A stretch of 64,000 nucleotides of DNA from Nitrospiraceae bacterium (GTDB lineage Bacteria; Nitrospirota; Nitrospiria; Nitrospirales; Nitrospiraceae): positions 1 to 64,000 of the forward strand of contig DASPUC010000043.1 of NCBI GenBank assembly GCA_035623075.1, written 5' to 3'. A program made the translations under genes and the position numbers. Below the pieces are notes generated by a model. It saw nothing but the letters and a program-made list of their open reading frames with translations, was not told the DNA's origin and searched no databases. This document shows positions 1 through 64,000 of this stretch, in pieces (the first letter of the stretch is position 1; each line of letters opens with the position of its first letter).

Positions 1-141
1 GCTCGTGGAGCGCTGGCGGCAGACCTACAACCGGATTCGGCCCCACAGCGCCCTGGGCTATCGTCCGCCGGCACCGGAAGCCATCGCGCCACGGTGCGCG
101 TGAGTCACATTGCAAGTGGTACAACTACAGGGGGCAGGTCA
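1..141 (+). mobile_element. Right end of an IS3-family insertion sequence (truncated by window edge)
   Basis: The last 33 codons of a transposase are followed by about 40 bases ending in GGGGGCAGGTCA at 130-141, which looks like the terminal inverted repeat of an IS3-type element (the other end would read TGACCTGCCCCC). The left part of the element lies outside the window, so the inverted repeat pair and any target duplication cannot be checked. The element sits directly against the body of an adhesin-E-like gene whose signal peptide is missing. Confidence 0.65.
2..103 (+). CDS. IS3-family transposase (OrfB, integrase core), C-terminal fragment
   Basis: Only the last 33 residues are in the window, open at the 5' side. 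They contain YNRIRPHSALGYRPPAPEA, the characteristic end of the rve/DDE integrase core of IS3-family OrfB proteins, and stop at TGA 101-103. The protein would catalyse cut-and-circularise transposition of the element. Whether the copy is intact cannot be seen. Other rve-type families such as IS481 share similar tails, so the subgroup is uncertain. Confidence 0.75.
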   Translation, partial: LVERWRQTYNRIRPHSALGYRPPAPEAIAPRCA

Positions 142-522
142 GGACCGGATAGCTCTATGAATTCGGCGGCTCACAAGTGGATCAGGGTGAGCGAAACGGG
201 GCCAGCGTATGAGCGCTTCACCATCTATGCCGACCCCGCCACAATTACCAGAAGCGGGAACACGGTGAGGATGTCGTCGGTGATTGACTCCGCAAGAATC
301 CCCGGCACTGTATCGGATAGACCCCGCGTCTCCTGGAAAGACGAATGGGAATACGATTGCCAAGAGAAGCGGCACAGACCGCGTCATTTTACAGAGTATT
401 CTGGAAGAATGGGAACCGGTGACAAAATGTACAGTCACACTGTGCCGGTGTTTTTCTGGATACTAGTGGCACCTGGAAGCGTCGGCGAGAATCTTTGGAA
501 GATAGCCTGCGGGAAGGAGTGA
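142..522 (+). pseudogene. Surface-adhesin-E family protein, 5' end lost at IS junction
   Basis: From the IS junction an open frame runs to TGA at 520-522. It carries the typical features of the small secreted Adhesin_E family: an N-terminal tryptophan-start strand (KWIRVSE), a YADPATI strand, EWEYDCQEKRHR, a YSGRMGTGD segment and the ending PGSVGENLWKIACGKE. Family members normally begin with a signal peptide; here the residues before KWIRV come from the IS end, and the first ATG (157) gives no signal sequence. I infer that IS insertion or deletion removed the 5' end, so the product would stay cytoplasmic or not be made. No internal stop or frameshift is visible. From 523 to 778 I see no gene. 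Confidence 0.68.
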
Positions 523-778
523 GGCGAACTCCTGCCGTGAACTCGGGTCTAGATCGGAGCAGCGACCATGCTGTAGCTATCTCGCCAGCACTCCGACGGT
601 TGCTCCCTCTCAGCGTTGTTCAGAATGTACCTGCTCCCCACTACTTCTACATCACTGGAGAGATGACGGTAAGGGATGTAAAAAGCAAATCGAGGAATAA
701 TGCGCTTGAGATTCAGATTCAAGCAGTCCCACCAAGGATCGTCTTAATCGTGCCAGCCGAGCGGACATCGCGTGCATG

Positions 779-2197
779 TCACCGTTCAGCTTCGGTCATG
801 TCGGTAACGTCTTCGAGTTCCTCAATCCCAGCTTCTGCCTTTCCTCTCCCCGACGACGGATGTAAGCCATATTTCTTGAGCATCTTGTAAAAATCCGCCC
901 GATATCGTCCCGCAAATTGCGCAGCTCGCGAAATGTTGCCGCCAGTCAATTGCAACACATTCTTGAGGTAGGTTTTTTCGAATTCCTCTTTCGCTTCCGT
1001 CAACGATTTAAGCGGAGAATCCGCTGCAAATCCCACTGACGGAAGCAGATCCGGCGTGATCATATCTTGCCGACACATCACCACCGCTTTCTCCACTGCA
1101 TTCTCAAGTTCACGCACGTTACCTGGCCATGGGTTTGTCACAAGACGCTGAAGCGCCGCTGGAGTAAATCCTCGCATATCCTTATTTGCGCGCTTTCCAC
1201 TGGATGTTAGAAACAGTTGTGCGAGAAGGGGAATGTCGTCCCGGCGGTCGCGCAGGGGAGGAATGAACAACGGGACGACGGAAATCCTGTAATAGAGATC
1301 GTTGCGGAATGACCCGCGTTTCACTGCTTCGCCGAGATCCTTGTTTGTTGCCGCGATGATCCGCACATCCACCTTCGTCGCCGTGTCGGCCCCCACCTCC
1401 CGTACTTCCCGCTCTTGCACCGCGCGGAGGAGCTTGACTTGCATGGAAAGTGGCATCTCCCCGATCTCATCCAGGAAAAGCGTGCCTCCATGCGCGCTCT
1501 GGAACAATCCGCGTTTGGGCCCGTGAGCGCTCGTAAACGCTCCTCGCACATGCCCAAAGAGTTCACTTTCAAAGAGGGTTTCGGGGATTGCCGCACAATT
1601 AAGCGCAACAAAGGGGCCTTTACTTCGGCGGCTGTTGGAGTGAAGCACGCGCGCCAGCACTTCTTTACCAGTCCCAGTTTCTCCAAACAGCAAAATAGTC
1701 GCGTCCGAATCGGCAACTTGAACCACTTGTTGCAAGAGCCGCTGCATCGACGGACTGCGGGCCACGACATTTTCCATCCCGTACAATTCCTTGACGAGAG
1801 ACTTCAGCCTTTGGATTTCTCGGCTCATGCGCTGCTGGGAAAGTCCTTCTTCAATTTTTGTTTTAAGTTCTTTGTCATCGAACGGCTTGGTCAGGTAACC
1901 GAATGCGCCGCGTTGCACTGCCTCCACCGCGTTGGGAATGCTTCCGTGTGCCGTGAGGATAATGACCGGAAGGCCGGGATGGATCCGTAACAGTTCTTCA
2001 GCCACATCAAGTCCATCTTCTCCTCTGAGGCGGAGATCCGTAATCGCTAAGTCGAAGCGATCCTTCTTCGCCGCATCCACTGCATCACGGCCGGTCGTAC
2101 AGGCGGTCACGGTAAAGCCCATGGCCGACAGGCGCATTTTAACAAGCTGCAACAAACCCTCTTCGTCATCGATCACGAGAATGTGTTCTTGTTCCAT
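779..2197 (-). CDS. glrR: Sigma-54-dependent response regulator, GlrR/QseF-like
   Basis: A 472-residue NtrC-type activator. The receiver domain (about 1-120) has the acidic pair D10-D11, phospho-acceptor D54 and K104. The AAA+ domain has Walker A GETGTGKE (172-179), the sigma-54 contact loop GAFTSA (219-224) and Walker B GGTLFLDEIGE (237-247). A short helix-turn-helix follows around 420-452. The receiver segment LPVIILTAHGSIPNAV closely resembles E. coli GlrR. It is the last gene of a three-gene minus-strand operon, 20 bp after the lipoprotein gene, in the same order as E. coli glrK-qseG-glrR. It should activate sigma-54 promoters after phosphorylation by the upstream kinase; targets are unknown here. 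Confidence 0.88.
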   Translation of the reverse strand: MEQEHILVIDDEEGLLQLVKMRLSAMGFTVTACTTGRDAVDAAKKDRFDLAITDLRLRGEDGLDVAEELLRIHPGLPVIILTAHGSIPNAVEAVQRGAFGYLTKPFDDKELKTKIEEGLSQQRMSREIQRLKSLVKELYGMENVVARSPSMQRLLQQVVQVADSDATILLFGETGTGKEVLARVLHSNSRRSKGPFVALNCAAIPETLFESELFGHVRGAFTSAHGPKRGLFQSAHGGTLFLDEIGEMPLSMQVKLLRAVQEREVREVGADTATKVDVRIIAATNKDLGEAVKRGSFRNDLYYRISVVPLFIPPLRDRRDDIPLLAQLFLTSSGKRANKDMRGFTPAALQRLVTNPWPGNVRELENAVEKAVVMCRQDMITPDLLPSVGFAADSPLKSLTEAKEEFEKTYLKNVLQLTGGNISRAAQFAGRYRADFYKMLKKYGLHPSSGRGKAEAGIEELEDVTDMTEAER

Positions 2198-2217
2198 GAG
2201 CTTCCTTATTATTGTGG

Positions 2218-3009
2218 TTACTGTGCTGGTGGTTGTTGGTCCAATCCGGGAGGAGACGGCGGCACGACCGTTGAGGGTGGTCGGATAGGCCTGATCTTGT
2301 CTCGCATCTCCTGGTCAATCCTCTTCAAGGCTTCGAGCTGACTCGTAAGTTCTTCGATTTTTTTATCACGCTCGGTTACTTGCTTCTGAAGCGCCTGAAC
2401 GGCCGCCGCCTCCGTACCAGCTTTTGGTGACTCACGTTTGCTCGTGAGCGCCTCCATTTTTCGGTCCCGGTCGGCAAGGTCTCGCTGTAGCGCCTCGACG
2501 TTCTGTGAGTCCGCATCTTTCATGGCCTTCAATTGCTGGATCACAAGCTCACGGTCTAGCAAGTCCCGCACCAGACGATCTGACACCTGGCCAAGGGCTG
2601 CATGGGCATCGGAAATTGCTGGGGCAGTCATAACCGATGAAAACCACGAGCGGTCTGTTGGTGCCGGATCTTGCAACAATTGGAGCCATAATCGGCTGGA
2701 TGAGGCCAGTTGGCTTTTTGGTGCGACCGAAATTACTTTGTCGAAATACTTCGCCGCTGCTTCACGACTCTCGTACAAGCCTAACAGGGCTCGTGTGAAA
2801 TATACGTGATCACAGGTGTTATGTTCCGTGCATTTGCCTGCCAAGGCATCCTGTTTTTTCGCCAGAGCGTGAAGTGCCTTTATGTCTGCAGGCTCTACTG
2901 CAAAGTACGGGTGCGAGGTCGGGGGAGGAGTCGACCATGACGCACAGCCCCACATGACGCACATGGGAATCGTCTGGGCAATGACCCTGAGGCGTGCAAA
3001 GGTCATCAT
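2218..3009 (-). CDS. QseG/YfhG-like outer-membrane lipoprotein
   Basis: About 263 residues from the ATG at 3009, which overlaps the kinase stop codon by 4 bp (ATGA). The N-terminus has a basic start, a hydrophobic stretch and a lipobox ending at MWGC, so it should be lipidated. A helical domain follows with 'LLGLYESREAAAKYFD', then a long charged coiled coil with repeated ALQRDLADRDRKMEALT-type heptads, and a proline-rich end. Position between a GlrK-like kinase and a GlrR-like regulator matches E. coli qseG (yfhG), whose product modulates the kinase in the periplasm. Sequence similarity to QseG itself is weak by eye, so the name rests mainly on context. Confidence 0.7.
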   Translation of the reverse strand: MMTFARLRVIAQTIPMCVMWGCASWSTPPPTSHPYFAVEPADIKALHALAKKQDALAGKCTEHNTCDHVYFTRALLGLYESREAAAKYFDKVISVAPKSQLASSSRLWLQLLQDPAPTDRSWFSSVMTAPAISDAHAALGQVSDRLVRDLLDRELVIQQLKAMKDADSQNVEALQRDLADRDRKMEALTSKRESPKAGTEAAAVQALQKQVTERDKKIEELTSQLEALKRIDQEMRDKIRPIRPPSTVVPPSPPGLDQQPPAQ

Positions 3010-4541
3010 GAAGAGGCTCCCGGTTTCGTCAACCGTAGGATAAACCGGACAGTGGTTCCTTTCTTTAATTCGCTCTCGATCCAAATGCGTCCGCCGTGAG
3101 CTTCAACGACTTTTTTGGCCAAGGCCAGCCCAAGTCCGCTGCCTGCAGTGGAGTGCTTGGTCTTCGTGCGTCCCTGGTAAAACCGTTCGAAAATATGTGG
3201 CAGATCTTCCGGTACGATCCCGGGACCACTGTCCGAGACAGAGACTTCAAGGACACCTGCTTGAGAGTCCGGTTTCATCTGTACTTTGACGATGCCGCCT
3301 TCCGAACTGAATTTCAAGGCGTTCGAGAGTAGATTATCGAGGACCTGTTCAATCCGAAGCGCATCGGCTTTAACCCATGCGCGTTGCGGAGGCGATTCGA
3401 CCACCAGTTGGACGTGCTTCGCATCGGCCAGGAGGCGCACTTTATTGACGGAAATATCTGTGACACGCTTCAAGTCCGTCGGCACAATGCGGTATTCCAT
3501 CATACCCGCTTCCATTTTCGAGAGATCCAATATCGTTGAGATCAGATGAATCAAACGGCGGCTGCTATCAGCCATGATTCGCAGCGTCGTGCGCTGTTCC
3601 TGCACAAGTGGGCCGGGAATCTCGTCCAGCAGGAGATGAGTCCCCTCCTGTATCGAGGCCATCGGGGTCCGCAACTCGTGGGAGACATGGGCTAAAAATT
3701 CGGCCTTCATGTCATCGAGCTCCTGCAGCTTTTGACCCATCCAATTCACTGTATCGACCAAGTTGCGCAGCTCGCTCGGGGCTTGAATTTGAAGCGAAGT
3801 CCGGAAATTTCCTTGTCCGATCTGTTTGATGTGACCTTGCAGTTGACGTAATGGACGAAGGATGGTGTAACTGGCAATCCCGGCTAAGCCGATTCCAAAT
3901 ACTAAGGCAACAAGGACGAGTTGTTCAGTCACTGCCTCAGCTTGTGCCGAACTTTCCCGCGAACGGCTGACCCCGACACTCAGACTCGCTTCGTGCAGAT
4001 CGATATAATTTTGAAGCGTCGCTGTCATACGGTCTGTCAGCGCATCGCGACGAACTTCATATCCTGATGATGGTGCGGCAGAAGCCCCTTTACCATTTTC
4101 CAATTCTGTATAAAACATCGTCAAACGCTCTTGCTGAAGCCGCTTTACATCGTGAAGAATCCGTTGGCCTTGAACGGAAGCTTCCTGGGTCTCGAGCGAC
4201 TCTATTCCTCGCTGAAACTCGTCCACCTCCTCATCAAAGTGCTGGAGGAATGTGGCATCTCGAACGGCCAAGTACTTCTTTTCACTATTCAGCTGATCGA
4301 AGAGAGATCCAAGCAATCGCTTCGCCGACTCGATAGCGGGGTAATGGTGGGAAGCCATATCCGCACTCAAGGCCGTGAGTTGTCTTAGCTGAAATAATGC
4401 GTAGAGGTTGACGCCCGCCATTACCACGATGATAACGACGGAGGTCAGAACGATTCGCCAGAATATTGAAAGACGCACCAGAGACCAGCTTTCCAGAAAT
4501 GATTGATCAGGTTGAACCGAAGCAGGTGTAGGTAAATCCAT
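3006..4541 (-). CDS. glrK: Membrane sensor histidine kinase, GlrK/QseE-like
   Basis: A 511-residue kinase. Transmembrane helices lie at about 27-50 and 207-228, flanking a helical periplasmic sensor of about 155 residues. A HAMP domain follows (229-280), then HisKA with H288 in SHELRTP, and an ATPase domain with DNLLSNALKF (N box), DSGPGI (G1) and GSGLGLAL (G2). All catalytic motifs are intact. It is first in the operon with the lipoprotein and the sigma-54 regulator. In enterobacteria the equivalent system senses envelope state and drives the sRNA gene glmY; the ligand and targets in this organism are not evident. Confidence 0.87.
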   Translation of the reverse strand: MDLPTPASVQPDQSFLESWSLVRLSIFWRIVLTSVVIIVVMAGVNLYALFQLRQLTALSADMASHHYPAIESAKRLLGSLFDQLNSEKKYLAVRDATFLQHFDEEVDEFQRGIESLETQEASVQGQRILHDVKRLQQERLTMFYTELENGKGASAAPSSGYEVRRDALTDRMTATLQNYIDLHEASLSVGVSRSRESSAQAEAVTEQLVLVALVFGIGLAGIASYTILRPLRQLQGHIKQIGQGNFRTSLQIQAPSELRNLVDTVNWMGQKLQELDDMKAEFLAHVSHELRTPMASIQEGTHLLLDEIPGPLVQEQRTTLRIMADSSRRLIHLISTILDLSKMEAGMMEYRIVPTDLKRVTDISVNKVRLLADAKHVQLVVESPPQRAWVKADALRIEQVLDNLLSNALKFSSEGGIVKVQMKPDSQAGVLEVSVSDSGPGIVPEDLPHIFERFYQGRTKTKHSTAGSGLGLALAKKVVEAHGGRIWIESELKKGTTVRFILRLTKPGASS

Positions 4542-4667
4542 ACACTATTTCGTTCTCTGGCTCAAGTACTTCTCTTAAGTTGGACTAGCCTCGGAAAAAT
4601 CCAATCCACAGGACCAGTCGAAAAATGACGCGGATTGCTTTGCTTTTGGGGTTCTTGCGTAATGACG

Positions 4668-5558
4668 TCAGTCCCTTATCTCAAAACGGCCAGTGAACGC
4701 ACGCTGGCGACGTGACGATCCGTGGAGGGATGCAAACAGATGGCCACGAAACAGGAGAATCCCCACCATGAGGGGTGGCGTCAGGCAGAACGTCAATACC
4801 CAACTCACTGATGGAGCGATGCCCAGATAGGTGACCCATCCATCGAGAATTGTTATTGGCACCATCAGCAGTTGTAAAAAATCCAACCCGGCCCCTCTCC
4901 CTATCCGACGAGACAAATCAAAAACTGTTTGGAGCCCGACAGGAGACAGCACGAACGGGACAAGGATCAGCAACCACGGAGTAAACCACTCGATCCAATT
5001 CTCGAGTACAAAGTCATAACAGCTTTTCAATACGTCGAGTGGAGAATCATGTCGGACTTGGTAGATTACCTCCGGTGCGGGGTTCAGTAAAAGGAAGAGG
5101 AGCAGTAGTACTGCATACGAAAGCACTGGCCCATACGGATTAGCCTGAATGGTCATGTCCAGCGCCATAAGCGGCAGCCATAAGACGAAGCCGACCCCAA
5201 TCACGTCCCAGAAATAGTGACCAAGGCTCGCGAACACGTCCTGTACGGTCAGTGTCCGCGCCTGAGCGATCGATTGCTCGATTAAGCTGAGCGTGGCTCC
5301 AACGAAGAGGGCATTCACCGCTCCCAGGATCAAACCACCGGCGATGCCGAGAGTTCCAACGATTTGAACGGCTAACAGAAACAGAGCTCCGAATCCAATG
5401 ACTGCAACAATGGCGATCCATCCGCGTCGGATGGAGCGGCCGGCCTGGTGAAGTGCCCGGAGATAGAGCCTGGCCAGGCCGACAAAGAGATTCGGCATGT
5501 CGCGACAATAGTCTGAGGACTCATTGACCGTCAAGCCAAAGAAATCCTTGGTTGACAT
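4668..5558 (-). CDS. Multi-pass membrane protein of unknown function
   Basis: 296 residues, with about six hydrophobic segments (roughly 46-68, 70-95, 115-135, 145-165, 195-215, 255-275) and a short basic C-terminus, so an inner-membrane protein. I do not recognise a catalytic motif. The start is uncertain: ATG 5558 lacks a clear ribosome site, and ATG 5498 (MPNLFVGL) would remove a polar 20-residue lead. It is divergent from clpB, with only 64 bp between the starts, so the two may share a control region; a TTGACA lies at 5552-5557 on the plus strand. Confidence 0.65.
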   Translation of the reverse strand: MSTKDFFGLTVNESSDYCRDMPNLFVGLARLYLRALHQAGRSIRRGWIAIVAVIGFGALFLLAVQIVGTLGIAGGLILGAVNALFVGATLSLIEQSIAQARTLTVQDVFASLGHYFWDVIGVGFVLWLPLMALDMTIQANPYGPVLSYAVLLLLFLLLNPAPEVIYQVRHDSPLDVLKSCYDFVLENWIEWFTPWLLILVPFVLSPVGLQTVFDLSRRIGRGAGLDFLQLLMVPITILDGWVTYLGIAPSVSWVLTFCLTPPLMVGILLFRGHLFASLHGSSRRQRAFTGRFEIRD

Positions 5559-5622
5559 TTGATTTATGATGATTATTCAATATGCATCGCACATTGAAGC
5601 GAGAACGAGATGGGGTTTCCGT

Positions 5623-8220
5623 ATGGATATGAATCGGATGACCATCAAGCTCCAGGAAGCGCTCCAATCGGCTTCTTCTCACGCCATGAGACGGAGTCAT
5701 CAGGGGATCGACGTCGAACACCTTCTCCTCACGCTTTTGGAACAGGAGGGAGGTATCGTTCCCGCGTTATGTGAGCAGGCTGGCCTGTCTCTTCCGTCTG
5801 TTCGGCAATCTGCCGAGCAGGTGTTATCCCGTATACCGCAGGTCCAGGGAACTGGAGCCGCTCCGGGTCAACTCCACCTGACAGCTAGACTGAGTCAGGT
5901 TCTGACTAAAGCCGAATCTGAGCAACAAGCCCTCAAAGACGAGTACTTGAGCGTTGAGCATGTCTTCCTGGCGATGGTTCAAGAAGGGGGCGTGTTCAAA
6001 AAGCTGGGCCTCACACGCGAGCGTGCACTGGCGGCTCTTCAGCAGGTTCGTGGTCATCAACGAGTTACAAGCCAGGATCCCGAGGGAACGTATCAGGCTC
6101 TTGAAAAGTACGGTCGCGATCTCACCCGCCTGGCCGGCCAAGGAAAACTCGACCCGGTCATCGGGCGTGACGAGGAAATCCGCCGGGTGATCCAAATCCT
6201 CTCCCGCCGAACCAAAAACAATCCGGTATTGATCGGCTCGCCGGGTGTGGGGAAGACGGCGATCGCAGAAGGACTGGCGATTCGCATTGTGAAGGGAGAC
6301 GTGCCGGAGAGTCTCAAGCAGAAGCGTCTTATTAGCCTCGACATGGGATCGCTTGTCGCCGGCGCGAAATACCGCGGCGAATTCGAAGAGCGGCTGAAGG
6401 CCGTCCTCAAAGAAGTTCAAGCCTCCCAAGGCCAGATCCTTCTCTTCATCGACGAACTGCACACAGTTGTCGGTGCTGGCGCGGCGGAAGGAGCCATGGA
6501 TGCCGCCAATCTACTCAAACCGATGTTGGCTCGCGGTGAAATGCATATGATCGGAGCGACGACTCTGAATGAATATCGCAAGCATATTGAGAAGGATGCG
6601 GCCCTTGAACGGCGCTTTCAGCCCGTATTCGTTGATCAACCGTCTGTGGAAAATACCATCTCCATCCTGCGGGGTATCAAGGAACGATATGAAGTCCATC
6701 ACGGCGTTCGTATTAAAGACGCGGCGCTCGTGGCCGCCGCTAAACTCTCGCATCGGTATATCGCTGATCGGTTTCTGCCGGATAAGGCCATCGATCTCGT
6801 TGATGAGGCGGCCGCCCGGTTGCGTACCGAAATCGACAGCTTACCGGCTGAGCTCGATGAAGTATCTCGGAAGGTGCTTCAACTGGAAATTGAACGAGAG
6901 GCCCTCCGAAAAGAGCACGATCAGGCGAGCCAAGCCCGATTGGCCACGATCGAAAAAGAACTAACGGAGAAGCAACGCGACCTGCAGGCGCTGAAGACCC
7001 GGTGGGAGTCTGAAAAAGCCTCGGTGGGGCGCTTACGTAAAACACGAGAAGCCATCGAAGCGATCAAACAGGAAGTGGAACGGGCCGAACGCGCCTATGA
7101 TTTGAATCGCGTCGCGGAGCTTCGATACGGAGAGCTTCCTCGTTTGGAACGGGAACTCGACGCCGAACTCCAACAGCTCAGCAAGAAGCAGGGTAAATCG
7201 CGTTTGCTGAAGGAAGAAGTCGATGAAGAGGATATCGCCGAGGTCATCAGCCGGTGGACCGGGATTCCTGTGTCGCGACTCCTTGAAGGCGAATCGGAAA
7301 AGCTGCTGAAGCTGGAGGAACTTCTTCACCAGCGGGTCATCGGACAGGACGAGGGCGTCCGCGTGGTCGCGGACGCCGTGTTACGCGCTCGATCGGGCAT
7401 CAAGGACCCGAATCGCCCGATTGGCTCTTTCTTATTCCTTGGACCCACGGGGGTAGGAAAGACGGAACTAGCGCGTTCGCTGGCCGCAATTTTATTCGAC
7501 GACGAAGCCAACATGGTTCGAATCGATATGTCCGAGTACATGGAAAAGCACACGGTGGCGCGTTTGATCGGAGCGCCTCCGGGCTATGTTGGATATGAAG
7601 AAGGGGGACAATTGACGGAAGCGGTACGCCGCCGTCCGTTCTCGGTTATCTTATTTGATGAAATTGAAAAAGCTCATCACGACGTCTTCAATATTCTCCT
7701 TCAGATCCTCGATGACGGCAGGCTGACCGATTCTCAAGGCCGTACAGTGGATTTCAAGAACACAGTATTGATCATGACGTCCAACATCGGTAGCCCGCAC
7801 ATTCTCCAGGCACAACAACGCCACGCCTCCTACGAAGAGGTGCACGCGCTTGTCCTGGGTGAACTCCGGGAGCACTTTAGGCCTGAATTTTTGAACCGTA
7901 TCGACGAAATCGTGGTGTTCCATGCATTGGAGACCGATCAGTTGGTCAAGATTGTGGAGATTCAGCTCAATCGGCTGCGTACCCGCTTGGCGGAGAGACG
8001 GATACCTCTCACGGTGACTCCTGCAGCGCTGAAATTCTTGGCGGAGCGGGGCTACGACTCCATGTACGGTGCCAGGCCTTTGAAACGGCTCCTTCAACAG
8101 GAACTGGAAACTCCTCTCGCGCGTCAACTGGTCAAGGGAGAGTTAAAGGATGGGGATAGCGCGTTGGTGGACGTCAAGGGCAAGGAGCTCGTGGTCGTAC
8201 CGAACGTGGCGGGAAGATAA
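5623..8220 (+). CDS. clpB: ATP-dependent chaperone ClpB (Hsp100 disaggregase)
   Basis: 865 residues from ATG 5623 ([14 protein letters not shown]), the start that best aligns with ClpB. Domains in order: Clp N-domain repeats (about 1-145), first AAA+ module with Walker [14 protein letters not shown] and sensor [13 protein letters not shown], a long coiled-coil middle domain (about 400-520) that distinguishes ClpB from ClpA/ClpC, second AAA+ module with [13 protein letters not shown] and the substrate pore loop GYVGYEEGG, and the C-terminal oligomerisation domain. No ClpP-binding IGF loop was noted. It forms hexamers that pull proteins from aggregates with DnaK. The upstream gap is short and I see no convincing heat-shock promoter or CIRCE element. 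Confidence 0.97.
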
Positions 8221-8232
8221 CTGTTCCTCGAT

Positions 8233-8658
8233 TTACCCGATAACAACCTCCCTCCCCTGCATATCTTGTTTGGTCCCGCTCGATCGTATTTTGTCGATCT
8301 TCCACTCCGTCGGTGTGACTTCGATTACGTGCCCCTTTACCGTATGGAACTCACCTTTGGTGATGGCGACTACTTCAGAAGCACGTATTTCCATCTGAAG
8401 AATGACTTTCCCCGAGTCAATTTGCTTCAGAGCCAGTGTCTTCGCGGTTTTGTTGACTTCATACGCTCGCCGCTCATTGAACATCAATGTGCTGTCCGAC
8501 AACTTGGCGATCATTTTCCCAGCTCCGTCGAACAGAGCAAAGTTGACCAGCAACACTCCGGTTGTGGGTTTGACGGTCACCTCGATTTGAGGCACACCTT
8601 CGATCGCAATCATACCGTTCGTGTTGCGATACACATTCGATCCAATTTCGAGATCCAT
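8233..8658 (-). CDS. Hypothetical protein, beta-rich, 141 residues
   Basis: No family recognised. The sequence alternates short hydrophobic strands and turns (IEVTVKPTTGVLLVNFALFD), with no signal peptide, cysteines or membrane segment, so probably a small soluble beta protein. AAGGGA lies 5-6 bases before ATG 8658, supporting the start. It is third in a likely operon after comM/yifB and a two-helix membrane protein, 43 bp downstream of the latter, and converges on clpB with 12 bp between stops. Confidence 0.65.
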   Translation of the reverse strand: MDLEIGSNVYRNTNGMIAIEGVPQIEVTVKPTTGVLLVNFALFDGAGKMIAKLSDSTLMFNERRAYEVNKTAKTLALKQIDSGKVILQMEIRASEVVAITKGEFHTVKGHVIEVTPTEWKIDKIRSSGTKQDMQGREVVIG

Positions 8659-8701
8659 AGTTCCCTTTGTCTTTTGCGTGTTGTACGACGATGATCGAGG
8701 T

Positions 8702-8917
8702 CTAGGATTTTTTGATACGGTCCAGAATCAACGCGATACATCCGCCCAACAGACCACCACCCATAATTGTCGTCAGCAATTCGACCAGTTTGAGTTCCCA
8801 GACGGACCCCTGAGCCTGCATCACTTCTCTAATACCGCCTTGCAACATGATCACGGCCAGCGCCATCGCAGCCCCCACGACAAACCACCAGAGAAACACT
8901 TTGATAGTGACAACCAT
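8702..8917 (-). CDS. Small two-helix membrane protein (71 residues)
   Basis: Two hydrophobic helices (about 5-26 and 46-65) separated by a polar segment with MQAQGSVWELKLVELL, ending in a basic DRIKKS tail. It starts 9 bp after the stop of the comM-like gene in the same direction, which supports a real gene in one transcription unit. Function unknown; the glycine-rich second helix (MGGGLLGGCIALIL) suggests helix packing in an oligomer. Confidence 0.6.
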   Translation of the reverse strand: MVVTIKVFLWWFVVGAAMALAVIMLQGGIREVMQAQGSVWELKLVELLTTIMGGGLLGGCIALILDRIKKS

Positions 8918-8926
8918 GGCCGTTCA

Positions 8927-10456
8927 TCAATACTGAACAGGGCGGTCGAGACTGCGATACTGAATGGCTTCTGCCAAATGCGCCGGCTCAATTGTATCAG
9001 AGCCAGCTAAGTCGGCAATAGTCCTTGCCACACGAAGAATACGCCCGTAGGCACGAGCTGGGAGACCTAGTTTCGTCATCGACCGTTCCAAGAGCGTTTG
9101 ACTCGGCCCATCGAGCCCACAATACCGTTTTAGCTGGCGAGGCTTCAACTGGGCATTGGTATGAATACCCTCGTCCCGGTACCGATGCGACTGCTTCGCA
9201 CGGGCTGCCAGTACACGACCTCGAATCGTCTCCGAGTGTTCCGGAGAACCTCTATTGTCACGGAATTCACGGACCGTCACCGGAGGGACTTCTATGTGGA
9301 TATCGAGGCGGTCCTGAAGCGGACCAGAAAGCCGCCCCCGATACCGACGTATTTGTTGCGGCGTACAGATACAATCCCTTGCGGGATCGCCATAGTACCC
9401 GCAGGGACAAGGATTCATCGCAGCGACCAACATGAATCGCGCTGGATACCGCAGCGAACCACTGGCTCTCGTCAAGATGACGTGCCCATCTTCAAGCGGT
9501 TGCCGGAGTCCATCCAACACTGGCCGCCGGAACTCAGGAGATTCATCCAGAAACAGAACGCCGTTGTGAGCCAACGATACTTCTCCAGGACGAGGAATCG
9601 TCCCCCCTCCAATGAGTCCGGCGTCCGAAATGCTGTGGTGGGGAGCCCGAAACGGTCGCACCGTGAGTAATGCCTGATCGGCAGGCAACTGCCCCGCCAC
9701 GCTGTGCACCCGCGTCGTTTCAATGGCTTCATCAGATTCCATCAAGGGAAGTATCGTCGGGAGCCGCTTGGCCAACATGGTTTTACCCGACCCTGGCGGC
9801 CCGACCGTCAAAATGTTGTGTCCGCCGGCTGCCGCAACTTCCAGAGCTCGTTTTGCATGCTCCTGTCCTTTCACGTCGCCGTAATCCTCTTCATCCAGAG
9901 GGCGCGTGCGAAAGAGATCGCCACCATCTCTCGGCATCGGTTCGATCAACGCCATGCCTTTGACGAACGCCACGGCTTCAGGAATCGTATGGACCGGATA
10001 GACCTCGACATGTTCGACCAGAGCTGCTTGCTGGCTATTGTCCGCAGGTAGGACCAGATTGTAATGGGGTCGACAGGCGATATTGATTGAGAGCGCACCG
10101 GAAATGGGCTTGATGCGTCCGTCGAGAGACAGCTCACCGACAAACACTCGCCGGATGACACATTCTGGTGGAATCACCTCTTCCGCCACAAGAATGCCGA
10201 TCGCGATAGCCAGGTCAAGGGCGGACCCTTCTTTCTTGATCCCGGCCGGGGCGAGGTTCACCGTGATCCTTTTAGCAGGAAAGTGAAAGCCGGTATTTTT
10301 CAACGCAGATCGTACCCGATCGCGACTTTCACGAACTGTTGCATCGGGGAGACCCACGACAGAGAATTGTGGAAGTCCTCCGGTAATATCCACTTCCACA
10401 TCGATCAGACAGGCATCGAGACCCACTAGCGCGGCGCTTAGTATTCTCGCAAGCAT
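8927..10456 (-). CDS. comM: YifB/ComM-family Mg-chelatase-like AAA ATPase
   Basis: 509 residues from ATG 10456 (MLARILSAALVGLDA), matching the usual 500-510. An N-terminal ChlI-like fold (about 1-170, ending around FVGELSLDGRI) precedes the AAA+ core with Walker A GPPGSGKTMLAKR and Walker B NGVLFLDESPEF; a zinc-type CPCGYYGDPARDCICTP loop and the C-terminal Mg-chelatase domain (SGPLQDRLDIHIEVP) follow. Longer upstream extension to 10606 is open but unlike the family. In naturally competent bacteria ComM is a hexameric branch-migration helicase; in this organism competence is not demonstrated. Two small genes follow in the operon. Confidence 0.93.
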   Translation of the reverse strand: MLARILSAALVGLDACLIDVEVDITGGLPQFSVVGLPDATVRESRDRVRSALKNTGFHFPAKRITVNLAPAGIKKEGSALDLAIAIGILVAEEVIPPECVIRRVFVGELSLDGRIKPISGALSINIACRPHYNLVLPADNSQQAALVEHVEVYPVHTIPEAVAFVKGMALIEPMPRDGGDLFRTRPLDEEDYGDVKGQEHAKRALEVAAAGGHNILTVGPPGSGKTMLAKRLPTILPLMESDEAIETTRVHSVAGQLPADQALLTVRPFRAPHHSISDAGLIGGGTIPRPGEVSLAHNGVLFLDESPEFRRPVLDGLRQPLEDGHVILTRASGSLRYPARFMLVAAMNPCPCGYYGDPARDCICTPQQIRRYRGRLSGPLQDRLDIHIEVPPVTVREFRDNRGSPEHSETIRGRVLAARAKQSHRYRDEGIHTNAQLKPRQLKRYCGLDGPSQTLLERSMTKLGLPARAYGRILRVARTIADLAGSDTIEPAHLAEAIQYRSLDRPVQY

Positions 10457-10660
10457 AGCAATCCTAACCTCAGCCAATGTTTGAGTAGACGGACCGGGCG
10501 GATTATAAAAACCACCATCAGACACTTTCAACTCACAAGAGAGACAATGCTGGTATTTTCCGTTCGCCATGCGGCACAAGGCGGATGCGACGGTGGGTAG
10601 AACCACAACCTCCTATCCGGTATAATTTCGCGCCCGTGCATATCGGCTCTCGAAATCTTT

Positions 10661-11281
10661 ATGCTCACATCTTTCTCCCTTCCTCGGCCTGCAATCAGAC
10701 GACTCGCATGGTTGTGCGGTGCCGCCGCCGTATTTTTCTGCTCGGTGAACGAGACTCATGCTGGCATGGCATCGGCAGTTCGGACTCCGGCGAGTCACGT
10801 CGGCGCTGCGATGGCGCTCCTGGCGACGTTACAAGACGCTGACGTGCTTCCACCTGATGGCACCTCTGAAGCGAACCAGATAGTGAAATCGGTCATTCAA
10901 TGCCAGTCGCTCTTCATGAAAAGTTCAGATCCGAACGTTCGAGCGTTTTTCGATCGTGCGTTGCAGACCAAATTGAGTGACGGCGCCGAGGAGGCCGGTC
11001 GACGGTTCAAAGAAGAAGGCTGGACTTCAGAAATACTCGAAGCGCTCAGCGAATCGTATGTCATGTTATCGGACCGCCAACGTAGACAATTGGCTGAAGG
11101 ATTTCGTGCTTACAATCTGACCCCGAACGATTTTCTGCAGTTGAGTGAATTGTTCCTCAGCGCCAGAGCGAGCCTGCGGCAACGGGGACAGGATATTCAC
11201 CGGATCTATGCACAGCGGAGACAAGCAATGCCGGGCCAGCGCTTCCCGCACAGGCCGGAAGCACCGACCTCACCCTCATGA
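10661..11281 (+). CDS. Secreted hypothetical protein with signal peptide
   Basis: 206 residues. Basic start, hydrophobic core (LAWLCGAAAVFFCSV) and a likely signal-peptidase site THA-G near residue 35. The mature part is mostly helical, and has a single Cys in VIQCQSLF. The C-terminal tail is basic and proline-rich. A perfect TATAAT lies at 10621-10626 about 35 bases before the start, but without a good -35. It is followed 13 bp later by the small Lrp/AsnC-type domain gene. No family recognised. Confidence 0.7.
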   Translation: MLTSFSLPRPAIRRLAWLCGAAAVFFCSVNETHAGMASAVRTPASHVGAAMALLATLQDADVLPPDGTSEANQIVKSVIQCQSLFMKSSDPNVRAFFDRALQTKLSDGAEEAGRRFKEEGWTSEILEALSESYVMLSDRQRRQLAEGFRAYNLTPNDFLQLSELFLSARASLRQRGQDIHRIYAQRRQAMPGQRFPHRPEAPTSPS

Positions 11282-11294
11282 AAGGAGCGGCACG

Positions 11295-11531
11295 ATGGCG
11301 ACGAAGGCTTACATTTTGATCAAGGTCAAGGCAGGAAGGACAAAGGATGTTCTCCATTCCCTGAAACATATTAGTGGAGTCGAGCAGGCCCACTCCTGTT
11401 TCGGACAGCCGGATATTTTCCTCTTTATCAGCACGAACGACGAACGGGCGTTATCTGAAGTCGTGATTTCCAAAATTCACTCGATAGAAGGTGTGGAGGA
11501 AACCGATACCCATATCGTGGCTGAATCTTAG
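11295..11531 (+). CDS. Stand-alone Lrp/AsnC ligand-binding (RAM) domain protein
   Basis: 78 residues: the alpha-beta RAM/ACT-like domain found at the C-terminus of Lrp/AsnC regulators, without the DNA-binding half. MATKAYILIKVKAGR, then a helix ending ISGVEQAHSCFGQPDIFLFI and the final VEETDTHIVAES strand fit the fold. AAAGGAGCGG 7-15 bases before ATG 11295 is a strong ribosome site and fixes the start. Such free domains bind small ligands or pair with full regulators; the ligand is not predictable. Its stop codon overlaps the stop of the convergent oxidoreductase gene (TAG 11529-11531 against TAA 11530-11528). Confidence 0.85.
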   Translation: MATKAYILIKVKAGRTKDVLHSLKHISGVEQAHSCFGQPDIFLFISTNDERALSEVVISKIHSIEGVEETDTHIVAES

Positions 11532-12517
11532 TCATTAGATTCGTTCTTGACGAGCTGGCCTCTAAGTTCCGCGGATCGATAACAAGCCTCGGCTATTTCC
11601 ACCGCTCTTTGTCCATCCCTTCCTGTAATGGGTGGACTGGAATTAGTACGAATGGCGTGAATAAACGCGCGGAGCACTGATAGGATGGTCGGTCGGGGCT
11701 CCAGGGTCCATTCCTCGGATGTATTGGCTCGTTCCTGTTTCATGAGTCGGTGCCGGAACCAATCGGCACTCACCCTTCCATCTGCTCCAATCCACTCCAT
11801 CTGTGCGACGCGTCCCGCTGTGACCCGCGCGACTTCGAGATGGCACTCTATCCCCTGTACGGTCGTGAGGTGTACGGTCGCTCTGGTGTCCGGTCCAGTT
11901 GGTGGCACAGGATCCATATAACAGGAAACAGCGCTGACCTCATCGCCGGTTAAAAATCGCACCACATCGAGCAAGTGAATCCCGATCTCGAGTAGCGCCC
12001 CTCGGTGACCGAAGGCGTTCGTGGTTGCCGCGGTGCTCGATGCCACTTCGACGTGACTCGTCATCGTCGCGGAACGAAGCGATCCGAGCTGCGGTAGGAT
12101 ACTCCTGACTCTTTCGATGACTGGCTCGAACCGGAGGGTATGGGCTGTCATAAGGAGAACGCCCGCTTGGTCGGCTGCTTTGACCATGGCTCGAGCCTGC
12201 TCTGCAGTCAGAGCGAGGGGTTTCTCAATCAACAAGGGCTTCCGGGCCCTGACCGCTTCGAGACAGATCTCATGACAAAGCGTAGGCGGAGTGACGACGA
12301 TGACGGCACGGACCAACGGATCGGCGATCAAAGCACGATAGTCACTGTAGACGGGAATAGAAGAGAGAGGGAGTCCTTCGACACTTTCTTGAGCTCGCTT
12401 TCGGCAGACGGCAACAAGGTTCGTCTCCGGCATGTCTTGCAGAAGATGTCGCACATAACGACTGCCATGCCGGCCTAGACCGATCAACCCGATGCCAAGT
12501 GCGGATGATGCTGTCAT
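11528..12517 (-). CDS. Gfo/Idh/MocA-family NAD(P)-dependent oxidoreductase
   Basis: 329 residues from ATG 12517 (MTASSALGIGLIGLGRHG). The Rossmann glycine motif GLIGLGRHGSRY is at the N-terminus. Around residue 105 comes EKPLALT, the family lysine-proline motif, and the C-terminal beta-sheet domain contains GALLEIGIHLLDVVRFLTG, whose aspartate and histidine belong to the catalytic site. Substrate is probably a sugar, inositol or related compound but cannot be told from sequence. The gene converges on the Lrp/AsnC-like gene with overlapping stops and is divergent from the dienelactone-hydrolase-like gene. Confidence 0.88.
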   Translation of the reverse strand: MTASSALGIGLIGLGRHGSRYVRHLLQDMPETNLVAVCRKRAQESVEGLPLSSIPVYSDYRALIADPLVRAVIVVTPPTLCHEICLEAVRARKPLLIEKPLALTAEQARAMVKAADQAGVLLMTAHTLRFEPVIERVRSILPQLGSLRSATMTSHVEVASSTAATTNAFGHRGALLEIGIHLLDVVRFLTGDEVSAVSCYMDPVPPTGPDTRATVHLTTVQGIECHLEVARVTAGRVAQMEWIGADGRVSADWFRHRLMKQERANTSEEWTLEPRPTILSVLRAFIHAIRTNSSPPITGRDGQRAVEIAEACYRSAELRGQLVKNESND

Positions 12518-12590
12518 ATCAAGCTGTCTTATCGAGACTCTACGGGCAAGAATCGATATGGTCAATCGAATCCTGTTCCTCGTCGGTCGA

Positions 12591-12620
12591 TTGACAACGC
12601 AAACGTAGCCTCCCTATAGT
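12591..12620 (+). promoter_or_regulatory. Sigma-70-type promoter before the DLH-like gene
   Basis: TTGACA (12591-12596), an 18-base spacer and TATAGT (12615-12620) give a near-consensus promoter. Predicted transcription start near 12627, about 60 bases ahead of ATG 12686. Expression has not been tested. Confidence 0.5.
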
Positions 12621-12685
12621 TACACCGCTGCACCACGTCGGATTATCCGGCAGAGCGCGGCATCTTCGGGAAAGCGGTTCAAACT

Positions 12686-13483
12686 ATGACGTCGGCCCTT
12701 GCGCCTTTCACGCTTCAACAAATCGGCACCGACACCGCGCGGTTTCCCAGTGGGGTAGCCATTCCAACTCCAACAGACGCTGCCGTCGATCCCTACATCA
12801 AAACTCGCATGTCGAATGATGTGCAGGTGGAAGCCATTCAGTTTTGGCCACAGGAGAAGGGAACGTACCCTGGTCTCGTCCTGATACACGAATGGTGGGG
12901 GCTGAATTCCCAAATCAAGGATCTTGGAGCTCGACTCGCGTGTGAGGGCTATGGGGTGATCATTCCCAACTTGTATGCGAGGCTCGGCGGGATGGTGACG
13001 GCCAATGCAGACATCGCAGAGGCGCTGATGGGACGATTAAATAGTCAGCTGGCATTACAAGACATCAATTCGTGCTGCGAATTTCTGAACACCCGAGATT
13101 ATATCAGACGCAATATTCATGGGGTGGTGGGGTTCGGAATGGGGGGGTCGTTGGCCCTGCAGTTTGCGTCCAAGCGGAAGCGGTTACGCGCAGCAGTCGT
13201 CTTCTACGGACGGATGTTCGACCCAGCAGCTATGTTCAACGACGTGCGCTGTCCGGTTCTCTATCACCAAGCTGAACAAGATACCTGGGCCTCGGCTGCG
13301 GAAGCTGATCGGCTTCGCGCGGCGGCCGCTGAATATGGCAAGCAGGTCGAGATCAGGCTCTACCGGAATACACCGCATGCGTTCTGCAATGAGATGCGTC
13401 CCGAGACCTATCGTACTGATGCCGCTGCTGAAGCATGGAACGAGACCGCCGCCTTCCTCAAGAAGTGCTTTCAAGGAACGTAA
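12686..13483 (+). CDS. Dienelactone hydrolase-family alpha/beta hydrolase lacking the nucleophile
   Basis: 265 residues with the DLH layout: oxyanion region LVLIHEWWGLN (E in HEWWG retained), acid in HQAEQD, histidine in TPHAFCNE. In active DLH the nucleophile elbow reads G-x-C-x-G-G; here it is GFGMGG (about residues 150-155), with glycine in the nucleophile position. The codon is GGA, so this is not a simple frame error, although a seven-G run follows directly. The protein may be a catalytically dead paralogue, a binding protein, or use another residue. A 40-residue N-terminal extension precedes the core; a start at MSNDVQVEA is possible. A promoter is visible upstream. Confidence 0.83.
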   Translation: MTSALAPFTLQQIGTDTARFPSGVAIPTPTDAAVDPYIKTRMSNDVQVEAIQFWPQEKGTYPGLVLIHEWWGLNSQIKDLGARLACEGYGVIIPNLYARLGGMVTANADIAEALMGRLNSQLALQDINSCCEFLNTRDYIRRNIHGVVGFGMGGSLALQFASKRKRLRAAVVFYGRMFDPAAMFNDVRCPVLYHQAEQDTWASAAEADRLRAAAAEYGKQVEIRLYRNTPHAFCNEMRPETYRTDAAAEAWNETAAFLKKCFQGT

Positions 13484-13570
13484 CCGCATCCACCTGATTT
13501 CTTTTTCTGTCTTTATCACAAGGCAGCCTGCTTATGTGTTTCCCGTACACCACAGGAAAGTAACGACGAT

Positions 13571-14545
13571 ATGAAAGGTCTAAGATTACGTCTTCAGTTT
13601 GTCGGGCAAACAGTCTGGTGGACACTGGGAGGCTTGTCAATCTCCATCTGTGTGGTACCGCTCGCTTTGGGAACCACTGATACACTTCCCTCATCCATGC
13701 CGGACCTTCAAAGCATCGTTCATGCTCACGGGGCAAAACTGATCGAGGTGGATTCCGACAAGGGAGCGATCGATCTGTTTGTGTCATCCATAGGCCCTTC
13801 ACTCAACCTAGGGGATGTGGCGCGGACCCTAACGGCTAAGTCCATTTCTCCGAAACTTTCCAAAGATCTCTTGCTGCCGGAGATAACGCAAGTCGCTCAC
13901 ACATTAATCGGCGATCTCGCTGCATGGCACCTTGCAACTCTCGTTCAACAGGCTGTCAAAGACAAGCGCCTCCCGGGCGTGCCGGAAGAACTATTGGGGT
14001 CTTCGACGAGACGCGAATGGCTGGCTCTGCAGGGACAGACCTCCTGGCAAAAATCTATGAACGACTTGGCCCAAACCCTGCAGAGCCCAGAGAATTCCTC
14101 GAAAAATCGAGACGACACAGCGGCTTTGGCAGTCATCACGCTTTCTGACCAGTCAAGCCGTCTCGCGGTCGAAGCCCTTCAAGCCGCTTATCACAATTGG
14201 GACAGGCTCCGTGGATGGAAGGACCAGGTGCGCTTGTTGAGGGGGCAAGTCCGCCTGTGCGGGACATGGCTATGGGTTATCCATAACCATCAGAGACACC
14301 ATCAAGAGCAAAAACTCTCATTGCTGTTCCCTCCACCAGGAGCCGATCATGCTAGCCTCCCCGATTTAGTAGAAACCATCGTGCTCGGTGATAACGTGTA
14401 TCTGCGATGGGAAATCGAGGGACGAGTACAGGAAGATAGCCTCCAATTCGTCAAGGACGGACAACGTCTGGAGGGAACGTTTGTGAATTCTCAAGGGGGT
14501 TGGGGATCCATCAGCGGGAAACGGACAGCGTCATGCAAAGAATGA
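13571..14545 (+). CDS. Hypothetical exported protein, 324 residues
   Basis: The N-terminus has a basic start and a hydrophobic stretch (WWTLGGLSISICVVPLAL), probably a signal peptide or anchor. The remainder is soluble, helical to about residue 220 and strand-rich at the end (VYLRWEIEGRVQEDSLQFV). I recognise no family. It lies 87 bp after the DLH-like gene on the same strand and converges on the DUF423 gene with 5 bp between stops. Two Cys (CGTW and the final SCKE) could form a disulfide. Confidence 0.62.
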   Translation: MKGLRLRLQFVGQTVWWTLGGLSISICVVPLALGTTDTLPSSMPDLQSIVHAHGAKLIEVDSDKGAIDLFVSSIGPSLNLGDVARTLTAKSISPKLSKDLLLPEITQVAHTLIGDLAAWHLATLVQQAVKDKRLPGVPEELLGSSTRREWLALQGQTSWQKSMNDLAQTLQSPENSSKNRDDTAALAVITLSDQSSRLAVEALQAAYHNWDRLRGWKDQVRLLRGQVRLCGTWLWVIHNHQRHHQEQKLSLLFPPPGADHASLPDLVETIVLGDNVYLRWEIEGRVQEDSLQFVKDGQRLEGTFVNSQGGWGSISGKRTASCKE

Positions 14546-14550
14546 CATTA

Positions 14551-14934
14551 TTATATGCGCCAGGCTCGGTAACCGAGTAGGATCCAGCCTGTGAGAAAAG
14601 CCATGCCACCCAAGGGTGTCACAGCACCAAACCCTCGCGTTCCTGATAATGACATCGCGTAGAGACTACCGCAGAAGAGAAGAATCCCGACCATAAAGAG
14701 ACATCCTACCGACTCGAATCGCTTCTCGGGCCATCGATCTACAGCCCAGGCAACGGTACAAAGACCCAGAGCGTGATACATGTGATAGCGAGCGGCTGTG
14801 TCGAAGACGGCAAGCATGGATATGTCGAGGCTGTCTTTTAGAAAATGGGCTCCGAAGGCGCCGGCCGCAACGGCAGAACCTCCAAAGAAGCTTCCTAGTG
14901 CCAACAGCTTCGACGAGTTGAGCATTCTTCTCAT
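14551..14934 (-). CDS. DUF423 (YgdD-like) small membrane protein
   Basis: 127 residues from ATG 14934, four transmembrane helices. The N-terminal GSFFGGSAVAAGAFGAHFLKD and later DTAARYHMYHALGL and SLSGTRGFGAVTPLGG are hallmarks of the DUF423 family of inner-membrane proteins, which are about this length. Function is unknown for the family. An open frame extends to 15135 but adds only polar sequence with no family match, so the internal start is preferred. Confidence 0.88.
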   Translation of the reverse strand: MRRMLNSSKLLALGSFFGGSAVAAGAFGAHFLKDSLDISMLAVFDTAARYHMYHALGLCTVAWAVDRWPEKRFESVGCLFMVGILLFCGSLYAMSLSGTRGFGAVTPLGGMAFLTGWILLGYRAWRI

Positions 14935-15285
14935 AGATTTCCCCCTTGCAAACAACAACCGGTGATGATCGGCGCGGACCTGCGGGGGATCGTACCAGAG
15001 AGTAGAACGTTTCGATACGACGCTAATTCGACCAGAATGTTGGTTACCAATGAAGACTCGGATCATGCGTTCGTGTGCGCAGTGGACGTGAGACACTGGA
15101 TTTTCCCCCTTTGTGGTTTCATTTCTATCGGACACATTGTTTCCCTAAGCCGCTAAAAGTATTAAGAAAGTTCGAGTCCGGTTTGCCCGTCAAGTAACCG
15201 GCCGGCGCACTGCCCTCTTGGGTATCCCCCCACTCTTGAGGAATAGCCAGACAATCTCTTCTCGCACTACCCTGCACATACCTGT
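14935..15285. other. Intergenic stretch without a recognised gene
   Basis: Divergent spacer between the DUF423 gene and the first PilZ-like gene. Short open frames occur on both strands but none has a ribosome site or family resemblance. It presumably holds the promoters of both genes; no convincing -35/-10 pair was found. Confidence 0.5.
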
Positions 15286-15660
15286 ATGGCACAGCGAAAA
15301 CAACAGACCAGCTGGTTCAGCCCGAATCTCACGATTGACTGCATGCTGGCGAATGTGAGCGCGCAGTTGGAGGCGGACGGACGCGTCCTCGAATTCTCTG
15401 AAGCCAGTTGTAAGCTCACCACTCCTGATCGGCTCAGACCAGGGGAATTTGTGAAAGTTCGACTGTGGTTGGAAGGCGAAGAACCCTCTATAAACATCCA
15501 ACTCGCGGAAGTGAGGAAGGTCCATAAGCACTGGATCTCGGTAGAAGTGATCCAGGTAGGTTCTAATGATCGGTTGAGGCTTAAACAATTGGTCGATGCC
15601 CGCGCCACTATCCATCAGGAACACCCTGCTCCCATCAATCGCCTCCTCATTCGAGCATAA
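15286..15660 (+). CDS. PilZ-like domain protein without the c-di-GMP arginine motif
   Basis: 124 residues with a beta-barrel pattern like PilZ: LEFSEASCKLTTPDRLRPG, then FVKVRLWLEGEEP, then a charged strand pair and a C-terminal helix (NDRLRLKQLVDARA). The usual RxxxR lead and the DxSxxG/NxSxxG motif are not clear, so cyclic-di-GMP binding is doubtful. A second, canonical PilZ gene follows 330 bp later. No strong ribosome site precedes ATG 15286, so the start is less certain. Confidence 0.55.
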   Translation: MAQRKQQTSWFSPNLTIDCMLANVSAQLEADGRVLEFSEASCKLTTPDRLRPGEFVKVRLWLEGEEPSINIQLAEVRKVHKHWISVEVIQVGSNDRLRLKQLVDARATIHQEHPAPINRLLIRA

Positions 15661-15990
15661 CCCGTCCCGACGTTCTCCTTCCGAGCATATGGCTCTCGTG
15701 ACGCATCGCCCTCTGCGACATAGATAATTGTCGGCGTAGCCTCTGTTTCTTATAAGATTCAAAACCCCGAACGTTATTGCCAAAGATTTCATTCATGGCA
15801 TAATCATCCTCGTGTTTACCGGATACCCGAATCATACCCGCTGCGAAAAGCTGGCATAAACAGTCATACTTGCGGTCCTATCGTTTACGGACGAGCAGCA
15901 ATACACTGTGGATGCCCGATAGGGGAACCAACAGAACGCAGAAAGAGAAACAGGCGATCTGATACAGTCCCAAGAGGAGACACTCTCGCT
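15661..15990. other. Intergenic stretch without a recognised gene
   Basis: Between two PilZ-type genes. A 62-codon minus-strand frame at 15647-15835 has no ribosome site and no family resemblance and is not called. GAGGAG at about 15972-15977 is the only ribosome-site-like run ahead of the next start at 15991, at a slightly long spacing. Confidence 0.45.
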
Positions 15991-16293
15991 ATGGACCTTA
16001 GAGATCACCCACGCTTCGAAGTCAATATACCAGTCTCATTTTTTGGAGACCAAATTAACGGAAAAGGCGCGATTACCAATCTTTCGGCCGGAGGCTGTGC
16101 GGTTAAAGGAGATGCGAAGGCCCCGATCGGTGCTTTCCTCGAACTCAACGTAGATCTTCCAGACGCTCAACAGAAACTGATCATCGAAGTTGCGGTTGTT
16201 CGATGGTCAATCGGAACAAAGTTCGGCCTCGATTTTCTCCAGCTGGATCCCGAACACGAGAATCGGCTGCGCCGCTTTATTAAGACCCTCTAG
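15991..16293 (+). CDS. PilZ domain protein (cyclic-di-GMP receptor)
   Basis: 100 residues forming a single PilZ domain. Both ligand motifs are present: RDHPR (R4-x3-R8) at the N-terminus and NLSAGG (NxSxxG) near residue 30, followed by the expected barrel strands LELNVDLPD and VAVVRWSIGTKFGLDFLQL. It should bind cyclic di-GMP and act as a single-domain adaptor, commonly for motility, polysaccharide or development control. No partner domain or neighbour gives the target process. Confidence 0.88.
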   Translation: MDLRDHPRFEVNIPVSFFGDQINGKGAITNLSAGGCAVKGDAKAPIGAFLELNVDLPDAQQKLIIEVAVVRWSIGTKFGLDFLQLDPEHENRLRRFIKTL

Positions 16294-16297
16294 TTGA

Positions 16298-16312
16298 AGA
16301 GGGGTCCCCTCT
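16298..16312. terminator. Short GC palindrome between convergent genes, possible terminator
   Basis: AGAGGGG/CCCCTCT inverted repeat with a one-base centre, immediately after the PilZ stop codon and followed by GTTTCG. The stem is short and the T run poor, so termination is only a suggestion. Confidence 0.3.
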
Positions 16313-16362
16313 GTTTCGTACCTGAGTACAGTAGCGCTACAAGATTCGGGCTATCGGGTGTT

Positions 16363-17127
16363 CTAGCTGGCCTGTTTAAGCGTGGCGCTGAGGCGGGATT
16401 TTCTAAGAGACATGAGTCCGCGTTGAGTTTCAGTGGGAGCGTGAGGCCCTACTTTCTTCGCCTTGTATCTGCTTTCAAACTGTTCGATCACATCATTCGC
16501 TTCCTGGGTTCGGCCTTGGCGGGCCAGCAGTTCGGTCAGACGAAAGTAGGAAGGCACGATGAGCGGTAAATGACGGACTTCGCGTGCCTGATCGATCAAA
16601 TATCGATAGTTGGTGATAGACGTCTCCGGGTTCGTTTCTTCGTAATGTATGGCTTCCAACATATGGACCGAAATGCGATCAGTCGCCGCACTAATGCTGC
16701 GTTCCCATGGCCCTCGTATCAAGGCTTCCAACTCTGGCGCGGACAATTGAACCGTCGCTTTCTTCTTGATTGTTCTTAGCCGTTCGAGAAGATGCCGGGC
16801 TTCAGGCCAGGCGCCGTAAATTCCTACGAGCAACCCGACGCATTTGGCAGGGTTAGTACATTGTCCCTTTAAGGGAGTGAAATGAATTTTCGTCACCTCA
16901 CTGGGCAAGAACACTCTACCGTTTGCCTCCGCACAGACCTCACAGGTGTGTTTGTCTTTCGGGACCACGTAAAGATACATTCGTATGCCCGAACGATCAA
17001 AGACATCAATGGCCAGGATTTGCCCTTTCATAACTTGCATTTGGTGATACTGCCAGACAACTAATAAGGCCAGGATACCGAGAAGATACGGCAGGAGTTC
17101 AGGAATCATGAAACCAGATGTTTCCAT
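16363..17127 (-). CDS. Membrane-anchored hypothetical protein with a four-cysteine segment
   Basis: 254 residues from ATG 17127, preceded by GGAAGGG at ideal spacing. An N-terminal transmembrane helix (about 8-27) anchors a cytoplasmic domain. The segment HTCEVCAEANGRVF followed by GQCTNPAKC gives CxxC plus CxxxxxC, a probable zinc site that resembles the Cys pairs of phage Mu F-type proteins. The C-terminal half is helical with TPR-like spacing (YFRLTELLARQGRTQEAND). No function assigned. It converges on the PilZ gene. Confidence 0.65.
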   Translation of the reverse strand: METSGFMIPELLPYLLGILALLVVWQYHQMQVMKGQILAIDVFDRSGIRMYLYVVPKDKHTCEVCAEANGRVFLPSEVTKIHFTPLKGQCTNPAKCVGLLVGIYGAWPEARHLLERLRTIKKKATVQLSAPELEALIRGPWERSISAATDRISVHMLEAIHYEETNPETSITNYRYLIDQAREVRHLPLIVPSYFRLTELLARQGRTQEANDVIEQFESRYKAKKVGPHAPTETQRGLMSLRKSRLSATLKQAS

Positions 17128-17276
17128 CGTCGCCCTTCCAACAATCTGCACAAGTTGGAGAAAACTATAGCATCGGATATCCGATAACCAGAGAAAATAG
17201 CAATTTTGGACAGATGGAAAGGGACGGCACAACGTGCAGCGGGGGAAGGTCGAAGATCAGAGTATTACCGATAGGG

Positions 17277-17366
17277 TGGTGCCGGAGGCCGGGGTCGAAC
17301 CGGCGCGGACCTTGTGGGTCCGAGGGATTTTAAGTCCCTTGCGTCTGCCAATTCCGCCACTCCGGC
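17277..17366 (-). tRNA. tRNA-Leu (anticodon UAA)
   Basis: Read on the minus strand: acceptor GCCGGAG (17366-17360) pairs with CTCCGGC, TG, D arm GCGGAATTGGCAGACGC, anticodon stem AGGGA/TCCCT around loop CTTAAAA giving anticodon TAA, a long variable arm CGGACC...GGTCCG (class II), T arm GCCGGTTCGACCCCGGC, discriminator A, and an encoded CCA. The long variable arm and A73 are leucine identity features. MiaB, encoded at 62510-63874, modifies A37 in UNN-reading tRNAs, a class that includes this one. Confidence 0.97.
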
Positions 17367-17575
17367 ACAGAGCAAGTTCGCGTTTGATACCGGGCCAACG
17401 CTTAGGGTTTGATCTGACTCGGCTTAAACCCCGATCTACCTCGGGCATTGGCGAGCGAAATCTAACATCGGACTAGAAAGCGGTCAAGGCAGGAAGCGCA
17501 GACAGCCTGTGCCATTGCTGGCAGCAGGCCGAATGCGATCATCCTAGGGGCTGGCTAATATCACACGAAGCGTCG

Positions 17576-17839
17576 TTAGGCTGCTTCGACCGTCGGCTTT
17601 GCCTCTCGATGTAGCATGTAGGCAGCCCGTCCGCGCTCCATAGCTTCTTTCACACCCGATTGAATCGCGCGACTCCAACGGGTCGCATGAATCTGTGTTT
17701 TTCTGGCGTAGCGACTAATGTCTCGCCTGGTCTCCGATCCAGACTGTGGTGCAAACAATAACCCTAGACCCGCCCCAATCACAGCTCCACCGGCGACGAG
17801 TGCCGCCACTTTTACTACCTGTTTCCCTTGCTCTGACAT
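17576..17839 (-). CDS. YtxH-domain stress-type membrane protein
   Basis: 87 residues. An N-terminal glycine-rich helix (VAALVAGGAVIGAGLGLLF) runs into APQSGSETRRDISRYARK, the YtxH/Gas-vesicle-GvpP-like signature: membrane anchor followed by an amphipathic helix. Family members are often stress induced, but no function is established. A long hairpin lies about 45 bases upstream of the start and could affect its expression. Confidence 0.82.
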   Translation of the reverse strand: MSEQGKQVVKVAALVAGGAVIGAGLGLLFAPQSGSETRRDISRYARKTQIHATRWSRAIQSGVKEAMERGRAAYMLHREAKPTVEAA

Positions 17840-18182
17840 ACAGCCCTCCTTTCAGGCTCATGAATGATGGTGAACCGACAGGCATTTTTCTGAAGAATCA
17901 GTACAGCATCAATCGTGCCAATCGGTATTCGGTACGATCTTCAGAAAAATGTTCGACCGATGCCTAGCACAATTAGGCTTGCTTAATAAACGGTGGAGTT
18001 TTCACAACAAGACACAACACAGTCGTTACAGAAACCCAACAGTACTTTTGAAGGAGAGGCAGTCCGTGGGCCTGCGGAGCCGATTGGAGGCTTGCCGATG
18101 AGATCAGGACGTTCGATTGCAGCAGCTTGCAAAGGTGTCTCTCCTCACATATGATCCTGCCACTTTGCCACATGGGGCAGTA
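17840..18182. other. Divergent intergenic region between the YtxH gene and lgt
   Basis: Holds the large hairpin described separately at 17883-17951. The remainder includes a GC-rich stretch (about 18055-18100) with some self-complementarity but no recognised RNA. No gene was found. Confidence 0.5.
17883..17951. repeat. Perfect 14-bp inverted repeat with nested inner stem
   Basis: CATTTTTCTGAAGA (17883-17896) and TCTTCAGAAAAATG (17938-17951) are exact reverse complements. Within the 41-base loop a second stem forms between about 17912-17919 (ATCGTGCC) and 17931-17938 (GGTACGAT), one G-T pair, around an 11-base loop. The geometry (outer stem, one-sided bulge, inner stem) resembles a structured RNA or an operator/terminator. 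No T run flanks it except those inside the arms. Confidence 0.75.
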
Positions 18183-19013
18183 ATGAACTGGTTACACACC
18201 ATTCCATACCCGGAGATCAATCCGGTGTTCTTTGAAATCGGTCCCTTACAGTTTCGTTGGTATGGACTGATGTACCTGCTTGGCTTGACGGGCGCTTATT
18301 TCCTCATTAAAGCTCGTGTATCCGGGAAGGGGTTGCCGCTCTCGAAAGAACAAATCTACGACATGGTGGTGTGGGCCGCCCTTGGAGTCTTTATCGGCGG
18401 ACGGCTGGGTTATACCCTTTTCTATAACTTTTCCTACTACATTCAGCACCCGAGTAAGATCATCGCGGTGTGGGAAGGGGGGATGTCCTTCCACGGTGGT
18501 CTTCTTGGAACCATTATTGCCTTACTCTGGTACAGCAAACGTCAAGGGATCTCCCCTTCTATGACTGCCGACTTGGCAGCAGGCGTTGCTCCGATTGGTC
18601 TCGGCTTCGGGCGTATTGGGAATTTTATCAATGGGGAACTCTTCGGCCGTGCTACGGATGTCGATTGGTGCATGGTGTTTCCCGGCAGAGGGCTCGCCTG
18701 CCGGCATCCTTCACAGATCTACGAAGCAATTTTGGAAGGACCTTTATTGCTCACCGTCTTATGGCTCCTTGGAAAGAGGCCCACACCGCCCGGGACAGTT
18801 TTCTGGAGTTTTATCGCAGGCTATGGGATCTGTCGCTTCATTGTGGAATTTTTCCGAGAGCCGGATGCTCATCTCGGACTCATTATCGGATCGTTTTCGA
18901 TGGGCCAACTCTTGTCTCTCCCCATGGTGGTCATCGGCGCGTTTATGCTGGCCCTTGGCTATCAGCGGTGGGCCTGGACCCAGCCGGAGCTGTCCCATCA
19001 CAAATCTCAGTAA
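18183..19013 (+). CDS. lgt: Prolipoprotein diacylglyceryl transferase
   Basis: 276 residues from ATG 18183 (MNWLHTIPYPEINPVFFEIG). Seven membrane helices are visible. Family motifs present: RWYGLMYLLG near residue 22, GGRLGYTLFYN, EGGMSFHGGLLG (the essential His), and the signature GRIGNFINGELFGR around 145-158. It transfers a diacylglyceryl group to the lipobox cysteine at the inner membrane, first step of lipoprotein maturation; the last step enzyme Lnt is at 33137. Its 3' end overlaps the convergent zincin gene by 7 bp. Confidence 0.96.
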   Translation: MNWLHTIPYPEINPVFFEIGPLQFRWYGLMYLLGLTGAYFLIKARVSGKGLPLSKEQIYDMVVWAALGVFIGGRLGYTLFYNFSYYIQHPSKIIAVWEGGMSFHGGLLGTIIALLWYSKRQGISPSMTADLAAGVAPIGLGFGRIGNFINGELFGRATDVDWCMVFPGRGLACRHPSQIYEAILEGPLLLTVLWLLGKRPTPPGTVFWSFIAGYGICRFIVEFFREPDAHLGLIIGSFSMGQLLSLPMVVIGAFMLALGYQRWAWTQPELSHHKSQ

Positions 19014-19393
19014 GGCATCTCTTCATCGCTCAGGCCAACGTGGTGGCCAAGTTCATGCACCACCGTGTCTCGAATTTCCTGAATAACCTCGGTCTTCGTT
19101 CGACAGAGCCGAAGGATGGGGCCTCTATAGATGGCGATGCGGGCCGGCAGCTCGCCCGCTGGTTGGAAAAACGACCGTTCGTGAAGCGACAGGCCTTGGT
19201 AGAGACCTAAGAGATCATCCTCGGACTCGAGCTCAAGTTCATCGAGTACCTCAGGCGGAGGTTCATCCTCGACAACAACAGACACATCGCGGGCAATCGT
19301 ATCGTAGGGCGGCGGCAAGTGCGCAAGTGCTTCCTGCACCCACGCTCCGAACTGCTCATGGGAAGCCGGCAATCGGTGTGGATCTCTCGGCAC
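19007..19393 (-). CDS. Zincin-like metallopeptidase, type 2 (Zincin_1/DUF1025)
   Basis: 128 residues, the usual size for this compact family. The C-terminal VVHELGHHVGLSDEEM carries HExxHxxGxxDE: two histidines, the catalytic glutamate and a downstream acidic ligand, so zinc binding is expected. The acidic middle (DELELESEDDLLGLYQG) is also typical. Predicted cytoplasmic; natural substrates of the family are unknown. It is last in a minus-strand run with AddB, AddA and a TPR lipoprotein, 21 bp after the latter. Confidence 0.88.
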   Translation of the reverse strand: MPRDPHRLPASHEQFGAWVQEALAHLPPPYDTIARDVSVVVEDEPPPEVLDELELESEDDLLGLYQGLSLHERSFFQPAGELPARIAIYRGPILRLCRTKTEVIQEIRDTVVHELGHHVGLSDEEMPY

Positions 19394-19414
19394 AGCTGTC
19401 CTTTCGAAGCAAGC

Positions 19415-19825
19415 TCAACGAACTTTAGGATCGGCATCCAAGTACGATTTCTTATTAATCTCGTGGGTCAATCCCATCTCTCGGAACGGTGGAGAATCCC
19501 AGATCACTTTGTTGCCCGGAGCTAGATTTGCCGCCTCCAAGTAATGTTTCTTTGCTTCTCCGCGATTGCCCATCCGGTCGATCGTAACGGCGAGGTTATA
19601 GTGAGCCTCAGCCAAATCCGGATAAGCAGCAATAGTCTGGCGATAGGATTGCTCCGCACGGGCATAATCCTTCGTGGAGAAGAGAAGATTCCCCTCTTCG
19701 AGTTTGGCCATCACCTCGGCAGGACTGCCTGCTGGTGCCGCAAGCACCGAGGCAGGAGGAGCCTTTGCGCTGGCACAGCCGAGTACTCCGCAGAGACACA
19801 ACACAACGAGCACGTGTAGGTTCAT
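19415..19825 (-). CDS. TPR-repeat lipoprotein
   Basis: 136 residues. Signal sequence with lipobox GVLGC (Cys near 17), a short linker, then one to two TPR units: LEEGNLLFSTKDYARAEQSY and the following YPDLAEAHYNLAVTIDRMG, ending in a polar tail. It probably sits in the outer or inner membrane as a protein-protein adaptor. It starts 12 bp after the addA stop, so co-transcription is likely although a link to DNA repair is not obvious. Confidence 0.82.
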   Translation of the reverse strand: MNLHVLVVLCLCGVLGCASAKAPPASVLAAPAGSPAEVMAKLEEGNLLFSTKDYARAEQSYRQTIAAYPDLAEAHYNLAVTIDRMGNRGEAKKHYLEAANLAPGNKVIWDSPPFREMGLTHEINKKSYLDADPKVR

Positions 19826-19837
19826 CAGACGTACCTC

Positions 19838-22800
19838 CTACATCTCAATGGCCATGCTGGGTCTGAGAAAGATAAACTGAAATGCAACAGACGAGAGACC
19901 CATAGCCTGCCGCACAGCAGTCCGGTAAATCTCAGCCTGCTCGCGGTATGTCTCAGCTCTCGGCTGAGCCGCCTCTGCTGAAACCGCATCGGTCTTATAG
20001 TCTGCGATCCAGATTCCACCGTCAAGACGGTAAATAAGGTCAATGATGCCTTCCATAACCTGTCGCTCTTCCCAGGGAAGGAGAAACGGCACTTCTCGAC
20101 CAAGAATGGTGGCCCGTTGCAGTCTATTGTAGAGTTCGGACGTGAGGAAGGAGGAGAAGATCGTATAGAGCTCCTGCCTCAGTACGCTTTCTCTATCAGC
20201 GAGGTCCGGGGCAAGGTGCTGACGACATGCCCGCTCGATGGCTGGGGCAGGATCTCGATCTGGTGAATCAAAATCCCATTGCTCTAGGACTGCGTGTGCG
20301 CACACGCCAAGTATTCGGCTATACGCCATTTCGGATGAGTCGGGCGAGCCGGCTGATCGAGCCGGCACTCGTTGCGCCATGAGGAGTGAGGGGGTAACCT
20401 GTCGCCGAGCCATTTTCTGGGCCGACCAATAGTCCCTCCGCGTCTGGTGTCGATTCACCACCACATCGAGTGAAGGGCAAGGGACTGCCGAAGCTTCTCG
20501 CTCATGTGGACCCTTTCGAACTGTGGGTGACGTTGATGTCACGACCTGCTCCATCTGACCGGCTCCGAGGGAAATGGTACCAGCCGTGCTAGAGGTTGCT
20601 GCGTCGGGAATTGCATCGTGAATCAGTGATAACACCGTGTCTCGTCCAAGGGTCGACGTGCGTCCCCCTGACAGTACGAGCAGATCCCTGGTTCGCGTCA
20701 TACCGACATACAGCAATCGGCGCTGCTCGGCCTCTTCACGAGCCGAAATTTTTGGTTCAACCAGCAAGGCCCCAAGATTTGCACGATTCCCGACCCGAAG
20801 GCCGTATAATCGACTGGACCAATCATGCCCCAGCCTCGGTCCCTTACCTGGAACTCTGGACCCCTGGTGAAGGCCGGGCAGAATGACGACGGGGAATTCG
20901 AGCCCCTTGGCCTTGTGAATGGTCAAGACCCGGACAGCATCGGGCAATTCCTCAGCCAACGCACTTTCTGCTTCTTCCGGCTGGTCAGTCAACCTCGTCA
21001 TCATCACATCTACAAAGCCCGCCAGCGTCATATGCGGTCGGTCTGAAAGTTCTTCGGCCAGAATGCGAATCTTCCGAAGATTCGCTACGGCCTGTTCACC
21101 ATGCAGGGACGAAGCGGCCAGTTCCGGAACCGGCAAACGGTCGAATAGGAGATCGATTACGTCTGGCACCGGCCGTAGTTGGGCTGATTGTCTCAGCATT
21201 CTTAAGGCTTCATATAATTGTGCGAGTTCGAGTGCCTCTGGATGCTTGGAGGCAGCGAGGCGTTCAGGCCGGGTATAATCAAGACAGTTCAGCTGGGACA
21301 GATCCAGTAGACTCTGATCCGTGACGCCGCCAAGCGGAGACCGCAACACACCGACCAGTGCGATTCGATCGTACGGATCTTCGATCACCCGCAATATATT
21401 GACGAAATCGATGATTTCCTGGCGACGATAGAAATGTTTTTCGCCGTCGGTTACGTACTGGATGCCGTACCGCCGCAGTGCGTCGAGGTACTCCTGCGCC
21501 TGCGTCAGTTTCCTGAAGATCAAGGCGATATGTCCCGGCTGGAGTGGCACGGATCGGCCCTCCCGATCAACTACCGTGGCACTCGCTAAGAGCGTTTCAC
21601 TGATCCATCGAGCCAGCGTTTCCGCCTCAGTGCGAGTGGCGGTCTCCGTATCGAACGCCTCTTCACCCTCATTGGGAGCAACCAGACGCAGCTGTACACC
21701 GGCCGTTGAGACCTCCGTCCTCCGGTCCGGCCGCATCACCAACCGTTCGTGGGCAGGCTGCACATGAGCTTCTGGAAGAAACAGACGGTCGAACAGGTCA
21801 TTGACGACGTCCAAGACCATCATATCGCTCCGAAAGTTCGTGACAAGCGAGCAGGCTACGCCACCATCGTCCAGAATCTTCCGGACGACGCGCTCGAACG
21901 CTTCGATATCGGCCCGGCGGAACGAATAGATCGATTGCTTGGGATCACCGACGATGAACAGTTTGCCTGGTTCCAGGTCGATGTCCTGCCACGCAGTCTG
22001 TTGTTTCCCTGCGCGTTCCGCCAGATAGAGAATAATTTCGTATTGAACCGGGTCCGTATCCTGGAACTCGTCAACCAGAATCGCTCGATAGGTACATTTT
22101 ATCCGCTCTCTTACGGTTGGACAGTCTCGTAGCAGCCTCTTGGCTCTGGCCAAAAGTCCATCGAAGGAAATCCAGCCCGATCTGAGAAAAGCGTCGCGCA
22201 CTCGGGTCAGGACTGGTCGAAGCAAGTGAATCACGTTGTGAAAGTAGGACTGATCCACGGCGAGAAGCTGCTTGGCAAGCTTGATCATGATGACCGCTTC
22301 TTGAAAGACTTCCTTGTCCCACCCTGACGTGGCTTTCCCTGCATCCTTTCGGAGCAACGCTCGCACCTCGGGCCCCAAGGAGGTCAAACCAGTCAGGCCA
22401 TGCTCCAACAGGAGTGACAAGCATTGAACCGTCGCGGACAGCATCTGCTCCGCCTTCAACTGTTTGTCCGACGATCTGGATGCCAGCAGGCCTGTTGCTC
22501 GCGAGTGAGCTGAAGCGATCCAGTCGCGCAGGGGCCCCTCAACGTGAGACATGTGCAGTTGGCGCTCGAGTGCGTCGAGGTCGATCAGTTCATTGGCCAG
22601 CAAGGTCGCCAATTGGTGAAGGTCGTCCAGGCTCGCTCCAGCCAAGACAGAACGCCAACGATCGTGCTGCATACCCTCCGGACCCAATTCGTCATCCAGC
22701 CAGCAATCCCACACCCCGTCGAACGTTTCCATAAACCGCGATCCATCATCCTCTTGAAATGACGGATCGAGGCCGGATTCAAGGGGGTGAAGCCGCAACA

Positions 22801-23191
22801 GATGCGCGGCTAGACTGTGGAGCGTTCCGATTTGCGCCTTTTCTAATTGCTCAAGAGCCTGTCGAGCCCTGGTGCTGATTTGAGTATCCGAGAGGTGGTA
22901 CCGAAATCGGAAAGTTGCCAATTCAGCTTCGACCGATTGTTCTGCAAGCCTCATGAGCTCTCGGCGCAGTCGCAATTTCATCTCCGTGGCGGCCTTGTTG
23001 GTAAACGTGACCGCGATAATGTCTGTGACGCCCAGCGGATTGGGTTCCCGCATCAAGAGATTCAGGATACGGTTGACAAGGATCGTCGTTTTTCCGGTCC
23101 CGGCTCCCGCGACGACGACGACATTGCGATCCCACGTAGTCTCGGCCAAGAGACGCGACTCACTATCGGACAATCTAGATCGATCACTCAT
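19838..23191 (-). CDS. addA: AddA-type helicase-nuclease subunit (UvrD/RecB superfamily)
   Basis: 1117 residues. Superfamily 1A helicase motifs in order: Walker A AGAGTGKT (28-35), VTFTNKAATEMK (Ia), ILVDEFQDTDPVQY (II), GDPKQSIYSFRRAD (III), VRVLTIHKAKGLEFPVV (V) and LLYVGMTRTRD (VI). The C-terminal RecB-like nuclease has IWIADYKTDAV, giving the D-x-K part of the active site. With AddB it forms a heterodimer that processes double-strand breaks for recombination and degrades foreign DNA. ATG 23191 overlaps the addB end by 8 bp. TPR lipoprotein and zincin genes follow closely. Confidence 0.93.
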   Translation of the reverse strand: MSDRSRLSDSESRLLAETTWDRNVVVVAGAGTGKTTILVNRILNLLMREPNPLGVTDIIAVTFTNKAATEMKLRLRRELMRLAEQSVEAELATFRFRYHLSDTQISTRARQALEQLEKAQIGTLHSLAAHLLRLHPLESGLDPSFQEDDGSRFMETFDGVWDCWLDDELGPEGMQHDRWRSVLAGASLDDLHQLATLLANELIDLDALERQLHMSHVEGPLRDWIASAHSRATGLLASRSSDKQLKAEQMLSATVQCLSLLLEHGLTGLTSLGPEVRALLRKDAGKATSGWDKEVFQEAVIMIKLAKQLLAVDQSYFHNVIHLLRPVLTRVRDAFLRSGWISFDGLLARAKRLLRDCPTVRERIKCTYRAILVDEFQDTDPVQYEIILYLAERAGKQQTAWQDIDLEPGKLFIVGDPKQSIYSFRRADIEAFERVVRKILDDGGVACSLVTNFRSDMMVLDVVNDLFDRLFLPEAHVQPAHERLVMRPDRRTEVSTAGVQLRLVAPNEGEEAFDTETATRTEAETLARWISETLLASATVVDREGRSVPLQPGHIALIFRKLTQAQEYLDALRRYGIQYVTDGEKHFYRRQEIIDFVNILRVIEDPYDRIALVGVLRSPLGGVTDQSLLDLSQLNCLDYTRPERLAASKHPEALELAQLYEALRMLRQSAQLRPVPDVIDLLFDRLPVPELAASSLHGEQAVANLRKIRILAEELSDRPHMTLAGFVDVMMTRLTDQPEEAESALAEELPDAVRVLTIHKAKGLEFPVVILPGLHQGSRVPGKGPRLGHDWSSRLYGLRVGNRANLGALLVEPKISAREEAEQRRLLYVGMTRTRDLLVLSGGRTSTLGRDTVLSLIHDAIPDAATSSTAGTISLGAGQMEQVVTSTSPTVRKGPHEREASAVPCPSLDVVVNRHQTRRDYWSAQKMARRQVTPSLLMAQRVPARSAGSPDSSEMAYSRILGVCAHAVLEQWDFDSPDRDPAPAIERACRQHLAPDLADRESVLRQELYTIFSSFLTSELYNRLQRATILGREVPFLLPWEERQVMEGIIDLIYRLDGGIWIADYKTDAVSAEAAQPRAETYREQAEIYRTAVRQAMGLSSVAFQFIFLRPSMAIEM

Positions 23192-26100
23192 CCGCTACCT
23201 TCTGCTTTCTCACTTGTCGCAACACTCGAGCCTCTGGCGATCGGTAGGAGCGCCACCAGACCATGGCATCGTTTCGGCGGCAGGCTGAGGAATACGCACA
23301 TTGATCGCAATAACCGTCAGGAAGGATGAAGAACTCCCCCCGTGCGATTCCTTCAACCAAGGTACGAATCGTCCGACGGATCGACGTTCCTATGTTGCCC
23401 TCAAGGACTGAGGTCTCGAACTTCGAGGGGACAATCGGCTTTTCCCAGTGTGGCCCAAGGTACAGAAACTGGACTTCAGAGGGCGCAGGCAATCCAGGAA
23501 GGTCCATCGAAGCATAGAACGGAGGCTGGAGGCGCACGCCTCGGACAGCCGCCGTGGTAAGATTGTGATCCAACGGCGCCATTTCAGGCCCCTGCTTATA
23601 CTTGTAGTCCACCACACGCAGAGCGGGAGGGTCGGACCGCACGTCCACCCGATCGAGCTTCCCATGAATTTTCATGAGAACACACTGGTCATCCTGCAAG
23701 CGAAGACTTCCGTTTGCCGCCATTTCGAATGCATGCGGCCGGAAACCGGTTTTCCGATAATCCTCTTGATCCGAAGCAATCGCGCCGAAGACCAACTCAG
23801 CGACCTGTTCACGGGCCAGTGTCCAGAGCAAGGCCCGGCCGGTCCCTTGCGTGACCGCATAGGAATCAAAAACCTGCGATACGGCAACGGTCCCGATTAC
23901 GCGAATATCCGCTTCTGCGACAGATGCTTCCGGCCAATGCAGCGCGACCAATTTCTCATAGGCGAGCCGGAGCGATTCATGGATGAACGTACCCATGGTG
24001 AGAGCAGGTAGCATGGTTCCTTGTATCTTCCGCACCGATTCAAGCCGCAATACCTCCTCTGCAAAGTACTGAAATGGACACCTGGCATACCGTTCCAAGG
24101 ACGTCGGTGATATTCCATCCCGATCGAATGCTGAAAGCTTTTCCACACGGGGCTTTAGTAGTCCATCGAACGAACCGAGTTCCACCGACGCCCGTTCGAT
24201 GATTTTCAAGGATGCGAGCCCCCGTTCAAACAAGCGGTGACTTAGCCCCAAAGCATTCATCAGAGGCAGAACCTCAACCCCTTGCAGAAGCCAACTCAGC
24301 GTTAACTCTTGTGCCGGCAGGATCTCTTGAATCGAGGGTACGGCTCGAATCCGAGCGGTCAAACGGCGCGGTACGGTTTCTTCCGGTCTCGTCACGAATC
24401 GACAATCACGCACGACTTCGTCGAGAAAGGATGAGGGCGCCAACACCCGGCCGTCTTCATCAGCTCGTTGATACGACAGACACAAGCGCTGGGTCGCCGA
24501 ACCGATCAGTAGCTCGAACAGAAGCCGTTCTTCCTCATGACCTGAGAGTTTATCGTCGACCTTATAGCCCAACGTTGCCTGGAGCACAGCCCGTTGACGA
24601 TCGCGAAGGAATGGATCCTCTCGAACCACGCGTGGGAAGATTTTATCGTTGAGACCGATGACAAACAGTGCGCGAAACGTCAGACCGCGGGCTGTCATGG
24701 CATCGAGAACTTGCACGCCCTGGTGTGGTTGGCTCTCGATGGGAATGGCGGTCTCGATCAACGCCTGGTTGAAGAGATCGACCCAATCCTCCCACCTGAC
24801 GTCGCTGCCGAGGGGATCGACCTGGATCAATCGATCAAGAGCCAGTTTCACCAGAGAACCGATCGTCGGTTCGGGCTCATCGGAGGCAAGCGGAACAGTC
24901 AGACCCGGTACATGGAAATGCATCGTGGCCAACGCGCGAAAGGCATCAGTGAGGAGGCTGATCGATCCGTGCAATGGGAGAGCCCGGCAATCCCGGATTA
25001 ACCGTGAGACACGCGACCAAAGAATGGCCAGTTGCACCGGATCGTCGATCGGACCCGTCCGATCCATGTCCTCAGGGTCCGCCCTGGAATCGTGAAGAAT
25101 CGAGGCTGCCTTAGGAGCCGCTAGCCGGATCCATTCGCCTTCACCCTTGGTAATACCGAGCGTGGCGACCGCGTTGCGCCAACAATCCGGCCTGGCATGT
25201 AATTCCTGAGCCTCGCCCCGATAGAAGGAGGCTGTCACTACATCCACTACAGCCACATGATCAAAGTCGTTTACTGGCAATGAGGCCAAACGCAAGAGAG
25301 CCTTGGCCACTGGCTCCCGCAGGAGAGGCCGTTCAGCGGTGGAGACGAAAGGAACGAGATGACGATCGAACACCTGCTGGAGACAGGCACAATACGGCTC
25401 GAGAGTGCGTACCACCACCCCTATTTCGTCGAAGCGATACCCGTTCACCTCGACTAACGTCAGGATCTTTCGGCAGACGGTCGCCAACTCCTCATCGGCC
25501 CCTATGACGTTGAAAACAGTGAGCTCGACGCGAGTCGAAGAGGAGGTCCTTGCGTGGTTCCCACGATCTTCATGGCTGCCGGAATGAGGCAGAATGTGAC
25601 GATCGAAAAACTGACGTGCGAACCCAAAAGCGGACCTGGATTCCAAGGGGAAATACAACGTCGTCGGCACCGTCTGTATGACCGCTTCGAAGAACGACAG
25701 TTGTACTTGCGTGAGATCGTAGAAACCGTAGTACAACACCCGCGTCATCCGTCGCAAAAAGGATGATCGGGACGGATTGGAATCGAGCGAAGCAGTCAGA
25801 TCGTCTGGCGATCCGATGCCTAACGAACGACTGGCTTCTTCGACGGCGGCATGGAGCCTGAAGAGCGAGAGAAGCCAGGGCTGATCTTCTGGTTCGAAGA
25901 TTCCATCAGCGACAGCGCCCAGCGCAATCGAGGGGGAGACCGCTGCATCCTTGAGATCGCGAATCGTAGCCCATAAGCCTTTCCACGTACCGGGTGATGG
26001 CGATATGGCATCCAAGGCCTCAAGCCCTGAGAGCTTGCGTTTCACGATATAATGGACCAATTGCCGAAAATAGAAGTCGTCAACGATCTGCAGCGGAATG

Positions 26101-26354
26101 TTCGTCGCTTGCCGGAACCTCGCCATCTCCTGGCTGAGCCGTAGCGTCAATTGATGGAACGTATAACAATGGATGTTCAGGAGTGGGAGATGTGACTCGA
26201 CGGTCAGTCGGCGCTTCAGCCGTTCTGCCAGAGCGCTTGAGGGAACGATGAGAGCAATCGGGGCCAGAGCATCGGCGTCCTTGAGAACCCGTACATCGTC
26301 GACGAGAGCCTGCTCAAGATCGGGATGAATCGGCCCGGTGATGACTCGGAGCAT
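23184..26354 (-). CDS. addB: AddB-type nuclease subunit with inactive helicase domain
   Basis: 1056 residues. The N-terminal part has the layout of a superfamily 1 helicase but starts ITGPIHPDLEQALVDD where Firmicute AddB has a Walker A loop, so no GKT is present. The C-terminal PD-(D/E)XK nuclease has LRVVDYKYKQG, and the AddB iron-sulfur cysteines are visible: one in YARCPFQYF and three in CDQCAYSSAC near the end, matching C...CxxCxxxxxC. It would structure the complex, bind Chi-like sites and cut the other strand. It precedes addA with an 8-bp overlap. Confidence 0.9.
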   Translation of the reverse strand: MLRVITGPIHPDLEQALVDDVRVLKDADALAPIALIVPSSALAERLKRRLTVESHLPLLNIHCYTFHQLTLRLSQEMARFRQATNIPLQIVDDFYFRQLVHYIVKRKLSGLEALDAISPSPGTWKGLWATIRDLKDAAVSPSIALGAVADGIFEPEDQPWLLSLFRLHAAVEEASRSLGIGSPDDLTASLDSNPSRSSFLRRMTRVLYYGFYDLTQVQLSFFEAVIQTVPTTLYFPLESRSAFGFARQFFDRHILPHSGSHEDRGNHARTSSSTRVELTVFNVIGADEELATVCRKILTLVEVNGYRFDEIGVVVRTLEPYCACLQQVFDRHLVPFVSTAERPLLREPVAKALLRLASLPVNDFDHVAVVDVVTASFYRGEAQELHARPDCWRNAVATLGITKGEGEWIRLAAPKAASILHDSRADPEDMDRTGPIDDPVQLAILWSRVSRLIRDCRALPLHGSISLLTDAFRALATMHFHVPGLTVPLASDEPEPTIGSLVKLALDRLIQVDPLGSDVRWEDWVDLFNQALIETAIPIESQPHQGVQVLDAMTARGLTFRALFVIGLNDKIFPRVVREDPFLRDRQRAVLQATLGYKVDDKLSGHEEERLLFELLIGSATQRLCLSYQRADEDGRVLAPSSFLDEVVRDCRFVTRPEETVPRRLTARIRAVPSIQEILPAQELTLSWLLQGVEVLPLMNALGLSHRLFERGLASLKIIERASVELGSFDGLLKPRVEKLSAFDRDGISPTSLERYARCPFQYFAEEVLRLESVRKIQGTMLPALTMGTFIHESLRLAYEKLVALHWPEASVAEADIRVIGTVAVSQVFDSYAVTQGTGRALLWTLAREQVAELVFGAIASDQEDYRKTGFRPHAFEMAANGSLRLQDDQCVLMKIHGKLDRVDVRSDPPALRVVDYKYKQGPEMAPLDHNLTTAAVRGVRLQPPFYASMDLPGLPAPSEVQFLYLGPHWEKPIVPSKFETSVLEGNIGTSIRRTIRTLVEGIARGEFFILPDGYCDQCAYSSACRRNDAMVWWRSYRSPEARVLRQVRKQKVADE

Positions 26355-26460
26355 CTAGCGCACGCTTCGTGACACTTGAGTGCGAACCGAAGGTTGCGAG
26401 GAAGAGGTCGTGTCCATTCTGTCTATGCCCGCCACGAGAGACAGGCAAAGAAGGACGCGA

Positions 26461-26622
26461 CTACCCGGTTTCAGGACCTAACAGCTCCCCGTTACAATCC
26501 ACACAGGCCCAGTCACCATCGATAAAGGACATCGGATCACCGCAAATCGGGCAATCCGGTGGGGGGCCTTTATCGAGGACCGGGAGGGGCGGCAGCTCGA
26601 AATCGTCATCGTCGGGGACCAT
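26461..26622 (-). CDS. 53-residue zinc-ribbon microprotein
   Basis: A short gene from ATG 26622 to TAG 26461. An acidic, proline-rich start (DDDDFELPPLPVLDKG) leads to PDCPICGDPMSFIDGDW and ACVDCNGELLG: two CxxC pairs about 15 residues apart, a typical zinc ribbon. A ribosome-site-like AAGGA lies about 11 bases upstream. It begins 13 bp after the thioredoxin-like gene and sits 106 bp before addB in the same direction. Function unknown; candidates are a nucleic-acid-binding or metal-handling protein. Confidence 0.72.
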   Translation of the reverse strand: MVPDDDDFELPPLPVLDKGPPPDCPICGDPMSFIDGDWACVDCNGELLGPETG

Positions 26623-26635
26623 GGAGCGAAGTTCC

Positions 26636-26899
26636 TTACTCCCGAGGTTTCATCTTCAATTGCAGCGCCTTTTCCGCGCTCTCTCGGCTCGGCACGCCGA
26701 CGAAGGTCAGGCGCCCGTCGATAATCGTCGCCGGCACCGCTCGGACCGCATGACGATTCGCAAGATCTTGTCCGTCCTGAGTCGTAATATCGACCTCTCG
26801 ATAGGAAAAGCTATATTTCACTCGCAATTGCTTCCACAGGCTCTTCGCCGACGGACAGGCCCCACAACTTGGTGACACAAGCAACGTAATGTTCGGCAT
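26636..26899 (-). CDS. Thioredoxin/glutaredoxin-fold small protein with CGAC site
   Basis: 87 residues: strand MPNITLLVSPSCGACPSAK with the CxxC redox pair (C12 and C15), YREVDITTQDG, and the cis-proline loop VRAVPATIIDG. This is the short thioredoxin-like family related to archaeal glutaredoxins and redox-active disulfide proteins. It likely exchanges disulfides in the cytoplasm. It is the first gene in the compact minus-strand run that continues with the zinc-ribbon microprotein and addBA. Confidence 0.88.
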   Translation of the reverse strand: MPNITLLVSPSCGACPSAKSLWKQLRVKYSFSYREVDITTQDGQDLANRHAVRAVPATIIDGRLTFVGVPSRESAEKALQLKMKPRE

Positions 26900-27095
26900 C
26901 GAAAATCTCCAACGACTGGCGAATCATAACACCTCGAAGAATAACGGAGCAAGGCTGGTTCAGTCACAGGCAATATTCACCGCAGGATCACAAGACATGA
27001 GACCAAGTGGGGAAGGATGGAGATAGAGGGTGGAGGGATCCTGCGCTCCCATGCCTCGTGTGAGTGGTGGCTCCACCAGGCATGGCTGGCAAACT

Positions 27096-27338
27096 TCATC
27101 CGGCTGGTCCAACGGTCGTCCCGACGCCAGAGGTCTGCGACATGCCTGGCGCAGCTGCAGGAGGCTGAGGGGCCGGGACCGTCGTTGCTCCCCCAGTTCC
27201 CACATCGTGGACCGCCGGCTGCAGATTCGCCTGTGATTGATTCTGTGGGTTCGGCGGTGGCGTTTGGGCGACAGAGGGAGTGATGAACTGGCTCGCGAAA
27301 ATTCCAGCTACCAGAGGAAGAGGCCGGATTTGGCTCAT
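27096..27338 (-). CDS. Small proline-rich secreted protein (tentative)
   Basis: About 80 residues from ATG 27338 or 27344. A basic start and hydrophobic stretch (PLPLVAGIFASQFITPSVAQ) look like a signal peptide with cleavage after SVA, and the mature part is low-complexity (TPPPNPQNQSQ, VPAPQPPAAAPG). No family. A competing plus-strand frame exists at 27017-27283, but lacks any protein-like feature. The signal peptide is the main support. Confidence 0.42.
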   Translation of the reverse strand: MSQIRPLPLVAGIFASQFITPSVAQTPPPNPQNQSQANLQPAVHDVGTGGATTVPAPQPPAAAPGMSQTSGVGTTVGPAG

Positions 27339-27483
27339 TTCCATTTCCGCGCAGCGTTCCCTCACTTCACGGAAAAACCCATGCGGCAGGAGGCGGCTAC
27401 GCAGTTTCCACATTCCGCGCTATACTTTCTGTAGCATTCGTCTCATACGGTGTCATTTCGATCGACCACGCCGAGGAGGGGTT

Positions 27484-27648
27484 ATGGGACAGACAGCCTC
27501 GTACTGTAGTGACTGTTATAACAAGGCCGGCAGAACCCAGGACGCCGACATCAAGGCTGCGGAAGGAGCCGGCAAGACCCCCATGACGACGCAAGGCACC
27601 TGCTGCAAATGCAATAAGGCTACCATCGTCGTCTATTATGACAAATAG
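27484..27648 (+). CDS. 54-residue Cys-rich zinc-ribbon microprotein
   Basis: GAGGAGGGG immediately before ATG 27484 is a strong ribosome site. The protein has CSDC (C8, C11) and CCKC (about 40-43) pairs separated by about 30 residues, and ends ATIVVYYDK. The pattern fits a rubredoxin-like or zinc-ribbon knuckle pair. It converges on the topoisomerase VI A gene with 9 bp between stops. Function unknown; expression as a free-standing gene is likely because no plus-strand gene is adjacent. Confidence 0.78.
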   Translation: MGQTASYCSDCYNKAGRTQDADIKAAEGAGKTPMTTQGTCCKCNKATIVVYYDK

Positions 27649-27657
27649 GACGAGGTT

Positions 27658-28764
27658 CTAGTCCAGCCAATCCTTCTCTTTTAACTTTCGGGGCAGATAC
27701 TTCTTCGTGAGATACTGAAAGTCCTTGTTGGCCAAGGCGTCGAGTTCGTACTTCAACCCGCTCGTAAGCATCCGCTTGATTTCCGTCTGCCAGGCAGGCT
27801 TCTGGAACCACTGATAGTTCATCAGTTCCTTGGCACGCGTGATGTCCTTCTCGTTGAGCTTGATGCCGACATTGCGGGGCAACTCGTACCGTTCAGGATC
27901 TGCACTCGAAAAACCGATGAATTTCGCCTTGGGGATGGCCATACGCTGACTCTCGAACGCTAAATTGATTGACCCCTGTTTGATCACTGAATAAATGTAG
28001 TAGCCCCAAGGATCGTTATCCACCAGGACATAGACCGGAAGCCGGTGTTCTTCGTGGAGCCGCCGAGCCAAGCGCCGGACCCCTCGAGGCGGTTGGCCAT
28101 TACCCGTCAGTAACACGCAATTGTACCGCCGCCAGAATTTATCTTCTGAGAGGCGGTTCCACTGTGTCCCCTTTTCCACGAGCAACACGAAATCAGCCGT
28201 GCAGCGACGGATCTCCACATATTCCGGCTCAACAATCGAGGGCACCGAATAGCCGCCTTTTCCTAATTTGGCGCAATCGACACGGTCACCATCATCTCCG
28301 AGGACGAGGGGACCCACGACACTCCCGCCGTTTTCAGCCCGGACATGGAGCTCTTCTCGTAAGGCCTCTACCGACACCTCCAAATCCTCGATGACAGGGT
28401 CCGATTCATCCTGTGTATCGAAGGTATTCTCGTGCGAGTTTTTTATCGTATGCTTGGTCCGATAATAAATTTCTCTGAGCGACGTCGTGAGATCCGACCG
28501 CTGGAGCTCCGTTAACGCGTCCGCGACCAAGATCGTCTGCATGAACTTCTTCGTCATCCCCACGTTGAAAAACGAGCGCGCTTGTTTCTTGTTCCCCATT
28601 TCGATCATGCCCTTGCGCGGATTGAACGAGACGTTCGAGAGCGCACGAATGGGGATCGCCAACGTCGGGTCTTTCGAGCGGTTTGCCGCGCTGATGACCA
28701 GGTCGGCGAGGCCAATCAGCTTTTTTGCGACGGCACCATTGTGCCTGTGTTTAGTCTTCGTCAT
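27658..28764 (-). CDS. top6A: DNA topoisomerase VI subunit A (Spo11-like)
   Basis: 368 residues, normal for Top6A. The winged-helix 5Y-CAP domain contains TSLREIYYRTKH with the catalytic tyrosine (Y100 or Y101). The Toprim domain follows with the acidic FVLLVEKGTQWNRL and the metal-binding VLVDNDPWGYYIYSV (D-x-D). Length and motif order match archaeal enzymes and exclude the small Mini-A proteins. It forms an A2B2 type IIB topoisomerase with the upstream gene, cutting both strands with 2-base overhangs. Starts 6 bp after the top6B stop, the archaeal gene order. Presence in a bacterium suggests ancient transfer, although codon use is like that of the neighbours. Confidence 0.94.
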   Translation of the reverse strand: MTKTKHRHNGAVAKKLIGLADLVISAANRSKDPTLAIPIRALSNVSFNPRKGMIEMGNKKQARSFFNVGMTKKFMQTILVADALTELQRSDLTTSLREIYYRTKHTIKNSHENTFDTQDESDPVIEDLEVSVEALREELHVRAENGGSVVGPLVLGDDGDRVDCAKLGKGGYSVPSIVEPEYVEIRRCTADFVLLVEKGTQWNRLSEDKFWRRYNCVLLTGNGQPPRGVRRLARRLHEEHRLPVYVLVDNDPWGYYIYSVIKQGSINLAFESQRMAIPKAKFIGFSSADPERYELPRNVGIKLNEKDITRAKELMNYQWFQKPAWQTEIKRMLTSGLKYELDALANKDFQYLTKKYLPRKLKEKDWLD

Positions 28765-28770
28765 AGCGTG

Positions 28771-30867
28771 TTACTTCTTCCCTCTGACTTTGTGAACCTT
28801 GCGGGTCTTCTTCGTTATAACCCCCGTTCTCTTGCCGGATTGCGGCTCCCCAGAAAAGAGCGTGAGTTGTGCCGCCTTCCCCTTCGCAGCTTTACCCTGC
28901 TTGCCCGACTTCGCATCAGCTTTGCCTTTCGCCCCCCGTTCAATCGGTTTCTTAATGGGCAGTATATCGACATGGGGGGTATCAGCCTTTGGTGCTGCGT
29001 CCTGTGCGAGGGCTTCAGCAGTTTCCACGACTATCGACGCTTCCCCTTCAATCCCTTCTGGCGTAACGATGATCGAATCCGGCAAGCCTTCCGGTCCTCC
29101 ACCGGTTTTTCCGAGCGCCTCGTCTGTCTTCATTCCACCAGTACGCGAGGTCGCAATTTTCTGCAACTGTGCCTTGAGTTTCTCCGTTTTCAGCGTCCCG
29201 CCCTTGAGTCGGTTACAGGCCTCAGCTACTTCCTCGATGTAGAGTTCAAATATATTGCGGCGCCGATACTCACCAGCCGCTCGCTCGCGCCGGCGCAAGA
29301 ACAGCCCCAACCTTCGGCCGCATTCGCGAAGCGCAAGCGTGATCTCTTTCTGAATCTCATCGTAATCGGCGATGGCTTCCTTGCTTTCACTCGTAAAAGG
29401 AACCCACACTGAGGCCATATGGACGAAGATCACCATCGGCCCACCAGGCAGTGCGCCACGCGATTGCGTGACACCGTAATTTTTCCAGGTGGTGTTCAAC
29501 ACCGCCTTGAACGTTGAACAGGCGGATTGCTGGTAGAGCAGAGGCACACGGTTCGCATAGCGGATCACGCGGGCGAGTTCTGAATCTTCCTCCTCATGTT
29601 CGCCTTCTGCCTTGGGCATAACTGGCTGTTGGGGTGCCGTTTGGTCTTCCGGCCGGCTGCCATAAGCCAAGCCTGCTTCGATGATGAAAGGATTACCTCG
29701 ATAGACGGCAGGCGGACGACTGACTGCTGTATAGAATTCCCCTTTGATCTGCTTATACAGACCCGACAGAATTGCCTGCTCGCCGATCGGAGCGAGACAG
29801 TTGGTGGGCGGCGCCATGATCTTGGTGGTTTGGATCGTCTTATAGAGCGTTTCAGCCACCTGCCCGTGAATGCCCCGCGGTCTGGTATTGGGCGAGAGCT
29901 TTGCCTGCTTGCACATCTCCACCGCGAGCGCCGGCGATACCCGGCAGAAATCCGACGCCAAAAATCCCGAGAGCGTGTGGCTCTTGGTGTCATGGAGCAT
30001 CTTGAGAAACATGCCGAACTCGATACCGTACGGGTGGGGTTTAATTTCGCGTGGCGAGGGCGGTAATTCTTTATAGGTGCGCGGATAGGTCTTGGTCTCA
30101 TTCTCCGGCGTCAGATAGACCAGCTTTACATGTGGATTGGCAATGAGCGTCTGCTCCAAATACTCGTCAACTGAGGCCCTGCCCTTCTGGTAACGACCCT
30201 CGACCTCGAGCGTGACCTGCGTGCCTCGCGGCTGATCCCATTCAACCTGTTTATTCTCGAATATGCGGGGCTCATTCTTCTTTGTGTCGATCTGTACTTC
30301 AAAGTAGTGCGCCGACGCCCTTGGTCCTGTACGAGAGATAATTTTCACCGGCTTCCCGGTAGTGATTTGCGCATACATGCCCGCTGCGGAGATACCGATC
30401 CCCTGCTGACCGCGACTCATGCGCAAGCGATGGAATTTTGATCCATAGAGGAGTTTGGCAAAAATTTTCGGGATTTGTTGACGGACGATCCCCGGCCCGT
30501 TATCGCCAACTGTAATCCGAAACCTCGTTGCCTGGCTCACCGGCGGAGGTGTTTCGCCGGTCGCAGCGACTTCGAGCTTGACCAGAATATCCGGCAAAAT
30601 ACCGGCCTCTTCACAGGCATCTAGTGCATTATCAACCGCCTCTTTTACACAGGTGAGAAGTGCCTTCCGCGGATTATCGAATCCGAGCAGATGCCGATTC
30701 TTGGTAAAAAATTCAGAAACAGAAATTTCCCGCTGCCGCGCACCCATTTCCACGGCGGTCACCGCTTGTGGAAGATTCGCGCGAGCTTTCTTCGGCTCGA
30801 CCGATTCGCTAGCGGATATTGGTGATGTGGATTTCGAATGAGCGAGAGCGGCTTGAGATCTGGCCAT
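28771..30867 (-). CDS. top6B: DNA topoisomerase VI subunit B (GHKL ATPase)
   Basis: 698 residues. The GHKL ATPase motifs are clear: EAVDNALDACEEAGI (N box, Mg ligand), GDNGPGI (G1) and RGQQGIGISAAGMYAQ (G2), followed by the helix-two-turn-helix and the transducer domain with its conserved lysine region (around GALPGGPMVIFVHMASVWVPF). Beyond about residue 585 a 110-residue low-complexity tail rich in Lys, Ala and Gly replaces the C-terminal regions seen in archaeal proteins. Start ATG 30867 is preceded by AAGAGGGTGA. It dimerises on ATP to open and close the DNA gate of subunit A, encoded immediately downstream. Confidence 0.94.
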   Translation of the reverse strand: MARSQAALAHSKSTSPISASESVEPKKARANLPQAVTAVEMGARQREISVSEFFTKNRHLLGFDNPRKALLTCVKEAVDNALDACEEAGILPDILVKLEVAATGETPPPVSQATRFRITVGDNGPGIVRQQIPKIFAKLLYGSKFHRLRMSRGQQGIGISAAGMYAQITTGKPVKIISRTGPRASAHYFEVQIDTKKNEPRIFENKQVEWDQPRGTQVTLEVEGRYQKGRASVDEYLEQTLIANPHVKLVYLTPENETKTYPRTYKELPPSPREIKPHPYGIEFGMFLKMLHDTKSHTLSGFLASDFCRVSPALAVEMCKQAKLSPNTRPRGIHGQVAETLYKTIQTTKIMAPPTNCLAPIGEQAILSGLYKQIKGEFYTAVSRPPAVYRGNPFIIEAGLAYGSRPEDQTAPQQPVMPKAEGEHEEEDSELARVIRYANRVPLLYQQSACSTFKAVLNTTWKNYGVTQSRGALPGGPMVIFVHMASVWVPFTSESKEAIADYDEIQKEITLALRECGRRLGLFLRRRERAAGEYRRRNIFELYIEEVAEACNRLKGGTLKTEKLKAQLQKIATSRTGGMKTDEALGKTGGGPEGLPDSIIVTPEGIEGEASIVVETAEALAQDAAPKADTPHVDILPIKKPIERGAKGKADAKSGKQGKAAKGKAAQLTLFSGEPQSGKRTGVITKKTRKVHKVRGKK

Positions 30868-31296
30868 TCACCCTCTTAGGAATCAGCGCGGATAAATTGC
30901 GCAGCATTGTACACAGATTGATGAGCAGAGTGAACCATCAGCAAAACAATATTGTGTTCGTTGTATGAAGTTGATGAGTGGTGAGAATTATGGGTGGGAG
31001 GAGCACGCACCTAACCGAGGACGATCAGGTACGGCGGAGATCGCGGGAGGACTTTAGGCTTCCCAGTACAAGCTGGTCCTGCACACCATCCTCAGCGCTC
31101 GATCCCCTGATGAACCATATTCCCTCGGGGCGTTTTCTCCTCCCACAAGCTCACGATAGCCCCCTACCTCGAGCGAGTCAAGCTTTCGTTGTTGTCGACT
31201 CTGGAGACTCCCCTTGTGGGAGCTTGACGAAGAGGCCTACAATTTGTCACAAGCAATCCGTCCGACGATCCGCCACCCTCACCAAGGAGGTACGTT
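30868..31296. other. Divergent spacer between top6B and the GYD gene, with a 10-bp inverted repeat
   Basis: CTCCCACAAG (31140-31149) and CTTGTGGGAG (31213-31222) are exact reverse complements, 63 bases apart. The right arm overlaps a TTGTGG (31214-31219) that, with TACAAT at 31238-31243 (18-base spacer), could be a weak promoter for the GYD gene. A 156-codon plus-strand frame across the region lacks protein-like features and is not called. Confidence 0.45.
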
Positions 31297-31605
31297 ATGC
31301 CAACCTACGTCAGCCTCGTGAAATTCACCCAGCATGGCCTTCAAACTATGAAGGACAAGGGAATCGAGCGAGCCGAGATGGTGAAGGAAAACGCGCACGC
31401 GCTCGGCGGCAAGCTGGTCCAGGCCTACTACTGTCTCGGAGAGTATGACGTCGTCGCGGTCTGGGAATTTCCTGACAACAAAACAGCCATGAAGGCGGCT
31501 GTGTTGAACGCGGCGATCGGCCACATTCAGATTACGACTATGCCGGCAGTCGGTCGGGACGAATGGAAAAAGCTTCTACAGGAGACTCTGGGGAAAAGAC
31601 GATGA
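31297..31605 (+). CDS. GYD-domain protein
   Basis: 102 residues. MPTYVSLVKFTQHG, GGKLVQAYYCLGEYDVVAVWEFPD and the helix-strand ending fit the GYD family (dimeric alpha/beta ferredoxin-like fold; the name-giving motif is here GEYD). AAGGAGGTACGTT before ATG 31297 is a near-ideal ribosome site. The family has no settled function. A strong hairpin follows the gene. Confidence 0.9.
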   Translation: MPTYVSLVKFTQHGLQTMKDKGIERAEMVKENAHALGGKLVQAYYCLGEYDVVAVWEFPDNKTAMKAAVLNAAIGHIQITTMPAVGRDEWKKLLQETLGKRR

Positions 31606-31628
31606 CACAGTGATGCAGAGCTTTCTCT

Positions 31629-31661
31629 TCGGCACGGGATTGCTCGTCGGTCCCGTGCCGA
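31629..31661. terminator. Strong hairpin between convergent genes
   Basis: TCGGCACGGGA (31629-31639) and TCCCGTGCCGA (31651-31661) are exact complements, an 11-bp stem with an 11-base loop, between the ends of the GYD gene and the convergent lipoprotein gene. It lacks a T run on either side, so it may stop transcription imperfectly or protect both 3' ends. Confidence 0.6.
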
Positions 31662-31697
31662 GCTACACATGCCTAAACAAATGTGGAACCTGTTGCG

Positions 31698-32312
31698 CTA
31701 GCGAAGTTTGAGGACTTTCCCGTCAAGCTTCGTATCGGCGAGGAACCGTTCGAAGTTCCTGTCATAAAGGTCATTCAACAATTCTTCGGCGTCATCGGGA
31801 TCAAACCAGAAGACGGTGTCGCTGCCAACCCCTGAGACGGTCTCGCGGACCTTACTGCCATCGGCGGCGTTGTCCGCCTGAAGGACCATCTTGTTCCGCC
31901 CGGTCAGGGCAGTATGGGCAATCCCGCTCTTGGCATCGACGGCGACTTCGAGCAGTTTGCCCGTAATCGTAATGTCGGCCCCGGAGCCGCTGCTGGCGAA
32001 CGCCGCTTGCCACCCTTTCTGCTTTAAGTAGTCTGCAAAAGCACGGGCACTCGCCTCTCCTACTGTGCCACTCGGCAAGGCGAAGGTGCTTTCCCCACCC
32101 CAGAGATGCTGACGAGTCCCGAGCTTCGACCGATCGATCCGGTCATCCTGGAATGGAACAACAGCCACCTTTACGGCCGGGGCAGCCGGAGGCTTCGCTT
32201 CCGTAGCGGGCTTGGTGCTGATCTTCACGTCTATCTTCTCACCTTGAGCAGCACAGCCGCTGATGACGACAGAAGTAAGTACGCAGACGCCGATGAGTAA
32301 ATTCCTCTTCAC
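31698..32312 (-). CDS. Lipoprotein, YajG-like
   Basis: 204 residues starting at GTG 32312 with GGAGGAACAC upstream. Signal sequence and lipobox VISGC (Cys near 20). The mature protein opens with a KVAVVPFQDDR strand, then WGGESTFALPSGTVGEAS, and ends NDLYDRNFERFLADTKLD. The pattern (early VxPFxD, later ADITITGKLLEV) resembles the YajG-type uncharacterised lipoproteins. Located 57 bp after pal in the same direction. Outer-membrane location is inferred. Confidence 0.78.
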   Translation of the reverse strand: MKRNLLIGVCVLTSVVISGCAAQGEKIDVKISTKPATEAKPPAAPAVKVAVVPFQDDRIDRSKLGTRQHLWGGESTFALPSGTVGEASARAFADYLKQKGWQAAFASSGSGADITITGKLLEVAVDAKSGIAHTALTGRNKMVLQADNAADGSKVRETVSGVGSDTVFWFDPDDAEELLNDLYDRNFERFLADTKLDGKVLKLR

Positions 32313-32369
32313 GTGTTCCTCCTTGCGATAACGTGACAGGTATCCTCCGACTTGTTGGCAAGCTGACGG

Positions 32370-32984
32370 TCACTTTGCGACGAAATGTGCGCGTCGGTTC
32401 CGCTGATAACAACTTTCTGTTTGTTCATTACAGACCGGCCTGTTTTCTCCATAGCTGATGATCTGCAACTGTGAACCGGTTGTGCCGAGATCTTCGAGAT
32501 AGCGCTTCGCAGACCGCGCACGCTTTTCACCAAGGACCAGATTGTAGGCCTGTGTGCCCCGCTCATCGCAATGGCCCTCGATAAGCACGTTTTGGCCTTT
32601 ATGCGCACGGATCCACCGCGCATTCTGCTCCATCGCCTGTACCCCGTCGGCTCGCACGGTAAACCGATCGTAATCGAAGAAGATGTCCTGTAGTTCGCTC
32701 CCCCCTGGTCCTCCTGCCATCCCGCCACCTCCAGGACCGCCACCGGGTACCCCTGCTTGCCCTTGACCGCCAGGAGTAGCGCGAGCAGCCTCCATCCCGC
32801 CCGGCGTCGCCGGTCCGCCCGCCGCGGCCGGTGTCGATGGCGCAGCCGCGATTGGCTCAGGTTTGATCCGTTCGGAAGCTGTGTCTCCGGACGAGGACGT
32901 GACTTTCTTGCCGCACCCGACGGCGAGCATGAGCGCTACAACGCTGAGAGATAGAACGGAGCTGATGTTTACCCATCGTTTCAC
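32370..32984 (-). CDS. pal: Peptidoglycan-associated lipoprotein Pal
   Basis: 204 residues from GTG 32984, preceded by AAAAGGAGGGTAACCT. Lipobox LAVGC. A long low-complexity spacer (about 45-95) is rich in Gly, Pro and Ala, longer than in E. coli Pal. The OmpA-like domain has IFFDYDRFTVRADGV, LIEGHCDERGTQAYNLVLGEKRA and YGENRPVC, retaining the aspartate and arginine that bind diaminopimelate. It tethers the outer membrane to peptidoglycan. No tolB or tolA is next to it. Confidence 0.92.
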   Translation of the reverse strand: MKRWVNISSVLSLSVVALMLAVGCGKKVTSSSGDTASERIKPEPIAAAPSTPAAAGGPATPGGMEAARATPGGQGQAGVPGGGPGGGGMAGGPGGSELQDIFFDYDRFTVRADGVQAMEQNARWIRAHKGQNVLIEGHCDERGTQAYNLVLGEKRARSAKRYLEDLGTTGSQLQIISYGENRPVCNEQTESCYQRNRRAHFVAK

Positions 32985-33136
32985 AGGTTACCCTCCTTTT
33001 GCCGGCCCATTCGGCCGGACCCCAATGAAAATCGATGCTGGATGATGGAATACCCCTTTTGGACCGCGAAATCAACCCACTTTCTTTCAACGTGGGTGGG
33101 TTGCATCCCTGGCACGTTTTCGCTACGGTACGACCG

Positions 33137-34780
33137 ATGATTCTCCCCGGCATTTCTCGCACGCATGGGTTGTTGCTTGCCGGTGTCAGCGGAATTCTCC
33201 TTCCCTTCTGCTTTCCTAGGTTCGATTTCAGCCTGTTGCCTTGGATTGCGTTGATCCCCCTCCACTTCGCGATTGAGGGAAGGCGAAAATCCCAGGCCTT
33301 CTGGACCGGCTGGTTGGCTGGCACGATCGGCTTTACCGGCATTATGGCCTGGGTTGTGACCGCGATGCACCTCTATGGCAAGGTACCTCTTGCGATCAGC
33401 TATGCCATTCTATTGTTGCTTGCCGCCTACCTGGGTCTCTACGTCGGCATCTACGGGGCAGGCCTGGTCTGGTTTCGCGGCCTCATCCCTCGATACGGTC
33501 TGTTCCTCGCACCATGTCTCTGGGTAAGCTTGGAGCTGCTGCGCACCCATTTACTCAGTGGATTACCGTGGGCATTACTCGGCTATTCGCAATATCGGCA
33601 GATTGACCTGATTCAGTTCGCCGACCATACCGGCGTCTACGGAGTTTCGTTCGTCATCGTGTTGGTAAATGTGGCACTCGCCGAACTGATGCTCTGGCTC
33701 ATGCCGCTTTTTCGAGGATTTCGTCCTGCGGCCTTGCCCTGGGAACTCATGACCGCTGCTGCCCTACTTTTGATACTGGCATGGAGCTATGGACTCTGGC
33801 TGTCGACTGGTACGCCGTTATCCGACGTGGCCCGCACCTCGCTCTCGGTGGGGGTGGAGCAACCTAACATCGATCAGGCTGTGAAATGGGATACGGCTTA
33901 TCGCGAGGAAACCCTCCGGCGATACGAAAATCTGATGGCCAGGCTGGATACTTCCTCTGATCTCGTGGTCTGGCCGGAAGCCGCCACTCCGTTCCTGTTC
34001 GAACGGGAGCCGGAATATCAGCTGCGACTGATCGCACTGGCTGATCGGGCTCACGCCTCCCTGCTGTTTGGAAGCCCTGCGCTCCGGTACTACCCCGATC
34101 GACGTCCCTATCTCTTGAACAGCGCCTTTCTCCTGTCTCCCGAGGGTCACCTGGTCGGTCGATACGACAAGCAACACCTCGTGCCGTTCGGGGAATACAT
34201 TCCCTTGAAATCGTCACTGTTGTTTTTTCTTGATAAGTTGGTCGAGGGGATCGGAGACTTTGAGCCGGGTCCCGGCCCGACGATTCTGTCGGTACACCCA
34301 CAATCACGTTCGAGCGGGCCAACGAGTGAGACTTCGTCCGTTAAACCGGTGAAGTTTGGGGTGCTGATTTGCTACGAGGTAATTTTCCCAGACTTGGTCC
34401 GACGCCTGGCGGCGAATGGTGCCGAATTCTTTGTAACCATCACGAACGATGCGTGGTTCGGCGACTCGTCGGCGCCGGCGCAACATTTTTCCATGGTGGT
34501 CTTCCGGTCAGTGGAAAACCACTTGTCCTTTGCCCGTTCGGCGAATACCGGGATCTCGGGGTTCATCGATCCGTTCGGCCGTATCGTCGAAGCAACTCCC
34601 ATCTTTACGGAACAGACGTTACAGGGGCGTCTTCAAACGTGGGCCCCCCGGACTTTTTACAGCCGCCATGGCGATGTGTTTGCTTACGGCTGTGTTATAC
34701 TCTGCGCGCTCGTGTGGCTGTACGGGATCTTTCGGGCAAAAGGCCCGGAGCACGGGACCGTGGCTGCCACACCGGTTTAA
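33137..34780 (+). CDS. lnt: Apolipoprotein N-acyltransferase
   Basis: 547 residues from ATG 33137. About seven transmembrane helices in the first 230 residues, then a carbon-nitrogen hydrolase domain with the catalytic triad visible: Glu in VVWPEAATPF, Lys in YDKQHLVPFGEY, Cys in GVLICYEVIFP. A final helix closes the protein (VILCALVWLYGIF). It adds the third acyl chain to lipoproteins, which Lol then exports. The prfB start lies 17 bp downstream, and the run continues through lysS to lolC/D, so lipoprotein and translation genes may share a transcript. Confidence 0.95.
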   Translation: MILPGISRTHGLLLAGVSGILLPFCFPRFDFSLLPWIALIPLHFAIEGRRKSQAFWTGWLAGTIGFTGIMAWVVTAMHLYGKVPLAISYAILLLLAAYLGLYVGIYGAGLVWFRGLIPRYGLFLAPCLWVSLELLRTHLLSGLPWALLGYSQYRQIDLIQFADHTGVYGVSFVIVLVNVALAELMLWLMPLFRGFRPAALPWELMTAAALLLILAWSYGLWLSTGTPLSDVARTSLSVGVEQPNIDQAVKWDTAYREETLRRYENLMARLDTSSDLVVWPEAATPFLFEREPEYQLRLIALADRAHASLLFGSPALRYYPDRRPYLLNSAFLLSPEGHLVGRYDKQHLVPFGEYIPLKSSLLFFLDKLVEGIGDFEPGPGPTILSVHPQSRSSGPTSETSSVKPVKFGVLICYEVIFPDLVRRLAANGAEFFVTITNDAWFGDSSAPAQHFSMVVFRSVENHLSFARSANTGISGFIDPFGRIVEATPIFTEQTLQGRLQTWAPRTFYSRHGDVFAYGCVILCALVWLYGIFRAKGPEHGTVAATPV

Positions 34781-34797
34781 GGCGAAAGGATTCGTCC

Positions 34798-35941
34798 ATG
34801 CTGGATGAGATACGGCTTCGCATTCGAGCGGTCGGCGATCAAGTTTCGGAACTCCGGGGGCATCTTTGACCTCGCCCGCATGACGACCGAGCTCACCCAA
34901 TTGGAAGGTCAAACCGCACAGCCGGAATTCTGGAGCAACGCCCAGGCCGCCGCTCGAATCAGTCGCAAGAAGGCGGCACTCGAACGGGAGATCCAACAGT
35001 GGCGCGACATCGAGAGCAAATTGAGCGATCTCGGGGCGCTGCTGGAACTGGCCGAAGAAAGCGGCGATCCCTCGCTTGAACGAGAACTTGCCACCGAACT
35101 GAATCAGTTTGAACCAAGGCTGGCGTCCCTTCGTGTGGAATTGCTCCTCTCCGGCGAATTGGACCCCAACAACGCGATCTTGGCCATTCATCCAGGCGCC
35201 GGTGGCACGGAATCACAAGACTGGGCACAGATGCTTCTTCGCATGTATGTGCGATGGGCCGAGCGTAAGAAGTTCAAAGTCGAAACCCTCGATCTGCTCT
35301 CCGGCGAAGAGGCGGGTGTGAAAAGTGTCACCCTCTCGATCACGGGACCCTATGCCTATGGATATCTCAAAGCCGAGGCGGGCGTCCATCGGCTCGTACG
35401 GATATCACCGTTTGATGCGAATAAGAGGCGGCACACATCGTTCGCATCGGTATTTGTGTACCCGGAAATCAATGAAGATGTCGACGTCGTGATCGAAGAT
35501 AAGGACCTCAAGATCGATACGTTCCGGGCCGGCGGCGCCGGCGGCCAGAACGTCAATAAGGTTGAGACGGCGATCCGCATTACGCACCTCCCAACCGGCA
35601 TCGTGGTCCAATGTCAGAACGAACGGTCCCAGCTCCAGAATCGCAACGGTGCGATGAAGATCCTCAAAGCGCGTCTCTATGAACTGGAGCAGAAGAAAAA
35701 AGAAGCGGAGTTCAACGCCATTGTCGGAGAAAAGAAAGACATTGCCTGGGGAAGCCAGATCCGGTCCTATGTATTTCAACCCTATCAGATGGTGAAGGAT
35801 CACCGCACCGGTTACGAAGTGGGAAACGTGGCCTCGGTCATGGATGGCGATGTGGATGGGTTCATCGAGGCCTATTTGAAGATGAAGCTCACGAAAGGAA
35901 GCACTCAGCTGTCAGCCATCAGTGAACCCGACGACCTTTAA
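34798..35941 (+). CDS. prfB: Peptide chain release factor 2 with programmed +1 frameshift
   Basis: Translation begins at ATG 34798 ([15 protein letters not shown]), reads 23 codons to CTT 34864-34866 and meets an in-frame TGA at 34867-34869. A +1 shift at CTT-TGA-C continues as [11 protein letters not shown] to the stop at 35939-35941, giving about 380 residues. The GGQ tripeptide (about 248-250, in [12 protein letters not shown]) triggers peptide release; RF2 reads UAA and UGA and controls its own synthesis through the shift. The last residues ([12 protein letters not shown]) are encoded by an AGCTGTCAGCCATCAG-type repeat and differ from usual RF2 ends. lysS follows 39 bp later, as in E. coli. 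Confidence 0.96.
34856..34870 (+). promoter_or_regulatory. prfB: RF2 programmed frameshift signal
   Basis: GGGGG (34856-34860), a three-base spacer, then CTT TGA C (34864-34870). This matches the E. coli prfB arrangement of a Shine-Dalgarno-like run, slippery CUU and poorly read UGA-C. Low RF2 lets the ribosome shift; high RF2 stops it. Confidence 0.93.
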
Positions 35942-35958
35942 ATACTGAAGGCTGATAG
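35909..35958. repeat. Imperfect inverted repeat of the TCAGCCATCAG family across the prfB end
   Basis: CTGTCAGCCATCAGTG (35909-35924) faces TACTGAAGGCTGATAG (35943-35958), complementary at 13 of 16 positions. It spans the prfB stop codon. The same unit recurs in the trp spacers at 46056-46100 and 46713-46752. Confidence 0.65.
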
Positions 35959-35980
35959 CGAAGACCCCTCTGCCATTTGT

Positions 35981-37462
35981 ATGGACGAACTCAACGAACA
36001 ACGTCAGCAACGGATGAAGAAGCTCGGTCACTTACGCGAAGCTGGCGTTGCCCCCTACGGCACCAGGTTTGAAGTGAAGGACCGGGCCGGGCAACTCATC
36101 AGGCGGCATGGCGAGAAAACGAAAGAAGTATTGGAGCAAGAAAAGGTCTCGTGTACCGTGGCCGGTCGAGTCGTGGCCTTGCGGCGCTTCGGTAAAGCCG
36201 GCTTTGCAGTGTTGCAGGACGGATCCGATCGATTGCAAGTGTATCTGAAGAAGGATCATTTATCGGAGCGGGCCTACACAATCTCTGAACAGCTCGATCT
36301 GGGAGATTGGATCGGCGTTACTGGCACGCTCTTTCGGACGAAAACCAATGAATTCACCGTGGAAGTTCATGAGCTCACATTTTTGAGCAAAGCCCTGCGA
36401 CCACTGCCGGAGAAGTGGCACGGCTTGACCGACGTCGAGACTCGATATCGGCAACGCTATGTGGATTTGATCGCCAATCCGGAGGTCCATGGAATTTTTG
36501 AGGTCCGCAGCAAAATCATCGCCGGGGTTCGGTCGTTCCTCGTCGAGCGAGGATTTCTCGAAGTTGAAACACCCATGATGCACCCGATTCCCGGTGGAGC
36601 GGCCGCCAAACCATTCGTCACCCATCACAATGCCCTCGGCGTCGATCTCTACCTTCGCATTGCGCCGGAACTGTACTTGAAACGATTGATCGTCGGAGGG
36701 TTTCCGCGTGTCTTCGAAATCAATCGGAATTTTCGGAACGAGGGCATTTCGACGATCCATAACCCAGAATTCACGATGCTCGAATTCTACGTCTCCTACG
36801 CGGATTATCAGGACCTGATCATTTTGACGGAAGAACTCATTGCTGCATTGGCCACGCAGATCCTTGGTACGACCAAGATCGCGTATCAAGGAAAGGAAAT
36901 CGACTTGGCGCCGCCCTGGCGGCGCTGGTCCTACCATCAAGCGGTTCTCGAGGTCAATGGATTGGATCCGTCGGTGCTCCTCGATAGGGAGAAGACCATC
37001 AGAGCTGCGGAACAGTTGAGTGTCCCGCTCGATCCGAAATGGCCCCTCTTCAACATCATCAACGAGATCTTTGAAGAAACGGTCGAGCCGAACCTCGTTC
37101 AGCCGACCTTCATTACCGACTACCCGATTGAAATTTCTCCGCTAGCGAGACGGAAGGATTCTAACCCGGCGCTCACGGATCGCTTCGAGCTGTACATCGC
37201 GGGACGTGAGATCGCCAACGCGTTTTCGGAGCTGAATGACCCGCTTGATCAACGGGAACGATTCGAGGGACAAGCAGCGCAACGAGCGGCCGGAGACGAA
37301 GAGGCACATCGTGTCGATGAAGACTTCCTCCGTGCTCTCGAATATGGCATGCCGCCGACGGCGGGCGAGGGGATCGGCATCGACCGCCTCATCATGCTGT
37401 TCACCGACCAGGCGTCCATTCGAGACGTCGTCCTTTTTCCTCAACTGAGGCCGGAGAAATAG
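35981..37462 (+). CDS. lysS: Lysyl-tRNA synthetase, class II
   Basis: 493 residues, usual length. N-terminal OB-fold anticodon-binding domain (about 55-150; VAGRVVALRRFGKAGFAVLQDG), then class II catalytic core with motif 1 (GFLEVETPMMHPIPGGAAAK), motif 2 (FPRVFEINRNFRNEGIST) and motif 3 (GEGIGIDRLIMLF). It charges tRNA-Lys. The prfB-lysS pairing is the same as in enterobacteria. Only 6 bp separate its stop from the lolC/E gene, so these are one transcription unit. Confidence 0.97.
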   Translation: MDELNEQRQQRMKKLGHLREAGVAPYGTRFEVKDRAGQLIRRHGEKTKEVLEQEKVSCTVAGRVVALRRFGKAGFAVLQDGSDRLQVYLKKDHLSERAYTISEQLDLGDWIGVTGTLFRTKTNEFTVEVHELTFLSKALRPLPEKWHGLTDVETRYRQRYVDLIANPEVHGIFEVRSKIIAGVRSFLVERGFLEVETPMMHPIPGGAAAKPFVTHHNALGVDLYLRIAPELYLKRLIVGGFPRVFEINRNFRNEGISTIHNPEFTMLEFYVSYADYQDLIILTEELIAALATQILGTTKIAYQGKEIDLAPPWRRWSYHQAVLEVNGLDPSVLLDREKTIRAAEQLSVPLDPKWPLFNIINEIFEETVEPNLVQPTFITDYPIEISPLARRKDSNPALTDRFELYIAGREIANAFSELNDPLDQRERFEGQAAQRAAGDEEAHRVDEDFLRALEYGMPPTAGEGIGIDRLIMLFTDQASIRDVVLFPQLRPEK

Positions 37463-37468
37463 TTCCGC

Positions 37469-38749
37469 ATGCCTCTCCCCTACGAAATTTTCGTCGGCCT
37501 TCGTTACCTGCGCGCCAAACGGCGGAATCGAACCATCTCACTGAATACGTTTGTCTCAATCGCCGGTATTACTCTCGGCGTTGCCGCTCTGATCGGAACC
37601 GTGGGCATTATGACCGGGTTCAAGGAAGATATTCAGGCCAAGATATTGGGCACCACCGCTCATATCATCGTGCAGGATCGGATGAAAGACGGGATGACTG
37701 ATTACGACTCTGTCGCCGACAAGGTTCAGCAGGTCCCGGATGTGGTTGCAGCAACGCCGTTTGTGCTGAAACAGGTGCTACTGACGTCCCAGACCGGTGT
37801 GCAAGGGATTGTGATTCGCGGCATCGATCCGAAACGAGAAGGCAATGTAACCGAACTCGCGAAGAATCTTGCCGCAGGCACCTTGAATGACTTGCAGACG
37901 CCCATCAAGGTCAAACAGTCTCCCCCAGACGATCCGACCGGCCCTCCGGTCGAGACCGAAAAACCCGGCATCATTCTCGGGAAGGAGCTTGCGCTGCGAC
38001 TGGGAGTCTTCATGGGTGATACGGTTAACGTCGTCTCTCCGCCTGCCGGTCCCATCAGTGCGATGGGAATGGTGCCAAAGATCAGAACGTTTGCAGTCGC
38101 AGGGATTTTCCAATCCGGCATGTATGAATACGACTCGTCGTTAGCCTATATCGACCTCGGTGAGGCGCAGAAGTTTTTTAACCTTGGTGCGACCGCCACG
38201 GGCGTTGAAATCAAGGTGACCGATGTGTTCCACGCCGCAGACATTGCCCGTTCGGTTGAACAGTCGCTCGGATTTGCCTATGGGGCCAGAGACTGGATGC
38301 AAATGAACCGCAACTTATTTTCCGCATTGAAGCTCGAGAAAACGATGATGTTTTTGCTCTTAGTCCTGATCACCATCGTGGCTTCGTTCAATATCGTCAG
38401 CACCCTGACGATGATCGTAACGGAGAAGCAGAAGGAAATTGCCATCCTGAAAGCGATGGGCGCGACGAGCACCAGTATCCGCCGCATCTTCATGCTGAAC
38501 GGCTTGATCATCGGTCTGACCGGTACGAGCATCGGAATTCCGCTTGGCTACGCGTTCCTCTGGCTGATTCAGACCTTTTGGACCTTCGACCCGACCGTTT
38601 ATTATATTTCTCGCATTCCCGTTCATGTTCTGGCCTCTGACGTTCTGCTCGTTGCTGGGTCGGCCATCCTGATCAGCTTTTTCGCCACAGTCTTCCCCTC
38701 CCGCCAAGCTGCCAGGCTGGGACCGGCGGCGGCCCTGCGATATGAGTAA
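37469..38749 (+). CDS. lolC: LolC/LolE-type lipoprotein-releasing permease
   Basis: 426 residues. N-terminal YEIFVGLRYLRAKRRNRTISLNTF and the first helix (ITLGVAALIGTVGIM) are the LolC/E signature; a large periplasmic MacB-like domain follows, then three helices with FtsX features (AILKAMGATSTSIRRIFMLNG). With LolD it extracts mature lipoproteins from the inner membrane for transfer to LolA. Only one such permease is in this window, so it could act as a homodimer (LolF-like) or pair with a gene elsewhere; the LolC versus LolE choice is not settled by eye. Confidence 0.92.
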   Translation: MPLPYEIFVGLRYLRAKRRNRTISLNTFVSIAGITLGVAALIGTVGIMTGFKEDIQAKILGTTAHIIVQDRMKDGMTDYDSVADKVQQVPDVVAATPFVLKQVLLTSQTGVQGIVIRGIDPKREGNVTELAKNLAAGTLNDLQTPIKVKQSPPDDPTGPPVETEKPGIILGKELALRLGVFMGDTVNVVSPPAGPISAMGMVPKIRTFAVAGIFQSGMYEYDSSLAYIDLGEAQKFFNLGATATGVEIKVTDVFHAADIARSVEQSLGFAYGARDWMQMNRNLFSALKLEKTMMFLLLVLITIVASFNIVSTLTMIVTEKQKEIAILKAMGATSTSIRRIFMLNGLIIGLTGTSIGIPLGYAFLWLIQTFWTFDPTVYYISRIPVHVLASDVLLVAGSAILISFFATVFPSRQAARLGPAAALRYE

Positions 38750-38821
38750 CCAACTGAACAGCCAGCCCCCAGCCGATTGCCATGATCGATGGCTGCAGGC
38801 CAGGCGCTGGTGGTCACGGTT

Positions 38822-39484
38822 ATGATCACGATCAACGACCTGTACAAAACCTTTAAGATAGGCGAGCACGATTTGACCGTGCTTAACGGCATCAACCTGA
38901 CAATCCGGCGAGGTGAGCTGCTTGCCATCATGGGTGCATCAGGAGCCGGAAAGAGTACCCTCCTGCACATCATCGGCATGTTGGAACGCCCCACACGAGG
39001 AACGGTAACGTTTGACGAACACAATTTGTTTCAGCTTTCTGAGTCAGCACAGGCGGAGTTTCGCAATAAGCGGATCGGGTTTGTGTTTCAGTTTCATCAC
39101 CTGCTGCCGGAATTCACAGCTCTTGAGAACGCCTGCATGCCGGCTTTGATACAACGACGGTCACCGGCCGACGTCCAAGCTGATGCCGTAGCGTTGTTGA
39201 CCGAGGTAGGATTGGGCGAACGTCTGTATCACAAACCCGGCGAATTGTCCGGCGGCGAACAACAACGAGTCGCCGTCGCACGGGCCTTGATACAGAAACC
39301 GGACTTGGTGCTGGCCGACGAACCGACTGGCAATTTGGACACTCACACAGGGGAAGCCCTCTTTGCGTTGATGCGAGATCTCAATAAATCGCGTGGAACC
39401 ACGTTCGTCATCGTGACCCACAACGAAAAGCTTTCCGCCCAGTCCGATCGTATCGTATACATGCAGGACGGTCAGATCGTCTAA
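38822..39484 (+). CDS. lolD: Lipoprotein-releasing ABC ATPase LolD
   Basis: 220 residues from ATG 38822 ([18 protein letters not shown]). Complete ABC motifs: Walker [11 protein letters not shown]-loop [17 protein letters not shown] (the LolD/MacB form), signature [15 protein letters not shown], Walker [13 protein letters not shown], and H-loop VIVTHNEK. Drives lipoprotein extraction with the upstream permease, 72 bp away. Together with Lgt and Lnt in this window most of the lipoprotein pathway is covered; LolA and LolB are not seen. Confidence 0.94.
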
Positions 39485-39487
39485 CTC

Positions 39488-39516
39488 TTGACGGTACTCG
39501 ATCCCTCCAATAGACT
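39488..39516 (+). promoter_or_regulatory. Sigma-70-type promoter for the outer-membrane protein gene
   Basis: TTGACG (39488-39493), a 17-base spacer and TAGACT (39511-39516), just after the lolD stop and 38 bases before ATG 39555. GGGAGG upstream of the start is a good ribosome site. It suggests separate transcription of the barrel gene. Confidence 0.45.
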
Positions 39517-39554
39517 CAGCAAAAGACCCGATCCTTCAGGGAGGACGTTTTTTC

Positions 39555-40691
39555 ATGCGTATCCTTACGGCTCTGCAGGCAGCGGCAGCCGTCATGGTCG
39601 TGGGTCTATCCGGGCAAGCATTCGCCGTCGAATTCGTTACCGTAGGTCCCCGCGCGGCAGGCATGGGTGGTGCTGGAGTGGCGGTCACGACCGACGCCTA
39701 TGCGACCTATTGGAACCCGGCCGGCTTGGCGATGGTCAAATCCTTGGACATTCGAATTCAAGCGACGGCTCAAGTGACCGGACGTGACAATATCTTCAAC
39801 GCGCTGGATGATTTAAAAGACTTTAACCCCAATGACACATCAGCGGCCAATCAGGCGAAGGCTCAGAGTATCGCGAATCAAATCAATCAACCTGGGGCCA
39901 CCGTCTCAGGACTTGGTGCAGGCGGCATCTACGTGAAAGGACATTTCGGCGAGCATGCATTTGGATTCAACGTCTCCGATGTCGCGACGTCGGGAGGATT
40001 CGTGACCTCACCGATACAGGTGACGACGGGCGGCGGGCAGGTTAATTTGGCCGGCCAGATGACGTTACGGGGATTGCAGGTCGGGCAGGCAGCATTTTCC
40101 TATGCCTATGCCTTTGCAGATAAGACTTTTGCCATAGGTGTCACGGGCAAGATTCTTCAAGGTTGGGCCTACAACAATCCGACCAACCTGCAAGGTGGGG
40201 CGAACCCGGATCTTCTGAGCAATTTTGGTAAGGCGAAGATTTCGACCGCCTATGGCGTCGATCTCGGCGCCATGTATCGCCCTTCTTCGTGGTTGCGATT
40301 TGGGGTGGTCGCCAAAGACATCAATCAACCGAGTTTCGACGCGCCGGGCGGACAGGAGTACAAACTGACGCCCCAGGTCCGCGGCGGTGTGGCGGTCAAT
40401 CCCTGGTCGACGATGACCATTACTGCTGATATGGACATCACCTCCAACCAGACACTGGTGCCGCGATTGAAGAGCCAGGTCTTGAGCCTCGGCATGGAAC
40501 AAACGCTTCTATCTGAATTTCTGTCCCTCAGGATCGGAACATATAAGAACGTTCAAGACGCAGGATCCATCTTTACCCCGACCGCCGGACTCGGGTTTCG
40601 AATCTACTCCTTCCGCCTGGACCTCGCGGGCGGGTACGATTTTGATAAAGGAGGTGCGATCGCCTCCGGTGCTCTTGCATGGACGTTCTAA
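39555..40691 (+). CDS. Outer-membrane beta-barrel protein, TraF_2/PorV-like
   Basis: 378 residues. Signal peptide with AFA-V type cleavage near residue 24. The mature protein starts EFVTVGPRAAGMGGAGVA and YATYWNPAGLAM, the entry signature shared by FadL-like, PorV-like and TraF_2 barrel families, followed by many amphipathic strands and a terminal aromatic residue (ALAWTF) needed for barrel assembly. Likely a porin-like or scaffold outer-membrane protein. The 'conjugal transfer TraF' label common for the family is not supported by any conjugation gene here. Confidence 0.82.
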   Translation: MRILTALQAAAAVMVVGLSGQAFAVEFVTVGPRAAGMGGAGVAVTTDAYATYWNPAGLAMVKSLDIRIQATAQVTGRDNIFNALDDLKDFNPNDTSAANQAKAQSIANQINQPGATVSGLGAGGIYVKGHFGEHAFGFNVSDVATSGGFVTSPIQVTTGGGQVNLAGQMTLRGLQVGQAAFSYAYAFADKTFAIGVTGKILQGWAYNNPTNLQGGANPDLLSNFGKAKISTAYGVDLGAMYRPSSWLRFGVVAKDINQPSFDAPGGQEYKLTPQVRGGVAVNPWSTMTITADMDITSNQTLVPRLKSQVLSLGMEQTLLSEFLSLRIGTYKNVQDAGSIFTPTAGLGFRIYSFRLDLAGGYDFDKGGAIASGALAWTF

Positions 40692-40706
40692 TGGTATACT
40701 GACCGA

Positions 40707-41318
40707 ATGACCTTCACCGTCCATCGTACAGATTTACGGATCGCTCTCGGCTTCTTCTTATTGACCAGCGCCGGTTGTGGAGGTCTGCAAGAAGTCTGGG
40801 AGGGACCTGGAGCGAGGGTGTTTCGCCCCCAGGCGATCGCCGTACTTCCACCGATGGCGAGTCAATACGACAGTGCCCGTGAGGACATCCAAGAAGTCAT
40901 CGCCTCAGCCCTCAACCGTATCGCCCATATCGAACGCGTAGTGGCTCCCGAACAAGTGACCGATGTCTTTCAAGGGTCGAAAGAAGCATTTGATGCCTTA
41001 GTGTTTTATTTTTCTCGCCTCGAAATGACCGGTCAATCAGATAAGGAATCGGCGGTGAAGCTTGGGAAAGCCCTGAACGTCGATTCGTTTCTGGTTGTTC
41101 GGGTGAATTCCTGGGAGTACGTCAGGAAAGAGGGCGACAACGCCGGCCGCGTGGGACTCAGCCTCCGGCTAATCGATGCGACGAATGGGACGACGGTCTG
41201 GAAAGCTCGCCACGAACGGTCTAGCAGTTATATGTTCATGAAACCAAACTTGAAGGATGTCGCCAGGGATCTTGTCGACGAAATGATCAAACAGATGCCC
41301 CCACAACCGAAACACTAG
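40707..41318 (+). CDS. Lipoprotein, DUF799/LpoB-like fold
   Basis: 203 residues. Signal sequence with lipobox LTSAGC (Cys near 24). The mature part starts with a proline-containing strand FRPQAIAVLPPMASQYD, then alternates helices and strands (ALNVDSFLVVRVNSWEY, LSLRLIDATNGTTVWKARHE), the pattern of GNA1162/DUF799 and CsgG/LpoB-type lipoproteins. Starts 15 bp after the barrel gene, so probably co-expressed, possibly as its periplasmic partner. Confidence 0.75.
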   Translation: MTFTVHRTDLRIALGFFLLTSAGCGGLQEVWEGPGARVFRPQAIAVLPPMASQYDSAREDIQEVIASALNRIAHIERVVAPEQVTDVFQGSKEAFDALVFYFSRLEMTGQSDKESAVKLGKALNVDSFLVVRVNSWEYVRKEGDNAGRVGLSLRLIDATNGTTVWKARHERSSSYMFMKPNLKDVARDLVDEMIKQMPPQPKH

Positions 41319-41419
41319 CCGCTTCTCCGAGTCGTCCCCCCTCACGAATCTCAAGCGTGGCCCTCTCCAGCCAACGTAGTAGTAACTTCTGTCGATGAAA
41401 AGCTCGGGAAAGAAATGCG

Positions 41420-42241
41420 TTAACGGCTTGTCGCGAATGAAGATGAAACCATCGCGGCTTTCAGGGATTTTACAAAAGCTCCTACTTGAACCGCCATCCC
41501 CCTGTCTTGTTGATGTGCGGCAATCCGTTTGACGATCGCGCTACCCACGATGACTCCGTCGGCAATCGCACCCACCTTGGCTGCATCGTCAGGCGTCGCC
41601 ACCCCGAACCCCACCGCTACCGGTATCGTTGAAATCTTTCTGATCTTCTCGACGTTGGCTCGGACATCGGTGAGGTTGCTGAGTGTCGCCCCCGTGATCC
41701 CGGTAAGGGACACATAATACACAAAGCCCTGCGATCGACGGACGACATAGGAGCGGCGTTCTGCTGTGCTCGTCGGCGCCACGAGAAAAATCAGCTGCAA
41801 GCCGGTCTCAGCGGCTGGCTCTTCGAGGGGGCCTGCTTCATCCGGCGGCATGTCCGGGACAATCACACCATCGACGCCGGCAGCCACCGCTTCCCGGCAG
41901 AACCGCTCCGGTCCAAACGCATGGATCGTGTTATAATAGGCCATGAAGATAAGCGGGATCTGGGTTTTGTTTCGAAGCGTCTTCACCATCGGAAGGATCT
42001 TGCGCAGCGATGCACCGTTCCGAAGCGCCCGTTCCGCCGCCCGTTGAATGACAGGACCATCAGCAATCGGATCCGAGAACGGAACGCCAAGCTCAATCAT
42101 ATCGGCTCCGGCCTGCTCCAATTCCAACACCAGGCGTTCCGTGTCGTGTAACGTCGGATCGCCAGCCATGATGTAGGCGATCAACGCTTTACCGTTACGG
42201 CCCCGCAGTCCTGCAAATGTTCGATCCAATCGTGACGTCAC
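41420..42241 (-). CDS. trpA: Tryptophan synthase alpha subunit
   Basis: 273 residues from GTG 42241, overlapping the trpB stop (GTGA). TIM barrel with catalytic Glu in [19 protein letters not shown] and Asp in [15 protein letters not shown]; the phosphate loop [11 protein letters not shown] is present. Cleaves indole-glycerol phosphate to indole, passed through the tunnel to TrpB. Last gene of the trp cluster. Confidence 0.97.
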
Positions 42242-43431
42242 AATGTAATCCCTCTCATTCTCGCGACCTGCTGGACGTCCTTGTCACCTCGACCGGAGAG
42301 GTTGACGATCATCACGTGATGTTTCTTCATGGTTGGTGCGATCTTCATGATGTGCGCGATGGCGTGCGCACTCTCAAGCGCAGGCACGATCCCTTCTTCC
42401 CGTGAGAGCAGATCGAAGGCCGCGAGGGCTTCGTCGTCGGTGGCGGAGGTGTATTCTGCCCGGCCCTCATCACGCAAATAGCTGTGCTCGGGACCGACCG
42501 CCGCATAATCCAGCCCCGCCGACACGGAATGGGTGAGGTTGATCTGTCCGTCGTCGTCCTGGAGGAGGTAGGTCATCGTGCCTTGCAGCACACCGGGTTT
42601 TCCACCTGCAAATCGTGCAGCGTGTTTTCCGCTGGCAATGCCGAGCCCGCCGGCTTCAACGCCGATCATCTTGACCTTTTTATCGTCACGGAAGGCGTGA
42701 AACAGGCCCATCGCGTTGCTGCCGCCACCCACACAGGCGACAAGGCTGTCCGGCAGGCGTCCCTCGGCGGCAAGGATTTGCTTCCGGGCTTCACGCCCGA
42801 TGACAGATTGAAAATCGCGAATCATCATGGGATAGGGATGAGCGCCCAGCACAGAACCGAGAATGTAGTGCGTGGAACGGACGTTCGTCGTCCAATCCCG
42901 CATGGCTTCGCTGATCGCGTCTTTGAGCGTCCGACTGCCGGCATCCACTCCAGTCACCGTTGCTCCCAGGAGACGCATGCGGAAGACGTTGAGTGCTTGT
43001 CGCTGCATATCCTCGGTCCCCATATAAATTTCACACTGCAGACCAAACATTGCCGCCACAGTTGCCGTCGCCACACCATGCTGACCGGCACCGGTCTCGG
43101 CAATGACCCGTGGTTTCTTCATCCGTTTAGCGAGGAGCGCTTGGCCGATTGCGTTGTTGATCTTGTGAGCTCCCGTATGACAGAGATCCTCGCGCTTCAG
43201 ATAGATTTTTGCGCCGCCTAATTTCTTCGTCAGGCGCTCTGCAAAGTAGAGCGGAGTCGGACGGCCGGCGTACTGCTTCAAATAGCCGGCAAATTCCTCC
43301 TGGAACCGGCGATCCTTGGCAGCCTTCACATATTCCCGTTCCAATTCGAGGAGGGCTGGCATTAAGGTTTCGGGGACGTACCGGCCCCCGTACAATCCGA
43401 ATCGCCCTCGTTTGTCAGGAACAGTAGCCAT
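42238..43431 (-). CDS. trpB: Tryptophan synthase beta subunit
   Basis: 397 residues, TrpB1-type length. PLP lysine in [15 protein letters not shown], the phosphate-binding [15 protein letters not shown], and the entry segment [15 protein letters not shown] are all present. Condenses indole with serine. It overlaps trpA by 4 bp, and follows trpF after 44 bp. Confidence 0.98.
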
Positions 43432-43475
43432 AGAACTCTCTGTGAAGATGCAAATAATTAGTATAGACGGGGCTG

Positions 43476-44108
43476 TTACGGGGACACAACCTTCACCGCA
43501 CGGAGAAAGGCTCGAACCTTCTCGTGATCCTTCTTGCCCGGAGCGACCTCAACCCCACTGCTGACATCCACCCCATACGGCTGCACCGCTCGAAGAGCCT
43601 GACCCACATTCTCCGGTGTGAGACCTCCCGCCAGAACAACCGTCGCTGCTTGGGCAACCTCCCTGGCCAAGCCCCAATCGATAACCTGACCGGTCCCCCC
43701 GTAGGCCTCATCGCAAAACGCGTCGAGGACGAAGCCCCGCACCCCGGCTCTCCCTTGATATTCCGCAAAGGAAAGGAACGTGCTTCGGTCCTTCACCCGT
43801 AGCGCCTTCAGCACAGGACGACTCAATTCGCGACAGTACGTCGCGGTTTCCTCCCCGTGGAGCTGGGCGAGTGCCAGGCCACACGTGTCCATGACATCGC
43901 GCACAACCTTGATTTCCTCGTTGACGAAAACTCCGACCGGCACCACGAACGGCGGCAACTGGGCAACGATCCGTTGAATCATTATCGGTTCGACGTATCG
44001 AGGGCTTTTTCGATAGAGAATGAAGCCGAGCGCATCAGCCCCTGCCGCTACTGCAACCAAGGCATCCTCGATGTTCGTAATTCCGCAAATTTTTGCTCGA
44101 TATGACAC
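43476..44108 (-). CDS. trpF: Phosphoribosylanthranilate isomerase
   Basis: 210 residues from GTG 44108. [11 protein letters not shown] with the catalytic Cys at the N-terminus, [14 protein letters not shown] and the ending [16 protein letters not shown] with the catalytic-loop aspartate are standard TrpF features. Separate trpF and trpC genes are present rather than the enterobacterial fusion. It lies 21 bp after trpC. Confidence 0.97.
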
Positions 44109-44129
44109 GGCTATTTCGACTTTCTCCAG

Positions 44130-44963
44130 CTATAACTCTGATGTGGTCGGAGTCCTTTTCTCCGCTCCACAAAGCTCCTGGATTCTCGCGCCAATATCGT
44201 CGGCACGAATCAAGGATTCGCCCACGAGCATTGCGTGGACGCCAGCTTCGAGAAGCCTGATGACGTCGTCCCGCTTATGAATGCCGCTTTCGCTCACGAT
44301 CAATCTATCCTTGGGGACACGTTTGGCCAGTCGCGACGTGACACCCAGATCCGTAGAAAATGTCTTGAGGTCACGATTATTGATTCCTATCAACCGTCCA
44401 TCGGGAATCCGTTCAAGAACCGTATCGAGTTCGCGCTCATGATGCACTTCAAACAACGTGTCCATGCCGAGTTCTTTGGTCAACGCGTGATAATCGATTA
44501 ACTGTTCCCGTTCGAGTGCGGCAACGATCAAGAGCACCGCGTCGGCACCGTAGGCACGAGCTTCATAAAACTGCACCTCTCCGACCATGAATTCCTTGTT
44601 GAGCACGGGCAGCGGAATTGCCTGCTTGATCTCTCGCAGATATTCAAGGTTCCCTTGAAAAAACTCCCTGTCGGTTAGGACGGATAAGGCCGAGGCTCCA
44701 TGGGTATAGAACGACTTGGCGATTCCAAGATAATCAAACCTCTCCTCAAATTCCGGTCTGAGAAGCCCTAAACTTGGTGATGCTTTCTTGACCTCGGCGA
44801 TAAGGGCTGGGCAGCTGGTCGTTTTAGTAGCATCTAGGGCCACCGCAAACCCCAGGGCACGCGGCAAATCCCTGATCCGACCGGTGAGTTCGGCCAAGTA
44901 CCCACGGCTCTGCTTGTGTCGAAGCTCGGCCTTCTTGTGCTCGAGAATACGATCCAGAATCAT
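44130..44963 (-). CDS. trpC: Indole-3-glycerol-phosphate synthase
   Basis: 277 residues from ATG 44963 (MILDRILEHKKAELRH), the normal start. Motifs: LIAEVKKASPSLGLL, VLNKEFMVGEVQFYEARAYGADAVLLI, IGINNRDLKTFSTDL and VSESGIHKRDD, containing the catalytic Lys and Glu residues. Closes the indole ring from CdRP. Positioned after trpD with an 81-bp gap. Confidence 0.97.
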   Translation of the reverse strand: MILDRILEHKKAELRHKQSRGYLAELTGRIRDLPRALGFAVALDATKTTSCPALIAEVKKASPSLGLLRPEFEERFDYLGIAKSFYTHGASALSVLTDREFFQGNLEYLREIKQAIPLPVLNKEFMVGEVQFYEARAYGADAVLLIVAALEREQLIDYHALTKELGMDTLFEVHHERELDTVLERIPDGRLIGINNRDLKTFSTDLGVTSRLAKRVPKDRLIVSESGIHKRDDVIRLLEAGVHAMLVGESLIRADDIGARIQELCGAEKRTPTTSEL

Positions 44964-45044
44964 GTGCTTGCCGGGCTCGTGGCGAGGGGCAAGTGGCCAG
45001 AGCTTGAATCTCCCTAAGCCCCTTGCCTCGAACCTCAAACCTTT

Positions 45045-46055
45045 CTATTTATTCGTATAGGCAACGAGACGTTCTAGTTTCTCTGCGGCGGCTCCGGAGT
45101 CGATCGTCTGAGCGGCCAGACGAAACCCTTCCTGAAGCGATTTTGCCTTGCGTCCAGCGACCAGCGCAGGAGCTGCATTCAGACACACGATGTCCCGCTT
45201 CGGTCCCTTCCGCCCCCGCAGAATGTCGCGTGTGATCTCCGCGTTGTCTGGTGGATATCCACCAGCGAGATCCTTCAAGCGCACACGAGACAGCCCGAAC
45301 TCCTGAGGATCCAGCACGTAACTGGATAGGACGCCCTGCTTACCCTCCGACACCATGGTTCTGTCGGTCATTGTAATCTCGTCGAGCCCATCCAAGCCGT
45401 GCACGACGAAGCAATGCCGTGATCCCAGTTGTAGGAGAACTTTCCCCACGAGTTCGGTGAGTGTTCCATCGAATACGCCAAGCACTTGGATGGTCGCGCC
45501 GGCTGGATTCGTCAGTGGTCCGAGAATGTTGAGCATCGTCCGGATTCCGATCTCCTGTCGTGGCCCAGCGCAATGTTTCATGGCGCCGTGATACAGAGGC
45601 GCAAAGAGGAATCCGATTCCGACCTCATTGATGCAATCGGCCACGCGCTCAGTCGATAGATCAATTTTGACGCCTAAGGCGGCCAAGACGTCAGCGCTCC
45701 CCGATTTGGATGAGACCGACGTATTCCCGTGCTTCGCAACGGTGAGACCAGCGCCGGCAACGACAAGTGCCGTCGTCGTCGAAATATTGAAGGTATGGGC
45801 TCCGTCTCCTCCAGTGCCACAAGTATCCACGACATCGGGATCTCCGACGGCAATTCGAACGGCACGTGCTCGCATCGCTCTCACAGACCCGACGATTTCC
45901 TCCGCAGTTTCACCCTTGAGACGAAGCCCCATCAGATACGCAGCAATCTGGGCTGGCTTGGCCGCGCCATCCATGATTTCGGCCATCACTTCTTCGGCTT
46001 CTTTGTCTGTAAGGGAAATGCGATCGGCCAGTTTTGCAATGGCGTCTTTGATCAT
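45045..46055 (-). CDS. trpD: Anthranilate phosphoribosyltransferase
   Basis: 336 residues. PRPP site VDTCGTGGDGAHTFNIST and anthranilate-site KHGNTSVSSKSGSADVL are intact, followed by FLFAPLYHGAMKH. Transfers phosphoribose to anthranilate. It is a free-standing TrpD, not fused to TrpG. The 79-bp spacer to trpG contains AGCTGATAGC-type repeats, reaching to the base before its ATG. Confidence 0.97.
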   Translation of the reverse strand: MIKDAIAKLADRISLTDKEAEEVMAEIMDGAAKPAQIAAYLMGLRLKGETAEEIVGSVRAMRARAVRIAVGDPDVVDTCGTGGDGAHTFNISTTTALVVAGAGLTVAKHGNTSVSSKSGSADVLAALGVKIDLSTERVADCINEVGIGFLFAPLYHGAMKHCAGPRQEIGIRTMLNILGPLTNPAGATIQVLGVFDGTLTELVGKVLLQLGSRHCFVVHGLDGLDEITMTDRTMVSEGKQGVLSSYVLDPQEFGLSRVRLKDLAGGYPPDNAEITRDILRGRKGPKRDIVCLNAAPALVAGRKAKSLQEGFRLAAQTIDSGAAAEKLERLVAYTNK

Positions 46056-46100
46056 GATCAGCAGCTATCAGCCCTCAGCTATCAGCTGGCAGCGATCAGT
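46056..46100. repeat. AGCTATCAGC-type tandem repeat in the trpG-trpD spacer
   Basis: On the plus strand CAGCTATCAGC, CTCAGCTATCAGC and related units follow one another directly after the trpD start. The units partly palindrome with one another. The same motif occurs in the trpE-trpG spacer and at the prfB end. Confidence 0.7.
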
Positions 46101-46134
46101 TCCGCCGTAGATCCACTGGCCGAAAGCCGACCGC

Positions 46135-46710
46135 TCATTGCTGATGGCTACAATGTAAAAAATTCCGTAGGAGGTCCTTGCCGACCGTCGTCAGAATTGA
46201 TTCCGGATGGAACTGCACGCCTTCAATACCGAACGATCGATGCCGAATCCCCATGATTTCTCCCTCAGCCGTTTCGGCTGAAATGTCAAAGCAGGACGGG
46301 AGCGTCGAGCGGTTGACGATGAGGGAATGGTATCGTGTGGCTTCGAAGGGATTGGGAAGATCTTTAAAGATCGTCTTGCCATCATGCTTAATCCATGATG
46401 TTTTTCCGTGCATGAGACGCTCGGCCCGCACGACTTCTCCTCCAAACGCAACCGCCAATGACTGATGTCCCAGGCACACACCCAAAAGGGGAATCGCTCC
46501 GCCGAACCGCCTGATTGCTTCGACTGAGATCCCCGCTTCTTTTGGTGTGCAAGGACCGGGGGAAACGACCAGGCGGCTCGGATGCAGCGCTTCAATCTCA
46601 TCAAGCGTAATTTTGTCGCTTCGATAGACGTGGACGTCTTCTCCCAACTCGCCAAAATACTGCACGAGGTTGTACGTAAAGGAATCGTAGTTGTCGATCA
46701 TTAATAGCAT
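46135..46710 (-). CDS. trpG: Anthranilate synthase glutamine amidotransferase subunit
   Basis: 191 residues from ATG 46710 ([17 protein letters not shown]). Class I amidotransferase: catalytic Cys in [17 protein letters not shown], His-Glu in [11 protein letters not shown]. Supplies ammonia to TrpE, and may also serve folate synthesis as PabA because no separate pabA is in view. The final residues HCSHQQ are encoded by a repeat fragment. An upstream in-frame extension only translates the repeat. Confidence 0.96.
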
Positions 46711-46712
46711 AG

Positions 46713-46752
46713 AAGCTCTCAGCTGATAGCTGATGGCTGATAGCTCAGAGCC
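46713..46752. repeat. AGCTGATAGCTGATGGCTGATAGC repeat in the trpE-trpG spacer
   Basis: Three head-to-tail GCTGATAGC/GCTGATGGC units flanked by GAAGCTCTC and GCTCAGAGC, which also complement each other, so the element can fold into a stem. It ends 2 bases before the trpG start. Confidence 0.7.
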
Positions 46753-46789
46753 ATGTAATTTTGAGGTCTGCTTGCCATCTGCCTTTCCC

Positions 46790-48286
46790 TTACTCCAATC
46801 CTTGTTCCGCGAGCTCAACAGCTTTCATCATGGCGCGGGCCTTGTTGCATGTTTCTTCGTACTCATGCTCCGGATTGGAGTCAGCGACGATTCCGGCACC
46901 GGCTTGGATATATGCCTGATGTTTCTTGATCACGACTGTCCGGATGTTGATACACATATCCATATTCCCAGAGAAACTGAAGTAGCCCACGGCTCCTGCA
47001 TAAGGCCCACGCCTCGTCGGCTCGAGCTCATCGATAATTTCCATCGCTCGGATCTTGGGAGCACCCGACACGGTTCCGGCAGGAAAGCAAGCGCGCAACA
47101 CGTCATAAGAGTCCCTGGCTGGATCAAGCCGCCCCGTGACGTTCGACACAATATGCATCACATGGGAGTACCGTTCCACATGCATGAGGGAGTCGACGTG
47201 CACGCTACCTCGTTCGGCCACACGACCGACGTCGTTTCGTCCCAGATCGACGAGCATGACATGTTCAGCCCGCTCCTTTTCGTCCGCCAGCAGCCGGCGC
47301 TCTAACTGCTGATCTTCCTCCGCCGTCGCGCCTCGCCGACGTGTTCCTGCAATAGGTCTGACTGAAATCAACCCATCTTCGCACCGGACCAGGGTTTCAG
47401 GAGATGACCCGACCAGTTCAACTCCTGCGATTCTCAGGTAATACATGTATGGAGAGGGGTTCACGACGCGCAGCGCCCGGTACAGCTGTAACGGACTTGT
47501 CTGAATATTGGTTTCCCATCGCTGCGACAGGACCGCCTGAACGATATCTCCTGCGCGAATATACTCCTTGGTCCGGGCGACCATTTTCTCAAAGTCGGCC
47601 TTGCTCATATTCGAGGTAAACGTGATCGGTCTATTGCGGCGATGAGGTCGTGTCCGTCGAAGCGGTCGTTTGAGACGAGCAATCATCCGTTCGATGCGTT
47701 CTGTCGCCTCCCGGTAGGCTCGTTTAATATCTCGATCAGCCGTCGACTTCACATGGGCGTTGGCCACCACTTTGATCTTTTGGGCGACGTTGTCGAAAAT
47801 TAACAGCGTATCGGTCAGCAAAAACGCAAAATCGGGAGCGGAACCCTGATCTTTTCGACGAGTTGGGAGCTCTTCGAACGTACGGATCATGTCGTACCCG
47901 AAATATCCCACAGCCCCGCCAACAAACCGGGGGAGATCCGGCAACGTAACTGGACGGTAGCTTTGCATCAGCTCTCGCAGACGGTCGAGAGGTCGACCAA
48001 GACTGGGAATGCGCTTCTTGCTTTTTCCCCTGAGAAGGATTAGATCTCCTCCGTCTTCGTACACGACGACAGGAGTCCCCCCTCCTAAGAACGAGTATCG
48101 CGCCCATTTCTCCCCACCTTCGACACTTTCAAGCAAATAGGCTGACGGGCCGTGATCGATCTTGGCAAAAGCCGAGACCGGCGTCTCATAGTCAGCCAGA
48201 ATCTCTCGATAGAGAGGGATCAAATTCCCCTCATGGGCATAACGACGAAACTGGTCTAGGCTTAACGAATACTGTGGCGTCTGCAC
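46790..48286 (-). CDS. trpE: Anthranilate synthase component I
   Basis: 498 residues from GTG 48286 ([16 protein letters not shown]), with AGGA 8-9 bases upstream; an open extension to 48442 would overlap the LysM gene and is unlike the family. The N-terminal domain carries the feedback-site [18 protein letters not shown] (the serine of LLES contacts tryptophan). The chorismate domain has [23 protein letters not shown] and [17 protein letters not shown]. First trp gene; only 19 bp after the LysM lipoprotein gene. No leader peptide or T-box was seen. Confidence 0.96.
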
Positions 48287-48305
48287 GTGAATATTCCTAT
48301 TGTCG

Positions 48306-48935
48306 CTATTCCTGACCGACAATGAGCTTTTGCCCAACCTCGATGATCTCATCGGGCAGTTTGTTCCACTTCTTGATCTTATCAACACTGACCCCGTAGC
48401 GGCGGCTGATGCGGTACAGGGTTTCCCCAGGTTTGACCACATGGACCATGCCTCCGGCCTTCACATCCGGCGTCGTGTCCATGGACGTTGCCTCAGCCAC
48501 CTCTTTGGTATCCGATGGTGTCCCCGTGAAGGCTCCCGAGAGGTCCGTGCTCTCCAGGCTTACATCAGGCTTGGGTGTTCGTGCCGAAGCCGCTGAGGAG
48601 CGCTTCACATCGGTCTTCGCTTTCCGCTCGAGCAACGCAGCTTCTTTCATCGCTTCAGCTTCTTCCTGCACCCGGCTCATTTGTTCCCTTACCGCTTGGA
48701 CCTGAGCAGTTAATTCACGATTCCTCGCTTCGTACTCCGACAATTCCCTCTTCGTCCGCTTCACTTCACTGTCGAGCTCACTGGTACGTTTTTCTTCTTG
48801 AGCCAGCAGACGCTGGAAGTTCAGGCTTCTGGCCTTCTCCGCCTCGTATTTTTCACTGAGCACGCATCCGCTCAGCACGAAGCCTCCCAAGACCACCAGA
48901 ACAGTGCGATTGACCACCGTGGGATTCACAATCAT
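48306..48935 (-). CDS. LysM-domain lipoprotein with coiled coil
   Basis: 209 residues from ATG 48935, preceded by GAAGGAGGAGGGAGG. Lipobox VLSGC. A long charged coiled coil (about 28-105) with heptads such as LDSEVKRTKRELSEYE, a Ser/Thr/Pro-rich linker, and a single C-terminal LysM repeat (VVKPGETLYRISRRYGVSVDKIKKWN). It probably links the outer membrane to peptidoglycan. It is directly upstream of trpE in the same direction, which may place trp genes under its promoter. Confidence 0.88.
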   Translation of the reverse strand: MIVNPTVVNRTVLVVLGGFVLSGCVLSEKYEAEKARSLNFQRLLAQEEKRTSELDSEVKRTKRELSEYEARNRELTAQVQAVREQMSRVQEEAEAMKEAALLERKAKTDVKRSSAASARTPKPDVSLESTDLSGAFTGTPSDTKEVAEATSMDTTPDVKAGGMVHVVKPGETLYRISRRYGVSVDKIKKWNKLPDEIIEVGQKLIVGQE

Positions 48936-49058
48936 TCTGCCTCCCTCCTCCTTCATGAAGACCTCCTTCTACGGTTCCGGGTTTCTGCCCCAAGCAGCCC
49001 GGAAAACGCACCGGCTGTCAGTCAAAACAGGCACCTTACCGAGGATTTGATAGAATAG

Positions 49059-52467
<3,409 letters not shown>

Positions 52468-52744
52468 GTGAGTCTAGAATTGATTAAGGATGACCGATAG
52501 CTGAAGCCGATGAGAGGCATCCACGGCGTGAAAAAACGGATCTCCCAGCCATCTGAACATGCCGTGGCGCTAGAAGAACCTGGTCAACCAGGAAGTGGCT
52601 TGGAGACCCAGTACTGTACATAGGAGATTACATTTATCATAGGAGGGGGGGGGCAGCAAGCAGATCATCAAAACCATCTAACAAATCAAAAGGTTGCGTC
52701 ACATCACTTGATAATTTCAAGGGAAACTCCGCTACCATATTCCG

Positions 52745-53425
52745 CTAAGTATCGTCTCGCACGACAAAGGGCTGGATATCCAAGGAGGATTCGAGGCGCG
52801 AGGCTGCGGCTTGGGCCTGAGCCTCGGTCATGAACTCCCCTACCTGAACGCGGTACCGACGTCCCTCTGGAAGCTCGATCGTCACAATCCGTCCCCCGTG
52901 GTAGTTGGTCCTGAGTCGTTCCAACAGGCTCACTGCGTTCTGACGATCGGCGAAGGAACCGACTTGAATTCTCAGAACCCCCATATCAGCCGTACGACCC
53001 TGATATCCGACCACACGAAGCTCTACCTGATCCGTCCCTGCCCCAGTCATGCCCAATGCGTGGGCCCCGGCCAGCGAAAGATCGACGATGCGCCCCTTGG
53101 CAAATGGACCCCGATCGTTGATGCGAACCGTCACGTGCTTCCCAGTGGTCAAGGACCGGATGACAGCGACAGACCCCAAGGGAAGGGTCCGATGAGCTGC
53201 AGTAAGCTTGTACATGTCGTACCGTTCACCATTGGACGTCTTATTTCCGTGGAATCCCGGGCCATACCAGGATGCCACCCCCCTTTCGACATAGCCAATG
53301 GGATAACCGGGGAAATAGGTGGGCCGAGGAGCTGCTCCTCCACAGGAAACCAGCAGGTAGCTACTGACGGCCAGGAGGGCTAGGGCTAATGGACGGGACC
53401 GGACCGAAGCAAGCCCTTTCCACAT
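52745..53425 (-). CDS. rlpA: Septal-ring lytic transglycosylase RlpA
   Basis: 226 residues. Lipobox LLVSC. The double-psi beta-barrel domain has GVASWYGPGFHGNKTSNGE, LPLGSVAVI, VRINDRGPFAKGRIVDLSLAGA: the catalytic acid (in NDRGPF) and histidine-containing loop are present. A C-terminal SPOR domain (about 150-222; LRIQVGSFADRQNA) should bind denuded glycan strands at the septum. 2 bp after the ACT gene in the same direction, so cotranscribed. Confidence 0.93.
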   Translation of the reverse strand: MWKGLASVRSRPLALALLAVSSYLLVSCGGAAPRPTYFPGYPIGYVERGVASWYGPGFHGNKTSNGERYDMYKLTAAHRTLPLGSVAVIRSLTTGKHVTVRINDRGPFAKGRIVDLSLAGAHALGMTGAGTDQVELRVVGYQGRTADMGVLRIQVGSFADRQNAVSLLERLRTNYHGGRIVTIELPEGRRYRVQVGEFMTEAQAQAAASRLESSLDIQPFVVRDDT

Positions 53426-53427
53426 GG

Positions 53428-53838
53428 TCAGAATTCATCAAGTGATTGATCCCGAAGAACGTTGAGAGCCTTCTCTATATTCGAAACGGTGAGGACGACG
53501 ATCGCTCGTTTGCCTTCGCGCGAGGGGGTGCAGTAGCCACATTTGATATTTATCCGCGCCTTGGTTAAGAGATCCGCCACCTCCTTCAAGGCTCCCGGCT
53601 TATTTTCTAAACTCAGAAGCAGGGCCGTTTCCTCGGAAAACCTGATCTTTGCGGCTTTTAGTGCAGCTCTGGCTCCATCCAGATCTGCTACAAGGAATCG
53701 TAGCTTTCCCGTGCCAGTAACTTCAGGCGCAGAAAATGCCTTGATATTTACCCCTGCTTCACCCAAGACGGACGCCACTTGAGCAATGACGCCAGGTTTG
53801 CTTTGTTCACTAATTAAGAGTTGCGTCGTCGTTGGCAT
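53428..53838 (-). CDS. Tandem ACT-domain regulatory protein
   Basis: 136 residues from ATG 53838, with GGAG eight bases upstream. Two ACT domains: KPGVIAQVASVLGEAGVNIKAF and NKPGALKEVADLLTKARINIKCGY, each with the ligand-binding glycine loop. No enzymatic part. Such proteins bind amino acids and regulate by protein contact. rlpA follows immediately, but a functional link is unclear. Confidence 0.88.
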   Translation of the reverse strand: MPTTTQLLISEQSKPGVIAQVASVLGEAGVNIKAFSAPEVTGTGKLRFLVADLDGARAALKAAKIRFSEETALLLSLENKPGALKEVADLLTKARINIKCGYCTPSREGKRAIVVLTVSNIEKALNVLRDQSLDEF

Positions 53839-53975
53839 CGACAGCACTCCAAATTGCGACGGTCCATCACGTACAAAACTCGGCGACTCCTTGTCAGTAT
53901 CAGTCCGGAACCTTTATCGACTACGAGCAGAATCTTCAACGACAATTGGGGGCTGCACCGACCAATTTAAACCTC

Positions 53976-54383
53976 TTATAACACATGACAGGCATCGTTG
54001 AGAAACGAGTACTCATAGATGCACGTGAATGACACCTCAGCTTCCTGGGCAATTTTCTGGGCCAGTTCTTTCTCCCCACGGGGCACTAAGAGGTAAATTG
54101 GTACCCCTCGGATTATCGCTTTGCGCCAGCGGGTCTTGGTTTCAAGACTCACAAGTGTTTCCGCCGTTTCGACTTCAGCCATCCATTCCATACTATTTCC
54201 GCCAGAGGTCACATACCAACCGACGATGTCGCACTGTTGATTCGAATCGGCCCATGGATTCTGTTCGAGACTTGTCTTAATGGTGACCCGACAATGAAAG
54301 GCTTGGGCCCATCGTTGAGCCACCAGACTGACTACCTGATCGTGGACCGTTTCGATACCCTGTTCCCGTATTGTGGTGCTCAT
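53976..54383 (-). CDS. Hypothetical protein with endonuclease-fold-like pattern
   Basis: 135 residues; AAGAGG six bases before ATG 54383 supports the start. HDQVVSLVAQRWA, CDIVGWYVTSGG, EWMAEVETAETLVS and TRWRKA follow the order alpha-(acidic strand)-(EVET strand)-alpha of a family related to PD-(D/E)XK nucleases, where the second motif is normally E-x-K. Here the expected Lys is Glu (AEVE), so catalysis is doubtful. Predicted cytoplasmic. No operon: 137 bp before the ACT gene, and nrdJ ends far downstream of its start on the same strand. Confidence 0.6.
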   Translation of the reverse strand: MSTTIREQGIETVHDQVVSLVAQRWAQAFHCRVTIKTSLEQNPWADSNQQCDIVGWYVTSGGNSMEWMAEVETAETLVSLETKTRWRKAIIRGVPIYLLVPRGEKELAQKIAQEAEVSFTCIYEYSFLNDACHVL

Positions 54384-54529
54384 AGATAGCCTCTTAGCCA
54401 GACCAGACTCAGTGGATCCGCACTTCCAAGGACTCCGGTCTTTCTACGAATTGGATATGGGATATACCAATCTTCCTGTTCTATCTGACACTTGGGCTCG
54501 GACGAACTGGTTCCTTTAAAGGGACGGTC

Positions 54530-57500
54530 TTAAGAGCATCCACTTGTGGCACCACAGGTATCGCACTTGAGACAAGTCCCATTCCGCACCATCGTAAACT
54601 GCTTACACTCTGTGCAAGGATCCCCTTCATAGCCTTTTTGACGAGCAATCTGTACTGCTGTGAGCGTCACCGTTTCCCGCTTGATTTCGACCTTGTGCGC
54701 AACATTCCCGTTCCCGTGTCCATGGCCATTGCCCTGGTGTCGTGAGGTCACGTTCTGTCTGGACGGGAACAGATCGGTGCTGATTGAGGCCGATGCCAGG
54801 GTTTCCGGAGTTGCTTCCTCCTCCATGCATTCCGGATCTTGCTCATCCTTCTTCATCGAATCCATCCGCAGATCTTCCTCCTGGACCTGCGCCAGATCGA
54901 ACCGATCAAGATAGGTTACGGCCAGTTCGCGGAAAATATAGTCAATGATCGAAGTCGACATCTTGATCCGATCGTTGAGTTTCACCGGTCCGTTAGGCTC
55001 AAATCGGGTGAATACGAAGGCTTCAACAAACTCCTCCAACGGCACTCCGTGTTGAAGACCAAGGGAAATCGCGATGGCAAAGCAGTTCATCAGACTGCGG
55101 AAGGCGGCGCCTTCCTTATGCATGTCTAAAAAGATTTCGCCCACTGTTCCGTCTTCATATTCACCGGTACGGAGGTAGAGTTTATGTCCACCAATGACCG
55201 CCTTTTGTGTATAGCCATTCCGGCGTGTTGGAAGCGGCCGACGCTTGGCCAAGTATCGAACCAGAACCCGCTCCGTGATCTTTTCCACCGCTGCAAGGAC
55301 TTCGGGAGCAGCTTCCGCTGTCTTTCCGCCGTCCGTTGATGCGGAGAGGGGTTGACTCAACTTCGACCCGTCGCGATACAACGCAACCGCTTTCACCATG
55401 GATTTCCAGGCAAAGAGGTACGCCGATTTAACATCCTCCAGCGTCGCATCAGCAGGCATATTGATGGTCTTGCTGATCGCGCCGCTGATGAACGGCTGAG
55501 CGGCAGCCATCATTCGGATATGGGCGTCGACAGGAATGTATCGTTGGCCGATGCGGCCGCAGCGATTCGCACAATCAAAAACGGGCAGATGCTCGGCCTT
55601 GAGATGCGGGGCACCTTCGACCGTCATCGTTCCGCAACAGTAGTCGTTCGCCGCCGCAATTTCTTCTTGCGTGAATCCCAGCGTCTTCAGCATATTGAAG
55701 TTGGATTCATTCAGCTGCGCATCCGTGAGCCCGAGCTTCCCTCGGCAGAACTCCTCACCCAGCGTGTACTTATTGAACGTAAATTGAACTTCGAAGGCTT
55801 GTGCCAGCCCGCTCTCCATTCTGGCCAGAGCAGCATCATCAAATCCCTTTTGTCGTAACGTCTCGTGGTTGATGAACGGCGCACCTTGAAGGGTCTGGCG
55901 TCCCACGCAGTAGTTCACGATCTCGCGGATCTGAGATTCGTCATAACCCAACGATGCCAGCGCCGGCGGTAAGCTTTGGTTGATAATCTTAAAGTAGCCA
56001 CCGCCCGCCAACTTTTTGAATTTCACCAGTGCAAAATCCGGTTCGATACCGGTGGTATCACAGTCCATGACCAACCCGATCGTGCCAGTGGGAGCGATGA
56101 CCGAGACTTGCGCGTTTCGAAACCCATAAGCAGTACCAAGCTCCAGAGCGCGGTCCCATGCGCGCCTCGCAGCAATCAGCAGTTCCGGCGGACAATGTTC
56201 CGCATGAATACCCATTGGCTTGATCGTCAGGTTTTCGTATTCCTCATCAGGAGCGTTATAGGCTGCTCGACGATGGTTGCGGATCACCCGGAGCATGGCA
56301 TCGCGATTTTTCGCATAGCCGGGAAACGGCCAGAGCTCAGCCGCCATTTCAGCCGATGCCGCATACGATTCACCAGTCATGATGGCAGACAAGGCCCCGC
56401 AGATCGCTAACGCTTTAGGAGAATCGTAGGGAATTCCCTGCCGCATCAGAACCGTGCCCAAATTGGCGTACCCAAGACCGAGCGTTCGGAAGTGGTAGCT
56501 TTTTTCCGCAATCGAGCGGCTGGGGAACGAGGCCATCAACACGCTGATTTCCAACACAATCGTCCAGAGACGGACGGCGTGTCGGAAATTGTCCAATTCA
56601 AAACCACCATCAGAGGTAAAAAACTCTCCGAGATTCAGTGAAGCCAGATTGCACGCCGTATCGTCGAGGAACATGTATTCCGAGCACGGATTCGACGCAT
56701 TAATTCGGCCATCCTCCGGACAGGTATGCCATTCATTGATCGTACTGTCGTATTGGGTGCCGGGGTCCGCACAAATCCACGCAGCCCAGCCGATGCGATC
56801 CCACAAATCATGTGCCTTGACCGTTTTGGACACCTTCCCATCCGTTCGTCGCTTCAATTGCCAGTCACCATCAGAATCCAATGCAGCAAAAAACTCATTG
56901 GGAATGCGGACGCTGTTGTTCGAGTTTTGGCCTGAGACTGTCTGATAGGCCTTGCCATCCCAATTAGTGTCATATTCGTGAAATACAAAATGGGTGAATC
57001 CCTGTTGAGCATAGGCAAACATCCGCTGCACATAGGCCTCTGGAACCGCATCGCGTCTCGCTGCCGCTAGAGCTTCCTTCAGGATCGGGTTCTGCTTCGC
57101 GTTAATCTCAACCTTCATCTGCCCGGCACTATCGACCACGTGGCAGGCCTTGAGGACAGCATTCAGACGTTCCGCGCAGATCTTGGACCCTGTCACCATG
57201 GCTGCGACCTTTTGCTCTTCAATTACCTTCCAATCGATGAACTCCTCGATATCCGGGTGATCGAGATCCAAACAGACCATCTTGGCAGCACGCCTGGTCG
57301 TTCCGCCTGACTTGATGGCGCCGGCCGCGCGGTCACCGATACGAAGGAACGACATCAAACCAGATGAGCGACCTCCTCCAGACAACGACTCACCGTCCCC
57401 GCGCAGTTTCGAAAAATTTGTTCCAGTTCCGGATCCGTACTTGAACAAGCGTGCTTCCCGCACCCAGAGGTCCATGATTCCATTTTCGTTGACGAGATCG

Positions 57501-58069
57501 TCTTCGATCGACTGAATGAAGCAGGCGTGTGGCTGCGGATGTTCGAACGCGTTGGTGGCCTTCACGACCTCGCGAGTTTTCGGGTCTACATAATAATGTC
57601 CCTGCGCTGGTCCATTGAGCCCGTATACATAGTGGAGACCTGTGTTGAACCATTGGGGCGAGTTCGGCGCGGCCATTTGATGTGCCAGCATGTAACAGAG
57701 TTCGTCATGAAAGGCGTCGCTGTCTTCCGGGGTCTTGAAATACCCGTAGGCCTTTCCCCAGTGAGTCCAACAGCCTGCCAATCGCTCGAACACCTGTCGC
57801 GCATCGCGCTCGCCTCCTAAAACCGGCTTGCCGTCATGTTCGAGAATCGGGCCGCCGTCTTCACCACGGAGCGGAACGCCAGCTTTCCGAAAGTACTTTT
57901 GCGCAAGAATGTCGATGGCCAACTGAGACCAGGGTTCCGGAATATCGATCTGATCGAGCTTGAAGACAGTCGAGCCGTCGGGATTCCGAATCTCCGAGGA
58001 ACGTTTCACGAACGCCAGGCCTTCATAGGGGCTTTGTCCGCGACGCGTAAATCGTCGTTCTATTCTCAC
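54530..58069 (-). CDS. nrdJ: Vitamin B12-dependent (class II) ribonucleotide reductase
   Basis: 1179 residues from GTG 58069, preceded by GAGGAGGGTCGATC. Barrel core with the N-terminal redox Cys ([11 protein letters not shown]), the radical Cys and Glu in [15 protein letters not shown], and the phosphate loop [27 protein letters not shown] domain ([22 protein letters not shown]) and a C-terminal Cys-rich redox tail (PCTECKQFT...CLKCDTCG) complete the long form. It reduces ribonucleotides using adenosylcobalamin, with no O2 or iron need. The 338-bp upstream region holds an NrdR-like box, a promoter and DnaA boxes. No B12 riboswitch was recognised. Confidence 0.96.
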
Positions 58070-58210
58070 GATCGACCCTCCTCAAGCAGTATGGTTGACT
58101 GGCCTATTGCGCCCTGTGGGACTGAAAGCTGAATAGAGCACTGTTTCAATCAAGTAGTCTCTTTCGCCATGAGATGTTTCGTGACCTGAACCAAAGCCCG
58201 GTAGCGGAGT

Positions 58211-58257
58211 AGCTACATATAGCTATTGGAATTAATTGTCAACACTAAATATTGTGG
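58211..58257 (-). promoter_or_regulatory. nrdJ: nrdJ promoter with NrdR-like box and second palindrome
   Basis: ACACTAAATATTGTGG (58242-58257) agrees with the NrdR-box pattern at about 14 of 16 positions. On the minus strand TTGACA at 58242-58237 lies next to it, and a -10-like TATGTA falls at 58219-58214 (17-base spacer). A perfect AGCTA-CATA-TAGCT palindrome (58211-58224) overlaps the -10, centred 32 bases from the first box, the usual three-turn spacing of paired NrdR sites, although it matches the box sequence poorly. NrdR would repress nrdJ when dATP is high. Confidence 0.6.
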
Positions 58258-58263
58258 GTTCTC

Positions 58264-58346
58264 TGTGGAAAGAGAGGAAAAGCTGTGGATAACTATAATG
58301 CCGGACACAACGCCGTTCGACACGAATTTTGCTCTACTTATCCACA
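58264..58346. promoter_or_regulatory. DnaA-box cluster upstream of nrdJ
   Basis: Two perfect DnaA boxes in opposite orientation: TGTGGATAA (58284-58292, reverse of TTATCCACA) and TTATCCACA (58338-58346). A third near-match, TGTGGAAAG (58264-58272), differs from TTWTNCACA at one position. They lie upstream of the nrdJ promoter, suggesting replication-coupled control as for E. coli nrdAB. Too few sites and no AT-rich unwinding repeat to be called an origin. Confidence 0.65.
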
Positions 58347-58407
58347 AATTCGCGACTGGCTTGGAACTGTTTTTTCCGGATAGATGATCTGTATGCTGAT
58401 GGTGATG

Positions 58408-58779
58408 TCAAAAAGTCAGGCGCCCAAGTCTTAACACCGCCTCGTCGACACCCTTGAGTGGAATAAAGTGCCCGCCGATACCAAGCACAACAATGTGAAC
58501 ATCCAGGACCTTGGTTTCAAAACGACAGAGCAACCCCCAATTTCTGCGAACTGTGTTCGGCCGTACCACTCCTTGGATAAGTTCCTGCCCATGGGTTCGA
58601 AAAATGTTCTGTATGACGGTTCGTTCTCTTTCTGGCGTCGAGGAATCCATCCGCTCGATTGCCTGACTCAATTCTGATTGAACAAAAGAAAGATATTGTT
58701 CCGTGGTCGGATTAGTCAGCGCAAGAACGACCGCCGCTGAAAGCCCGATGACAAGACACAGTAATTGCAGAAGATTCAT
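58408..58779 (-). CDS. DUF4359-like small exported or membrane-anchored protein
   Basis: 123 residues from ATG 58779, preceded by TTAGGAGACAGG. An N-terminal hydrophobic helix (LLQLLCLVIGLSAAVVLAL) is followed by TNPTTEQYLSFVQSELSQ, the entry typical of DUF4359-type proteins, and a C-terminal strand region with VVLGIGGHFIPLKGV. Function unknown for the family. It runs toward the nrdJ control region and is divergent from a small membrane protein gene. Confidence 0.72.
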   Translation of the reverse strand: MNLLQLLCLVIGLSAAVVLALTNPTTEQYLSFVQSELSQAIERMDSSTPERERTVIQNIFRTHGQELIQGVVRPNTVRRNWGLLCRFETKVLDVHIVVLGIGGHFIPLKGVDEAVLRLGRLTF

Positions 58780-58853
58780 CCCCCTGTCTCCTAACGTACC
58801 CCTGCCTCCCCCCAAATGCTCCTCTGTGCTGACTCCTCGTCAGTCCACTCTGT

Positions 58854-58870
58854 TTGACAAAGTATTGTCA
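58854..58870 (+). promoter_or_regulatory. TGACAA-N4-TTGTCA palindrome overlapping a TTGACA element
   Basis: TGACAA (58855-58860) and TTGTCA (58865-58870) form a perfect inverted repeat that overlaps TTGACA (58854-58859). Located between divergent small genes, it looks like a repressor operator on a -35 element; the matching -10 (around 58877) is weak. Confidence 0.45.
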
Positions 58871-58942
58871 CATGATTAGCCTACCGCGCAACAAGGCGTC
58901 CCGTAATATGTCTGCCGTATTACCCTGAGCAGGAGGATAGCT

Positions 58943-59239
58943 ATGTTCGTATGGAGCAAGCGTCTCGTTATGACACTCTTAGGACTTTTTGTGCTCTTCC
59001 TGGGAATATTCCTCGTGCATGGTGCCCCAGACACGGCCAGCGGCCTCAAAATTCACACGACGCGATGGATGGCACTCAATTACGCGGGGTTGGTGATCTG
59101 GGTGTTTGTGTGGATGATTGACCAAGCACGCATGCGAGCGCAGAACTTCTGGGTCTGGCTCGTCCCCTTCCTCCTGGCCCCTCTACCTACATTAATGCTG
59201 TTCGTTCTCTATCTCCAGCGTAGACTGAAGCCGTCATAA
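58943..59239 (+). CDS. Small three-helix membrane protein
   Basis: 98 residues, AGGAGG nine bases before ATG 58943. Helices at about 8-27, 43-62 and 69-92, with a charged HTTRW and DQARMRAQNF between them and a basic end (LQRRLKPS). No family recognised. It converges on the AmpG-like gene with 6 bp between stops. A palindromic operator-like site lies about 75 bases upstream. Confidence 0.68.
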   Translation: MFVWSKRLVMTLLGLFVLFLGIFLVHGAPDTASGLKIHTTRWMALNYAGLVIWVFVWMIDQARMRAQNFWVWLVPFLLAPLPTLMLFVLYLQRRLKPS

Positions 59240-59245
59240 ACCGCC

Positions 59246-60505
59246 TCACGTCGGAGACTGATCCGCATCCTGTAGTTCACGAGAAGACTGAAGTCTCACT
59301 CTAAGGATCCACACCAGCCATACACCAGGCAATGCAATCAGAAACGACAGGAAGAAGAATTGAATCCAACCGACCATCGCAACCAATTCTGCCGATGGAC
59401 GTCCGGAAAAGACCCGTCCAAATGCTTCCAAGGAAGAGAGCAGAGCAAACTGTGTAGCGGTGTAACGATGGTCGCAGAGCGACATGATCAGCGCGACAAA
59501 CGCGGCGGTCCCCATGCCTCCGGTCAGATTCTCGACGACAACCGAAGTCACGAGGACTACATGGCTCTTTCCTATCCATGCGAGCCACATAAAGCCCAAG
59601 TTCGAAATGGCCTGGAGCAGGCCAAAGACCAGAAGTGACCAAACCAGCCCCAATCTCGCCATCGCGATGCCTCCTGCCAACGCACCTATCAACGTGGCCG
59701 CGACGCCAAGCCCTTTCACATACCCCACCTCGCTGATCGAAAATCCGATGCCTCCAATGAGAAAAGCCGTCTGAAGAGACGCGGCAAGGGCATCGCCGAT
59801 CTTATACAGCACAATAAGCGCGAGGAACCCCCAGACGGATGAACGGGCGAAGAGTTCTTTCAACGGACCACCGATTGCCTCTCCGAGTGTGGCTGGAGCC
59901 CCGCGAGTTTCTGACGGCTCTGGGCTGACGAGGATCGTTGCAACTCCGGTAGCCATCACGGCAGCGAGCACGAGATAGGTGGTCTGCCAGCCAAGGTGAT
60001 CGGCGAGTACTAATGCACCGGCGCTGGCAACCAATAGCGCAAAGCGATATCCATTCACCCACACAGCAGCCCCGAAACCTCGCTCATTAGGCCGAAGTAC
60101 ATCGGTCCGGTATGCGTCGAATACGATATCAAGCGAGGCGGAAAGAAATGCCACGAGCACAGCAAAGACCCCCAAGAATTCTGGGCGATCACGGGGATCA
60201 ATCAGTGCCATGAAGGCAAGACCAACGGCCACACCTAGCTGCGTGACCAACATCCATCCGCGCCGCCGACCCAACCAAGGTAGCGTGACTCGATCCATCA
60301 GCGGGGCCCAAAGGAATTTGATCGTGTATGGGAGACCAACGAGAGTAAAAATCCCGATGGTCTTCAGGTCAACACCGACGACCGTCAACCAGGCCTGGAG
60401 TGTACCGGCTGTCAGTGCCAATGGCAGGCCGGAAGCAAAGCCAAGAGGCAACATGATCTCGATGCGACGGTTCGCAAGAATCTGAAGAAGAGAACCTACG
60501 CTCAT
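59246..60505 (-). CDS. ampG: AmpG-like major facilitator permease
   Basis: 419 residues, about twelve helices. The N-terminal LPLGFASGLPLALTAGTLQAW and the loop GLPYTIKFLWAPLMDRV are the AmpG signature; DAYRTDVLRPNERGFGAAVWVNGYR is also typical. AmpG imports anhydromuropeptides from the periplasm for cell-wall recycling. Length agrees with short AmpG proteins. Related permeases (acetyl-CoA transporter type) share the start, but the first helices favour AmpG. No recycling enzymes are adjacent. Confidence 0.9.
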   Translation of the reverse strand: MSVGSLLQILANRRIEIMLPLGFASGLPLALTAGTLQAWLTVVGVDLKTIGIFTLVGLPYTIKFLWAPLMDRVTLPWLGRRRGWMLVTQLGVAVGLAFMALIDPRDRPEFLGVFAVLVAFLSASLDIVFDAYRTDVLRPNERGFGAAVWVNGYRFALLVASAGALVLADHLGWQTTYLVLAAVMATGVATILVSPEPSETRGAPATLGEAIGGPLKELFARSSVWGFLALIVLYKIGDALAASLQTAFLIGGIGFSISEVGYVKGLGVAATLIGALAGGIAMARLGLVWSLLVFGLLQAISNLGFMWLAWIGKSHVVLVTSVVVENLTGGMGTAAFVALIMSLCDHRYTATQFALLSSLEAFGRVFSGRPSAELVAMVGWIQFFFLSFLIALPGVWLVWILRVRLQSSRELQDADQSPT

Positions 60506-60638
60506 CGATTCTACCCAGAGTGAATACGGCTCCAGCCTACCATTAGGGAAGAATCCGTCATCAGAACTTTCTGGAATTTTGAAGGGGGAAGCCAGAACCC
60601 GAGCGGGCGATTGGATTTAGACAGAGTCGTCTACAACC

Positions 60639-61049
60639 TCAACAGGACTGACCATTAAAAGTGCACGGCTTATAGCGTAAGACGTCAAATTCGACGTTCT
60701 CTTGATAGATCCGTTCGTTGCCGTTGACGCCGTCCTGTTCCGGATCATTCCACATGGTGTGGTTCCACCAATAGAAGAGAGGATGGGCCTCTGTCTGGTA
60801 GACCGGATTCCCGAAATTGCTGCGCGCGTACTCTTGCACCATCCGCCCCGTTACGTAATCGACTTGGCCGTTCCCCTGGAGTGAATAGAGCATGAGAAAC
60901 AAGCGCGCTTCATGATCGTAGAGCTCGTCCACCCGCGTGTTCAGATCAGGTTCAACAGGAAGGATGTCTTTGGTCCACCCACCTGATGCAGGGAACAGGA
61001 AAAGTAGACTGAGGAAGAAGCTGACGCCAAACCGTTGCGGAGAATTCAT
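60639..61049 (-). CDS. Secreted hypothetical protein (136 residues)
   Basis: Signal peptide (FFLSLLFLFPASGGWT) followed by a soluble domain with HEARLFLMLYSLQGNGQVDYVTGR and an aromatic HPLFYWWNHTMWNDPEQDG segment. Two Cys near the C-terminus (KPCTFNGQSC) may form a disulfide, fitting a periplasmic protein. The repeated mention of acidic and aromatic residues in the DPEQDGVNGNERIYQENVE loop suggests a metal- or calcium-binding loop, but no family is recognised. Divergent from mtaB. Confidence 0.66.
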   Translation of the reverse strand: MNSPQRFGVSFFLSLLFLFPASGGWTKDILPVEPDLNTRVDELYDHEARLFLMLYSLQGNGQVDYVTGRMVQEYARSNFGNPVYQTEAHPLFYWWNHTMWNDPEQDGVNGNERIYQENVEFDVLRYKPCTFNGQSC

Positions 61050-61129
61050 GCTCGACGCACCGTCCCGCTAAAGGCGACAACGGAGCGCATCGTATCACGA
61101 GACGACGATGTCTTCAACTATCGTACGCC

Positions 61130-61159
61130 TTGCCGCCGCCTGAAGAACCTCTCTATAAT
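61130..61159 (+). promoter_or_regulatory. Candidate promoter for mtaB-miaB
   Basis: TTGCCG (61130-61135), 18-base spacer, perfect TATAAT (61154-61159). Transcription would begin near 61166, leaving a leader of about 10 bases before ATG 61176. Confidence 0.4.
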
Positions 61160-61175
61160 GCCTCCCGGCCGACGT

Positions 61176-62513
61176 ATGAAACGAGCCTCTCTCCATACTC
61201 TCGGTTGCCGGTTGAATCAGGCCGAGACAACCGTTCTGGAATCGCGGCTTCGACGAGACGGGTACCGTGTCGTCGAATTTGGTGAACCGACGGATTTGCT
61301 CGTGGTGAATACGTGCTCCGTAACGGAGGACGCGGAACGCACCTGTCGCTATGTTATTCGAAAGACGTTACGGCATTCTCCTGAAGCGTTCGTTGCCGTC
61401 ACCGGTTGTTACGCCCAAACCGGGACACACAGGTTGCGCAATGTTCCCGGTATCGATCTCATCGTCGGCAATCAATTCAAGTGGGATCTACCCTCATTTC
61501 TTCCCACGCCCCAGGCATTGAAAAAACGCGCCCAGGCGGACGTGATCCATACCAAGACAATCGATCGTGAGGACTTCGCCCTGCCCGAATACGGCGAACC
61601 AGACTCTACGAGAGCGTTCCTCAAGATCCAAGATGGTTGCAACGTCATGTGTAGCTTCTGTCTGATTCCGTTCGCACGAGGTCATGAGCGAAGCCGCTTC
61701 GTGGAGGACGTGATGCGAGAAGCATCAATCCTCGTTGAAGGCGGCTATCGAGAAGTGGTCCTTACAGGAGTGAATATCGGGCGCTATGGCCAGCGCGGCG
61801 TGGATCTTGTGGGATTGATCGAGCGACTTGAGACGATTGCGGGGCTTGAGCGAATCCGAATCTCGTCGATCGAACCAACGACGATCACGGAGTCCCTTCT
61901 CGACAAAATGGCCGTGTCGTCAAAGCTCTGCCCTTATCTCCATGTCCCGCTGCAAAGTGGAGACGACGGGATTCTGCATGCCATGAATCGTCCGTACCGC
62001 GTGGCGGAGTTCATTGCGTTGATCGAACGGGCGGCTTCCTTGGTTCCCCGACTCGGATTGGGTACCGATATCATGGTAGGATTCCCGGGGGAAAGCGAGG
62101 CCGCCTTCACGAACACGCTCCGCGTGACCGACATCCTTCCTTTCTCCTACTTTCACATCTTTACCTATTCGCCGAGGCCGGGTACGGCCGCCTCGAAGCT
62201 ATCTCACCGTGTGCCGGACCGAGTTAGCCGGGAAAGGGCGCGAAGAATGGCTGAGCTGTCACGACATAAACGGCTGACCTTCGCGGAACGACACATCGGT
62301 TGCACCCTGCCTGTACTGTTCGAATCAGGAAAGATAGATGGCCTCAGGATTGGAACGACAGCCAATTTTTTAAAGGTGGCCGCGGCTTCAGAAATCGATC
62401 TTGCGAATCAGCTGAGGCTCGTGGTGATTACCGGAGCGTCAGATCGTTGGGCTGTCGGCCAATTGATGGAAGAACCTCGACACTCTCGAACGCTGTCTCT
62501 ACCTATATTATGA
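61176..62513 (+). CDS. mtaB: tRNA (t6A37) methylthiotransferase MtaB
   Basis: 445 residues from ATG 61176 (MKRASLHTLGCRLNQAE). UPF0004 domain with its three Cys (TLGCRLN, NTCSV, TGCYAQ), radical-SAM core with CNVMCSFC (CxxxCxxC), and TRAM-like end. The TLGCRLNQAE start and CSFCLIPFARGHERS separate MtaB from MiaB. It converts t6A to ms2t6A at position 37 of ANN-reading tRNAs. Overlaps the miaB start (ATGA). Confidence 0.94.
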   Translation: MKRASLHTLGCRLNQAETTVLESRLRRDGYRVVEFGEPTDLLVVNTCSVTEDAERTCRYVIRKTLRHSPEAFVAVTGCYAQTGTHRLRNVPGIDLIVGNQFKWDLPSFLPTPQALKKRAQADVIHTKTIDREDFALPEYGEPDSTRAFLKIQDGCNVMCSFCLIPFARGHERSRFVEDVMREASILVEGGYREVVLTGVNIGRYGQRGVDLVGLIERLETIAGLERIRISSIEPTTITESLLDKMAVSSKLCPYLHVPLQSGDDGILHAMNRPYRVAEFIALIERAASLVPRLGLGTDIMVGFPGESEAAFTNTLRVTDILPFSYFHIFTYSPRPGTAASKLSHRVPDRVSRERARRMAELSRHKRLTFAERHIGCTLPVLFESGKIDGLRIGTTANFLKVAAASEIDLANQLRLVVITGASDRWAVGQLMEEPRHSRTLSLPIL

Positions 62514-63874
62514 CAACCCACTTCGCAGCACCTTTGATACATCTCGAAACATTTGGATGCCAGATGAACGAGTATGATTCTGAACTCGTTCGCTCGCTTC
62601 TGAAGCGAGAAGGCTTTGTGTTCACCGAGGATCGCGAGCGCGCCGACGTGATTCTTATGAATACCTGCGCCATCCGAGAGAATGCCCACAACAAAGTCTA
62701 TAGTCACCTCGCTGATCTCAAAGCTCTCAAGAAGCAGCGTCCGCTGGTGGTGGGAGTTCTGGGGTGTATGGCACAGAATCTGAAGGAAGAGCTCACGGAG
62801 CAACAGCCTCTGGTCGACGTGCTTGCCGGTCCTGATGCCTATCGTCAATTACCCATGCTCCTAACCAACGCACTTCGATTACAGGAGCAAGGATCAGCTC
62901 TTAAGGGGTTTGCTGTCGATCTCTCCGAATACGAAACCTACGACGACGTTGTGCCAGAACGGAACGACGGTGTGAATGCCTGGATCGCTGTTATGCGGGG
63001 ATGCGATAATTTCTGCAGCTTTTGCGTCGTGCCTTATACGAGGGGACGAGAGCGGTCACGCGACCCGGAAGGAATCGTACGAGAAGCTCGACAGATCGCT
63101 GCGCAAGGGTTTAAGCAGATCACTCTCCTGGGGCAAAACGTGAATTCTTACCGTCATGGCAGTTGGGACTTTGCCCGGTTGCTTACAGCGGTCGCTGACG
63201 TGCCTGGAATCGAACGTGTTCGCTTTACGTCCCCACACCCGAAAGATTTTCCCTCTGGCCTGATCGAGGTTGTCGCGGAGCATCCTCATGTTTGCAAACA
63301 TATCCATCTTCCGATGCAGTCCGGTAGCGATCGTATTCTCAGCCTAATGAACCGCAATTATACGAATGTGGAATATCGTGCTTTGGTGGATCGCATTCGA
63401 ACGTTCCGTTCAGACATCGTGTTGACCACCGATATTATTTGCGGATTCTGTTCGGAAACGGATGCCGAGTTTACTGAAACCTACAAGCTGATCGAAGAAA
63501 TCCGATTTTATAACGCTTATATCTTCAAGTACTCTGAGCGAAAGCATACGATTGCCGCCAGAAAATTTCTCGATGACATTCCGGAGCAGGTGAAGGCGGA
63601 ACGGGTTACCAGGCTCGTCGACCTTCAACATCGGATTTCTTACGAATACAACCGGTCATATATCGGCACCACAGTCGAGGTCTTAGTTGACGGTAATTCC
63701 AAACGCTCTGATTCTCAGTCAACGGGAAAGACCGATGGCAATGTCACCGTTGTCTGGGATAAATCTCTCATTACCTGTCGGCCGGGAGATTTCGTCGGAG
63801 TGCCGATCCTTGATGCCTCAGCATCTACGTTGTTCGCCCACACACGCCCACAAGCACGAAAACTACTCTGCTGA
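62510..63874 (+). CDS. miaB: tRNA-2-methylthio-N6-dimethylallyladenosine synthase MiaB
   Basis: 454 residues from ATG 62510, overlapping the mtaB stop by 4 bp. UPF0004 Cys in ETFGCQMNEYDSE, NTCAIRENA and GCMAQ; radical-SAM CDNFCSFC in MRGCDNFCSFCVVPYTRGRE; C-terminal TRAM domain (about 385-450; IGTTVEVLVDG). Adds a methylthio group to i6A37 of UNN-codon tRNAs, including the tRNA-Leu(UAA) encoded here. The 126 bases to the window end hold no recognised gene. Confidence 0.96.
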   Translation: MTTHFAAPLIHLETFGCQMNEYDSELVRSLLKREGFVFTEDRERADVILMNTCAIRENAHNKVYSHLADLKALKKQRPLVVGVLGCMAQNLKEELTEQQPLVDVLAGPDAYRQLPMLLTNALRLQEQGSALKGFAVDLSEYETYDDVVPERNDGVNAWIAVMRGCDNFCSFCVVPYTRGRERSRDPEGIVREARQIAAQGFKQITLLGQNVNSYRHGSWDFARLLTAVADVPGIERVRFTSPHPKDFPSGLIEVVAEHPHVCKHIHLPMQSGSDRILSLMNRNYTNVEYRALVDRIRTFRSDIVLTTDIICGFCSETDAEFTETYKLIEEIRFYNAYIFKYSERKHTIAARKFLDDIPEQVKAERVTRLVDLQHRISYEYNRSYIGTTVEVLVDGNSKRSDSQSTGKTDGNVTVVWDKSLITCRPGDFVGVPILDASASTLFAHTRPQARKLLC

Positions 63875-64000
63875 CGCCTTGCTGTAGCTACAAGCCTTCA
63901 CCGAACAATTCTGAACAGCAACGCTCAGCGAATGTCCGTCCGGTGCCGGCTTTGGAAGAAATCCTCTAGTCGAACGCCCCGCTCTCTCTGATCAGTTCAA

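Follow-up and report, generated by a model that had tools for sequence, protein, structure and literature searches.

Control of ribonucleotide reductase genes by DnaA is established for the class Ia operon nrdAB of E. coli and has been suggested for B. subtilis and Caulobacter (PMC8203912, PMC11317965). In these sources, DnaA activates or represses E. coli nrdAB according to its bound nucleotide and its level (PMC8203912, PMC12176259): DnaA-ADP or a low amount of DnaA-ATP activates, a high amount of DnaA-ATP represses, and DnaA seems to set the level of expression rather than its timing (PMC8203912). The DnaA boxes of nrdAB include a double box with a 3-bp spacing, TTATCCACAaagTTATGCACT, and binding of DnaA was also detected by ChIP-seq upstream of nrdD, the class III reductase gene of E. 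coli (PMC11317965, available part). The DARS core is described as three DnaA boxes, of which I and II are opposed (PMC8682772, available part).

Here we analysed a stretch of 64,000 nucleotides (the window) from a Nitrospiraceae genome, which carries a class II reductase gene, nrdJ, with DnaA boxes and NrdR boxes in its upstream region (Table 1). In Streptomyces, as Grinberg reportedly found in 2006, NrdR binds a class II reductase promoter; nrdJ would share this control, and DnaA boxes are not mentioned in the available material on that promoter. The locus resembles E. coli nrdAB in that its reductase promoter combines NrdR boxes with upstream DnaA boxes, but it belongs to another class and a distant lineage, and its boxes are mostly a lone reversed distal box with a variable proximal cluster. 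It shares with E. coli nrdD a DnaA site on a reductase gene outside class I, whereas nrdD is class III and has a double box. The boxes are opposed as in the DARS core; unlike those of DARS and datA, they are tied to a promoter and to NrdR boxes, and their distance from dnaA is not fixed. We consider it likely, from the sequence features described below, that the nrdJ region is a promoter under dual control by DnaA and NrdR, laid out as in E. coli nrdAB but placed on a class II gene. In the literature covered (titles and abstract openings, with most subscription papers outside the coverage), neither a DnaA box on nrdJ or another class II reductase gene nor a CBASS operon with NrdR was described.

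Table 1. nrdJ and the elements of its control region, numbered by position in the window
Feature	Position	Strand	Basis
nrdJ, class II (adenosylcobalamin-dependent) ribonucleotide reductase, 1179 aa, GTG start	54530..58069	-	NF005736, 1946.7 bits (cut-off 1737); TIGR02504, 579.7 (cut-off 399.95)
Distal DnaA box, perfect TTATCCACA, direction opposite to nrdJ; begins 104 bp above first T of -35	58338..58346	+	
Proximal DnaA box, perfect TTATCCACA, same direction as nrdJ; -50 from -35	58284..58292	-	
Candidate weak second half of double DnaA box, TTTTCCTCT (6/9), 2 bp from proximal box	58273..58281	-	Sequence
DnaA near-match, CTTTCCACA (7/9)	58264..58272	-	Sequence
NrdR box 1, CCACAATATTTAGTGT, one-base overlap with -35	58242..58257	-	Motif match; box-1-like motif in relatives
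-35 hexamer, TTGACA	58237..58242	-	Promoter-module pattern match, 58213-58242
NrdR box 2, TAGCTATATGTAGCTA, covers likely -10 (TATATG 58216-58221 or TATGTA 58214-58219)	58210..58225	-	Sequence, conservation

The preliminary description had reported two perfect boxes and one near-match in non-coding DNA beside nrdJ, and we found them so: all three fall in the interval from the nrdJ start (58069) to the end of the neighbouring ORF (58408), with 45 bp between the two opposed perfect boxes. This adjoining ORF is a DUF4359 ORF and was present in all 32 named family loci tested, so that gene replacement could not separate the boxes from the ORF at nrdJ itself. The NrdJ protein of the window is at most 90% identical to those of records titled Nitrospira. 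Within 57900-58950 there was no Rfam match up to an E value of 1, a cobalamin riboswitch included, and B12 riboswitch control of nrdJ was dropped on this account.

Two NrdR boxes, absent from the preliminary description, are placed around TTGACA (58242-58237) at 32 bp centre to centre. In the NrdR regulon, 16-bp boxes lie 15-16 bp apart over the polymerase site with whole helical turns between their centres (PMC12176259, PMC12051234, available parts). The nrdJ promoter has this layout, with two 16-bp boxes, a 16-bp spacer and the polymerase site overlapped, and one match to nrdR over the cut-off was found in the window's genome (TIGR00244, 198.9 bits).

Ten DnaA boxes with at most one mismatch, the two perfect ones included, were found in the window against 8.73 expected. 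As one-mismatch boxes occur there at chance frequency, the near-match by itself carries little weight, and the box number in the window was dropped as evidence. A genome-wide count, proposed in the preliminary description, gave 19 perfect boxes over 3.39 Mb, compared with 14 occurrences of the reversed word, and confirmed the nrdJ pair as unusually close: it is the sole case of two perfect boxes less than 1 kb apart, and random placement of 19 boxes would give 0.006 pairs within 62 bp. The next closest pair is 1.15 kb apart, and the second box of that pair precedes the dnaA start codon by about 40 bp. The chance level of one-mismatch boxes is what would favour reading the nrdJ boxes as chance matches, but that reading is already refuted by their conservation and spacing in relatives, and we give it practically no weight.

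For the comparison with relatives, 600 bp upstream of nrdJ were collected from 122 of 174 family relatives, giving 123 regions with the window; 42 of the 174 were left out because the nrdJ match was partial, at a contig end or not listed. Family membership of named loci was set by NrdJ identity, and the upstream regions of the named relatives were aligned before the wider set of 122. In an anchor-free search the exact box was found in 115 of the 122 relatives, always within 420 bp of the start, and was absent within 600 bp of the start in seven; the word read backwards was found in none. The conservation upstream of nrdJ that the preliminary description had proposed to check is thus borne out.

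A motif resembling NrdR box 1 (at least 13 of 14 positions) stands beside TTGAC in 121 of the 123 upstream regions and was used as the anchor; two loci lacking it (L202 and L213) were excluded from anchored counts, which leaves 121 aligned promoters including the window. Since TTGAC served as anchor, the conservation of the -35 in the aligned sets is partly by construction. The exact box occurs within 180 bp above the -35 in 115 of the 121 aligned promoters (114 of 120 relatives). Under the same test, 300 permuted words scored 0.2 of 121 on average and 22 at most, and the reversed word scored 0. With one mismatch allowed the box is found in 120 of 121, but a permuted word likewise reaches 120, so only the exact counts are telling. 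When aligned relatives identical to the first set are left aside, 95 remain, and 92 of these carry the exact box.

The two boxes are not equally conserved. The distal box is exact in 110 of 121 aligned promoters, lying at -102 to -105 in 107 of them and at -116, about one helical turn further out, in three. The proximal (forward) box is exact in 20, of which 15 also have the exact distal box and five do not, and neither box is exact in six. The inverted boxes of the preliminary description therefore stand as far as the distal one is concerned, but not as a pair, both boxes being exact in only 15 promoters. Conservation mostly concerns the distal box, reversed and about 104 bp above TTGACA, and the proximal box varies more.

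An early conservation table of 36 promoters (distal box 0.99, -35 1.00, NrdR box 1 0.77, spacer 0.37, above 0.31) was set aside as biased: its promoters had been selected for carrying, at -104, a box with no more than one mismatch, and NrdR box 1 and TTGAC had served as anchors. The values for the box, the -35 and NrdR box 1 are thus partly a product of this choice. A non-redundant set of 53 promoters was thinned on neutral DNA with the box windows excluded. The neutral DNA of this set averages 29% identity, which rules out close kinship alone as the cause of conservation, and that explanation was dropped. The best distal score was 9/9 in 46 of the 53 promoters, 8/9 in three and 5-7 in four; four control windows of equal width in the same promoters never exceeded 7/9. 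NrdR box 2, which was not used for anchoring, had a mean pairwise identity of 0.80 versus 0.29 for neutral DNA in these promoters. For the proximal box, a set of 49 non-redundant promoters gave a best score of 9/9 in 12 cases and 8/9 in 18.

Outside the family, as delimited by NrdJ identity, the exact box was found within 700 bp in only three of 46 nrdJ upstream regions (L080 at -177, L034 and L049 at about -452). Because the box is nearly absent there, these sequences indicate that the DnaA box at nrdJ is a family-level trait and not an old feature of nrdJ. NrdR-like box pairs occur in several out-of-family regions, e.g. L030, L034 and L035, and the DnaA box thus looks to have been added within the family.

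Some records deserve separate mention. The nrdJ gene at L042:3001-7662 and ten other family nrdJ genes have frames of about 1500-1620 aa, with an insert near NrdJ residue 180. The L042 insert, the only one scanned, matches LAGLIDADG_3 and, below the cut-off, Intein_splicing; from these matches, the NrdJ insert is probably an intein with a homing endonuclease domain. The start of the insert-bearing NrdJ was found in nine of ten genomes; in six of these, TTGACA follows an exact distal box at a distance of 103-105 bp; L210 has only an exact forward box at -29, and L211 and L212 have only one-mismatch boxes. Two titles do not fit their sequences: L021 (CP058702.1, titled Parvibacillus calidus) has an nrdJ 82% identical to that of the window together with its promoter, and L073 (titled as a Klebsiella pneumoniae MAG) has an nrdJ 60% identical to it. 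Contamination or mislabelling is the probable cause.

Perfect DnaA boxes in non-coding DNA are also what a replication origin, or part of one, would contain, and the preliminary description had proposed a GC skew plot to exclude an origin here. The single dnaA match over the cut-off is located at C24:289231-290544, on a contig other than that of nrdJ, with boxes just upstream. In all 12 one-contig relatives nrdJ lies 661-2342 kb from dnaA, i.e. 0.28-0.99 of half a chromosome (circular chromosomes assumed, and the nrdJ starts of G037 and G131 placed from the promoter). The GC skew of the window has no clear turning point at the boxes. With dnaA on another contig, and nrdJ far from dnaA in the one-contig relatives, the site does not look like the origin; dnaA location, distances and skew largely refute that idea, and we regard it as extremely improbable.

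Domain IV of DnaA aligns to E. coli DnaA chain 1j1v with an E value of 7e-23, with GGKDHTT for GGRDHTT. We take 1j1v to be the complex of the DnaA domain with a DnaA box, and the DNA-contacting residues are presumed likewise. In vivo, E. coli DnaA prefers boxes 2-3 bp apart, a closely spaced double box being found at 15 of 16 ChIP regions, and it is present at 13 of 32 consensus boxes, according to the available part of the report (PMC11317965). In this family, the 3-bp-spaced double box TTNTNCACA-NNN-TTATCCACAG was found in 65 of 175 genomes and its reversed control in none of 175; from these counts the family has this DnaA-type double-box grammar. At most nrdJ promoters, however, a second half-box is weak. 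At the nrdJ distal box the strict 3-bp double is found in G027, G039 and G041 only.

The partner score of the distal box was reached by seven of 500 permutations, which is weak support, and a double distal box was not kept as a rule. Of the 30 promoters in which the -50 box is good, 25 show an 11-bp register at the proximal box (the search windows allowed 7-15), with modest support by permutation, and the mean box score is raised at -29, the position of the near-match, which is suggestive by permutation. A four-box DnaA array from -50 to -19 is likewise just suggestive: its score was reached by one of 400 permuted words and that of its middle two boxes by eight of 400, and the -19 position overlaps NrdR box 1. 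Elsewhere in the window's genome we observed intergenic 3-bp double boxes, TTGTTCACAgagTTATCCACAg and TTGTTCACAgacTTATCCACAg, at L242 (C53:7770-7791) and L227 (C2:5323-5344). They have the form that E. coli DnaA binds at datA and purH and are candidate DnaA-regulated or DnaA-resetting loci.

A regulator other than DnaA might recognise this 9-mer upstream of nrdJ. In most promoters the distal site is a single box, and E. coli DnaA usually prefers a pair (PMC11317965, available part); DnaA binding at nrdJ is itself a prediction from sequence. Against this, conservation falls on the exact DnaA consensus sequence, which also occurs upstream of dnaA here and close to dnaA in several relatives, and domain IV of DnaA is conserved; we judge another regulator unlikely.

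The promoter module was also found away from nrdJ. The pattern TTGACA-N9-21-GCTATATGTAG matched in 109 of 175 family genomes; these counts are lower bounds, the pattern missing variants such as that of genus g13. Copies away from nrdJ exist in at least eight of the 175 genomes (G000, G045, G057, G069, G070, G110, G117 and G128); G046 and G168 were dropped from this list, both matches being nrdJ itself. All eight copies keep the distal box with 0-1 mismatch at -104 or -105, five of them exactly, and six keep the proximal box with 0-1 mismatch at -49/-50. Identity to the own nrdJ region is 97% in G070, 88% in G000, 89-97% in G117, 82% in G057 and 74% in G069; the G045 copy aligns over 45 bp only and the G110 copy not at all, G128 being outside this comparison. 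Judged by identity, the G057 and G069 copies would be older than those of G070, G000 and G117, and the latter, being recent (88-97%), say little about selection.

The copy in the window's genome (G000, C3:8089-8228; L228, L264) lies between asnS and an IS1595 transposase gene. It extends from the distal box as far as NrdR box 2, and a predicted terminator-like hairpin comes immediately after it; the copy may make a short RNA or nothing. The G070 copy comprises 283 bp matching its own nrdJ upstream DNA, including the last 28 codons of the DUF4359 ORF; this ORF is mostly kept at the G117 copy, which lies at a contig end and may reflect assembly, and was not found at the other six. The scanned neighbours of the G069 copy were unremarkable.

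In G070 (L268) and G045 (L269), which belong to different genera, the module is located directly before homologous CBASS-type operons. PADLOC revealed a CBASS HNH-SAVED effector, a cyclase and an E2 in the G045 operon; the G070 cyclase is 62% identical to that of G045, and the neighbouring genes look alike. A conserved first ORF of 57 aa (a CPCG/CPKC protein) starts 79 and 82 bp after the first -35 base in the two genomes. The other close cyclases in the 175 genomes, in G041 (60%) and as a fragment in G034 (65% over 66 aa), lie 1.8-1.9 kb downstream of nrdJ itself, and more distant ones (35-42%) in G104, G054 and G006 are located elsewhere. Tyrosine recombinases (Phage_integrase) were found within a few kb of the copies at L272 (G110), L265 (G117) and L266 (G128). 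A candidate defence gene, PDC-M48B, follows the G110 copy, and a weaker candidate, PDC-S45, follows the G057 copy.

These copies suggest a transferable promoter cassette. We might tentatively speculate that in the Nitrospira family the nrdJ region is a transferable DnaA/NrdR cassette repeatedly picked up by mobile elements and anti-phage operons, and that the CBASS operon would then be under the dNTP and initiator signals that also switch DNA-precursor synthesis; it might, for example, rise when a phage drains the dNTP pool. Alternatively, elements may use the nrdJ promoter as an integration site, with the copies as by-products.

The boxes could also store or reset DnaA, by datA-like titration or DARS-like reactivation, with nrdJ merely as a neighbour. 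Their opposed orientation recalls the DARS core, with boxes I and II facing each other (PMC8682772, available part), and nrdJ lies at 0.85 or more of half a chromosome from dnaA in nine of the 12 one-contig genomes. The distance from dnaA nevertheless varies over the whole range given above, the spacing of the distal box is fixed to the nrdJ -35, and the copies elsewhere carry the NrdR promoter with the boxes, a promoter which the search pattern required. The probability that we leave to such a storage or resetting role is small.

Dual control of nrdJ remains the reading that we prefer. It draws on these observed features: the sites are present and conserved, they keep a fixed spacing to the promoter motif, the genome has dnaA and nrdR genes, and the region is not the origin. 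The preliminary description had proposed a class II nrdJ under DnaA control like that of nrdAB; the conserved boxes and the non-origin position support it, and binding and sign are predicted. In the proposed scheme, NrdR would bind the two boxes around the -35 and -10 and shut the promoter when dATP is plentiful, and DnaA would bind the distal high-affinity box and the weaker proximal cluster just above the -35. As the DnaA sites are above the -35, activation is favoured, and low DnaA or DnaA-ADP would most likely help RNA polymerase; with abundant DnaA-ATP, the complex may spread along the weak boxes toward NrdR box 1 and the -35 and repress. This scheme of activation and repression is carried over from E. 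coli nrdAB, and by the same analogy DnaA binding, the sign of its effect, nucleotide switching and the link to initiation are expected at nrdJ. Reductase expression would then track both the dNTP pool and the initiator.

In five of ten family genomes checked, the window's genome not among the five, nrdJ is the sole match to PF02867 (class I/II large subunit), so that its control would affect a large share of the dNTP supply there, as far as this class I/II model covers it. The window's genome has a second ribonucleotide reductase large-subunit gene, with a 603-aa frame, at G000:C5:77455-78861. The copies elsewhere bear on another question open to testing, whether a defence operon has borrowed a reductase promoter. 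With a strongly conserved DnaA box on a class II gene of a distant lineage, the wiring between dNTP supply and the initiator would prove to be a recurrent solution.
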